Source: Alphaproteobacteria bacterium
GTDB taxonomy: Bacteria; Pseudomonadota; Alphaproteobacteria; Geminicoccales; Geminicoccaceae
Length of the DNA: 34,446 nucleotides
Reading direction: 5' to 3'
Assembly (NCBI GenBank): GCA_030431615.1
Contig: JAUIID010000031.1
Span: forward strand, 1-34,446
The translations under genes were made by a program, and so were the position numbers. Under the pieces are notes generated by a model. It was not told the DNA's origin, searched no databases, and was given only the letters and a program-made list of their open reading frames with translations. Below, piece after piece: positions 1 to 34,446 of the stretch. Every line of letters starts with the position of its first letter. The first letter of the stretch is position 1.

Positions 1-378
1 GAAGCCGAAGCGGATCGGGTCGTCGCGGCCGACGAAGACGATGGGAATGGTCGAGGTCGCCGCCATGGCCGCCTGGGTCGGCCGGTCGCCACCACTCGAC
101 ACCAGGACGTCGACTTCCATGCCGACGAGCTCGGCGGCCAGCTCCGGCAGGCGCCCGTAATCGCCCTCGGCCCAGCGGTACTCGACCTGGACGTTGCGCC
201 CCTCGACGAAGCCCGAGGCCTCGAGGCCGGCCCGGAATGCCGCGACATACGGGGCGAACGGTTCCGGCGAGGCGCCGCTCAGAAAGCCGATCACCGGCAA
301 GTTGACGGGCTGCGCCCGACCCGCCAATGGCGCCGACGCCACCCCAACCAGCAACAGCGAAAAGCCACGCCGCCGCAT
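1..378 (-). CDS. ABC-type substrate-binding protein, COG2984/PF04392 family (N-terminal part)
   Basis: This is the first 126 codons of a gene that runs off the left edge of the window. It begins with a short arginine-rich n-region (MRRRGF), a hydrophobic stretch and an Ala-x-Ala-like end, which together look like an export signal of about 25 residues. The mature part starts with VIGFLSG and continues with PYVAAFRAGL, GRNVQVEYRWAEG, YGRLPELAAELV and a VDVLVSSGG strand before TIPIVFVGRDDP. That order is typical of the YtrF/COG2984 'uncharacterised ABC transport, periplasmic component' family, which is very abundant in soil alphaproteobacteria. No permease or ATPase gene is visible on this side. 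The ligand is unknown. The frame is open throughout; only the C-terminus is missing. Confidence 0.8.
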   Translation of the reverse strand, partial: MRRRGFSLLLVGVASAPLAGRAQPVNLPVIGFLSGASPEPFAPYVAAFRAGLEASGFVEGRNVQVEYRWAEGDYGRLPELAAELVGMEVDVLVSSGGDRPTQAAMAATSTIPIVFVGRDDPIRFGF

Positions 379-460
379 CGACGCCTCCCGGTCGAGCCGC
401 CTCCCTGCCGGCACTCATACCATAGCCGCAGAACCCTGACGATACGGGCCGAAGGCCGGA

Positions 461-1282
461 TCAGCCGGCGAGCGCTGCCGCGAAGGCCTGGCCCTGGTTC
501 AGGATCTCCGCCTCGGTCAGCCGGTAACCGTAGACCTGGGCTTCGTACTCGACCGACAGGGCACCGCCGTAGCCGGCCCGCCGCAGCCCCTCTACGAGGG
601 CGGGGAAGTCGATCGCACCCTCGCCCAGAGGCGGGAAGGAGAAGTCGGGGAAGGTGCCCTTGCCGTCCTTCAGGTGTACGTGATTGATCCGGGCGCCGAG
701 CTCGGCGACGACCCGCACGGGGTCCTCGTTCTGCACCACGAGATGGCTCGGGTCGAAGTTTACCCAAAAGGGCGTGTCGGGCAGCTCCGCACAGAGCCGG
801 TGATAGTCGTCGACCTTGTGGAAGAGGTGCCCGGCGATGGCCTCGACGCCGAGCCCGATGCCCCGCTTCGCGGCATGGGCGGTGCTGTTCTGCACGGCAT
901 CCCGGAACCAGGCCCAGGCCGTCTCGCGGTCTTGGCCCTGGTCGATGGGGCCGGAGAGGATGTGGACGATGGGTGCCCCGAGATCAGCGGCGAGGTCGAT
1001 GCAGCCTTCGACGAAGGCAATGGCCGCGGCCCGTCGCGCCGGATCGCTACTCACCATCTCGACATGGGCGCCCAGGGCCGCGATCGGCAGGCCGCGCGCG
1101 GCAGCGGCGGCGACCACGGCCCGGCGGGTACCGGCATCGGCCGCGGGCGTCAGGTGGGGCGGCGCCCAGGGCAGGGTCTCGCAATTGATCTCGATGGCCG
1201 CGTAGCCCGCATCGGCGGCGAGCCCGATCACCTCGACCAGAGGGCGGTCCGGCAGGCCGACGCTGTGAAAGCAGGTCCGCAT
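461..1282 (-). CDS. Sugar phosphate isomerase/epimerase (TIM barrel, PF01261)
   Basis: This 273-residue protein belongs to the AP-endonuclease-2-like TIM-barrel family, which contains xylose-isomerase-like sugar and keto-sugar epimerases and inosose dehydratase/isomerases. Visible landmarks are GYAAIEINCETLPW near the N-terminus, GVEAIAGH around the middle, NFDPSHL, INHVHLKDGKG and a C-terminal LSVEYEAQ. The acidic and histidine residues in these strands (E in GVEA, D in NFDPSH, H in HVHLKD, E in VEYE) are the usual divalent-metal ligands. It is likely cytoplasmic. The ATG at 1282 was chosen because it directly precedes the first beta strand. The upstream dehydrogenase gene ends 8 nt earlier, so the two form one transcription unit, a common pairing in inositol or sugar catabolism. 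The exact sugar is unknown. Confidence 0.85.
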   Translation of the reverse strand: MRTCFHSVGLPDRPLVEVIGLAADAGYAAIEINCETLPWAPPHLTPAADAGTRRAVVAAAAARGLPIAALGAHVEMVSSDPARRAAAIAFVEGCIDLAADLGAPIVHILSGPIDQGQDRETAWAWFRDAVQNSTAHAAKRGIGLGVEAIAGHLFHKVDDYHRLCAELPDTPFWVNFDPSHLVVQNEDPVRVVAELGARINHVHLKDGKGTFPDFSFPPLGEGAIDFPALVEGLRRAGYGGALSVEYEAQVYGYRLTEAEILNQGQAFAAALAG

Positions 1283-1290
1283 GGCGCTTC

Positions 1291-2412
1291 TCACGAGTAG
1301 GCCGGGATGACGAATGGCGTGTCGTCGGCGAGCGGCAGGTCGACCCAGCGCCCCTCGTTCATCGACTGGTAGGCGCCCTGCACGAACTCCTGCGCGCGCA
1401 GGCCGTCCATGCCCGAAACCCTGACGGGGGCACCGTCGAGGACGCTGGCGCAGAAGGCCGCGAGCTGCTTGCCATAGGGGCTGCGGCGCGGTGGGCGGAC
1501 GGTGATCCAGCCACCCTTGAAGCTCTCCCACCAGGCTTCGGGGTAGTGCGCCTCGCGCAGCACGTCCGGCAGCTCGGCGGCGGGCTTCTCCGTGTAGACG
1601 GCGAGCGGTGCGGAGGTGAATGGCCCCGTCGTCTCGCTGGCCAGATGGATCGTGCCCTCGCTGCCGTAGAGGTCGGTGCCGTCGCCGATATTGGGGGAGT
1701 AGCGGTTGCCGGCAAGGCAGCCGCGCGCCCCGCTCGCGAAGCGGGTCAGCATCAGCACGTTGTCGTCGACCTTCTCCGGCAGGGCACTGTGGACGAGCTC
1801 GGCCATCACCCCGCTGAAATCGCCGAGCAGGTGCCGGGCGAGGTCGATGCGGTGGATGGTGAGGTCGATGGTGGTCGCACCGCCCGACTGGGCGAGGTCG
1901 TAGCGATAGCCGGTGGCGGCGGGATAGGCGCTGGCCTTCTCGGCATAGATCGAACGCATCTGATGGACCTTGCCGATGAAACCGGCATCGATCAGGCCCT
2001 TGGCGATCTCCACCTGGCCCCAGAAGCGCTGATTGAACCCGACCTGGAGCACGACTCCCGCCCGGTCGCACGCCTCGATCATGCGCCGGCTGCCGGCCAC
2101 GTCCAGGGACAAGGGCTTCTCGCAGAAGACATGCTTGCCGGCCCCGGCGGCGGCCACCACGGCCGCCTCGTGGTGCTGGTTGGGCGTGGCGACGATGACG
2201 GCATCGAGGCCGGGCATCGCCAGCATCGCATCGAGATCGTTGAACGCCCTTCCACCGAATTCGGCCGTCAGCGCCTCGGCTCGACCACGGTCGAGATCGA
2301 AGGCCGCGACCAGCTCGGCCCGCTCGCTGGCCCGGATGGTCGGCGCATGGCTGAGCCGCATGATAGCGCCAGCACCGACCAGGCCGATCCTGAGCTTGCC
2401 CGGGTTGGTCAT
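1291..2412 (-). CDS. Gfo/Idh/MocA family NAD(P)-dependent dehydrogenase
   Basis: A 373-residue member of the glucose-fructose oxidoreductase/inositol dehydrogenase family, which oxidises sugars or cyclitols with NAD(P). The Rossmann fold starts at LRIGLVGAGAI (residues about 7-17). VIVATPNQHHE and the family's E-K-P motif (FCEKPLSLD) follow, and the C-terminal substrate domain includes TIDLTIHRIDLARHLLG, where the Asp and His are the usual catalytic pair. Length and architecture are normal. The ATG at 2412 is preceded by a good ribosome-binding sequence (GGGAG, about 6 nt upstream). It is followed by the TIM-barrel isomerase after 8 nt, so the two probably act on the same polyol or sugar. No regulator is adjacent. 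Confidence 0.88.
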   Translation of the reverse strand: MTNPGKLRIGLVGAGAIMRLSHAPTIRASERAELVAAFDLDRGRAEALTAEFGGRAFNDLDAMLAMPGLDAVIVATPNQHHEAAVVAAAGAGKHVFCEKPLSLDVAGSRRMIEACDRAGVVLQVGFNQRFWGQVEIAKGLIDAGFIGKVHQMRSIYAEKASAYPAATGYRYDLAQSGGATTIDLTIHRIDLARHLLGDFSGVMAELVHSALPEKVDDNVLMLTRFASGARGCLAGNRYSPNIGDGTDLYGSEGTIHLASETTGPFTSAPLAVYTEKPAAELPDVLREAHYPEAWWESFKGGWITVRPPRRSPYGKQLAAFCASVLDGAPVRVSGMDGLRAQEFVQGAYQSMNEGRWVDLPLADDTPFVIPAYS

Positions 2413-2546
2413 CGCTGCTCCCTGCCGTTGCGGCCATTTTCCCTGATCGGGGCCGCAAGGTGCCGGCAGCCCCGCCGCGGAAGCTAGTGCCTATGGCAGG
2501 AGGGCGAAAGGGGCCGAAGCCTTGCGCCGCGGTTCAGGTCGCCGGT

Positions 2547-3335
2547 TCAGTTGCGCTGGTCGGACGGCTCGATCGGCAAGGGCAGGCCGGGGCCGAGCAG
2601 GCGCTGGCGGGCGAGGGCGGCGAAGGCGAAGCGCAGGAAGGGCAGGTAGTCGACGGCATAGCGCCGCCAGAGCCGCCGCGGCTCCTTGTAGACGCGGTAG
2701 AGCCAGCGCAGGTCGAGCCGGTCGATCCAGGCCGGGTAGTAGCGCTCGGCCTGGGCGAGCTGGTCGAGGAAGCCGCCGCAGCTGATCATCACGCCCGTGT
2801 AGCCGGCCGTCTTCAGCCGCAGCATGAACCGTTCCTGTTGCGGGGCACCCATGCCGCAGAGCACCACGGCGGGCCGCCGGTCGAGAATCTCCCGCTCCAG
2901 CGCCGCCCAGTCCTGGTAGCCGTCGCGGGCGGCGAGGAAATCGACGCCCGGGAAGGCCGCCCGCATCCGTGCCACGGCCCGCTCGGCGACACCCGGCTTC
3001 GCGCCCACGACGAAGAGCGAGGCGCCGTGCTCCTGCAGCGTGCCGAGCACGGGTGGATAGAGCGACGTGGCATCGAAGCTGAACCGGCCGGCCGAGCGGT
3101 CGTGCAGCCGGCGCAGCAGGTGCACCACGCCGATGCCGTCCGGCAGCACCATGTCGAACTGGCGCAGCAGGCGGGCATGCTCGCCGGTCTCCTCCTCGAT
3201 CCGCCAGGCATGCGGGTTTACGAAAGTCAGGAGCAGCGAGGTCCGCTCCGCGAGGCTGTTCTTCAGGGCAGCGAGGATGGGCTCGCTGCCGGTGACGGTC
3301 GTGACCGGCAGACCATTCAACTGAACCTTGTGCAT
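2547..3335 (-). CDS. WecB/TagA/CpsF family glycosyltransferase
   Basis: This 262-residue protein fits family GT26, which transfers UDP-activated N-acetylmannosamine-type or related sugars to lipid-linked or polysaccharide acceptors at the cytoplasmic membrane face. Family motifs are clear: TFVNPHAW, VLPDGIGVV, FVVGAKPG, AARDGYQDW, LCGMGAPQQERF, SCGGFLDQLAQ and a basic C-terminal segment with LRWLYRVYKEPRRLWRRY, which in TagA-type enzymes helps membrane contact. The ATG at 3335 begins directly before the first conserved strand (VQLNGLPV). An in-frame ATG at 3407 would add 24 uncharacteristic residues, and neither start has a strong ribosome-binding site. It is an orphan: no other polysaccharide gene is near. 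The acceptor and donor are unknown. Confidence 0.85.
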   Translation of the reverse strand: MHKVQLNGLPVTTVTGSEPILAALKNSLAERTSLLLTFVNPHAWRIEEETGEHARLLRQFDMVLPDGIGVVHLLRRLHDRSAGRFSFDATSLYPPVLGTLQEHGASLFVVGAKPGVAERAVARMRAAFPGVDFLAARDGYQDWAALEREILDRRPAVVLCGMGAPQQERFMLRLKTAGYTGVMISCGGFLDQLAQAERYYPAWIDRLDLRWLYRVYKEPRRLWRRYAVDYLPFLRFAFAALARQRLLGPGLPLPIEPSDQRN

Positions 3336-3616
3336 GACGACCCGTGGCGTTGGAGAAACCCCGGGCAGGAAGCGAGCGCTCGACTGCCCGCATTCGACTA
3401 TGCACATGTCGCCGCGCGCAGGAGTTAAGGGTCATGGTTAACAGACGCACAGTATTACTTGCGGTCTTCGAATGAATGCTGGGGCAGACCCGGGTGCCCG
3501 TTGCCGATGGCGCGGCGGCGCCAGGTAGTCAGGCGCCGGCGCCGTTGCCATCCATGCTGCAATGCACAAGAATGGCGGCAGCGCCCTGCTGCGGCGCGAC
3601 GGGATGGGAGAAGACG
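3336..3616. promoter_or_regulatory. Divergent intergenic region, glycosyltransferase / patatin
   Basis: This is the largest gene-free gap in the window (281 nt). It separates two divergently transcribed genes, so it should hold both promoters. Its middle (about 3421-3480) is noticeably richer in A+T than its surroundings and contains TTAAGG, GGTTAAC and TATTAC segments, but I cannot fit a convincing -35/-10 pair with normal spacing on either strand. A GAGCGCTC palindrome lies near 3373. The downstream patatin start has a clear GGGAG ribosome-binding site at 3606-3610. No RNA gene or coding potential is seen. Confidence 0.35.
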
Positions 3617-4705
3617 ATGCCGGCCAAGACCATCGACCTGGCGCTGCAGGGCGGGGGCTCGCATGGTGCCCTGACCTGGGGCGTGCTCGACCGGGTGCTC
3701 GAGGACGACCGGCTGAAGATCCACGCGCTGAGCGGCACCAGCGCCGGCGCCATGAACGCGGTCGTCCTCGCCGACGGGCTGCAGAAGGGCGGCCCCGAAG
3801 AGGCGCGGCAGGCGCTTGCCGCCTTCTGGAAGGCGGTCAGCGACGCCGCCCGGTTCTCGCCCATCCAGCGCAGCCTGTGGGACCGGCTCTCGGGCAATTT
3901 CAGCCTCGAGACCTCACCCTGGTATCACTTCTTCGACCAGATGACGCGGCTCTTCGCGCCGAGCCAGCTCAACCCGCTCGACCTCAACCCGCTGCGCGAT
4001 CTCCTCGTCGCTACGATCGATTTCGACCGCGTCAACGCCTGCAACGAGGTGGAGGTCTACGTCACCGCCACCAACGTGCGCACCGGCCGCGGGCGGATCT
4101 TTCGCACCGGCGAACTCTCGGTCGACACGGTGATGGCCTCGGCCTGCCTGCCCTTCATGTTCCGCCCGGTGGAGATCGGCGGCGAGGCCTACTGGGACGG
4201 CGGCTATATCGGCAACCCGGCGCTCTATCCGCTGGTCGACGGGCCGGGCTGCCGGGACGTCGTCATCGTCCAGATCAACCCGATGCGGCGCGAGAAGCTG
4301 CCCGAATCCGCCCGCGACATCATGAACCGGGTCAACGAGCTGACCTTCAACGCGGCGCTGCTCAAGGAACTGCGCGCCATCCACCTCCTGCATCAGGTGA
4401 TCGACGCGGAAGGGCTGGAGAACGAGCGCGATCGCGCAGTCCGCATGCACATGATCCAGGCCACCGACGAGGTCCAGTATCTCGAGGCCTCGAGCAAGCT
4501 CAACGCCGAGTGGGCCTACCTCACCCACCTCTTCGCCCAGGGCCGCGCCTGGGCCGACGCGTGGCTCGGGGAGCATTTCGACGATCTGGGCAACCGCTCG
4601 ACCATCGATCTCGCCGACCTCTTCTCGGATACCTTCAGGCCGGTCGAGGTGCTGGAGGACATGGCGAAGAGGCCGGCGCCCGGCCGCCGCCGGCGCGCCG
4701 AGTAG
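3617..4705 (+). CDS. Patatin-like phospholipase with C-terminal DUF3734 domain
   Basis: A 362-residue Ser/Asp-dyad lipid acyl hydrolase. The N-terminal patatin domain has the oxyanion-hole motif GGGSHG (residues 12-17), the nucleophile elbow GTSAG with Ser42, and the DGG motif with Asp194 (YWDGGYIGNPAL), so it should be active. The C-terminal third (NPMRREKLPESARDI, then NELTFNAALLKEL) matches the DUF3734 extension found with many proteobacterial patatins. No signal peptide or membrane segment is seen. The ATG at 3617 has GGGAG 6 nt upstream and lies just before the first beta strand; an upstream in-frame ATG would add unlikely sequence. It stands alone in its transcription unit. Possible roles are membrane phospholipid or storage-granule lipid turnover. 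Confidence 0.9.
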   Translation: MPAKTIDLALQGGGSHGALTWGVLDRVLEDDRLKIHALSGTSAGAMNAVVLADGLQKGGPEEARQALAAFWKAVSDAARFSPIQRSLWDRLSGNFSLETSPWYHFFDQMTRLFAPSQLNPLDLNPLRDLLVATIDFDRVNACNEVEVYVTATNVRTGRGRIFRTGELSVDTVMASACLPFMFRPVEIGGEAYWDGGYIGNPALYPLVDGPGCRDVVIVQINPMRREKLPESARDIMNRVNELTFNAALLKELRAIHLLHQVIDAEGLENERDRAVRMHMIQATDEVQYLEASSKLNAEWAYLTHLFAQGRAWADAWLGEHFDDLGNRSTIDLADLFSDTFRPVEVLEDMAKRPAPGRRRRAE

Positions 4706-4930
4706 CCTCGCAGCACAATGGCGCCGTCGTCACGCTCCTCGCCATCTGCCGGCAGACCCATGGGCAGGCCTATCTCGATATCGCCGTGACGGGCATGGTC
4801 GTGCCGCTCCTGGCCCTCGTCGCCCTGATCGTCATGGGTACGCTCTTCGGCAGCTTCTAATGGTGGCCGAAGCCAAAAGGATCGGCTAGCGTCCTCCCAT
4901 CGCAAACGAAGAACTGGGAGGCTCCAAGCC
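4706..4930 (+). other. Intergenic gap with a hydrophobic micro-ORF
   Basis: This 225-nt stretch between the patatin gene and the transporter operon holds no recognised gene. An in-frame GTG/ATG-initiated reading frame ending at 4860 could encode about 24 residues with a single hydrophobic segment (VVPLLALVALIVMGTLF), which resembles a one-helix membrane microprotein. It has no convincing ribosome-binding site and may be chance. The last 20 nt contain the GGGAG site serving the TctC-like gene. No terminator hairpin with a T-run is evident. Confidence 0.25.
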
Positions 4931-5902
4931 ATGTTGCGACGGACAATTCTCCTGGGATGTGCTGCTGCCGCAGTCCTGGCGCTGGGCATGCAGCGGGCCG
5001 AGGCGGCCTATCCCGATCGCCCGATCACGCTCATCGTGCCCTGGGGTGCCGGCGGCGGCACTGACGCCACCGCGCGCATCCTGGCATCGCTGATGGAGCC
5101 CGCGCTCGGCCAGCCGGTGAACGTGGTCAACCGCACGGGCGGCTCCGGCGTGGTGGGCCACAGCGCCATCGCCACGGCCGAACCCGACGGCTACACGCTC
5201 GGCATCGTCACGGTCGAGATCGGCATGATGCACTGGTCCGGCCTCACCGACCTGACCTACCAGGACTACACGCCGCTCGTCCTCTACAACGAGGATCCGT
5301 CCGGCGTGCAGGTGGGCATCGATGCGCCCTGGAGCACGATCGACGAGCTCTTGGCCTACGTGAAGGACAATCCCGCCGGCACGCTCAAGGCGTCCGGCAC
5401 CGGCCAGGGCGGCATCTGGCATCTGGCGCTCGCCGGCATGCTGAAGACCGCCGGCATGGAGCCGGACCGGGTGCCCTGGGTCCCGTCCGAGGGTGCCGCG
5501 CCCGGCCTGCAGGACCTCGTTGCCGGCGGCGTCGACGTCGTCACCTGCTCCATCCCGGAAGCCCAGTCGCTGATCGATGCCGGCCGGGTGAAGAGCCTCG
5601 CCATCATGGCGAGTGCGCGGGCCGACAACTTCCCGGACGTGCCGACCCTCGAGGAGGAAGGCATCGACTGGAGGCTCGGCGCCTGGCGCGGCGTCGCCGG
5701 GCCGAAGGGCCTGCCGGAAGAGGTGGTGAACACCCTCGTGCCGCTGCTCGAGCAGATCCACGCCAGCGACGATTTCCGCAACTTCATGACCGATCGTGGC
5801 TACGGCATGGTGTTCGAGGGCCCCGAGGGCTTCGAGGCGTTCATGGCCGAGAGCAACGAGTCGCTCGGCAGCGTGATGAAAGAACTCGGCATGGCGAAGT
5901 AG
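4931..5902 (+). CDS. TTT transporter substrate-binding protein (TctC/Bug family), system 1
   Basis: A 323-residue periplasmic binding protein of the Bug/TctC family, the receptor of a tripartite tricarboxylate transporter. It has a Sec signal (MLRRTILLG, hydrophobic core, cleavage probably after AEA at about residue 25) followed by YPDRPITLIVPW, GGGTD, VVNRTGGSG, PDGYTLG, LKASGTG and FPDVPTLEEEG, all hallmark segments of the family. The ligand is usually a carboxylate bound between two lobes through the GGGTD and TGGSG loops. GGGAG lies a few nucleotides before the ATG. It is the first gene of an operon with the small and large membrane subunits and an SDR. The ligand cannot be read from the sequence. 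Confidence 0.92.
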   Translation: MLRRTILLGCAAAAVLALGMQRAEAAYPDRPITLIVPWGAGGGTDATARILASLMEPALGQPVNVVNRTGGSGVVGHSAIATAEPDGYTLGIVTVEIGMMHWSGLTDLTYQDYTPLVLYNEDPSGVQVGIDAPWSTIDELLAYVKDNPAGTLKASGTGQGGIWHLALAGMLKTAGMEPDRVPWVPSEGAAPGLQDLVAGGVDVVTCSIPEAQSLIDAGRVKSLAIMASARADNFPDVPTLEEEGIDWRLGAWRGVAGPKGLPEEVVNTLVPLLEQIHASDDFRNFMTDRGYGMVFEGPEGFEAFMAESNESLGSVMKELGMAK

Positions 5903-5939
5903 CCGGGCCGGATCCGGAAGCACGGGCGGGGCCGTTCCG

Positions 5940-6413
5940 ATGAGATTCAACGACGCCATTCTCGGCCTCGTGATCCTGTTGGGCGGCCTCGCCATCGTGC
6001 TGCAGGCGAGCACCTTCCCGGCGACGCACGGCCAGGTCTACGGCCCGGACTTCTTTCCGACGATCATCGGCACGGGCCTGATCCTCTCCGGGCTCGTGCT
6101 GATCGTCGCCGGCTGGCGCGCCCGGGCCGTCACGGGCTGGGTCGACGTCGCCGGCCACCGGATCGACCGGCTGGTCGACGCGGGGCTCGCGCTGCTCGCG
6201 ATCCTCGCCTTCATCCTCTTCGTCGACCGGCTCGGCTTCGTCCTGACCGCGGGCCTCGGCATGTACGTGCTGCTCGTGCGCTTCCGCGGCGGCCACTGGC
6301 TCTCCTCGCTCGTGATTGCCGTCGTCCTCGTCCTCGTCGTGGACTGGGCCTTCCGGACGATGCTGCTGGTGCCGCTGCCGCAGGGGCACATCCTGCCCCG
6401 ACTGCCCTGGTGA
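5940..6413 (+). CDS. TTT transporter small membrane subunit (TctB family), system 1
   Basis: A 157-residue protein with about four hydrophobic helices: ILGLVILLGGLAIVLQ, the FFPTIIGTGLILSGLVLIVAG pair, LLAILAFILF and the VIAVVLVLVVDW region. It ends in a FRTMLLVPLPQG segment that is typical of TctB. TctB is the poorly conserved small permease subunit that partners TctA in TTT systems. It lies 37 nt after the binding-protein gene and 30 nt before the large-subunit gene, in the canonical C-B-A order. Length is normal for the family (about 150-170). Substrate specificity rests mostly with the binding protein. Confidence 0.85.
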   Translation: MRFNDAILGLVILLGGLAIVLQASTFPATHGQVYGPDFFPTIIGTGLILSGLVLIVAGWRARAVTGWVDVAGHRIDRLVDAGLALLAILAFILFVDRLGFVLTAGLGMYVLLVRFRGGHWLSSLVIAVVLVLVVDWAFRTMLLVPLPQGHILPRLPW

Positions 6414-6443
6414 GGGGCCTGACTCGGTGACCGGGGCTCGTTC

Positions 6444-7970
6444 ATGACCGACACGCTGCTTGCCGCCTTCGCCCTGGTCTTCGACCCTTACGTGCTGGTC
6501 GTGATGGTCGCGGCCGGCGCCTTCGGGCTCTTCGTCGGCGCCATGCCGGGGCTGACCGCGACCCTGGCGACCGCACTCCTGGTACCCATCACCTTCTTCA
6601 TGGAGCCGATTCCGGCGCTTGCCGCCATCGTCTCGACCACCGCCATGGCGATCTTCGCGGGCGACCTGCCGGGGGCCCTCCTGCGCATCCCGGGCACGCC
6701 GGCATCGGCCGCCTATGTCGACGACACCTACAAGCTGACCCAGGCGGGCAAGGCCAATCTCGGGCTCGGCACGTCCCTCGTCTGCGCGGTCCTGGGCGGG
6801 CTCGTGGGCGCCACCATCCTCGCCTTCACGGCACCACTCCTGGCCGAGGTGGCGCTCAGCTTCTCGACCTTCGAGTATTTCTGGCTCGCCACCTTCGGCC
6901 TCACCTGCGCCGCCTTCGTCTCGACGGGCAGCCCGGTGAAGGGCCTGGTTTCTCTGCTGCTCGGCCTCTTCATCGCCACCATCGGCATCGACATCATGGC
7001 CGGCCAGCCGCGCTTCACCTTCGGCTCGGTCGAGCTGATGGGCGGGGTCAGCTTCATCCCGGCGATGATCGGCATGTTCGCCGTCTCCGAGGTGCTGCGC
7101 TGGGCGCTCGGCACCACGGGCGGGCGCGACCAGATGGCCAAGGTGAGCCAGGCAAGCGGCTCCATCATCCGGCCGGGTCTCGCATCGCTGCGGCGCTACA
7201 AGCTGGGTGCGGCGCGCGGCAGCCTGACCGGCACGCTGATCGGCATCCTGCCGGGGGCCGGCGCCGACATCGCCGCCTGGGTCACCTACGCGATCTCGAA
7301 GAAGGCCTCGAAGGAGCCGGAGAAGTTCGGCACCGGCCATGTCGAGGGCCTGGTCGACGCCGGCACCGCCAACAATGCGAGCCTCGGCGGGGCGTGGGTC
7401 CCGGCTCTCGTCTTCGGCATTCCAGGCGATTCGATCACCGCCATCGTCATCGGCATCCTCTACATGAAGGGGATGAACCCGGGGCCGATGGTGATGCTCA
7501 ACCAGCCCGAGCTGCTCTACGCGGTCTTCCTCGCCTTCTTCGTCGCCAACCTCCTCCTGCTGCCGCTCGGCTGGGTCGCCATCAAGTCCTATGGCCAGAT
7601 GCTCAAGGTGCCGCGCGAGGTGCTGATGCCGGTCATCCTCCTGCTCTGCATGGTGGGCGCCTTCGCCATCAACAACACGGTCTTCGGCGTGACCGTCATG
7701 CTGGTGCTCGGCGTGGTGGCGTTCATCATGGAAGAAAACGGCTTTCCGGTGGCGCCGGCGATCCTCGGCCTCGTCCTCGGCAGCATGGTCGAGCGCAACT
7801 TCATGCAGTCGATGATCAAGGCCGACGGCAACCTGCTCGCCTTCTTCGAGCGGCCGATCGCCGCCGGGCTCGGCGTCATCACCCTGGTGATCTGGCTCGT
7901 CGTCGTGGTCAGCGCCGTGCGCGGCCGACGCCGGGTGCCGCCGGTACTCGCCACCACTCCCAACGAATGA
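6444..7970 (+). CDS. TTT transporter large membrane subunit (TctA family), system 1
   Basis: A 508-residue multi-spanning permease (about 12 hydrophobic segments) of the TctA family (PF01970). The signature GAMPGLTATLA near residue 35 and a second repeat GILPGAGADIAAWVTYA near residue 265 are the two inverted-repeat motifs of these carriers. RIPGTPASAAYVDD and NNASLGGAWVPALVFGIPGD are also classical. A small difference from system 2 is that the usual YGGS-type segment reads FAGDLPGAL here. It acts with the TctB and TctC products in cation-driven uptake of a carboxylate-like solute. The stop codon is only 7 nt before the SDR gene, so the dehydrogenase is probably co-transcribed. Confidence 0.92.
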   Translation: MTDTLLAAFALVFDPYVLVVMVAAGAFGLFVGAMPGLTATLATALLVPITFFMEPIPALAAIVSTTAMAIFAGDLPGALLRIPGTPASAAYVDDTYKLTQAGKANLGLGTSLVCAVLGGLVGATILAFTAPLLAEVALSFSTFEYFWLATFGLTCAAFVSTGSPVKGLVSLLLGLFIATIGIDIMAGQPRFTFGSVELMGGVSFIPAMIGMFAVSEVLRWALGTTGGRDQMAKVSQASGSIIRPGLASLRRYKLGAARGSLTGTLIGILPGAGADIAAWVTYAISKKASKEPEKFGTGHVEGLVDAGTANNASLGGAWVPALVFGIPGDSITAIVIGILYMKGMNPGPMVMLNQPELLYAVFLAFFVANLLLLPLGWVAIKSYGQMLKVPREVLMPVILLLCMVGAFAINNTVFGVTVMLVLGVVAFIMEENGFPVAPAILGLVLGSMVERNFMQSMIKADGNLLAFFERPIAAGLGVITLVIWLVVVVSAVRGRRRVPPVLATTPNE

Positions 7971-7977
7971 GGCTTCC

Positions 7978-8745
7978 ATGACGGGCTTTGCGACCTATCC
8001 GAGCCTGAAGGACCGCTCCGTCCTGATCACCGGCGGCGGCTCGGGGATCGGTGCGGCCATCGTCCACGCCATGGCCGGGCAGGGCAGCAAGGTCGCCTTC
8101 ATCGACTTCGATGCCGAGGCGAGCCGCAAGACCGTCAACGAGGCTGTGGCGGCGGGCCACGCGGCACCGCTCTTCCTCGAGGCCGACCTGCGCGACATCG
8201 AGGCCCTGCGCACGGCGGTCGCCAAGGCCGCCGAGGCGCACGGCGACATCACCGTGCTGGTCAACAACGCCGCGCGCGACGACCGCCATCCCTTCGCCGA
8301 GGTGACGTCCGAGTACTGGGACGACCGGATCGCCATGAACCTCAAGCACCAGTTCTTCTGTGCCCAGGCGGTCCAGCCGATGATGAAGCGGCAGGGCGGC
8401 GGCTCGATCGTCAACATGGGCTCGGTGAGCTGGGTGGCCGGCCAGGGCGGGATGCATGCCTACACGGCCTCGAAGGCGGGCGTGCTCGGCCTGACCCGCG
8501 GCCAGGCGCGCGACTTCGGCCCGGACAACATCCGCGTCAATTGCATCGCCCCGGGCTGGATCATGACCGAGCGGCAGAAGCGCCTCTGGCTCGATGCGGC
8601 GGGCGAGGCGGAGTTGCTGCAGCGCCAGTGCCTCAAGCGCCAGCTCCAGCCGGACGAGATCGCCCGCCTCGTCCTCTTCCTCGCCTCCGACGACAGCAGC
8701 GCCATGACCAACCAGCAATATCTGGCGGACGGCGGCTGGGTCTGA
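7978..8745 (+). CDS. SDR dehydrogenase resembling D-xylose/aldose 1-dehydrogenase
   Basis: This 255-residue classical short-chain dehydrogenase has an intact TGGGSGIG nucleotide loop, NNAA, the catalytic Ser region GSVSW and YTASK (Tyr and Lys). From memory of the Caulobacter NAD-dependent D-xylose dehydrogenase, the stretches YPSLKDRSVLITGGGSGIG, DDRHPFAEVTSEYWDDRI, FFCAQAV and the C-terminal LVLFLASDDSS are closely shared. An aldose or sugar-derivative 1-dehydrogenase making a lactone is therefore the best guess. The ATG follows GAGG by 6 nt. It is the last gene of the TTT system 1 operon, which suggests that it oxidises the imported solute or a product of it. Sugar identity is inferred, not proven. 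Confidence 0.85.
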   Translation: MTGFATYPSLKDRSVLITGGGSGIGAAIVHAMAGQGSKVAFIDFDAEASRKTVNEAVAAGHAAPLFLEADLRDIEALRTAVAKAAEAHGDITVLVNNAARDDRHPFAEVTSEYWDDRIAMNLKHQFFCAQAVQPMMKRQGGGSIVNMGSVSWVAGQGGMHAYTASKAGVLGLTRGQARDFGPDNIRVNCIAPGWIMTERQKRLWLDAAGEAELLQRQCLKRQLQPDEIARLVLFLASDDSSAMTNQQYLADGGWV

Positions 8746-8899
8746 TCTGCAGCTTTGCGCTGTCTCGCCTTCGACCCCCGGCGCAAATGCACGGGCGCCA
8801 GGGGCGCCGCGCGACTATCTGAGCGCGTCCGCAGGCCGATGCGACCGGAGTGCCCGGTTTGCCGGCCGATGCGGGGCCGATCGGAGTGGGTCGCTCGTC
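8746..8899 (+). other. Intergenic gap with a GC hairpin and a direct repeat
   Basis: This 154-nt gap follows the SDR. It contains GGCGCC-AGG-GGCGCC, a 6-bp hairpin with a 3-nt loop near 8794-8808, without a following T-run. A 10-bp direct repeat GGCCGATGCG follows at 8834-8843 and 8864-8873. The hairpin may slow or end transcription of the transporter operon. The repeat has no obvious role. No gene is seen. Confidence 0.3.
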
Positions 8900-9235
8900 A
8901 TGGTCTACGCAATTCCGGCTGGGCTCTCGCTCGCCGCCACCGCCCTCGCCACCACCTGGATCTCCCGCCAGTTCGATGCGCAGCCGCCGGCCGCCTGGAC
9001 GACGCGGCGCCACATGCGGGAGATCGTCTCGGCCGTCGTCATGACCGCCTGGATGGTTGCCCTGCTTCTGGAGGGTGCCGCCTTCCAGCACCTGCAGATC
9101 GGTCTGGAATCGATGAGCGCCTTCGCCTGGGGCTGCGTCATCGCCGGCCTCGGCACCCTGCCGGCCATCGTTCTCTATCTGCAGGGGCGCCGGCTGGCGC
9201 GGGCGTCGCGACCCGCCCGCCTCGCCCGGCGGTAG
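8900..9235 (+). CDS. Small hypothetical membrane protein
   Basis: I do not recognise a family. The predicted product is 111 residues with three hydrophobic segments (about residues 4-20, 44-62 and 73-96) and a basic C-terminal tail (RRLARASRPARLARR), so it would be an inner-membrane protein with a positive cytoplasmic end. The composition is credible for a real gene: codon third positions are mostly G/C and the hydrophobic blocks are regular. The ribosome-binding site is weak (GGAG about 12 nt upstream). It ends 4 nt before the stop of the convergent soeC gene, so the two genes are tail to tail. It could be an accessory of either neighbour, but nothing in the sequence shows this. Confidence 0.5.
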   Translation: MVYAIPAGLSLAATALATTWISRQFDAQPPAAWTTRRHMREIVSAVVMTAWMVALLLEGAAFQHLQIGLESMSAFAWGCVIAGLGTLPAIVLYLQGRRLARASRPARLARR

Positions 9236-9239
9236 GCGG

Positions 9240-10178
9240 TCAGACCGCCCCTTTGCCGTAGTAGAGCATCACCATGTGCTCGGCCTCGGCGAAGAAGAGC
9301 CAGCGCTCGATCGCCACGCCGACCAGGGCGAGGGCGGCGCCGATGCTCAGGAGCAGCGCGGCTGCCGCTGACGGCAGGAGCAGGGCCAGGACGAGGGCGA
9401 CGAGCGGCAAAGCGAGCCCGGCCACGAGCGCGTGGCGCCTGAGCTTCGCACTGTGCTTGCGGGCAATGCGAAAGCCCATCTCGTCCAGGATGTAGTTGCG
9501 CTCGGTATGCGGCGGCTCGACCAGCCGGACCGTGCCCCGGTCGCCGAGGCCCACGGTATCGGCGGTGGTGGCGGTGGCCGGCTGGGTGTCGACCGACTGC
9601 CAGTAGCGCCACTTGAGCCCCCAGCCGACGAGAAGGGCCAAGGCCACGAGCGGGGCCAGCGGCAGCAGGGGTGCTCCCGTCCAGGCCGCCGCGGCGATGC
9701 CGACGGCACTGCCGCTCGCGGCACCGAGGCCTAGATAGACCGGCGGCACAAGGCGGTGGTGCCAGCGCGGGATGGGCTTCAGCGAGGCGTAGATCATGGC
9801 CGTGCAGTAGACGGTGAGCACGGCCATGAGGATCGTCGCCAGCGCCAGGAGCGGCGCCAGCCTGCCGTCCAGCGCCCAGGCCCAGGCGAGGCCGAGCGCC
9901 GGCACGAAGCTGACGACGGCGGCGACACCCTCGCGCGACAGCCATGACGAGCGCCACTGGCTGAAGGCCCGCCAGGCCCGCTCCGGGTGGCCGAGATGGC
10001 CGGCCGACGCGAGCAGCCCGGCGGCGACCAGCAGCAGCGCCGGCAGGAGGAGGGCGAACCCGCTGGCACTGCCGACCGGCACGAGGCCGATGAGCCCGGC
10101 GAGGGCGGCGAAGACGAGAAGGCCGTAGCCGGCGCCCGAGGCCGCGGTGAAGAAGATGATCGAGGGAGCTGGATGCAA
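9240..10178 (-). CDS. soeC: Membrane anchor subunit, DmsC/SoeC family
   Basis: A 312-residue integral membrane protein with about eight hydrophobic helices and a soluble loop of roughly 55 residues between helices 6 and 7. Family features are the HLGHPERAWRAF and SSWLSREG segments after helix 2, the WKWRYW-like segment (LKWRYWQSVD) and the C-terminal AEHMVMLYYG, all typical of DMSO-reductase-type anchors. It should hold the iron-sulfur and molybdenum subunits at the cytoplasmic face and exchange electrons with quinone. It starts 12 nt after the iron-sulfur gene stops, as the third gene of the unit. The Soe assignment comes from the partner subunits; DmsC or PhsC/PsrC-like anchors are alternatives by fold only. 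Confidence 0.85.
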   Translation of the reverse strand: MHPAPSIIFFTAASGAGYGLLVFAALAGLIGLVPVGSASGFALLLPALLLVAAGLLASAGHLGHPERAWRAFSQWRSSWLSREGVAAVVSFVPALGLAWAWALDGRLAPLLALATILMAVLTVYCTAMIYASLKPIPRWHHRLVPPVYLGLGAASGSAVGIAAAAWTGAPLLPLAPLVALALLVGWGLKWRYWQSVDTQPATATTADTVGLGDRGTVRLVEPPHTERNYILDEMGFRIARKHSAKLRRHALVAGLALPLVALVLALLLPSAAAALLLSIGAALALVGVAIERWLFFAEAEHMVMLYYGKGAV

Positions 10179-10190
10179 GGCGGGCAGCCC

Positions 10191-10931
10191 TTACGGTTGA
10201 TCGGCGAGCAGCCGGTCGAGCCAGCCGAGGAAGCCGCCCGGGGCCGGCTCCAGCGCCGCCTTCTGGTCGGCGGTCGGCACCGGCCGGCGCGGCGGCAGAT
10301 AGCGATTGGTCGGGCGGTAGTCGAGCTCCGGCATCAGCGCCACGCCGCCGCGCTCGGCGACCAGCTGCGAGACGTCGCTCTCGGGGTCGCCGAGATCACC
10401 GAAATGGCGTGCCTTGGCCGGGCAGGTGCGCACGCAGGCCGGCTCGCGCTCCTCGACCGGCAGGTTCTCGTTGTAGATGCGGTCGACGCAGAGCGTGCAC
10501 TTCTTCATCACCTTGGCGACCTGGTCCATCTCGCGCGCCCCGTAGGGGCAGGCCCAGGCGCAGAGGCCGCAGCCGATGCACTTCGATTCGTCGACCAGCA
10601 CGATGCCGTCCTCGGCGCGCTTGTAGGAGGCGCCGGTCGGGCAGACGGTGACGCAGGCGGCGTTCTCGCAATGCAGGCAGGAGCGCGGGAAATGCACGGT
10701 GCTGCCGCAGCCGCCGGAGGCGCTGTCGTCCAGCTCGAAGCCGTGCACCCGGTTCAGCCAGGCGCCGCTCGGTTCCTCGCCGTAAGGCTCGGTGTCGCTC
10801 AGCGCCGAGGCGCCGCTGCTGGTGTTCCATTCCTTGCAATGGACGACGCAGGCCTGGCAGCCGACGCAGGTGTCGAGATCGATGACGAGGCCGAGCCGCT
10901 TGGCCGAGGGGGTGGCGGGAAGGCTGGTCAT
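10191..10931 (-). CDS. soeB: Four-cluster ferredoxin-like electron-transfer subunit (SoeB type)
   Basis: A 246-residue protein with four cysteine motifs for [4Fe-4S] clusters: CVGCQACVVHC near residue 22, CLHCENAACVTVCP near residue 84, CIGCGLCAWACPYG and its distal partners CTLC and CVRTCP. This is the DmsB/SoeB architecture, which relays electrons between the molybdenum subunit and the membrane anchor. KEWNTSS after the first motif and the long insert before the second (DTEPYGEEPSGAWLNRV) resemble sulfite dehydrogenase SoeB rather than classical DmsB, judged from memory. Its ATG overlaps the TGA of the catalytic gene in an ATGA junction, so the two are translationally coupled. There is no signal peptide. 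Confidence 0.9.
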   Translation of the reverse strand: MTSLPATPSAKRLGLVIDLDTCVGCQACVVHCKEWNTSSGASALSDTEPYGEEPSGAWLNRVHGFELDDSASGGCGSTVHFPRSCLHCENAACVTVCPTGASYKRAEDGIVLVDESKCIGCGLCAWACPYGAREMDQVAKVMKKCTLCVDRIYNENLPVEEREPACVRTCPAKARHFGDLGDPESDVSQLVAERGGVALMPELDYRPTNRYLPPRRPVPTADQKAALEPAPGGFLGWLDRLLADQP

Positions 10932-13765
10932 GCGCCGCCTCGCGCCCGGTAGCTGAGCGTGTCCGGTACATGCATGGCGCCGGGTGGGCGGGGCAGCGGG
11001 GCCGGCTCCGACGCCCGCGCATCGGCACCGAGCTTCTCGACCCGCACCCGGAGGTCGTACCAGGCGGCCTGGCCGGTGACCGGGTCCGCATTGGCGTAGC
11101 GATAGCCGCCGTCCCGCTCGGGCAGGAGGTCGTCGATCAGCGAGTTCAAGAGGAACCCCTCGCGCGCTTCGGGAATGTCACCCTGGAGCGCCCAGGCACC
11201 GCGGCGCTTGCCGATGGCGTTCCAGGTCCAGACGGTGGAAGGATGCACGCCGTCCATCAGCTTCGCCCGGCCCTCGACCCGCCCGTGCCGGCTGGTGATG
11301 GCGACCCGGTCGCCCTCCTCGATGCCGAGCTCTGCGGCAGTGCGGCGATTGAGGTAGAGGGCGTTGCGATCGAGGATCTGACGCAGCCAGGGATTCTGCC
11401 CGCCCCAGCTGTGATACATGAACATCGGCCGCTGCGTCACCGCGTGGAGCGGGAAGGTGCCGGTGTCGACCGCCGCCTCGTCGAAGGGCATGTACCAGAA
11501 GGGCAGCGGGTCGAAATAGGTCTCGATCCGTTTCCGCTTCTCGTCCGGCGGCTGCTGGGCGCCGTGGCCGCGGGCGGCGAGGCGAAAGCGCTGCAAGGGC
11601 TCGCTGTAGAGCTGCAGCCTGATCGGCGCCGCCTCGTCGATGAGGCCGTGCTCGGTCGCGAACTTCAGGTAGGCCGCGTTGGCGTGCTTGAAGTAGCTGG
11701 CTTCCTCGGGGATCGGCAGGCTGAAGAAGCAGCCGTTCGCCTTGTAGCGCTCGAGCTGGTTCGGGTTGACGGCCCCCTTGCCGTGCCGGTCGCCATCGAC
11801 CCCGCGCCAGCCGGCGAGCGAGCCGACGCCGGGCTTGCGCTCGTGGTTGACCATGTAGTCGGCATAGCCGCCGGGAAAGCGGGGGGCACCGTTCCCGTCG
11901 ACGAAGGCCGGCAGGCCGAGCCTGGCACCCAGGTCGATCAGCACGTCCTGGAAGGGCCGCACGTCCCGCTCGGGGGTCTCGACCGGCTGGCGGATCGCGT
12001 CGGCGATCGCATCGGCCGAGCCGATCGGCCGGTCGAGCAGCGAGATGCAGTCGTGCCGCTCGAGATAGGTGGTGTCCGGCAGCACGAGGTCGGCATAGGC
12101 CACGGTCTCGGACGAAAAAGCGTCGGCATAGATGATCTTCGGGATGACATGGGAGCCATCCGGGTTCTTCGCCGTGAGCATGGCCATGGTCTCGGTCGTG
12201 TTCATGGCCGAGTTCCAGGCCATGTTGGCCATGAACATGAAGAGCACGTCGATCCGGTAGGGATCGCCGCGGAACGCGTTGCCGATGACGCTGTGCATCA
12301 TGCCGTGCGCCGAGACGGGGGCGTCCCAGGAGAAGGCCTTGTCGATGCGCTGCGGCCGGCCCGCCTCGTCGACGATCAGGTCGGCCGGCCCGCGCGGGAA
12401 GCCGAGCGGTGCGCCCGACATCGGCAGGCCCGGGGCGATCTGGTCCGGCCGGCCCGCCGGCTGCGGCCCCGGCGGTATCGGCCGGGGGTAGGGGGTCTTG
12501 AAGCGGAACCCGCCCGGCGTGTCGATCGTGCCCAGCAGGACCTGCAGGAGATGGATGGCGCGGCAGGTATGGAAGCCGTTGCTGTGCGCCGAGATGCCCC
12601 GCATGGCGTGCATCGCCACTGGCCGCCCGGTCATCCGCTCGTGCCGCACGCCGTCCGTGTCGGTCCAGGGGCGCTCCAGCACGCAGGGCTCGTCGAAGGC
12701 CGCCGCCGCCAGCTCGGCGGCGATCCGCCGGATGGTGGCGGCCGGGATGCCGCAGCGCTCCGCCACCGCGTCCGGGCTGTATTCGGGCGCGGAATAGCGC
12801 CGGGCGAGGAGCTCGAAGACCGGCACGGCGGCGCGCCCGTCGGCGAGCGTGTAGCGGCCTTGGAGGGCAGCCTGGACGGCAGGGCCGGCCGGGGCGACCG
12901 TCGCCTTGCCCTGCACGCCGACGAGGAGCCGCCCGTCGCCGTCCCGGGCGAGGAGCCCGTCATCGGCGTCGCCGGGTGCGTCGATTACGAGGGCCGGGGC
13001 GTTGGAGTAGCGGCGGAGATAGTCGACGTCGATCCGCCCGGCATTGATGAGCTCGTGCATCAGGCTCATGACGAAGAGCCCGTCCGTGCCGGGACGGATG
13101 CCGATCCACTCGTCGGCGATGGCCGAGTAGCCGGTGCGGATCGGGTTGACCGAGACGATCTTCGCACCCCGCTTCTTCAGCTCGGCCATGCCGAGCTTCA
13201 GGGGGTTGCTGTCATGGTCCTCGGCCACGCCGAAGACCAGGAAGTAGCGGGCATGCTCGAAGTCCGGCTCGCCGAACTCCCAGAAGGAGCCGCCGATCGT
13301 GTAGAGCCCGCCGGCGGCCATGTTGACCGAGCAGAAGCCGCCATGGGCGGCGTAGTTGCAGGTGCCGAACTGGCTGGCCCAGAAGCCGGTGAGCGCCTGG
13401 CTCTGGTCGCGGCCGGTGAAGAAGGCGAGCTTTCTGGGGTCGGATTCCCGCACCTCGCGCAGCCAGCCCTCGGCCATGGCGAGCGCCTCGTCCCACTCGA
13501 TCGCCTCGAACTTCCCCTCGCCGCGCTCGCCGACCCGCTTCAGCGGCTTGGTCAGCCTGGCCGGCGAGTTGTGGTGCATGATCCCGGCCGAGCCCTTGGC
13601 ACAGAGCACGCCCCGGTTGACCGGGTGCTCGGGATTGCCGTCGATATAGCGGATCTTGCCTTCCAGCTTGTGCACCCGGATGCCGCAGCGGCAGGCGCAC
13701 ATGTAGCAGGTGGTGCAAACGATCTCGTCCGCGATCCGGGGCGACGTGTCGATCGCTGTTACCAT
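10928..13765 (-). CDS. soeA: Molybdopterin oxidoreductase catalytic subunit, probable sulfite dehydrogenase SoeA
   Basis: This 945-residue protein is a bis-MGD molybdoenzyme of the DMSO-reductase superfamily. An N-terminal [4Fe-4S] motif uses Cys20, Cys23, Cys27 and Cys55 (CYMCACRC, then GVLCAKG). The probable molybdenum ligand is Cys145 in AHGGFCSVNM, and the C-terminal dinucleotide-binding domain follows. It lacks a twin-arginine signal, so it should face the cytoplasm. That, with the CYMCACRCGI and FFTGRDQSQ stretches and the partner subunits, fits the quinone-linked sulfite dehydrogenase SoeA described in Allochromatium and Ruegeria. The ATG at 13765 has GAGG about 11 nt upstream; an in-frame codon at 13816 would add 17 unlikely residues. 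A rhodanese gene nearby supports sulfur metabolism. Polysulfide or thiosulfate reductase remains possible. Confidence 0.88.
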   Translation of the reverse strand: MVTAIDTSPRIADEIVCTTCYMCACRCGIRVHKLEGKIRYIDGNPEHPVNRGVLCAKGSAGIMHHNSPARLTKPLKRVGERGEGKFEAIEWDEALAMAEGWLREVRESDPRKLAFFTGRDQSQALTGFWASQFGTCNYAAHGGFCSVNMAAGGLYTIGGSFWEFGEPDFEHARYFLVFGVAEDHDSNPLKLGMAELKKRGAKIVSVNPIRTGYSAIADEWIGIRPGTDGLFVMSLMHELINAGRIDVDYLRRYSNAPALVIDAPGDADDGLLARDGDGRLLVGVQGKATVAPAGPAVQAALQGRYTLADGRAAVPVFELLARRYSAPEYSPDAVAERCGIPAATIRRIAAELAAAAFDEPCVLERPWTDTDGVRHERMTGRPVAMHAMRGISAHSNGFHTCRAIHLLQVLLGTIDTPGGFRFKTPYPRPIPPGPQPAGRPDQIAPGLPMSGAPLGFPRGPADLIVDEAGRPQRIDKAFSWDAPVSAHGMMHSVIGNAFRGDPYRIDVLFMFMANMAWNSAMNTTETMAMLTAKNPDGSHVIPKIIYADAFSSETVAYADLVLPDTTYLERHDCISLLDRPIGSADAIADAIRQPVETPERDVRPFQDVLIDLGARLGLPAFVDGNGAPRFPGGYADYMVNHERKPGVGSLAGWRGVDGDRHGKGAVNPNQLERYKANGCFFSLPIPEEASYFKHANAAYLKFATEHGLIDEAAPIRLQLYSEPLQRFRLAARGHGAQQPPDEKRKRIETYFDPLPFWYMPFDEAAVDTGTFPLHAVTQRPMFMYHSWGGQNPWLRQILDRNALYLNRRTAAELGIEEGDRVAITSRHGRVEGRAKLMDGVHPSTVWTWNAIGKRRGAWALQGDIPEAREGFLLNSLIDDLLPERDGGYRYANADPVTGQAAWYDLRVRVEKLGADARASEPAPLPRPPGAMHVPDTLSYRARGGA

Positions 13766-14024
13766 ATGTCGCCCAACCTCGCGGATTCGCCCGAAAATGC
13801 ACCGGCGGTGAACCACCCCGCCCGGGGCCGCTCCGCTTGCGCCAGAGATGTCCGGTCAGTAGCACGCATGGCCGCGCGCGGTCACTACCGGCGGCACCAC
13901 TGGCGGGGCGGTGTCGGATTGACCGGTCGCACACGATAATGTATCCGTTGATGTATCGTTTGTCAGTTCCAGCCATGCCTCCGCCTCCCTCGGGCGGGAG
14001 CGGCCCAGTCGGCAGAGTCTCGAT
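13766..14024. promoter_or_regulatory. Divergent intergenic region, soeABC / isopropylmalate dehydrogenase-like gene
   Basis: This 259-nt region must hold both divergent promoters. On the plus strand TTGACC (13919-13924) and TATCCG (13942-13947) have 17-nt spacing and could be a weak sigma-70 promoter. Over its -10 end sits a repeat cluster: ATGTATC occurs twice 12 bp apart (13939 and 13951), framed by the inverted pair ACGATA (13933) and TATCGT (13954). The local A+T richness contrasts with the flanks. This is a likely regulator-binding site, but no regulator gene is adjacent, so its owner is unknown. Confidence 0.4.
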
Positions 14025-15122
14025 ATGAACGAATTTCAGGTGGCGGTCCTGCCGGGTGACGGCATCGGCCAGGAAGTCATGGCCGTGGCGCTCGAGGTGC
14101 TGCAGGTCCTCGAAGGCCGCTTCGGCCTCGGCCTCGCCCTCAAGCATCACGACGGCGGTGCCGCCTATTACCGCGAGACCGGCAAGGACCTGGCACCCGG
14201 GGTGATGGAGGCCTGCCGCTCCGCCGATGCCATCCTCTTCGGCGCCATGGGCCTGCCCGACGTCCGCTTCCCCGACGGCACGGAGATCGCCCCGCATCTC
14301 GACATGCGCCGCGAGTTCGGCCTCTTCGCCGGCGTGCGCCCGGTCAGGGCCCTGCCCAACACCCCGGCCATCCTCGCCCACCCCAGGGCCGCCGAGATCG
14401 ACTTCATCATCATCCGCGAATCGATGGAGGGCCTCTTCGCCTCGCGCGGCGTCGGCTATGTCGAGGACGACCGGATCGCGCGCGAGACCCTGGTCATCAC
14501 GCGCGACAACTGCGAGCGGCTCTTCGACTTCTCCTTCCGCCTCGCCGAGCGCCGCAAGGCGCGGGGCAGGCCCGGCCGGCTGACCTGCGTCGACAAGGCG
14601 AACGTGTTCGTCGCCATGGCCTTCTTCCGCAAGATCTTCGACGAGCGCGCAAGGAACTTCCCCGACGTCAGGGCCGACCACCACTATGTCGACGCCACCG
14701 CCCTCGACCTCGTGCGCAAGCCCTGGGAGTTCGACGTGATGGTGATGGAGAACATGTTCGGCGACATCATCTCCGACCTCGGCGGCGGCCTCGTCGGCGG
14801 CATGGGCCTCGCCCCCTGTGCCGAGATCGGCCTCGAGCATGCGCTCTTCCAGCCGAGCCACGGCTCCGCCCCCGACATCGCCGGCCAGGGCATCGCCAAC
14901 CCGACCGCCATGCTGCTCTCGACCGCGATGATGCTCGACTGGCTCGGCGAGCGGCACGGCCAGGACAACATGGTGACGGCCGGCGCCACGCTCGAGCGCG
15001 CCGTCGACCTCGCCTTCGCCGGGGGTGCGGTGCCCCAGGACCTGGGCGGCCGGCACACGACGCGGGAGCTGGCGAAGGCGGTGATCGACCAGCTCGACAC
15101 GGCCGCCCGCGCTACTGGCTGA
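14025..15122 (+). CDS. Isocitrate/isopropylmalate dehydrogenase-family enzyme (tartrate dehydrogenase-like)
   Basis: A 365-residue beta-decarboxylating dehydrogenase (PF00180), which oxidises a malate-type 2-hydroxy acid with NAD(P) and Mg/Mn. Visible are LPGDGIGQEV at the N-terminus, the LFGAMGLPDVRFPDG loop, RREFGLFAGVRPVR, the catalytic Lys in CVDKANVF, the metal Asp residues in ENMFGDIISDLGGG, and HGSAPDIAGQGIANP. The specificity segment reads RESMEGLFASRG, which matches neither the RENTE-type isocitrate/tartrate nor the RELTGG-type isopropylmalate form that I remember, so the substrate is open. It is not next to leu biosynthesis genes, which argues for a catabolic role. It is divergent from soeABC and 115 nt before the rhodanese gene. 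Confidence 0.85.
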   Translation: MNEFQVAVLPGDGIGQEVMAVALEVLQVLEGRFGLGLALKHHDGGAAYYRETGKDLAPGVMEACRSADAILFGAMGLPDVRFPDGTEIAPHLDMRREFGLFAGVRPVRALPNTPAILAHPRAAEIDFIIIRESMEGLFASRGVGYVEDDRIARETLVITRDNCERLFDFSFRLAERRKARGRPGRLTCVDKANVFVAMAFFRKIFDERARNFPDVRADHHYVDATALDLVRKPWEFDVMVMENMFGDIISDLGGGLVGGMGLAPCAEIGLEHALFQPSHGSAPDIAGQGIANPTAMLLSTAMMLDWLGERHGQDNMVTAGATLERAVDLAFAGGAVPQDLGGRHTTRELAKAVIDQLDTAARATG

Positions 15123-15237
15123 GCCGGCGTTTCGGGCAAGACTTCCGGCATTCCGGCTGTAGGAGCCGTCACGGCAGCCTGCTAGTCTACGGCCGCTCAC
15201 CCGTGAGCACCGAGAACCGGAATCAGGAAGGACGCCG

Positions 15238-15621
15238 ATGCCGAAGACAGCCAAGGACATGGTCGCCGAGGCCAACGCCGTCGTGCCCGCCATCACGCCC
15301 GCCGAGGCGAAGGCGCTGCTCGGCGACCCGAACACCGTCGTCGTCGACGTTCGCGACGCGCCCGAGGTGGCGGCGTCGGGCAAGGTCAAGGGCGCTGTCA
15401 ACATCTCGCGCGGCATGATCGAATTCCGCGCCGATCCGGCCTCGCCCTATCACGACGAAAAGCTGAGCCCGGAGAAGACCGTCATCGTCTACTGCGCCTC
15501 CGGCGGCCGCTCGGCCCTGGTCGGCAAGGCGCTGCAGGAGCTCGGCTACAAGGACGTCCGCAATCTCGGCGGCTTCAAGGGCTGGGTAGAGAGCGGCGGG
15601 GACATCGATCCGCCCGCCTGA
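15238..15621 (+). CDS. Single-domain rhodanese-like sulfurtransferase
   Basis: A 127-residue rhodanese domain with the active-site loop CASGGR (Cys86 to Arg91), which forms a persulfide and passes sulfur to an acceptor. Other family landmarks are VVDVRDAPEVAASG, GAVNISRGMIEF and VRNLGGFKGWVESGG. No signal peptide is seen, so it is cytoplasmic. AGGAAGGA lies just upstream of the ATG. Its closeness to the probable sulfite dehydrogenase operon suggests a shared role in handling reduced sulfur, for example moving sulfane sulfur. The gene is followed by a 121-bp palindrome that probably forms its 3' end. Confidence 0.92.
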   Translation: MPKTAKDMVAEANAVVPAITPAEAKALLGDPNTVVVDVRDAPEVAASGKVKGAVNISRGMIEFRADPASPYHDEKLSPEKTVIVYCASGGRSALVGKALQELGYKDVRNLGGFKGWVESGGDIDPPA

Positions 15622-15633
15622 AGCGGGCAAGAG

Positions 15634-15754
15634 AGAACGTTGCACGGCGACCGCAGACGAGGAAGGCAAGGCGATCGGCGCGCAGCGTAGCTCGTCTACG
15701 TGAGCACCGATCGTCCGCAGCCTGACGAAGTCTGCGGTTGCCGTGTGACGTTCT
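15634..15754 (+). repeat. 121-bp imperfect palindrome between convergent genes
   Basis: The outer arms are 15634-15658 and 15730-15754. All 25 positions can pair in a plus-strand transcript, 22 as Watson-Crick and 3 as G-U pairs. An inner stem (about 15671-15690 with 15696-15714) closes a 5-nt loop CTCGT, with one bulge and two mismatches, and AGGC/GCCT pairs in between. The element starts 12 nt after the rhodanese stop and runs into the stop codon of the convergent GntR gene. It has no T-run. It could be a bidirectional terminator, a 3'-end-stabilising hairpin or a copy of a dispersed palindromic repeat family; no second copy occurs in this window. Confidence 0.8.
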
Positions 15755-16439
15755 AGAGCTGGCCGAGGCCGTGGCGCTCAAGCAGCTCCACCAGCATCCG
15801 GCCGTTGCGCTGGCGGTGGGTGTGGTGAATGCGCCAGGCGGTCTCGGCGTCGCGTCGCTCGATGGCGTCGACCAGGGCGCGGTGGTCGTCGTTCGAGCTC
15901 ACCGGGCGCGGGCGCAGGCGGAGCGTCAGCTTTCGCACGCGGTGCGACTGGTCCATGAACTGCTCGATGATCGCCTTCAGCCGTTCGTTGCCGCAGGAGG
16001 CGAGGATGACCCGGTGGAAATGGTCGTCGGCCCGGGCCCAGGCATCGAGGTCGTCGGCTGTGAGCGCCTCGTCCATCTCGGTGACGGCCGCCTTGAGCTC
16101 GGCCAGGTGCTTAGGCTGCGCGCCCTCGCGGGCGATCTGGGCGGCGGCCTCCGCCTCGAGCGCCGTCAGGATCTGGTAGATCTCGCGCATGTCGTTGGCC
16201 GAGACCGGCAGCACCCGCATGCCGTGGCGCGGCCGGACGTCGATCATGCCTTCGCGGGCGAGGCGGATCAGCGCCTCGCGCACGGGCGTGCGGCTCATCT
16301 CGAGAAGGGCTGCCAGCTCCTGCTCCAGCATGATGCTGCCGGCCGGGATCTCGTTCTCGAGGATCCGGCTCTTGATCTCGCGATAGGCCCGCTCGGCGAA
16401 GGTGACGCGCCCCGGCGCCTCCTCGATGACGCTCGCCAT
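15753..16439 (-). CDS. GntR-family transcriptional regulator, FCD subfamily
   Basis: A 228-residue regulator with an N-terminal winged helix (residues about 10-75; EQELAALLEMSRTPVREALIRLAREG is the core, with GMRV closing the wing). A C-terminal all-helical FCD ligand domain carries the usual metal-site residues (Asp and His in ADDHFH, His in DDHRALV, His in RIHHTH). Such proteins usually repress catabolic operons and release DNA when a sugar acid or organic acid binds. It is the last gene of a three-gene operon, 1 nt after the dehydrogenase stop codon. The perfect palindrome at 18502-18517, in front of this operon and of TTT system 2, is its most likely operator. Confidence 0.9.
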   Translation of the reverse strand: MASVIEEAPGRVTFAERAYREIKSRILENEIPAGSIMLEQELAALLEMSRTPVREALIRLAREGMIDVRPRHGMRVLPVSANDMREIYQILTALEAEAAAQIAREGAQPKHLAELKAAVTEMDEALTADDLDAWARADDHFHRVILASCGNERLKAIIEQFMDQSHRVRKLTLRLRPRPVSSNDDHRALVDAIERRDAETAWRIHHTHRQRNGRMLVELLERHGLGQL

Positions 16440-16440
16440 C

Positions 16441-17466
16441 TCAGAGCCTCACCAGCCGGCCTTCGGCGGAGGAGCGGTAGACGGCGTCCTCGATCCGCAG
16501 GTTGGCAAGATAGTCCCGACCGGTGTTGACGACCGCGCCCTTGCCCATGAGGTGGTCGACGACGTGCTGCTGGAAGGCGCGCACGCTGTCGCCGGCAAAG
16601 CCCGTGTCCTGCCATTCATAAGCGATGGCCGTCTCCTCGTTGGTGCCGAAGGCACGATGAAAGAGATTGCCGTCGCCGTCGAGCCTGATCACGCCCTTGT
16701 CACCCTCGACCAGCAGCTCGCCCATGGTCAGCCGGCGGTTCTTGGCCGGGTGGTCGACCAGCCGGTTGCCGTCGAAGAGGGCCCGCCGGTGGCCGTCGAA
16801 CTCGAAGAGGATAACGCCCGCATCCTCGCCGGCGATGGCCGGGTTGAGGCGCACGAGCCTCGCCAGAACGGCCTCGGGCTCGCCCAGGAGGAAGCGGAAG
16901 ACGTCGATGAAATGGATCACCGTCTCGTGGACGAGGAAGCGCTGCATCTGCTGGAAGTAGGGCTGTCGGTCGAGATAGGCGCGCGGTCCCTGGCCGTCGC
17001 CGGGCCGCAGGCGGAAGCTCACCTGGAAGAGCTCGCCGATCCGGCCGGCCCGGATCTGCCGCCCGATTTCCATGTGCCAGGGCTCGAAGCGGAAGTTCTC
17101 GTGGACGACCAAGAGCGTCCCTGCCGCGGCGGCGACGCCGACCATCTCCTCCGCCTCGGCGAGCGAGCGGCAGAAGGCCTTCTGGCAGATGGTCGGCAGG
17201 CGCCGCGCCATGGTCTCGTGGATGAGGCCGGCATGGGTCGCGGGCGGGGTGGCGATGTCGACGAGGTCGGGGCGGAGCTCGTCCAGCATGGCTGCCGGAT
17301 CGGTATGCCAGGACGGCACGGCGAAGCGCTCGGCATAGGCCCGCGCCTTCGCCGGGTCGCGGTCGCACACGCCGACCAGCTCGACCTCGGGGATCCGCTG
17401 CCAGGCGTCGTGATGGAAGGCGCTGAAATAGCCGGCGCCGATGGTCGCGACCCTGAGCTTCTTCAC
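16441..17466 (-). CDS. Gfo/Idh/MocA family dehydrogenase with a variant EKP motif
   Basis: A 341-residue NAD(P)-dependent dehydrogenase with a Rossmann start VATIGAGYFSAFH, VDIATPPATHAGL and a C-terminal alpha/beta domain. Where most relatives have E-K-P, this one reads CQKAF: the lysine is kept, Glu is replaced by Gln and Pro by Ala. The downstream HETVIHFIDVFRFLLG supplies the usual His/Asp pair. GTG at 17466 is the start: AGGGGGG lies about 6 nt upstream, and the codon overlaps the TGA of the SMP-30 gene (GTGA), so translation is coupled. Together with the lactonase it fits oxidation of a sugar to a lactone followed by ring opening. The sugar is unknown. Confidence 0.87.
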   Translation of the reverse strand: MKKLRVATIGAGYFSAFHHDAWQRIPEVELVGVCDRDPAKARAYAERFAVPSWHTDPAAMLDELRPDLVDIATPPATHAGLIHETMARRLPTICQKAFCRSLAEAEEMVGVAAAAGTLLVVHENFRFEPWHMEIGRQIRAGRIGELFQVSFRLRPGDGQGPRAYLDRQPYFQQMQRFLVHETVIHFIDVFRFLLGEPEAVLARLVRLNPAIAGEDAGVILFEFDGHRRALFDGNRLVDHPAKNRRLTMGELLVEGDKGVIRLDGDGNLFHRAFGTNEETAIAYEWQDTGFAGDSVRAFQQHVVDHLMGKGAVVNTGRDYLANLRIEDAVYRSSAEGRLVRL

Positions 17467-18473
17467 TGGTCGCCCCCCTGGCGGTCGCCGAGCCGTTGCC
17501 AGAGCCCGCCGAGATCGTGCTCCCAATGCACCGGTGCCGCGCCCTGGACCGGGCTCTCGACCAGCAAGAGGCTGTCGCCGAGCAGGCAGCCGAGGCAGAT
17601 CGTCCCGCGGTCGGCGCCGGTGAAGGCGAGGCTGGAGATGTTCTTCAAGGGCCCGGCCGGCACGTGGTCGAGCAGCGTGCGATCCAGCTTGCCGGCCTGA
17701 TAGGCGTTCTCGACCGCCGCCACGTGATCCCTCTCCACCTGTTCGAGCATGAGCTCCTGGCCGCCATCGGGGCCGACCCGGATCACCCGGTTGCTGACGA
17801 TGCTGGTGATCCAGATGTTGCCTTCCTCGTCGAAGGTGAGCCCGTCCGGATAGGTGCCTTGGCCGAACTCCGCGACGGTCTGGCGCTCGCCCAGGCCCCG
17901 GGCACCGAGGGGGAAGCGGCTCAGCCGCCGGCCGAAGGTCTCGTTGACGTAGAGCCACTGGCCGTCCGGCGAGACCAGGCACTCATTGGTATAGCCGAGA
18001 TCGTCGGCGACCATCCGTGCCTGGCCGTCGGCCACGAGCACGACGAAGCCGTCGGCCACGTCCGGCCGGGCGGCCTCGTGGCGCGGGATGTGGCGGGTGC
18101 TCACCGTCACCCAGAGCCGGCCCTCGGCATCCAGATGCACGTAGTTGGCGGGAGGCAAAGGCCGCCCCTCGACATCGAGCAGGACCGGCTCGACCGAGCC
18201 GTCGGGCTGGAGCCGCCAGATGCCGCCGGTGTCGGCGCCGAGCTCGGCCAGAAGGAAGCTGCCGCCCGGCTCGAGGGCGATGCCGTTCGGCCGGAGGTGG
18301 CGCGGTGCTCCCCGGGCGAGGTGCCGGTCGACGCGGCCGTCGGGGTGGACGATGGCCACCCCGCCCTGGTCCGTCCAGTCGGCGGCGAAGAGCAGGCCCG
18401 AGCGGTGCGCCAGCACGCATTCCGGGCGCACGAGGCCGGTGCCGAGCGGCTTAAGCCTCGTGGGATCGAGCAT
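17463..18473 (-). CDS. SMP-30/gluconolactonase family lactonase
   Basis: A 336-residue six-bladed beta-propeller (PF08450) of the family that hydrolyses sugar lactones with a divalent metal. The metal ligands known from this family are present: Glu18 in RPECVLAH, Asn in YTNECLVSPDG and Asp in YPDGLTFDEEGNIWI. Repeated blade motifs such as RPNGIAL, HLDAEGRLWVTV and SPDGQWLYVNET are clear. The ATG at 18473 is the only sensible start, although its ribosome-binding site is weak. It is the first gene of the lactonase, dehydrogenase and regulator operon, divergent from TTT system 2. This suggests that the transporter brings in a sugar acid, lactone or related acid. Confidence 0.87.
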   Translation of the reverse strand: MLDPTRLKPLGTGLVRPECVLAHRSGLLFAADWTDQGGVAIVHPDGRVDRHLARGAPRHLRPNGIALEPGGSFLLAELGADTGGIWRLQPDGSVEPVLLDVEGRPLPPANYVHLDAEGRLWVTVSTRHIPRHEAARPDVADGFVVLVADGQARMVADDLGYTNECLVSPDGQWLYVNETFGRRLSRFPLGARGLGERQTVAEFGQGTYPDGLTFDEEGNIWITSIVSNRVIRVGPDGGQELMLEQVERDHVAAVENAYQAGKLDRTLLDHVPAGPLKNISSLAFTGADRGTICLGCLLGDSLLLVESPVQGAAPVHWEHDLGGLWQRLGDRQGGDQ

Positions 18474-18501
18474 GGGAATTGCGCATTGACCGGGCTCCGG
18501 A

Positions 18502-18517
18502 TTTACGTATACGTAAA
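18502..18517. promoter_or_regulatory. Perfect 16-bp palindrome TTTACGTATACGTAAA, probable GntR operator
   Basis: The 16 bp equal their own reverse complement exactly. The site lies 29 bp before the SMP-30 start on the minus strand and 86 bp before the TctC-type start on the plus strand, in the divergent control region. A GTATAC centre is common in operators of FCD-type GntR proteins, and the regulator gene is part of the minus-strand operon. A GATAAT element at 18537-18542 could be the -10 of the transporter promoter. Binding is inferred. Confidence 0.7.
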
Positions 18518-18603
18518 GAAATACCGAACCGCATCCGATAATCAAGTCAATCGTCCGGATGACGGCTCGCGGAGTGACATACGGTCGACCAAGGGAGCAG
18601 ACC

Positions 18604-19608
18604 ATGCGCGCCAAAACTACACTCGCTCTGGGTATCGCCGCGGCCTTGACCGCCACCGGCGCCATCGCCCAGGACTATCCGAGCCGTGACATCAACGCCG
18701 TCGTCGTCTGGTCGGCTGGTGGCGGCACGGATACCGCCAACCGCCTGATCCTGGCCGAGATGCAGGAGAACCTGCCGGTCCGCATCAACGTCACCAACCG
18801 CACCGGCGGCGTCGGCGGCTCGGTCGGCATGAGCTACGTCTTCGAGCAGCCGGCCGACGGCTACACGCTCGCCGGCATCTCCGAGTCCGTGGTCACGGCC
18901 GGCGTCCAGGGCGGCTGGGATCAGCGCATGGACGTCTGGTACCCGTTCATCATCGGCGGCTCGCCCGACCTCGTCTCGGTCTCGAGCGACGCCCCCTGGC
19001 AGTCGCTCGCGGAGCTGGTCGAGGCCGCCAAGGCCACGCCCGGCGAGATCCGCGCCGGCGCCAGCGCTGCCGGCTCGATCCACCATCTGAACCTGCTTGC
19101 CCTCGAGAAGGGCACCGGCGCCACCTTCAACTACATCCCCTATGACGGCTCCGCACCGGCCCAGAACGCCGCCGTCGCCGGCGAGGTGCAGGTCATCGTC
19201 ACCTCGCTCGCCGAGCAGCAGCAGCTGCTGCAGGCCGGCCGGCTCCGGCCGCTCGCCATGCTGGTGCCCTCGGGCGTCGAGCTCAACGGCGAGGCCATCC
19301 CCTCGGCCTTCGACAGCTTCCCGGAGCTCAGCGAGCACCTGCCGATCAAGCAGGCGATCGGCTTCGCCGTGCTGGACGCAGCACCCGACGACGTGAAGGC
19401 GACCCTGGTCGAGGCCTTCGACGCGGCGATGGCCAGCGACAAGGTGCAGACCTGGCTCGGCGAGAACTACTACGAGGCCTCGGGCGCTTCCGGCGATGCC
19501 GCCAAGGAGGAGTTCGCCCGGCTCGAGTCGCTCTTCGCCTGGACCCTGCATGATCTCGGCGCCGCCTCGGTCGACCCGGCGACGCTCGACATCCCGAAGC
19601 CCAACTGA
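18604..19608 (+). CDS. TTT transporter substrate-binding protein (TctC/Bug family), system 2
   Basis: A 334-residue periplasmic binding protein. The signal peptide is typical (MRAKTTLALGIAAALTATG, cleavage probably after AIA, mature start QDYPSRDIN). Family landmarks are VVVWSAGGGTDTANR, VTNRTGGVGGSVG, PADGYTLAG, EIRAGASAAGSIHH and RPLAMLVPSG. GGGAG lies 6 nt before the ATG at 18604; an upstream in-frame ATG would disrupt the signal peptide. It starts the second TTT operon and shares its control region with the lactonase operon, so the ligand is probably a sugar-derived acid or lactone. It is distinct in sequence from the system 1 protein, so the two transporters are not a recent duplication. 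Confidence 0.92.
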   Translation: MRAKTTLALGIAAALTATGAIAQDYPSRDINAVVVWSAGGGTDTANRLILAEMQENLPVRINVTNRTGGVGGSVGMSYVFEQPADGYTLAGISESVVTAGVQGGWDQRMDVWYPFIIGGSPDLVSVSSDAPWQSLAELVEAAKATPGEIRAGASAAGSIHHLNLLALEKGTGATFNYIPYDGSAPAQNAAVAGEVQVIVTSLAEQQQLLQAGRLRPLAMLVPSGVELNGEAIPSAFDSFPELSEHLPIKQAIGFAVLDAAPDDVKATLVEAFDAAMASDKVQTWLGENYYEASGASGDAAKEEFARLESLFAWTLHDLGAASVDPATLDIPKPN

Positions 19609-19626
19609 CCGACCGACGGACCTTGC

Positions 19627-19684
19627 GCGGGCGGGCGCGCCTCGGCGTGCCCGCCCGTCTGCCGTTCTTCAGCCGGAATCCGGC
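19627..19684 (+). terminator. Strong hairpin pair between tctC-like and tctB-like genes
   Basis: The first hairpin has 15-nt arms at 19627-19641 and 19644-19658. All positions can pair in RNA (two as G-U), although the innermost pairs must open for a loop. A second perfect inverted repeat, GCCGGA-A-TCCGGC, follows at 19672-19684, then CGAAAAT. There is no T-run directly after the first stem. Such structures after a binding-protein gene usually stabilise the upstream message or partly stop transcription, giving more binding protein than permease. That role is inferred. Confidence 0.6.
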
Positions 19685-19706
19685 CGAAAATCCGCCAGGT
19701 GCCTGA

Positions 19707-20459
19707 ATGACCACCTCGCCCAGCAGCGCCACGACCCGCGGCCGGCCGTCCGACCTCTGGACCGGCCTCGCCCTCCTGCTCATCGCCGCGGCGATGGCCG
19801 GCGGTGCCCTGCAGTTCCCGCTGCGCGGCACCTATGCCGGCGTCAAGAACGCCTGGTACGTCTCGCCGGCGCTCTTCCCGCTCATCGTCGCCACCTGCCT
19901 CTTCCTGCTCGCCGTCACCCTGATCGTCACCACGGTCCGGAGCGGCGTCCTGGCGGACCGGAGCAGCCTCGCCTCGGGCCTCGCCGGCGAGGGCGACGTG
20001 GTGCTGATCGCCGGCATCATTGCCGCCTTCGTCGTCGGCTTCGTGCCGCGCGTCGATTTCGTCGTTGCCGGTGTCTTCTTTCTCCTGGCCTTCACGCTCG
20101 CCTTCCACGTGCACGAGCCGCGCGTCGCGAAGCTGGCGCTCGGGGCGTTCTTCGGCACGACACTGGTGCTCCTCCTGATGGCCGGCCTCGGCCTGACGCC
20201 GGTGGTGCGCACCGCCGCCGCCGCCATCGTCGACGCCACCGTGCTGCTGGTCGCCGCGGTCACCTTCGTCGCCGCCCGGGCCATGACCACCGACGCCACC
20301 GCCCGCCACCGCCTGCGGCAGTGCCTCGCCGTGGCGCTGGCGACGCCGCTCCTGCTCGGCATCATCTTCAAGTTCCTGCTGCTCGTGCCGCTGCCGCGCG
20401 AGGGGCTCGTCGTCGTCGCCCTCGAAACGGTCTACTACGCCATTCGCGGGGCCTTCTGA
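19707..20459 (+). CDS. TTT transporter small membrane subunit (TctB family), long form, system 2
   Basis: This protein has 250 residues, while TctB proteins usually have about 150-180. It carries about six or seven hydrophobic segments: an N-terminal pair (LWTGLALLLIAAAMAGG, ALFPLIVATCLFLLAVTLI), a central block (VVLIAGIIAAFVVGF, FFLLAFTLAFH, ALGAFFGTTLVLLLM), then an extra segment DATVLLVAAVTFVAARAM and the last helix ending LLLVPLPREG. The ending resembles that of the system 1 subunit (LLVPLPQG). The extra central helices make this an enlarged variant. It lies between the binding-protein gene and the large permease gene, with 3 nt to the latter, so it is co-translated with TctA. Confidence 0.82.
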   Translation: MTTSPSSATTRGRPSDLWTGLALLLIAAAMAGGALQFPLRGTYAGVKNAWYVSPALFPLIVATCLFLLAVTLIVTTVRSGVLADRSSLASGLAGEGDVVLIAGIIAAFVVGFVPRVDFVVAGVFFLLAFTLAFHVHEPRVAKLALGAFFGTTLVLLLMAGLGLTPVVRTAAAAIVDATVLLVAAVTFVAARAMTTDATARHRLRQCLAVALATPLLLGIIFKFLLLVPLPREGLVVVALETVYYAIRGAF

Positions 20460-20462
20460 GCG

Positions 20463-21986
20463 ATGTCCATCGCCGACCAGCTCCTCGCCTTCGTCGCCGC
20501 CATCGGCCAGCTCCTGTCGCAGCCGACCCTGGTCGCCGTGCTCCTGGGCTCGAGCCTGCTCGGCATCGTCTTCGGCGCCCTGCCGGGCCTGACGGCGACG
20601 CTCGGCGTCGGCCTCCTCACCACGCTCACCTACGGCTTCGACCTCGACCTGGCGCTGGTATCGCTCATCGCGCTCTATGTCGGCGCCATCTATGGCGGCT
20701 CTTACTCGGCCATCCTGCTCAACATCCCGGGCACCGCCGCCTCGGCGGCCTCGGCCATGGACGGCTATCCCATGGCCCGGGCGGGCGAGGGCGGCCGGGC
20801 GCTCGGCCTGACCACTACCGCCTCCTTCATCGGCACGCTGCTCGGCATGCTGGCGCTGGTGCTCACGGCCCCGCTCATCGTCGAGCTGGCGCTGCAGTTC
20901 ACCTCCTACGAGTTCTTTCTGCTCGCGCTTTTCGGCATCATCATCTCGGGCTCGCTGACCAGCCCAGACCTCGTCGTCAAGGGCTGGATCGCGGGCTTCC
21001 TCGGCTTGGCACTCGCCTGCATCGGCCGTGACAAGCTGATGTATTACCCGCGCTACACCTTCGACCTCCACGCCCTCGATTCCGGCATCGAGGTGGTGCC
21101 CGTCCTGATCGGCGCCTTCGCCATCCCGCAGATCATCGGCACGCTGCGCTCGAAGGCGCCGCTCGCCGCCGTCCAGGCGGTCGGCCGCATCATCCCGGAT
21201 TTCCGGACGATCGCCCGCAATCTCCGGCACATCGTCCGCTCGGCCCTGATCGGCGTCGGCATCGGTGCCGTGCCCGGCGTCGGCGAGGACATCGCGGGCT
21301 GGGTCTCCTATGGCGCCGCGAAGAACGGCTCGCCCCATCCCGAGCGCTTCGGCCAGGGCGAGCCCGCCGGCCTGATCTCGTCCGAGACCGCCAACAATGC
21401 CTGCATCGGCGGTGCGCTCATCCCGCTCGTCACCCTCGGCATCCCGGGCTCGCCGCCCGCCGTGATGCTGCTCGGCGCCCTCATGCTGCACGGCCTGACG
21501 CCCGGGCCGATGCTCTCGATCCAGCAGCCGACCTTCCTCGTCGAACTCGCCGCCATCATGGTCCTGGCCTCGGCCGCCATGTGGCTCAACGGCATCGTCC
21601 TCGCCCGCCAGGTGGTGAAGCTGCTGAGGGTCCCGGCAACGCTCTTCCTGCCGATCGTGGCCCTGCTCGCGGTCCTCGGCTCCTATGCGCTCGGGCTCAA
21701 CATCACCAATCTCTACCTCATGGTGGCGGTCGGCATCGCCGCCTACGTGCTGACCGAGATGGACTACCCGATCGCCCCTCTGGTCATCGGCGTGATCCTC
21801 GGCCCCATGGCCGACGAGAACCTCCGCCGCGCCCTCATGGTGAGCCAGGGCGATCCGCTCGACTTCTTCACCCGCCCGGTCAGCCTCGTCCTCATCGCCG
21901 CCATCCTGCTCACCGTCCTGGCCCAGGTCCCCGCCTGGCGCCGCTGGCGGCATGGCCTCCTCGCCCGGTTCCGCCGTAAAAGCTGA
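20463..21986 (+). CDS. TTT transporter large membrane subunit (TctA family), system 2
   Basis: A 507-residue permease with about 12 hydrophobic segments and both TctA motifs: GALPGLTATLGVGL near residue 40 and the internal repeat GAVPGVGEDIAGWVSYG near residue 265. The classical YGGSYSAILLNIPGTAASAA and NNACIGGALIPLVTLGIPGSPPAV stretches are intact, closer to the family consensus than in system 1. It ends with a basic tail (RRWRHGLLARFRRKS). The gene follows the TctB gene by 3 nt. It forms the ion-coupled translocation pore with TctB for the solute delivered by the binding protein. Confidence 0.93.
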   Translation: MSIADQLLAFVAAIGQLLSQPTLVAVLLGSSLLGIVFGALPGLTATLGVGLLTTLTYGFDLDLALVSLIALYVGAIYGGSYSAILLNIPGTAASAASAMDGYPMARAGEGGRALGLTTTASFIGTLLGMLALVLTAPLIVELALQFTSYEFFLLALFGIIISGSLTSPDLVVKGWIAGFLGLALACIGRDKLMYYPRYTFDLHALDSGIEVVPVLIGAFAIPQIIGTLRSKAPLAAVQAVGRIIPDFRTIARNLRHIVRSALIGVGIGAVPGVGEDIAGWVSYGAAKNGSPHPERFGQGEPAGLISSETANNACIGGALIPLVTLGIPGSPPAVMLLGALMLHGLTPGPMLSIQQPTFLVELAAIMVLASAAMWLNGIVLARQVVKLLRVPATLFLPIVALLAVLGSYALGLNITNLYLMVAVGIAAYVLTEMDYPIAPLVIGVILGPMADENLRRALMVSQGDPLDFFTRPVSLVLIAAILLTVLAQVPAWRRWRHGLLARFRRKS

Positions 21987-22051
21987 GCCCTTCCGGCGAC
22001 CGGATGGCAATGGTAGAATCGCCCCCGGCCACCTGGCACGGGGTTGCGTCG

Positions 22052-23032
22052 ATGCGGCTCTGCACACGTCTGACGGAACGGCTCGGGATCGAGCACCCGA
22101 TCCTCTCGGCACCCATGGGCTTCGCCGCCGGGGGCCGGCTCGCCGCAGCCATGTCGAATGCCGGCGGGCTCGGGCTGATCGGTGGCGGCTACGGCGACGG
22201 CGAATGGCTGGAGCGCGAGTTCGCCGCTGCCGGCAACGCCCGGGTCGGTTGTGGCTTCATCACCTGGTCGCTCGCCAAGCGGCCCGAGTGGCTCGATCTG
22301 GTGCTGGCCCGCTCACCCGCGGCCCTGATGCTCTCGTTCGGCGAGGTCGAGCCCTTCGCAGCCGTCGTGCGGTCTGCCGGCGTGCCCCTGATCTGCCAGG
22401 TCCAGTCGATGGCGCACGCGCGTTCCGCCGTCGCGGCCGGGGCCGACATCCTGGTCGCCCAGGGCGGCGAAGCCGGCGGCCATGGCGGCCATCGGGCGAC
22501 CCTGACCCTCGTGCCCGAGATCGCCGATTATCTCGCGGCCACGGTGCCCGACACGCTGCTGGTCGCCGCTGGCGGCATCTCCGACGGGCGCGGGCTCGCC
22601 GCCGCACTCATGCTCGGCGCCGACGGTGTGCTGATGGGGTCTCGCCTCGTCGCCAGCGAGGAATCATTGGCGCCGGCCAGCTTCAAGTCGGCCATCGCTG
22701 CCGCCGATGGCGATGCCACCATCAAGACCTGCGTCGTCGACGTCGTCCGCGGCTATGATTGGCCCGCCGAATTCAGTGGCCGGGTACTTCAGACCCGCTT
22801 CGTCATGGACTGGCAGGGTCGCGAAGGCGAGCTCGCCGAGCCATCGACCAAGGAGGTCGAAGCCGAGCGCTACTGGCAGGGCTTCCGAAATGGCGAGGTC
22901 GAGGACACTGGCGTCTTCGTCGGCGAGGCGGCGGGGCTGATCAGGGACGTCCGGCCGGTCCAGGCGATCGTCGACGCCATGGTCGGCGAGGCCGCCACGC
23001 TGATTGGCCGGGCCGCCGACCGCCTGCGCTGA
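22052..23032 (+). CDS. Nitronate monooxygenase / 2-nitropropane dioxygenase family flavoprotein
   Basis: This 326-residue FMN-binding TIM barrel (PF03060) oxidises alkyl nitronates or, in some members, acts on other activated substrates. Visible are IEHPILSAPMGFAAGGRL, SNAGGLGLIGGG, GFITWSLA, the FMN and active-site region AQGGEAGGHGGHRAT, LVAAGGISDGRGLAAAL and GADGVLMGSRLVAS. The His in GGHGG is the usual catalytic residue position. The ATG at 22052 sits directly before the first conserved strand; an in-frame ATG at 22004 would add 16 residues without family similarity. It follows TTT system 2 by 65 nt and is convergent with the next gene. Whether it belongs to the transported substrate's pathway is unclear. 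Confidence 0.85.
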   Translation: MRLCTRLTERLGIEHPILSAPMGFAAGGRLAAAMSNAGGLGLIGGGYGDGEWLEREFAAAGNARVGCGFITWSLAKRPEWLDLVLARSPAALMLSFGEVEPFAAVVRSAGVPLICQVQSMAHARSAVAAGADILVAQGGEAGGHGGHRATLTLVPEIADYLAATVPDTLLVAAGGISDGRGLAAALMLGADGVLMGSRLVASEESLAPASFKSAIAAADGDATIKTCVVDVVRGYDWPAEFSGRVLQTRFVMDWQGREGELAEPSTKEVEAERYWQGFRNGEVEDTGVFVGEAAGLIRDVRPVQAIVDAMVGEAATLIGRAADRLR

Positions 23033-23039
23033 AGGTGCT

Positions 23040-24074
23040 TCAGCCCGGATTGCGCCACATGTCGCCGACCCGATAGCCGGTCGGGAAGGGGTCGGTCGGG
23101 TCGAGCACGTACTGGTGGAAGGCGGTGATCCAGCCCTGGCCCGAGATCTCCGGCACGATCGCCGGCCTGCCGGCCAGCGTCGTCGTCTCCAGCACCCGGC
23201 CGCCGAAGGTCGTGCCGATCACCGATTCATGGGTGAAGCTCTCGCCGACCGCGATCTGGCCTTTGGCGTGCATCACGGCGAGGCGCGAGCTGGTGCCCGT
23301 GCCGCAGGGCGAGCGGTCGAGCCGGCCGGGCGAGACCACCACGGCGTTGCGCGCCCGCTTGCCCCCCGCCTCGTCGCGCAGGGGGGCCGCAAAGAGCGTC
23401 TGGTTGATGGTGTGGATCAGCGGGTTCTCGGGATGCACGGCCGGAATCTGGACGGCGGCCGCCGCCTTGATCCGCTCGCCCGTCTCGACCATGGCGGCCC
23501 CCTCGTCCGAGGTCACGGCGAAGCCGAGTGCTGCGGCATCGACCAGGACGTAGATCATCCCGCCATAGGCGACGTCGACCTTCAGCGTGGGCAGCCCCTC
23601 GACCTCGAGCGGCAGGTCGAGGCCGAAGACGAAGGAAGGCACGTTCCTGAAGGCGACCCGCTCGCACTTGCCGTTCCGGCAGGTCGCCGTGACCTCGATG
23701 AGGCCTGCCGGCACCTCGAGGACCACCTTCGTCACCGGCTCATGCATCGGGATCATGCCGGTCTCGAGCAGCACGGTGACCGTGCAGATCGTGTTGGTCC
23801 CGGACATCGGCACGTAATAGTCCGATTCCATGATGACGAAGCCCATGGCGGCGTCCGGGTGCGACGAGGGCAGCACGAGGTTGACGCATTGCTGCACCTT
23901 GCCGCGCGGCTCGTTCAGCAGGAACTGCCGGAGCTCGTCCGCCTCGGTCTCGAGGTGGCGCATCTTGTCGAACATGGTGCGGCCGGGCACGTCGACCACG
24001 CCGCCGGTGATCACCTCGTTGAGCTCGCCCTCGGCATGCGCGCCGACGACGGTGACCATGCGCTTGAACCGCAT
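23040..24074 (-). CDS. Proline racemase-family enzyme with Ser/Cys active site
   Basis: A 344-residue member of the proline racemase / hydroxyproline epimerase / 3-hydroxyproline dehydratase superfamily (PF05544). These enzymes use two residues facing the alpha carbon. Here the first motif reads PMSGTNTIC, with Ser91 where racemases have Cys, and the second reads SPCGTGTS with Cys257. Other landmarks are the N-terminal DVPGRTMFDK, GGMIYVLVDA and the C-terminal FGGRVLETTTLAGRPAIVPEISGQGW. Ser/Cys members have been reported in this superfamily, so the enzyme is probably active, with 4-hydroxyproline-type epimerisation as a candidate. The usual hydroxyproline partners (FAD oxidase, semialdehyde dehydrogenase) are absent. 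It ends 7 nt from the convergent NMO gene and follows a cupin gene on the same strand. Confidence 0.87.
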   Translation of the reverse strand: MRFKRMVTVVGAHAEGELNEVITGGVVDVPGRTMFDKMRHLETEADELRQFLLNEPRGKVQQCVNLVLPSSHPDAAMGFVIMESDYYVPMSGTNTICTVTVLLETGMIPMHEPVTKVVLEVPAGLIEVTATCRNGKCERVAFRNVPSFVFGLDLPLEVEGLPTLKVDVAYGGMIYVLVDAAALGFAVTSDEGAAMVETGERIKAAAAVQIPAVHPENPLIHTINQTLFAAPLRDEAGGKRARNAVVVSPGRLDRSPCGTGTSSRLAVMHAKGQIAVGESFTHESVIGTTFGGRVLETTTLAGRPAIVPEISGQGWITAFHQYVLDPTDPFPTGYRVGDMWRNPG

Positions 24075-24101
24075 CGCCGACTGCCTCCCTGGAACGTGTC
24101 G

Positions 24102-24650
24102 TCAATCGTTGCGGGCGAAGTCCTGGTCCGTCCAGCCGAAGACCGTGCGCTGCTCGATCTCGGCGACGTTGTCGGGGCGGGCGAAGGGCTCGGGCACGGG
24201 CTCGCCGGGTGTGCGCTTGCGGCCGATCTGGGCGAAGAAATCGTCGAGCCCGCCCGGCGTGAAGTACCAGACGAAGGTGAGCGGATCCGGCCCGGGGTTG
24301 ATGAACATGTGCTTCCTGTTCACGCCGAGGAACACGGCCGAGCCCGGCTCGATCGGGTGCTCCTCGCCATCCAGCTTGACGAAGCCCCGGCCCGAGACGA
24401 CGAAGATGATCTCCTCGTTGCGGTCGTGGGTGTGCTCGCGGATGAAGCAGCCCGGCGCCACGGTCTGCGTGCCCATGGCGAAGCGGTTGGTGCTCTTCAC
24501 CGTGGTGTCGCTGAAGAGGCAGCGCACATGGCCGTTCGCCGGCACGGGCTGCCAGTGGCTCTCGCCGTCATCCGGGCCCAGGATCTTCGCGTCGCCCAGC
24601 CTCTCTCTTGCCTTGTCCACGGCATTCTCCCCTTGCACGGCCACTGACAT
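24102..24650 (-). CDS. Cupin-domain protein
   Basis: A 182-residue single cupin (PF07883). The metal site is visible as the first motif HTHDRNEEIIFVVSG (two His and a Glu) and the second motif GSAVFLGVNRKHMFIN with its His. It is followed by FVWYFTPGGLDDFF and a charged C-terminus. Such small cupins act as isomerases or dioxygenases or bind small ligands. The ATG at 24650 begins just before conserved sequence; an in-frame codon at 24686 would add 12 residues, and neither has a clear ribosome-binding site. It is 27 nt upstream of the racemase-family gene in one transcription unit, so it may act on the same amino or imino acid. The function is otherwise unknown. Confidence 0.82.
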   Translation of the reverse strand: MSVAVQGENAVDKARERLGDAKILGPDDGESHWQPVPANGHVRCLFSDTTVKSTNRFAMGTQTVAPGCFIREHTHDRNEEIIFVVSGRGFVKLDGEEHPIEPGSAVFLGVNRKHMFINPGPDPLTFVWYFTPGGLDDFFAQIGRKRTPGEPVPEPFARPDNVAEIEQRTVFGWTDQDFARND

Positions 24651-24742
24651 AGGAGTCAGGAAAGCATAGTCGCTTTCGGTCGTCAATTGCCCTGCGGTGC
24701 CTCGCCCGCATGCTTGGTCTTGACGATAGCTCTGCCTGATGG

Positions 24743-24758
24743 CTTACTGATATGTAAG
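24743..24758. promoter_or_regulatory. Operator-like inverted repeat CTTAC-N6-GTAAG in a divergent control region
   Basis: Five-bp arms CTTAC and GTAAG surround TGATAT. The site is 93 bp before the cupin start (minus strand) and 112 bp before the CoA-transferase start (plus strand), in a 219-nt divergent gap. TTGACG at 24720-24725 could be a -35 element for the plus-strand island, which would place the repeat over its -10 region. The rest of the gap shows no gene. The protein that would bind is unknown; the TetR product encoded at 30917-31555 is one candidate. Confidence 0.4.
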
Positions 24759-24869
24759 TAGGGAGCGGTCGGCAGGCCTGCGGTTTGCGGGCGGCTGAAT
24801 CGCGCGATGGCGCGCCTCGTCCGGAGGCGCTATCGAGCGTGCGCAACCTGAGAACGGGGGAGGCTAGGC

Positions 24870-26063
24870 GTGCTGCTCGACGGCATGAAGATCGTGAGCT
24901 TTTGCCATTTCCTGCAGGGCCCGGCGGCCATGCAGTATCTGGGCGACATGGGGGCGGAGATCATCCGCATCGAGCCGCCGAAGGGCGCCTACGAGCGGGT
25001 CTGGGCGGGGGCCGGCAGGATCAAGGTCGGCGGGGTCAGCGCCTTCTATCTCTGCGCCAATCGCAATGCCCGCAGCCTCGCCCTCGACCTGAAGCGGCCG
25101 GAGGCGAAGGAGATCGTGCTCCGCATGCTCGAGAAGAGCCATGCCCTGGCCGAGAACTTCCGCCCGGGCACGCTCGACCGGCTCGGCCTCGGCTACGACG
25201 TGGTGAAGGCACGCAAGCCCGACATCATCTACGCGTCGGCCTCAGGCTTCGGCAGCACCGGCCCCTTCGTCGATCGCCCCGGGCAGGACCTGCTCATCCA
25301 GGCCATGTCCGGCATCGCCTCGGCCAATGGCGGCGGCAGCCACCGGCCCACCGCGATCGGTGCCGCGGCCGTCGACCAGCATGGCGGTGCGCTCTTCGCG
25401 CTCGGCATCGCCGGCGCCTACGCCAAGTGGCTGCGCACCGGCGAGGGCACACGGGTCGAGGCCAGCCTGCTCGGCGCCGGCATCGACATGCAGATGGAAT
25501 CGCTCACCCACTATTACGCCGCCGCCAAGGGCGACAAGGCCTTCGACCGGCACGAGAGCCTCGCCACGTGGTTCCACGAGGCGCCTTACGGCCTCTACCG
25601 GATCGCCGACGGCTGGATCGCCATCTCGGTCAACCCGTTGGAGAAGATCGGCCGCGCGCTCGACAAGGAAGAGGTCCTGGCACCTTATGTCGGCACGGAC
25701 CAGTATGCCGATCGCGAAGCCATCGTGGCCATCGTCGCCGCGGCGGTCCGCGAGCGCAGCTTCGCCGACCTCGCCGCCGCTTTCGATGCCGAGGCCATAT
25801 GGTACGGCCGGGTCGAGAATTTCGACGACCTGGCGGCCAACCCGCAGGTGCAGCACAACCAGGTCTTCCAGGACGTCGAGGTCAATGGCGAGACCATCCG
25901 CCTCGTCAACCATCCCAACCGCTACGACGGCGCCGCCCCGGCCGTGCCCACCTTTGCGCTGGAGACGGGTCAGGACACCCGCGAGGTGCTGGCCGAGGCC
26001 GGTTTCGCCGAGGCGGAGATCGAGGAACTCTTGAAGGACAAGGTCGTTCACGCGCCGCGCTAG
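24870..26063 (+). CDS. Family III CoA-transferase (CaiB/BaiF)
   Basis: A 397-residue enzyme that moves CoA between carboxylic acids, normally by a mixed-anhydride and aspartyl-CoA mechanism. The nucleophile is probably Asp140 in the conserved RPGQDLLIQAMSG. The N-terminal VSFCHFLQGPAAMQYLGDMGAEIIRIEPP, ALDLKRPEAKEIVLRM, ENFRPGTLDRLGLGYD, IYASASGFGSTGP, and a C-terminal domain with NPQVQHNQVFQDVE are typical. The start is GTG at 24870, supported by GGGGGAGG 7 nt upstream. It opens a tightly packed plus-strand operon and probably activates the pathway acid as a CoA thioester. A second, similar gene begins at 34323. Confidence 0.92.
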   Translation: MLLDGMKIVSFCHFLQGPAAMQYLGDMGAEIIRIEPPKGAYERVWAGAGRIKVGGVSAFYLCANRNARSLALDLKRPEAKEIVLRMLEKSHALAENFRPGTLDRLGLGYDVVKARKPDIIYASASGFGSTGPFVDRPGQDLLIQAMSGIASANGGGSHRPTAIGAAAVDQHGGALFALGIAGAYAKWLRTGEGTRVEASLLGAGIDMQMESLTHYYAAAKGDKAFDRHESLATWFHEAPYGLYRIADGWIAISVNPLEKIGRALDKEEVLAPYVGTDQYADREAIVAIVAAAVRERSFADLAAAFDAEAIWYGRVENFDDLAANPQVQHNQVFQDVEVNGETIRLVNHPNRYDGAAPAVPTFALETGQDTREVLAEAGFAEAEIEELLKDKVVHAPR

Positions 26064-26086
26064 GTGCAAAGCAAAGAGGCAAGCCA

Positions 26087-26530
26087 GTGTCGGATTTCTA
26101 CGTCAAGGTCGGTGACGCGGTCGAAGTCGCGAAGACGATCGGCGAAAGCGACGTCTACGTCTATGCGGGCGTGACCGGCGATTTCTCGGTCAACCACATG
26201 AACGAGCAGTTCATGGAGAAGACCAGCTACGGGCACCGGATCGCCCATGGCGCCCTGCTCGTCGGCTTCATGTCGACCGCGTCGACCAAGATGATCGACC
26301 ATGTTCAGGGCATCGGCGATGCGGAGACACCGGTCTCGCTCGGCTATGACCGGGTCCGCTTCATCGGCCCCGTCTTTTTCGGCGACACCATCACCGTGCA
26401 GTACACGATCACCGCGATCGACACCGAGCGCCGGCGCTCGACCAGCGACATCAAGGTGATCAACCAGAAGGGCGAGACGGTGGCGGTCGCCCAGCACATC
26501 CTCAAATGGGTCCCCAACGACCGCAAGTGA
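26087..26530 (+). CDS. MaoC-like enoyl-CoA hydratase (hot-dog fold)
   Basis: A 147-residue hot-dog-fold protein that hydrates enoyl-CoA double bonds, typically giving the (R)-3-hydroxyacyl-CoA. The hydratase-2 motif is present as YAGVTGDFSVNHMNEQF, with the catalytic Asp32 and His37, followed by GHRIAHGALLVGFMS. The C-terminal strands (FFGDTITVQYTI, RRSTSDIKVINQKGE) are typical of the family. The start is GTG at 26087 with AAAGAGG about 7 nt upstream; no ATG lies at a sensible place. The gene lies 23 nt after the CoA-transferase and 23 nt before the atypical SDR, so it is in the same operon. The acyl group is unknown. Confidence 0.9.
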   Translation: MSDFYVKVGDAVEVAKTIGESDVYVYAGVTGDFSVNHMNEQFMEKTSYGHRIAHGALLVGFMSTASTKMIDHVQGIGDAETPVSLGYDRVRFIGPVFFGDTITVQYTITAIDTERRRSTSDIKVINQKGETVAVAQHILKWVPNDRK

Positions 26531-26553
26531 CGGTTGGATCCGGAGGCCAGCGC

Positions 26554-27297
26554 ATGATCTTCGACCTGAGCGGCAAGCGGGTGCTCGTCATCGGCGGCTC
26601 CTACGGCATGGGCTTTGCCACGGCGCGAGCCGCGATCGAGCTCGGCGCCAGGGTCGCCATCGCGGCGCGCGGCCGGGAGAAGCTGGAGGCGGCGGCGGCG
26701 GTGCTCGGCGAGCTCGCCGGCGAGCCCGTGCCCTGGACGGCGCTCCGCATCGAGGACCGGCCGGCCGTCGCCGCCTTCATGGCGCGGCACGCGCCCTTCG
26801 ATCACCTCGTGCTGCCGGGCTCCACCGTGAAGCCGATCCTCTACCAGGACCTCGACGACGCGAGTGCGAGGGAAGCCTTCGAGAGCAAGTTCTGGGGGCC
26901 GTTCTGGTCCTGCTTCGACGCGCGCCCGCATATCCGCAAGGGCGGCAGCATCGTGCTCTACAGCGGCGTCGCGGCGGTCCGGCCGGTCAAGGGCTACCTG
27001 ATGGGGGCGTGCATCAACGGGGCCATCAACGCCGTCACCCGTTCGCTGGCGCTCGACTTCGCCGCCCAGGGGGTCAGGGTCAACACCATCGCCCCGGGGC
27101 TGACCGACACGCCGCTCAACGACGTGCTCCACGCCCACGACAAACAGGAGCGGTACGAAGCGCTCGGCAACCGGCTGCCGGTCGGCCGCATCGGCACCGC
27201 CGACGAGGCGGCGCAGGCCGCGATCTATCTCATGTGCAATGGCTACGTGACGGCCGAGGTCCTCGGTGTCGACGGCGGCCAGCAGGTCATGGACTGA
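26554..27297 (+). CDS. SDR-fold protein lacking the catalytic tetrad
   Basis: This 247-residue protein has a normal Rossmann start (RVLVIGGSYGMGFATARAA) and the SDR ending RVNTIAPGLTDTP, VGRIGTADEAAQAA, GVDGGQQ. The catalytic tetrad, however, is mostly gone. NNAG is replaced by LPGS, the helix Asn by Lys (FESKFWGPF), and the YxxxK positions 151 and 155 are Gly and Asn (LMGACINGAIN). Only Ser137 (LYSGVAA) remains. Tyr148 is three residues early, without a Lys partner. Such SDRs may bind NAD(P) or a CoA ester without dehydrogenase activity, or use another mechanism. GGAGG lies 7 nt before the ATG. It is in the CoA operon, 9 nt before the next gene. Confidence 0.88.
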   Translation: MIFDLSGKRVLVIGGSYGMGFATARAAIELGARVAIAARGREKLEAAAAVLGELAGEPVPWTALRIEDRPAVAAFMARHAPFDHLVLPGSTVKPILYQDLDDASAREAFESKFWGPFWSCFDARPHIRKGGSIVLYSGVAAVRPVKGYLMGACINGAINAVTRSLALDFAAQGVRVNTIAPGLTDTPLNDVLHAHDKQERYEALGNRLPVGRIGTADEAAQAAIYLMCNGYVTAEVLGVDGGQQVMD

Positions 27298-27306
27298 GGA
27301 TGCTGC

Positions 27307-28902
27307 ATGGTTGAATTCATCACGGCCGCCGAGGCCGCGGCCCTGGTCAGGCCCCGGGACTGCGTCCTGATCGGCGGCTCGGGCGGCGGCCACGCCGTGC
27401 CCGAGGCCTTCATCGAGGCGCTCGCCACCCGCTACAAGGAGAGCGGCAGCCCGCGCGATCTCTCGCTCGTCAGCATCGTCTCGATCGGCGACTGGCAGGA
27501 AACGGGCTTCAACATCCTGGCCGAGCCCGGCCTCGCCCGGCGCGTCGTCAGCGGTGGCCTCAACAACTGCCCGCGCTTCGCCGCCATGGCGATCGCCGAC
27601 GAGATCGAGGCCTATACCCTGCCGCAGGGTGCCCTCTCGCAGCTTTGCCGCGACATGGCGGCGGGCCGCCCCGGCCTCCTGACGCGCACGGGGCTCCACA
27701 CCTTCATCGACCCGCGCCACGGCGGCGGCCGGCAGAGCCCGCGCTCGACCGAGGACCTGGTCGAGCTCGTCACCATCCGGGACGAGGAATACCTGCTCTA
27801 CCGCAGCTTTCCGGTCGACGTCGCGGTCATCCGCGGCACGACGGCCGACGAGCGCGGCAACATCTCGATGGAGGACGAGGCGTTCTTCGGCGAGAACTTC
27901 TCGATCGCCGGTGCCGCCCACCTGCATGGCGGCATCGTCATCGCCCAGGTGAAGCAGGTGGCCGCCGCCGGCACGCTCCCGGGCAAGCAGGTCAAGGTGC
28001 CGGGCGTGGTCGTCGACTATGTCATCGTCGAGCCCGAGCAGCGCCAGACCTACCTGACCCGCCAGAGTGCCGCCTATGCCGGCGAGCTTCGCCTCGCCGA
28101 CCGCAGCATGCAGCCGATCCCCTTCGACATCCGCAAGGTGATCGCCAGGCGCGGCGCCATGGAACTCTTCCCCGGGGCCGTGGTCAATCTCGGCTTCGGC
28201 GTCTCCAACGGCATCTCGGCGGTGGCGGTCGAGGAGGGCTTCTACCGCGAGGTCACGCTCACCGTGGAGCAGGGCATCATCGGCGGTGTGCCGGCCGTCG
28301 GCAAGGATGCCGGGGCCGGCGTCAATTACGACATGATGGCCGACCAGCCCTACCAGTTCGACTTCTACGACGGCGGCGGGCTCGACATCGCCTATCTTTC
28401 GTTCGCCGAGGTGGACGCGAACGGAAACGTCAATGTCAGCCGCTACGGCAAGTCGGTGAATGGCCCGGGCGGCTTCATCAATATCAGCCAGGGGGCGAAA
28501 AAGGTCGTCTTCTCCGGAACGCTGACCACGGGCGGGCTCGACATTGCCCCCGACGGCGAGGGCGGCCTCGAGCTGCGCCGCGACGGCGCCACGCAAAAAT
28601 GGGTCCCCGAGGTCGGCCAGGTGACCTTCAACGGTGCTTACGCCCGGGAGCGCGGCCAGGAGGTCATGTACGTCACCGACCGTGCCGTCTTCAGCCTGGG
28701 TGAGAACGGGCTGCGGCTCGAGGAGGTGGCACCAGGCATCGACGTGCGCGCCGACGTGCTGGAGCGCATCGGCTTTCCGGTCGAGGTGCCGGACGAGCCG
28801 CGCCGCATGGATGCGCGGCTCTTCCGGGCCGGGCCCATGGCCATGATCGACGACTTCCGCCGCCGCGCCGGCGGCCGGCGCCAGCGAGGAGAACGAGGAT
28901 GA
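27307..28902 (+). CDS. Family I CoA-transferase, fused alpha-beta form (Pct/YdiF type)
   Basis: A 531-residue protein joining both CoA-transferase domains (PF01144) in one chain, like propionate CoA-transferase and E. coli YdiF. It transfers CoA between acetyl- or 3-oxoacyl-CoA and another acid through a glutamyl-CoA intermediate. The nucleophile is probably Glu321 in TLTVEQGIIGGVP, close to the Glu positions I recall for Pct and YdiF. The N-terminal domain has VLIGGSGGGHAVPEAFIEA and the C-terminal domain GAVVNLGFGVSNGI. The length is normal. Its stop overlaps the next start (ATGA). In the operon it could recycle CoA from the end product. Confidence 0.92.
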   Translation: MVEFITAAEAAALVRPRDCVLIGGSGGGHAVPEAFIEALATRYKESGSPRDLSLVSIVSIGDWQETGFNILAEPGLARRVVSGGLNNCPRFAAMAIADEIEAYTLPQGALSQLCRDMAAGRPGLLTRTGLHTFIDPRHGGGRQSPRSTEDLVELVTIRDEEYLLYRSFPVDVAVIRGTTADERGNISMEDEAFFGENFSIAGAAHLHGGIVIAQVKQVAAAGTLPGKQVKVPGVVVDYVIVEPEQRQTYLTRQSAAYAGELRLADRSMQPIPFDIRKVIARRGAMELFPGAVVNLGFGVSNGISAVAVEEGFYREVTLTVEQGIIGGVPAVGKDAGAGVNYDMMADQPYQFDFYDGGGLDIAYLSFAEVDANGNVNVSRYGKSVNGPGGFINISQGAKKVVFSGTLTTGGLDIAPDGEGGLELRRDGATQKWVPEVGQVTFNGAYARERGQEVMYVTDRAVFSLGENGLRLEEVAPGIDVRADVLERIGFPVEVPDEPRRMDARLFRAGPMAMIDDFRRRAGGRRQRGERG

Positions 28903-29681
28903 GCGACCCCGTCCACTGCACGATCGAGGATGGCGTGGCGACCGTCACCCTCGCCAACCCGCCGCTCAACCTCGTCACGCTCGGCCTCACCGCCCGGCTG
29001 GATGCGCTGCTCGACGAGCTGGCGGCCAATCCCGAGGCCCGGGTCCTTGTGCTGACCGGCACGGGCGAGCGTGCCTTCTGCGCCGGCTCCGACATCTCCG
29101 AGTTCTCCGACCTCACCGCACCCGGCGTGGTGCTCGAGAAGAAGCTGAACAGGGAGAATCAGGCCTACAGCAAAGTCGACGATTTCCCCAAGCCGACCAT
29201 CGCCGCCATCCGCGGCCTCGCCTTCGGCGGCGGGCTCGAGCTCGCGGTCTGCTGCGACCTGCTGATCGTCGAGGAGAACGTCCGCCTGGCACTTCCCGAG
29301 ATCAAGCTCGGCGTCTTCCCGGGCAGCGGCGGCACGGTGCGCGTGACGCGCCGGATCGGTGAGGGGCGGGCCAAGGAGATGATGTTCACGGGCGAGCCCA
29401 TCGACGCGCAGACGGCACTCGCCTGGGGCCTTGTCAACCGCGTCGTGCCCAAGGGCGAGGCCCTGGCCACCGCCCAGGCGCTCGCCCGGACTCTCGCCGA
29501 GCGGCCCAACCGGGCGCTCCAGGCCTGCAAGCGCGCCGTCGACCTGTCCTTCGACAGGACCGAGGACGAGGCCATCCAGGCGACGCTGGCGCTGAGCGAG
29601 GAGGTCTTCACCACCGACGACTGCATGGAGGGCGTGCGCGCCTTCTTCGCGAAGGAAGCCCCGCGCTTCACCCACAAGTGA
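28899..29681 (+). CDS. Enoyl-CoA hydratase/isomerase (crotonase family)
   Basis: A 260-residue crotonase-fold enzyme. Both glutamates of classical enoyl-CoA hydratases are kept 20 residues apart: Glu114 in FGGGLELAVCCDL and Glu134 in LPEIKLGVFPGSGGTVR. The oxyanion-hole segment FCAGSDISEFSDL is near residue 65. It therefore probably hydrates an enoyl-CoA to the (S)-3-hydroxyacyl-CoA, although isomerase or ring-cleaving activity cannot be excluded for this superfamily. The start codon overlaps the preceding stop (ATGA). The operon thus has two hydratases of opposite fold and usual stereochemistry (MaoC and crotonase), which fits a substrate with more than one double bond or an epimerisation route. 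Confidence 0.92.
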   Translation: MSDPVHCTIEDGVATVTLANPPLNLVTLGLTARLDALLDELAANPEARVLVLTGTGERAFCAGSDISEFSDLTAPGVVLEKKLNRENQAYSKVDDFPKPTIAAIRGLAFGGGLELAVCCDLLIVEENVRLALPEIKLGVFPGSGGTVRVTRRIGEGRAKEMMFTGEPIDAQTALAWGLVNRVVPKGEALATAQALARTLAERPNRALQACKRAVDLSFDRTEDEAIQATLALSEEVFTTDDCMEGVRAFFAKEAPRFTHK

Positions 29682-29694
29682 GGAGGCCGCCCCG

Positions 29695-30132
29695 ATGACC
29701 AGGCTCCTCGTGCTGCAGGGTGCGAACATGAACTGGCTGGGCCGTCGCCAGCCGGAGATCTACGGGCGGACGACCGCCGCCGAGCTCGACGCCATGCTCG
29801 AGGCGCACGCCGCCGAGCACGGCTACGAGATCGAGATCCTCTACACGAACCTGGAGGGCGAGGCGATCGACGCCCTCTATGCCGCCGAGACCGGCGACGT
29901 CGACGCCGTCGTCATGAACCCGGGCGGCCTCTGCTACACGGGCTTCGCCCTGCGCGACTGCATGAAGGGCATCGAGCTGCCGGTGATCGAGATCCACCTC
30001 TCCAACCACTACGCCCGCGGCATCGATTCGGTCACTGCCGAGGCGGCGCAGGGCGTCTTCATGGGGCTCGGCACCGACATCTACATCGCCGGGCTCGAGG
30101 CGGCGCTTCTCCTCCTGCGTCGGGGCTCATGA
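29695..30132 (+). CDS. Type II 3-dehydroquinate dehydratase-like protein, divergent active site
   Basis: A 145-residue protein with the AroQ flavodoxin-like fold. Numbered along the M. tuberculosis enzyme from memory, it keeps the catalytic Tyr (Tyr23 here), the flexible-loop Arg (Arg18 in LGRRQP), Asn75, Asp88, His101 and Ser103 (EIHLSN) and Arg108. It differs at the residues that hold the substrate hydroxyls: His81 is Tyr, and the segment with Arg112 is shortened (SNHYARGIDSV instead of a REEFR-like stretch). The NGPN motif is QGAN. It probably catalyses a dehydration or related lyase step on a different acid, not shikimate synthesis. AGGAGG lies 8 nt before the ATG. It sits inside the CoA catabolic operon, and its stop overlaps the next gene. 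Confidence 0.85.
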   Translation: MTRLLVLQGANMNWLGRRQPEIYGRTTAAELDAMLEAHAAEHGYEIEILYTNLEGEAIDALYAAETGDVDAVVMNPGGLCYTGFALRDCMKGIELPVIEIHLSNHYARGIDSVTAEAAQGVFMGLGTDIYIAGLEAALLLLRRGS

Positions 30133-30920
30133 CCCGGCTTCGCCTGGCCGATGGCGGGTTCCTGCACTACGAACTCGCCGGCAGCGGCCCGCCACTCCTG
30201 CTGGTGCCCGGCCTCGGCGGCCTCGCCGATTTCTGGAATCCCGTCGTTCCGGCGCTGGCCGAGCATTTCACCGTCATCCGCCACGATCATCGCGGCTGCG
30301 GGCGAAGCAGCCAGGAGCGGATCGCATTCTCGATCGCGCAGATGGCCGGCGACGTGCTGGCCCTGCTCGACCATCTGGGCCTCGAGCGCGCCCATCTCGT
30401 CGGCCACTCCACCGGCGGGGCCATCGGCCAGACCATCGCCCTCGACCATCCGGATCGCCTCGACCGGCTGGTGCTGAGCGCCACCTGGGCTGCCCCGGAC
30501 GCCTATTTCCAGAGCCTCTTCGCCGCGCGCAGCGCCATCCTGCGGACGGGCGGTCCCGCCCTCTATCTGCAGAGCTCGGCGCTGGTGCTGCATCCGCCCT
30601 GGTGGATCCGCGACCACCCGGAGGTCGTGACGGTCACCGAGGAGGCCGCCCGGACGCGCGTGCCCGACCCGGAGATCGTCCTCGCCCGAATTGCCGCCAT
30701 CCTGCGTCACGACCGGGCGGCGGATCTCCACCGCGTCACGGCACCGACGCTCGCGATCGGCGCCCGCGACGACATGGTGACCCCGGCTTATCTCACCGAA
30801 GCGCTCGGCCGCCTCATCGGCCAGGCGACGATGCTGATCCTGCCCGAGGGCGGCCACTTCTTCCCGGTCACCCGGTCGGACCGGTTCGTCCGCGAGGTCG
30901 TCGGCTTCCTCGAGGGCTAG
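30129..30920 (+). CDS. Alpha/beta hydrolase (3-oxoadipate enol-lactonase-like)
   Basis: A 263-residue serine hydrolase with an intact triad: Ser94 in VGHSTGGAIGQ, Asp in the IGARDDMVTPAYL region and His in PEGGHFFPVTR. The oxyanion segment VPGLGGLADFWNPVVPAL and the strand HDHRGCGRS are typical of enol-lactonases and C-C bond hydrolases. The start ATG overlaps the dehydroquinase-like stop (ATGA), so the two proteins are translationally coupled and may act in sequence. It could open a lactone or a ring formed by the preceding lyase. The last four bases overlap the stop codon of the convergent TetR gene. Confidence 0.9.
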   Translation: MTRLRLADGGFLHYELAGSGPPLLLVPGLGGLADFWNPVVPALAEHFTVIRHDHRGCGRSSQERIAFSIAQMAGDVLALLDHLGLERAHLVGHSTGGAIGQTIALDHPDRLDRLVLSATWAAPDAYFQSLFAARSAILRTGGPALYLQSSALVLHPPWWIRDHPEVVTVTEEAARTRVPDPEIVLARIAAILRHDRAADLHRVTAPTLAIGARDDMVTPAYLTEALGRLIGQATMLILPEGGHFFPVTRSDRFVREVVGFLEG

Positions 30921-31555
30921 CCGCCACCGGCCGCCAGCACCGGCCGCTTCGCGGCCTCCTGGCTGCTGCCATAGGCATGGTCGATGATGTGGAGATAGGC
31001 GGTGTAGAGCCGCTCGAGCCGGTCGAACGAGCCGCCGTCCTGGGTGATCGAGCCGGCGCTGTCGACGATCGCGATGAGCTGGATGGCGATGTCCTTGACC
31101 GGGGCGGAATCGCTCAGCTCGCCGTTCTTCTGTGCTCGCACCACCGCGTCGTCGATGAAGGTCTCGATCGTCATGGTGAAGTGGCGGAGCCTGGCCCGGG
31201 CCTCGTCACTGAGCTGGTCGGACTCGAGCCGCATCCGCGAGATCAGGCTCCAGGATCGCCCCGAGCGTCGGCTCGGGTTGAACTTCGTGTAGCGGCCGCG
31301 GTTGAACTCCATCGTCCGCCGCGTCTTCTCATGGTAGGTGAGCGCCGGATCCTCCCAGATCTCGCTGAATCCGCCGAGCGCCGTCTGCACGTACTCGTCG
31401 ATCACTTCCTCGACGAGGTTCTTCTTGGTGCCGAAGTGGTAGTGGATATTGGCGCGGGTGATCTCGAGCCGATCGGCGATGTCGCCGAACCGCAGGCCGC
31501 GTACGCCATGGGTGATCAGGAGCTCGGTCGCCACCGCCTTGATCTGCTCGCGCAT
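30917..31555 (-). CDS. TetR-family transcriptional regulator
   Basis: A 212-residue repressor-type protein. The N-terminal helix-turn-helix is clear (residues about 5-55: IKAVATELLITHGVRGLRFG, DIADRLEITRANIHYHFGTK, KNLVEEVIDEYV). The rest is a helical ligand domain without close relatives that I recognise. ATG at 31555 was chosen because the helix starts at once; a GTG at 31591 would add 12 residues. It is convergent with the hydrolase and divergent from an SDR gene, so it sits in the middle of the CoA island and probably controls both halves. Its inducer may be a CoA thioester, as for several TetR regulators of acyl-CoA catabolism. Confidence 0.87.
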   Translation of the reverse strand: MREQIKAVATELLITHGVRGLRFGDIADRLEITRANIHYHFGTKKNLVEEVIDEYVQTALGGFSEIWEDPALTYHEKTRRTMEFNRGRYTKFNPSRRSGRSWSLISRMRLESDQLSDEARARLRHFTMTIETFIDDAVVRAQKNGELSDSAPVKDIAIQLIAIVDSAGSITQDGGSFDRLERLYTAYLHIIDHAYGSSQEAAKRPVLAAGGG

Positions 31556-31583
31556 GTGCGTTCCAATCCAGCGCTCGGCCAGG

Positions 31584-31635
31584 GCAAGCACGCTTGCGGG
31601 CCGCGCCCAGCGCCGCTATCTTACTAGTCAGTCAG
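31584..31635. promoter_or_regulatory. Two operator-like inverted repeats between the TetR and SDR genes
   Basis: GCAAGC-AC-GCTTGC (31584-31597) is a 14-bp inverted repeat with 6-bp arms, 28 bp before the TetR start. TTACTAGTCA (31621-31630) is centred on CTAG and matches its reverse complement at 8 of 10 positions; it continues into AGTCAGTCAG. The second type of sequence resembles boxes often seen in front of TetR genes. Both are candidate autoregulatory sites in a 157-nt divergent gap. Confidence 0.5.
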
Positions 31636-31712
31636 CGGCACTCTAGACCAATTCGTCGGCTGCCGCACCAATCTTGTTCCGGCACGGCCAGCCGGCGGAG
31701 GCTCAACACTAC

Positions 31713-32468
31713 ATGCGGTTGAAGGACAAGGTCTGCCTCGTGACCGGCGGCGGCTCGGGGATCGGGCGCGCGACATGCGAGCTCTTCGCCCGGGAAGGGG
31801 CGCGGCTCGCCATCGTCGACAAGGACGAGGCCAGTGCGCAGGCGACGGCCGCGGCCTGCACCGGCGAGACGCACCTGGCGCTCCGTGCCGATGTCGCCAA
31901 GGCCACCGATTCCAGGAGCATGATCGAGGCCGCCGTGGCGCATTTCGGCCGGCTCGACGTGCTCGTCAACAATGCCGGCTACGGCATCCTCGGGACGGTC
32001 GTCGAGACCAGCGAGGAGGACTGGAACGCGCTCATGGCGGTCAACGTCACCGGCGTCTTCCTCGCCTGCCACAATGCCATCCCGATCATGGCCCGCCAGG
32101 GCGGCGGGGTCATCGTCAACGTCGCCTCGGTCGTCTCGAGCATCGGCATCCCCAACCGCGCCGCCTATTGCGCGTCCAAGGGTGCGGTCGCCGCGCTGAC
32201 CCGCGCCATGGCCCTCGACCACGTGGACGACAAGATCCGCGTCAATGCCGTGGCCCCCGGCACCATCCGCTCGCCCTATTTCGACGCGCTCCTCGCCAAG
32301 GCCGAGGACCCGGCCGGGCTGCTCGCACATCTCGAGGGCCGCCAGCCCTACAAGCGCATGGGTGCGCCGGCCGAGATCGCGAGCGGGATCCTCTATCTCG
32401 CCTGTGACGAATCCTCCTTCTGCACCGGCACCATCCTGACGATCGACGGCGGCATGACCGCCCAATGA
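31713..32468 (+). CDS. SDR-family oxidoreductase, divergent from TetR
   Basis: A 251-residue classical SDR with TGGGSGIG, NNAGYG, the Ser in NVASVVSS, Tyr152 and Lys156 (AAYCASKGAVAAL), and the IRVNAVAPGTIRSPY and ILTIDGGMTAQ endings. All catalytic elements are present, so it should be an active NAD(P)-dependent alcohol dehydrogenase or ketone reductase. The ATG at 31713 (GGAGG about 12 nt upstream) starts immediately before LKDKVCLVTGGG. It is the first gene of the second half of the island, 21 nt before another SDR gene. Its probable role is oxidation of a hydroxyl made by one of the hydratases, which is inferred from context. Confidence 0.9.
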   Translation: MRLKDKVCLVTGGGSGIGRATCELFAREGARLAIVDKDEASAQATAAACTGETHLALRADVAKATDSRSMIEAAVAHFGRLDVLVNNAGYGILGTVVETSEEDWNALMAVNVTGVFLACHNAIPIMARQGGGVIVNVASVVSSIGIPNRAAYCASKGAVAALTRAMALDHVDDKIRVNAVAPGTIRSPYFDALLAKAEDPAGLLAHLEGRQPYKRMGAPAEIASGILYLACDESSFCTGTILTIDGGMTAQ

Positions 32469-32489
32469 CATCTTACCGGGGAGCCTTCC

Positions 32490-33260
32490 TTGTACGGACT
32501 CGATGAGCGCATAGCTCTGGTCACCGGTGCCGCCTCCGGCATCGGCCGCGCCATAGCGCAGCGCCTGGCACGGGAAGGCTGCCATGTCGGCCTCGTGGAC
32601 ACCGCCGAGGCGGGCCTGCGGGAGACCGCCCGGAGCATCGCGGAGACCGGCCGCAGGACCTGCCACGTCGTGGCCGACGTCACCGAGCGCCGGAACGTCG
32701 ATCGCGCCGTCGCCACGTTGACCGAGGCGCTCGGCACCGCCGACATCCTCGTCAACTCGGCCGGCATCCTGCGCGTCGGCGCCATGCTCGACCAGCCCTA
32801 CGACGACTTCGCCCGGCTGTTCCGGGTCAATGTCGACGGCACCTTCCACGTCTGCCAGGCCGTCGTCCCGGCCATGGTCGCCAGGGGCAGGGGAGCCGTG
32901 ATCAACCTCTCCTCCTGGCTCGGCAAGAAGGGCATGAAGCTCTATGGCGGCTATGCCGCGTCGAAGTTCGCGGTGATCGGCATGACGCAGTCCCTTGCCC
33001 TCGAGGTCGCCGCCTCCGGCGTGCGGGTGAACGCACTCTGTCCGGGGCTGATCGTCGAGACGGGGATGCGCGATCAGGCCGAGGCCGTGCACCGCTCGCT
33101 CGGCCTGCCGAGCGCGGAGGAGCGGGTCTCGACCATCCCGCGCGGCCGCCACGGCAAGCCCGACGACATCGCCAGGGTCGCCGCCTTCCTGGCTTCCAAC
33201 GAGGCCGACTTCATGACCGGCCAGGCGGTCAACGTGACAGGTGGATTCTGGCTCAACTGA
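32490..33260 (+). CDS. SDR-family oxidoreductase (3-oxoacyl reductase-like)
   Basis: A 256-residue classical SDR with ALVTGAASGIGRAIAQRLA, NSAGILRVG, the Ser in NLSSWLG, YAASK (GGYAASKFAVIG) and NALCPGLIVETGM, ending in GQAVNVTGGFWLN. The catalytic set is complete. The start is TTG at 32490, well supported by GGGGAG 6-7 nt upstream and by the position of YGLDERIALVTG; there is no better ATG. The NSAG in place of NNAG is a mild variation. It lies between another SDR and the DapA-like gene on the same strand, so it is part of one operon. The hydroxyacyl or alcohol substrate is unknown. Confidence 0.9.
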   Translation: MYGLDERIALVTGAASGIGRAIAQRLAREGCHVGLVDTAEAGLRETARSIAETGRRTCHVVADVTERRNVDRAVATLTEALGTADILVNSAGILRVGAMLDQPYDDFARLFRVNVDGTFHVCQAVVPAMVARGRGAVINLSSWLGKKGMKLYGGYAASKFAVIGMTQSLALEVAASGVRVNALCPGLIVETGMRDQAEAVHRSLGLPSAEERVSTIPRGRHGKPDDIARVAAFLASNEADFMTGQAVNVTGGFWLN

Positions 33261-33296
33261 GCTATCTCGATTGGAACAGCAGGGGAGTTTTGGGCC

Positions 33297-34262
33297 ATGC
33301 GACAGTTCAAGGGCTACCGGCCGAAGGGCGTCATCCCGGCGACGCTGCTCGCCTTCAACGACGACTTCTCGATCAACGAGCAGGAATCGCGCCGGCACCT
33401 GGCGGAGGTGGCGGCGACGAAGGGCCTGAACGCCATCACGGTCAACGGCCACGCCTCGGAGGTGCATGCCTGCACCTTCGACGAGCAGCAGCGCATCCTC
33501 GACATCTCGCTCGAGGAGGTCGGCGACCAGCTGCCGCTGATCAACGGCATCTATGCCGATGGCAGCCTCGAGGCCGCCCGGCTCGCAAAGATGGCCGAAG
33601 CGGCCGGTGCTGCGGCGCTGCTCGTCTTCCCGCCGCAGAGCATGAGCATGGGCGGCCAGCTTCGCCCGGAGATGGCGATCGCCCACTTCAAGACCATCGC
33701 CGCCGCCACCGATCTGCCGCTCATCGTCTTCCAGTACCCGCAGGCGACGGGCCTGGGTTATCCGTTCGAGACGCTGCTCCGCATGTGCGATGAAGTGCCG
33801 TCCATCGTCGCCATCAAGGACTGGTCGAACGACGGCCTGCTGCACGAGCGGCACACCCGCACGCTGCAGTCGCTCGCCCGGCCGGTCACCGTGCTCACCA
33901 CCCACAGCGGCTGGCTGATGGCGTCCCTGACCATGGGCTGCGACGGCCTGCTCTCGGGTGCCGGCAGCGTCATCCCGGAGCTGCAGGTCGCCCTCTTCGA
34001 GGCGGTCCAGGCGAAGGACCTGGCGACGGCCCAGGCGATCAACGACCGCATCTACCCGCTGGTCCAGGCCTTCTACGCGCCGCCCTTCCTCGACATGCAC
34101 AACCGCATGAAGGAATGCCTCGTCATGCTCGGCCGGCTCGACCGGGCGGTCGTCCGCCCGCCGCTCATGAAGCTCGGCGAGGCCGAGCTCGACCGGCTGC
34201 GCCAGGCGCTCGAAACGGCCGGCCTCGGCCGCGAGGGCGCCTTCGCCGCTGCTGCCGAATAA
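33297..34262 (+). CDS. Dihydrodipicolinate synthase (DapA)-family lyase
   Basis: A 321-residue TIM-barrel class I aldolase/lyase of the DapA/NanA/KDG-aldolase superfamily. The Schiff-base lysine is probably Lys174 in IVAIKDWSND, with the partner Tyr147 in FQYPQATG. Unlike true DapA, the GTTGE-type pyruvate loop reads VNGHASEVHACT, so the carboxylate pocket differs and lysine synthesis is unlikely. Other landmarks are RRHLAEVAATKGLN, ADGSLEAARLAKMAEAAGA and HSGWLMASLTMGCDGLLSGAGSVIPEL. AGGGGAG lies upstream of the ATG. It may cleave an aldol bond, or deaminate or decarboxylate a keto acid late in the island's pathway. It is followed by a hairpin and a second CoA-transferase gene. Confidence 0.88.
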   Translation: MRQFKGYRPKGVIPATLLAFNDDFSINEQESRRHLAEVAATKGLNAITVNGHASEVHACTFDEQQRILDISLEEVGDQLPLINGIYADGSLEAARLAKMAEAAGAAALLVFPPQSMSMGGQLRPEMAIAHFKTIAAATDLPLIVFQYPQATGLGYPFETLLRMCDEVPSIVAIKDWSNDGLLHERHTRTLQSLARPVTVLTTHSGWLMASLTMGCDGLLSGAGSVIPELQVALFEAVQAKDLATAQAINDRIYPLVQAFYAPPFLDMHNRMKECLVMLGRLDRAVVRPPLMKLGEAELDRLRQALETAGLGREGAFAAAAE

Positions 34263-34273
34263 AGGAAAGCAAC

Positions 34274-34301
34274 GGCGCGGCTGGCGGCCGCCGGCCGCGC
34301 C
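34274..34301 (+). terminator. GC-rich hairpin after the DapA-family gene
   Basis: The perfect 8-bp arms GGCGCGGC (34274-34281) and GCCGCGCC (34294-34301) enclose a further self-complementary core (GGCGGCCGCC). There is no T-run after it, so it is not a textbook terminator. It lies 12 nt after the DapA-family stop and 22 nt before the next start codon, where it could attenuate transcription or protect the upstream message. Confidence 0.45.
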
Positions 34302-34322
34302 AGAATCACCGGGTGGGACGCG

Positions 34323-34446
34323 ATGCTCGATCTCCTCGACGGCGTGCGCGTCGTCAGCTTCAACCACTTCCTGCTCGGCCCCGTCGGCATGCAGATCCTG
34401 GGTGATCTCGGCGCCGACGTGCTCGCGGTGGAGCCCATCGCGGGCG
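34323..34446 (+). CDS. Family III CoA-transferase (CaiB/BaiF), N-terminal part
   Basis: The first 41 codons of a gene that leaves the right edge of the window. The start ATG is followed by LDLLDGVRVVSFNHFLLGP, then GMQILGDLGADVLAVEP, which matches the N-terminus of the family and of the gene at 24870 (LLDG-x5-VSF-x-HFL-x-GP). The active-site Asp lies beyond the window. Two family III CoA-transferases in one island suggest two activation or exchange steps, or alternative CoA donors. The ribosome-binding site is not obvious; GGGTGGGACG lies upstream. Confidence 0.85.
   Translation, partial: MLDLLDGVRVVSFNHFLLGPVGMQILGDLGADVLAVEPIAG

Follow-up and report, generated by a model that had tools for sequence, protein, structure and literature searches.

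What is a 121-nt palindrome doing between two convergent genes, and why should the departures from its symmetry favour one of its strands? The DNA comes from an Alphaproteobacteria bacterium (Geminicoccales; Geminicoccaceae; assembly GCA_030431615.1, contig JAUIID010000031.1), of which positions 1 to 34,446 of the forward strand were analysed; this whole stretch of 34,446 nt is called the window here. A sequence-only reading of the locus had proposed selection on a transcript that arrives from the side of a rhodanese gene. The parts of the locus are as follows.

15238–15621, plus strand: rhodanese gene, which stops 12 nt upstream of the element.
15634–15754, plus strand: the element (palindrome AGAACG...CGTTCT), its plus orientation being set by the conserved core.
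15634–15658, plus strand: 5' outer arm, a terminal inverted repeat with a sequence private to this copy.
15656–15666, plus strand: conserved internal-loop strand, GACGAGGAAGG.
15682–15705, plus strand: central module GCAG-CGTAG-CTCGT-CTACG-TGAGC, an asymmetric internal loop and hairpin common to several families (such a hairpin is present in 110 of 112 copies).
15721–15731, plus strand: conserved internal-loop strand, CCTGACGAAGT.
15730–15754, plus strand: 3' outer arm, which pairs with 15634–15658 (22 Watson-Crick pairs, 3 G-U).
15753–15755, minus strand: stop codon TAG of the GntR gene, overlapping the right end of the element.
15753–16439, minus strand: GntR-family regulator gene, convergent to the rhodanese gene.
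15754–15755: terminal TA at the right end; the left end is GA in the window copy.

The plus-strand RNA of 15624–15764 is predicted to fold with −89.9 kcal/mol, compared with −53.9 (sd 4.0) for shuffled sequences (z −9.05; 0 of 200 shuffles as good), and the minus-strand RNA of the same positions with −78.5 kcal/mol (z −7.9). The sequence-only reading had observed that the departures from complementarity in the 25-nt arms are all G-U pairs in a plus-strand RNA, and so they are: next to the 22 Watson-Crick pairs there are exactly three others, T15641/G15747, G15642/T15746 and G15649/T15739, which are G-U in the plus RNA and A-C in the minus RNA. Its title extended this to every mismatch of the 121 nt and goes too far: the inner half of the palindrome contains a small central hairpin and several internal loops, and these loops, which other copies have as well, are not G-U. 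It was right to place the element between convergent genes and in contact with the GntR stop codon. An Rfam scan of the window stretch (E-value mode) returned nothing near its gathering score, and in a scan of 16 loci of relatives no family rose above its gathering threshold for the element, the only match being to an adjacent tRNA.

The palindrome is one of many. A plain nucleotide search of its own genome finds 14 strong copies on 14 contigs (E 3.5e-16 or better; next match 0.0066), and a search with a covariance model leads to the identical 14 places. The palindrome is therefore a repeat element, which is what the sequence-only reading had itself said that many dispersed copies would make it. 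The copies are 119–124 nt long, and their two parts behave differently: among the 12 of 14 copies compared, identity is 0.90 in the inner part and 0.58 in the outer 18+18 nt. The outer arms are private, yet paired; with each of the 14 copies in its best register, 235 of 252 positions in the outer 18 are paired (93%), 221 of them by Watson-Crick pairs. An alignment of 20 copies has 29 of 47 pairs changing on both sides in some copy, including 21 of 25 in the outer stem, and a covariation score of 0.350 against 0.144 when shuffled and at most 0.106 when slid. The structural alignment of the copies omits L014, L041, L044, L046 and L052, together with the weak or partial L036–L038, L048, L050, L054 and L056. 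Four of these, L041, L044, L046 and L052 from genome G001, form a subfamily in which the 5' strand of the core is different and longer (GGTCCAAAGTCGGCAAGATGGGCGATCGG) and the 3' strand almost unchanged. A U-tract was sought on both sides of the 14 own copies and none was found.

Two genomes of the same genus and one further Geminicoccaceae genome also carry the element, with at least seven, three and two matches. Model searches found it in at least 9 of 60 relatives at E 0.1 (G010 and G050 weakly, at E about 0.03), in at least 26 of 385 genomes of a class sample at E 0.001, and in at least 35 of 398 genomes of a phylum sample at E 0.0001, some of them outside the class; the own genome is included each time, and these counts are lower bounds because 8 to 150 candidates were scored per genome. 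The feature shared across genomes is the central hairpin, while the ends differ. The hairpin is present in 110 of 112 non-redundant copies with a G(C/G)AG-type tetranucleotide before its 5' strand (GCAG in 49, GGAG in 34), and in 98 its 3' strand is followed by TGAGC, part of which is built in because an A following the stem was required in the search for the centre. Inside the hairpin there are compensated pairs, for example C-G/T-A. The 0.9-Mb genome G185, of the same class, has 68 matches at 0.001 and 62 at 0.0001 (loci L177–L216, L359 and L360), most of its copies belonging to one almost identical family; a few G185 copies fall within open frames at least 90 codons long. For one branch, queried from G516, the named relatives amount to 33 records, on plasmids of Sphingobium, Shinella, Agrobacterium, Phyllobacterium and others, and the two plasmid relatives inspected are both between convergent genes. 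No match came from searching viral contigs with the core pattern, plasmids with the core consensus, or plasmids and phages with the G468 relative.

The ends of the element point to a partner. Of 110 copies, 35 have TA at the outer edge of the stem on both sides, compared with 9 for a control window further out, and a symmetric GC, part of GAGC ends, is as enriched at the stem edge as TA is (34 and 33 of 110 copies, with 10 and 10 for the interior controls). In G001 there is a 1068-bp TA-flanked element with matches to the HTH_Tnp_IS630 and DDE_3 domains in two frames, the inverted ends of which are TAGAACATTTTCACGCTGACCGTACAT and TAGAGCAGATTCAGGCTGACCGGAATC; the repeat copy L046 of that genome starts TAGAGCAGTTTCAGGGTGACCGGAGAC and, read from the opposite end, TAGAGCAGTTTCATGCTGACCGTATCC. 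The ends of this insertion sequence (IS) agree with those of the genome's repeat copies at 44 of 54 positions (maximum of 100 shuffles 34), and a difference between left and right ends, CCGTA versus CCGGA, is common to both. In G271, from another family, the ends of a 944-bp IS match the repeat copies of their own genome at 40 of 54 positions (maximum of 100 shuffles 36). DDE_3 is present in 12 of 26 genomes tested, and matching ends were sought at its loci in nine of the 12 (G559, G008 and G659 left out), these two being positive. Matching ends were rejected for G040, G348, G452, G000, G002, G175 and G185, where each locus stays at or below the best of 60 shuffles (of one end, on one strand) at one of its ends at least; one G348 locus reaches 19 against a shuffled maximum of 18, at a single end only. 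The three DDE_3 matches of the own genome are none of them flanked by matching ends. As no matching IS was found there, the likeness to IS630 ends holds for the element family and not for the window copy alone.

The inside of the element is another matter. A core-like stretch was sought in the G001 locus and in the insertion sequences of G001 and G271, and none was found; the idea that the interior is that of an internally deleted IS was rejected, since the core is missing from both. Many copies, including the one in the window, have no TA at one or both ends. Apparent element-free orthologous sites exist in G010 for L013 and L008, a spacer without the element in G001 is orthologous to L010, and no exact empty site with a single TA emerged among them.

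Because the arms are private yet paired, and because the ends are often flanked by TA and match IS630/Tc1-mariner insertion sequences in two other genomes, we conclude that the element is very probably a non-autonomous MITE of IS630/Tc1-mariner type. Among the closest parallels in kind is RUP of Streptococcus pneumoniae, linked to IS630-Spn1: a 107-bp intergenic repeat with IS630-family-like ends and TA targets (PMC2229807), with the same class of ends and partner as here, the likeness being one of description only. As far as the accessible part of PMC2229807 goes, no core shared between different ends and no strand-biased wobble are mentioned for RUP. The same source, to the same extent, describes ERIC and NEMIS/Correia, of ~100–200 bp, whose ends form a stem and have TA termini; their hosts are other ones, and they too are likened by description only. 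The CIR repeats of Caulobacter and Brucella are again intergenic, ~110 bp long and alphaproteobacterial (PMC2229807), but these, so far as described there, consist of two arms and a linker and carry GANTC, whereas the element is a single end-to-end stem and GANTC is absent from 13 of its 14 own copies. From what the accessible literature says of them, the Rickettsia palindromic elements (RPE) are alphaproteobacterial palindromes of ~95–150 bp that often lie inside genes, unlike ours; they are set beside it by description only, as is Bru-RS of the Rhizobiales, a repeated palindrome of 103–105 bp. RIME, also of the Rhizobiales, is placed next to Bru-RS by name only. A literature search (motif letters on both strands; palindromic repeats), with most subscription papers outside its scope, gave no description of this core.

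The one-sided wobble of the window copy proves to be common in the family. In the outer 24 columns of 91 non-redundant copies there are 83 G-U against 18 A-C, in a scoring that treats both kinds of wobble alike, and in a larger set of 112 non-redundant copies 128 against 25 (P = 7e-18), a ratio that is inflated outside the own genome because the distant copies came from a search with an RNA covariance model, in which G-U scores better than A-C. The 14 own copies came from the plain sequence search, without an RNA model, and the 12 non-redundant ones among them have 13 G-U against 3 A-C (P = 0.02); where related copies share a wobble by descent, it does not count as an independent event. The non-redundant counts omit the partial matches L201_2891 and L190_1895, and the 112-copy count further omits L356_1501, L144_1296, and L035 and L042, which are duplicates of L097 and L090. 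Over the whole length the ratio is lower (123:75; 24:28 in Geminicoccaceae), because the conserved inner loops dilute the asymmetry.

Gene context, taken outside Geminicoccaceae from the longest open frames, bears on the source of the bias. Where the left gene is sense the counts are 23:2 in the first set and 49:4 in the larger one; where both neighbours are antisense they are 12:8 (P = 0.50, no bias) and 27:8 (P = 0.002), and the two contexts differ with Fisher P = 0.014 and 0.057, respectively. Since the bias remains, if weaker, with both neighbours antisense in the larger set, a transcript from the rhodanese side is not needed. Selection on such a transcript had been suggested by the sequence-only reading, which is supported in part: the fold of one strand is favoured throughout the family (128:25), an origin in the left gene is made less likely by the 27:8 beside antisense neighbours, and a left-hand transcript may still play some part, given the unbiased 12:8 of the first set. 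Transcription-associated mutation driven by the neighbours was considered and rejected, as the bias should then reverse with both neighbours antisense and no reversal is seen in either set. Seven groups of similar copies yield 61 distinct new single-site events of the G-U and 39 of the A-C kind (P = 0.035); for the G185 family, which is young, the figures are 19 and 16, with 0.055 changes per site in stems versus 0.080 at unpaired sites. The bias is thus a property of lineages of long standing more than of every fresh copy.

Pairing is kept at orthologous loci. In six orthologous groups from two genera, with flanking genes that match on both sides, the pairs compensated on both sides number 7, 4, 1, 3, 8 and 9 and those with a broken cell 6, 7, 0, 0, 0 and 0, the latter an undercount, as these very sequences had served to derive the structure. 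Conservation of pairing at homologous loci was what the sequence-only reading had depended on, and the compensatory changes supply it. Outside the class, in family f188, the element recurs at one locus in five genomes (L260, L261, L263, L277 and L280). It lies there behind what we take to be a NIL-domain gene, with presumably a MoaD/ThiS-like small gene beside it in four of the five (right side seen), and genes that we assume to be cysteine synthase-like (five genomes) and threonine synthase-like (four) are also present. All recognisable neighbour genes of this recurrent copy are on the minus strand, and two f188 genomes have a second copy nearby. A comparison of four f188 copies shows two-sided changes in 11 of 36 pairs and a broken cell in 6; their outermost arms are too divergent to align. 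In L040 (G002) and L106 (G001) the copy adjoins an orthologous downstream gene, 87% identical; the pairing of the L106 copy looks decayed.

The element also keeps to a particular place with respect to genes. The 23 Geminicoccaceae copies lie between convergent genes in 13 cases, in tandem antisense in 4 and tandem sense in 1, with one side unresolved in 5–6 and none between divergent genes. The stop codon of the right, antisense gene is within 4 nt of the element end in 17 of 20 Geminicoccaceae cases and 38 of 115 outside the family; for the stop of the left, sense gene and the element start the figures are 5 of 15 and 5 of 83. There is a polarity here: contact between an antisense stop and the element's 3' end is much commoner than contact between a sense stop and its 5' end. 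For L002, L003 and L005 the stop is at the same position in relatives without the element, so these copies sit directly behind an old stop codon; at L010, read by hand, the stop comes three codons sooner than in G001. Were TA the target, this placement would be explained in part, for TAA and TAG stops and neither for TGA stops nor for the polarity. At L003 an ordinary intrinsic terminator, GGGCTCCCGCAAGGGAGCCCTTTTT, with a U-tract, follows the upstream gene ~25–55 nt before the element. A small-RNA study of Thalassospira (PMC6413936) gives, in its accessible part, TTCGGTGCTCACGTACTTTTAG at two T. lucentensis loci as a putative bacterial microRNA, and CGGTGCTCACGTAC of that entry agrees with the minus strand of the element centre. 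If these loci are copies, the reads come from the minus strand there, and nothing more follows. Since the entry agrees with the minus strand of the hairpin, the list, to the extent available, may include repeat-derived fragments.

Strand bias, placement and kept pairing together raise the possibility of a functional RNA in 3' untranslated regions, the plus-strand hairpin protecting the upstream mRNA or blocking antisense read-through and the copies being kept by selection. This would be compatible with a MITE, and we regard it as a serious possibility that nevertheless falls short of being probable. The wobble bias is strongest with a sense left gene (49:4 and 23:2), convergent pairs are the commonest setting in Geminicoccaceae and divergent ones absent, six orthologous groups hold compensated pairs, and a minus-strand stop so often lies at the right end; but the bias persists beside antisense neighbours, mutation in the young G185 stems is near neutral (19:16; 0.055 versus 0.080), the recognisable neighbours of the f188 recurrent copy are all on the minus strand, and the own copies are without a U-tract. 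Private arms that are almost fully paired while diverging much faster than the core could instead arise at the DNA level, if template switching or arm-to-arm conversion kept them complementary without selection on the fold. Such correction should be strand-symmetric, yet the counts are 128:25 overall and 13:3 in the own genome, whose copies owe nothing to an RNA model, and it seems improbable.

A very stable hairpin between convergent stop codons might be simply an intrinsic bidirectional terminator of the two genes. No T run follows either end, however, the 121 nt include internal loops and recur in dispersed copies, and copy L003 is preceded by a separate ordinary U-tract terminator, so that this reading is most improbable. 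Hardly any credence goes to a palindrome of REP type that owes its movement to a RAYT/Y1 transposase, or to one of the CGTC-tagged alphaproteobacterial kind, despite a CGTC on the minus strand beside a stem. The accessible part of PMC3733652 describes CGTC-tagged REPs (including RPE-4 and RPE-6) as palindromic, mostly downstream of genes and common in Alphaproteobacteria, like the element, but also as 20–40 bp long, with a stem of 8–9 bp and a CCA-like tail and without a known dedicated transposase; the element has 121 nt, its ends match IS630 in two genomes, and a search for the Y1 transposase (PF01797), which as RAYT is the partner of GTAG REPs, found none in the own genome, while the control was positive in 5 of 14 genomes. 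Two further ideas were dropped. Insertion of the core into the loop of existing terminators does not fit arms of nearly constant length whose ends match IS630 ends. The idea that the left arm was copied from the 3' end of the target gene came from GACGCTCA, which also stands at the element-free G001 site for L002, and it fails at L003 and L005.

We therefore return to the MITE. Its ends would be terminal inverted repeats, ancestrally flanked by TA and movable by an IS630-family transposase, as their kinship with insertion sequences in two other genomes suggests. Enclosed by these ends is a structured core, which is missing from the matching insertion sequences. Copies are found mostly downstream of genes, the window copy with its right end over the GntR stop, and form a long hairpin whose plus-strand fold has, on statistical grounds, been favoured, be it as RNA or as single-stranded DNA. 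In its own genome the element is probably a resident repeat, the hairpin of which would be read together with the adjacent genes and, as a side effect, may help to stabilise their 3' ends or to insulate them. Several observations count against a MITE: no IS with matching ends was found in the own genome, no exact empty site with a single TA emerged, many copies have no TA at one or both ends, GC is as enriched as TA, the insertion sequences are without the core, and retention with compensatory changes at orthologous loci exceeds the needs of a dead one. The core is shared far more widely than the ends. It is conceivable, though we offer it only tentatively and think it rather unlikely, that the core is what lasts and that its ends can be swapped: a conserved module G(C/G)AG-hairpin-TGAGC set in asymmetric internal loops, acting as plus-strand RNA or single-stranded DNA, would be a transposon satellite that acquires the ends of different IS630 transposases across Proteobacteria, with its 3' end placed at the stop of an antisense gene.

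Bacterial MITEs are usually regarded as shrunken copies of insertion sequences. Here the ends match IS630 and the inside does not, and the inside is common to many families with different ends. This raises a testable question: do some MITEs bring along a nucleic-acid structure that is itself selected? Counting one-sided wobbles is also a cheap means, applicable to palindromes in general, of asking on which strand selection acts.
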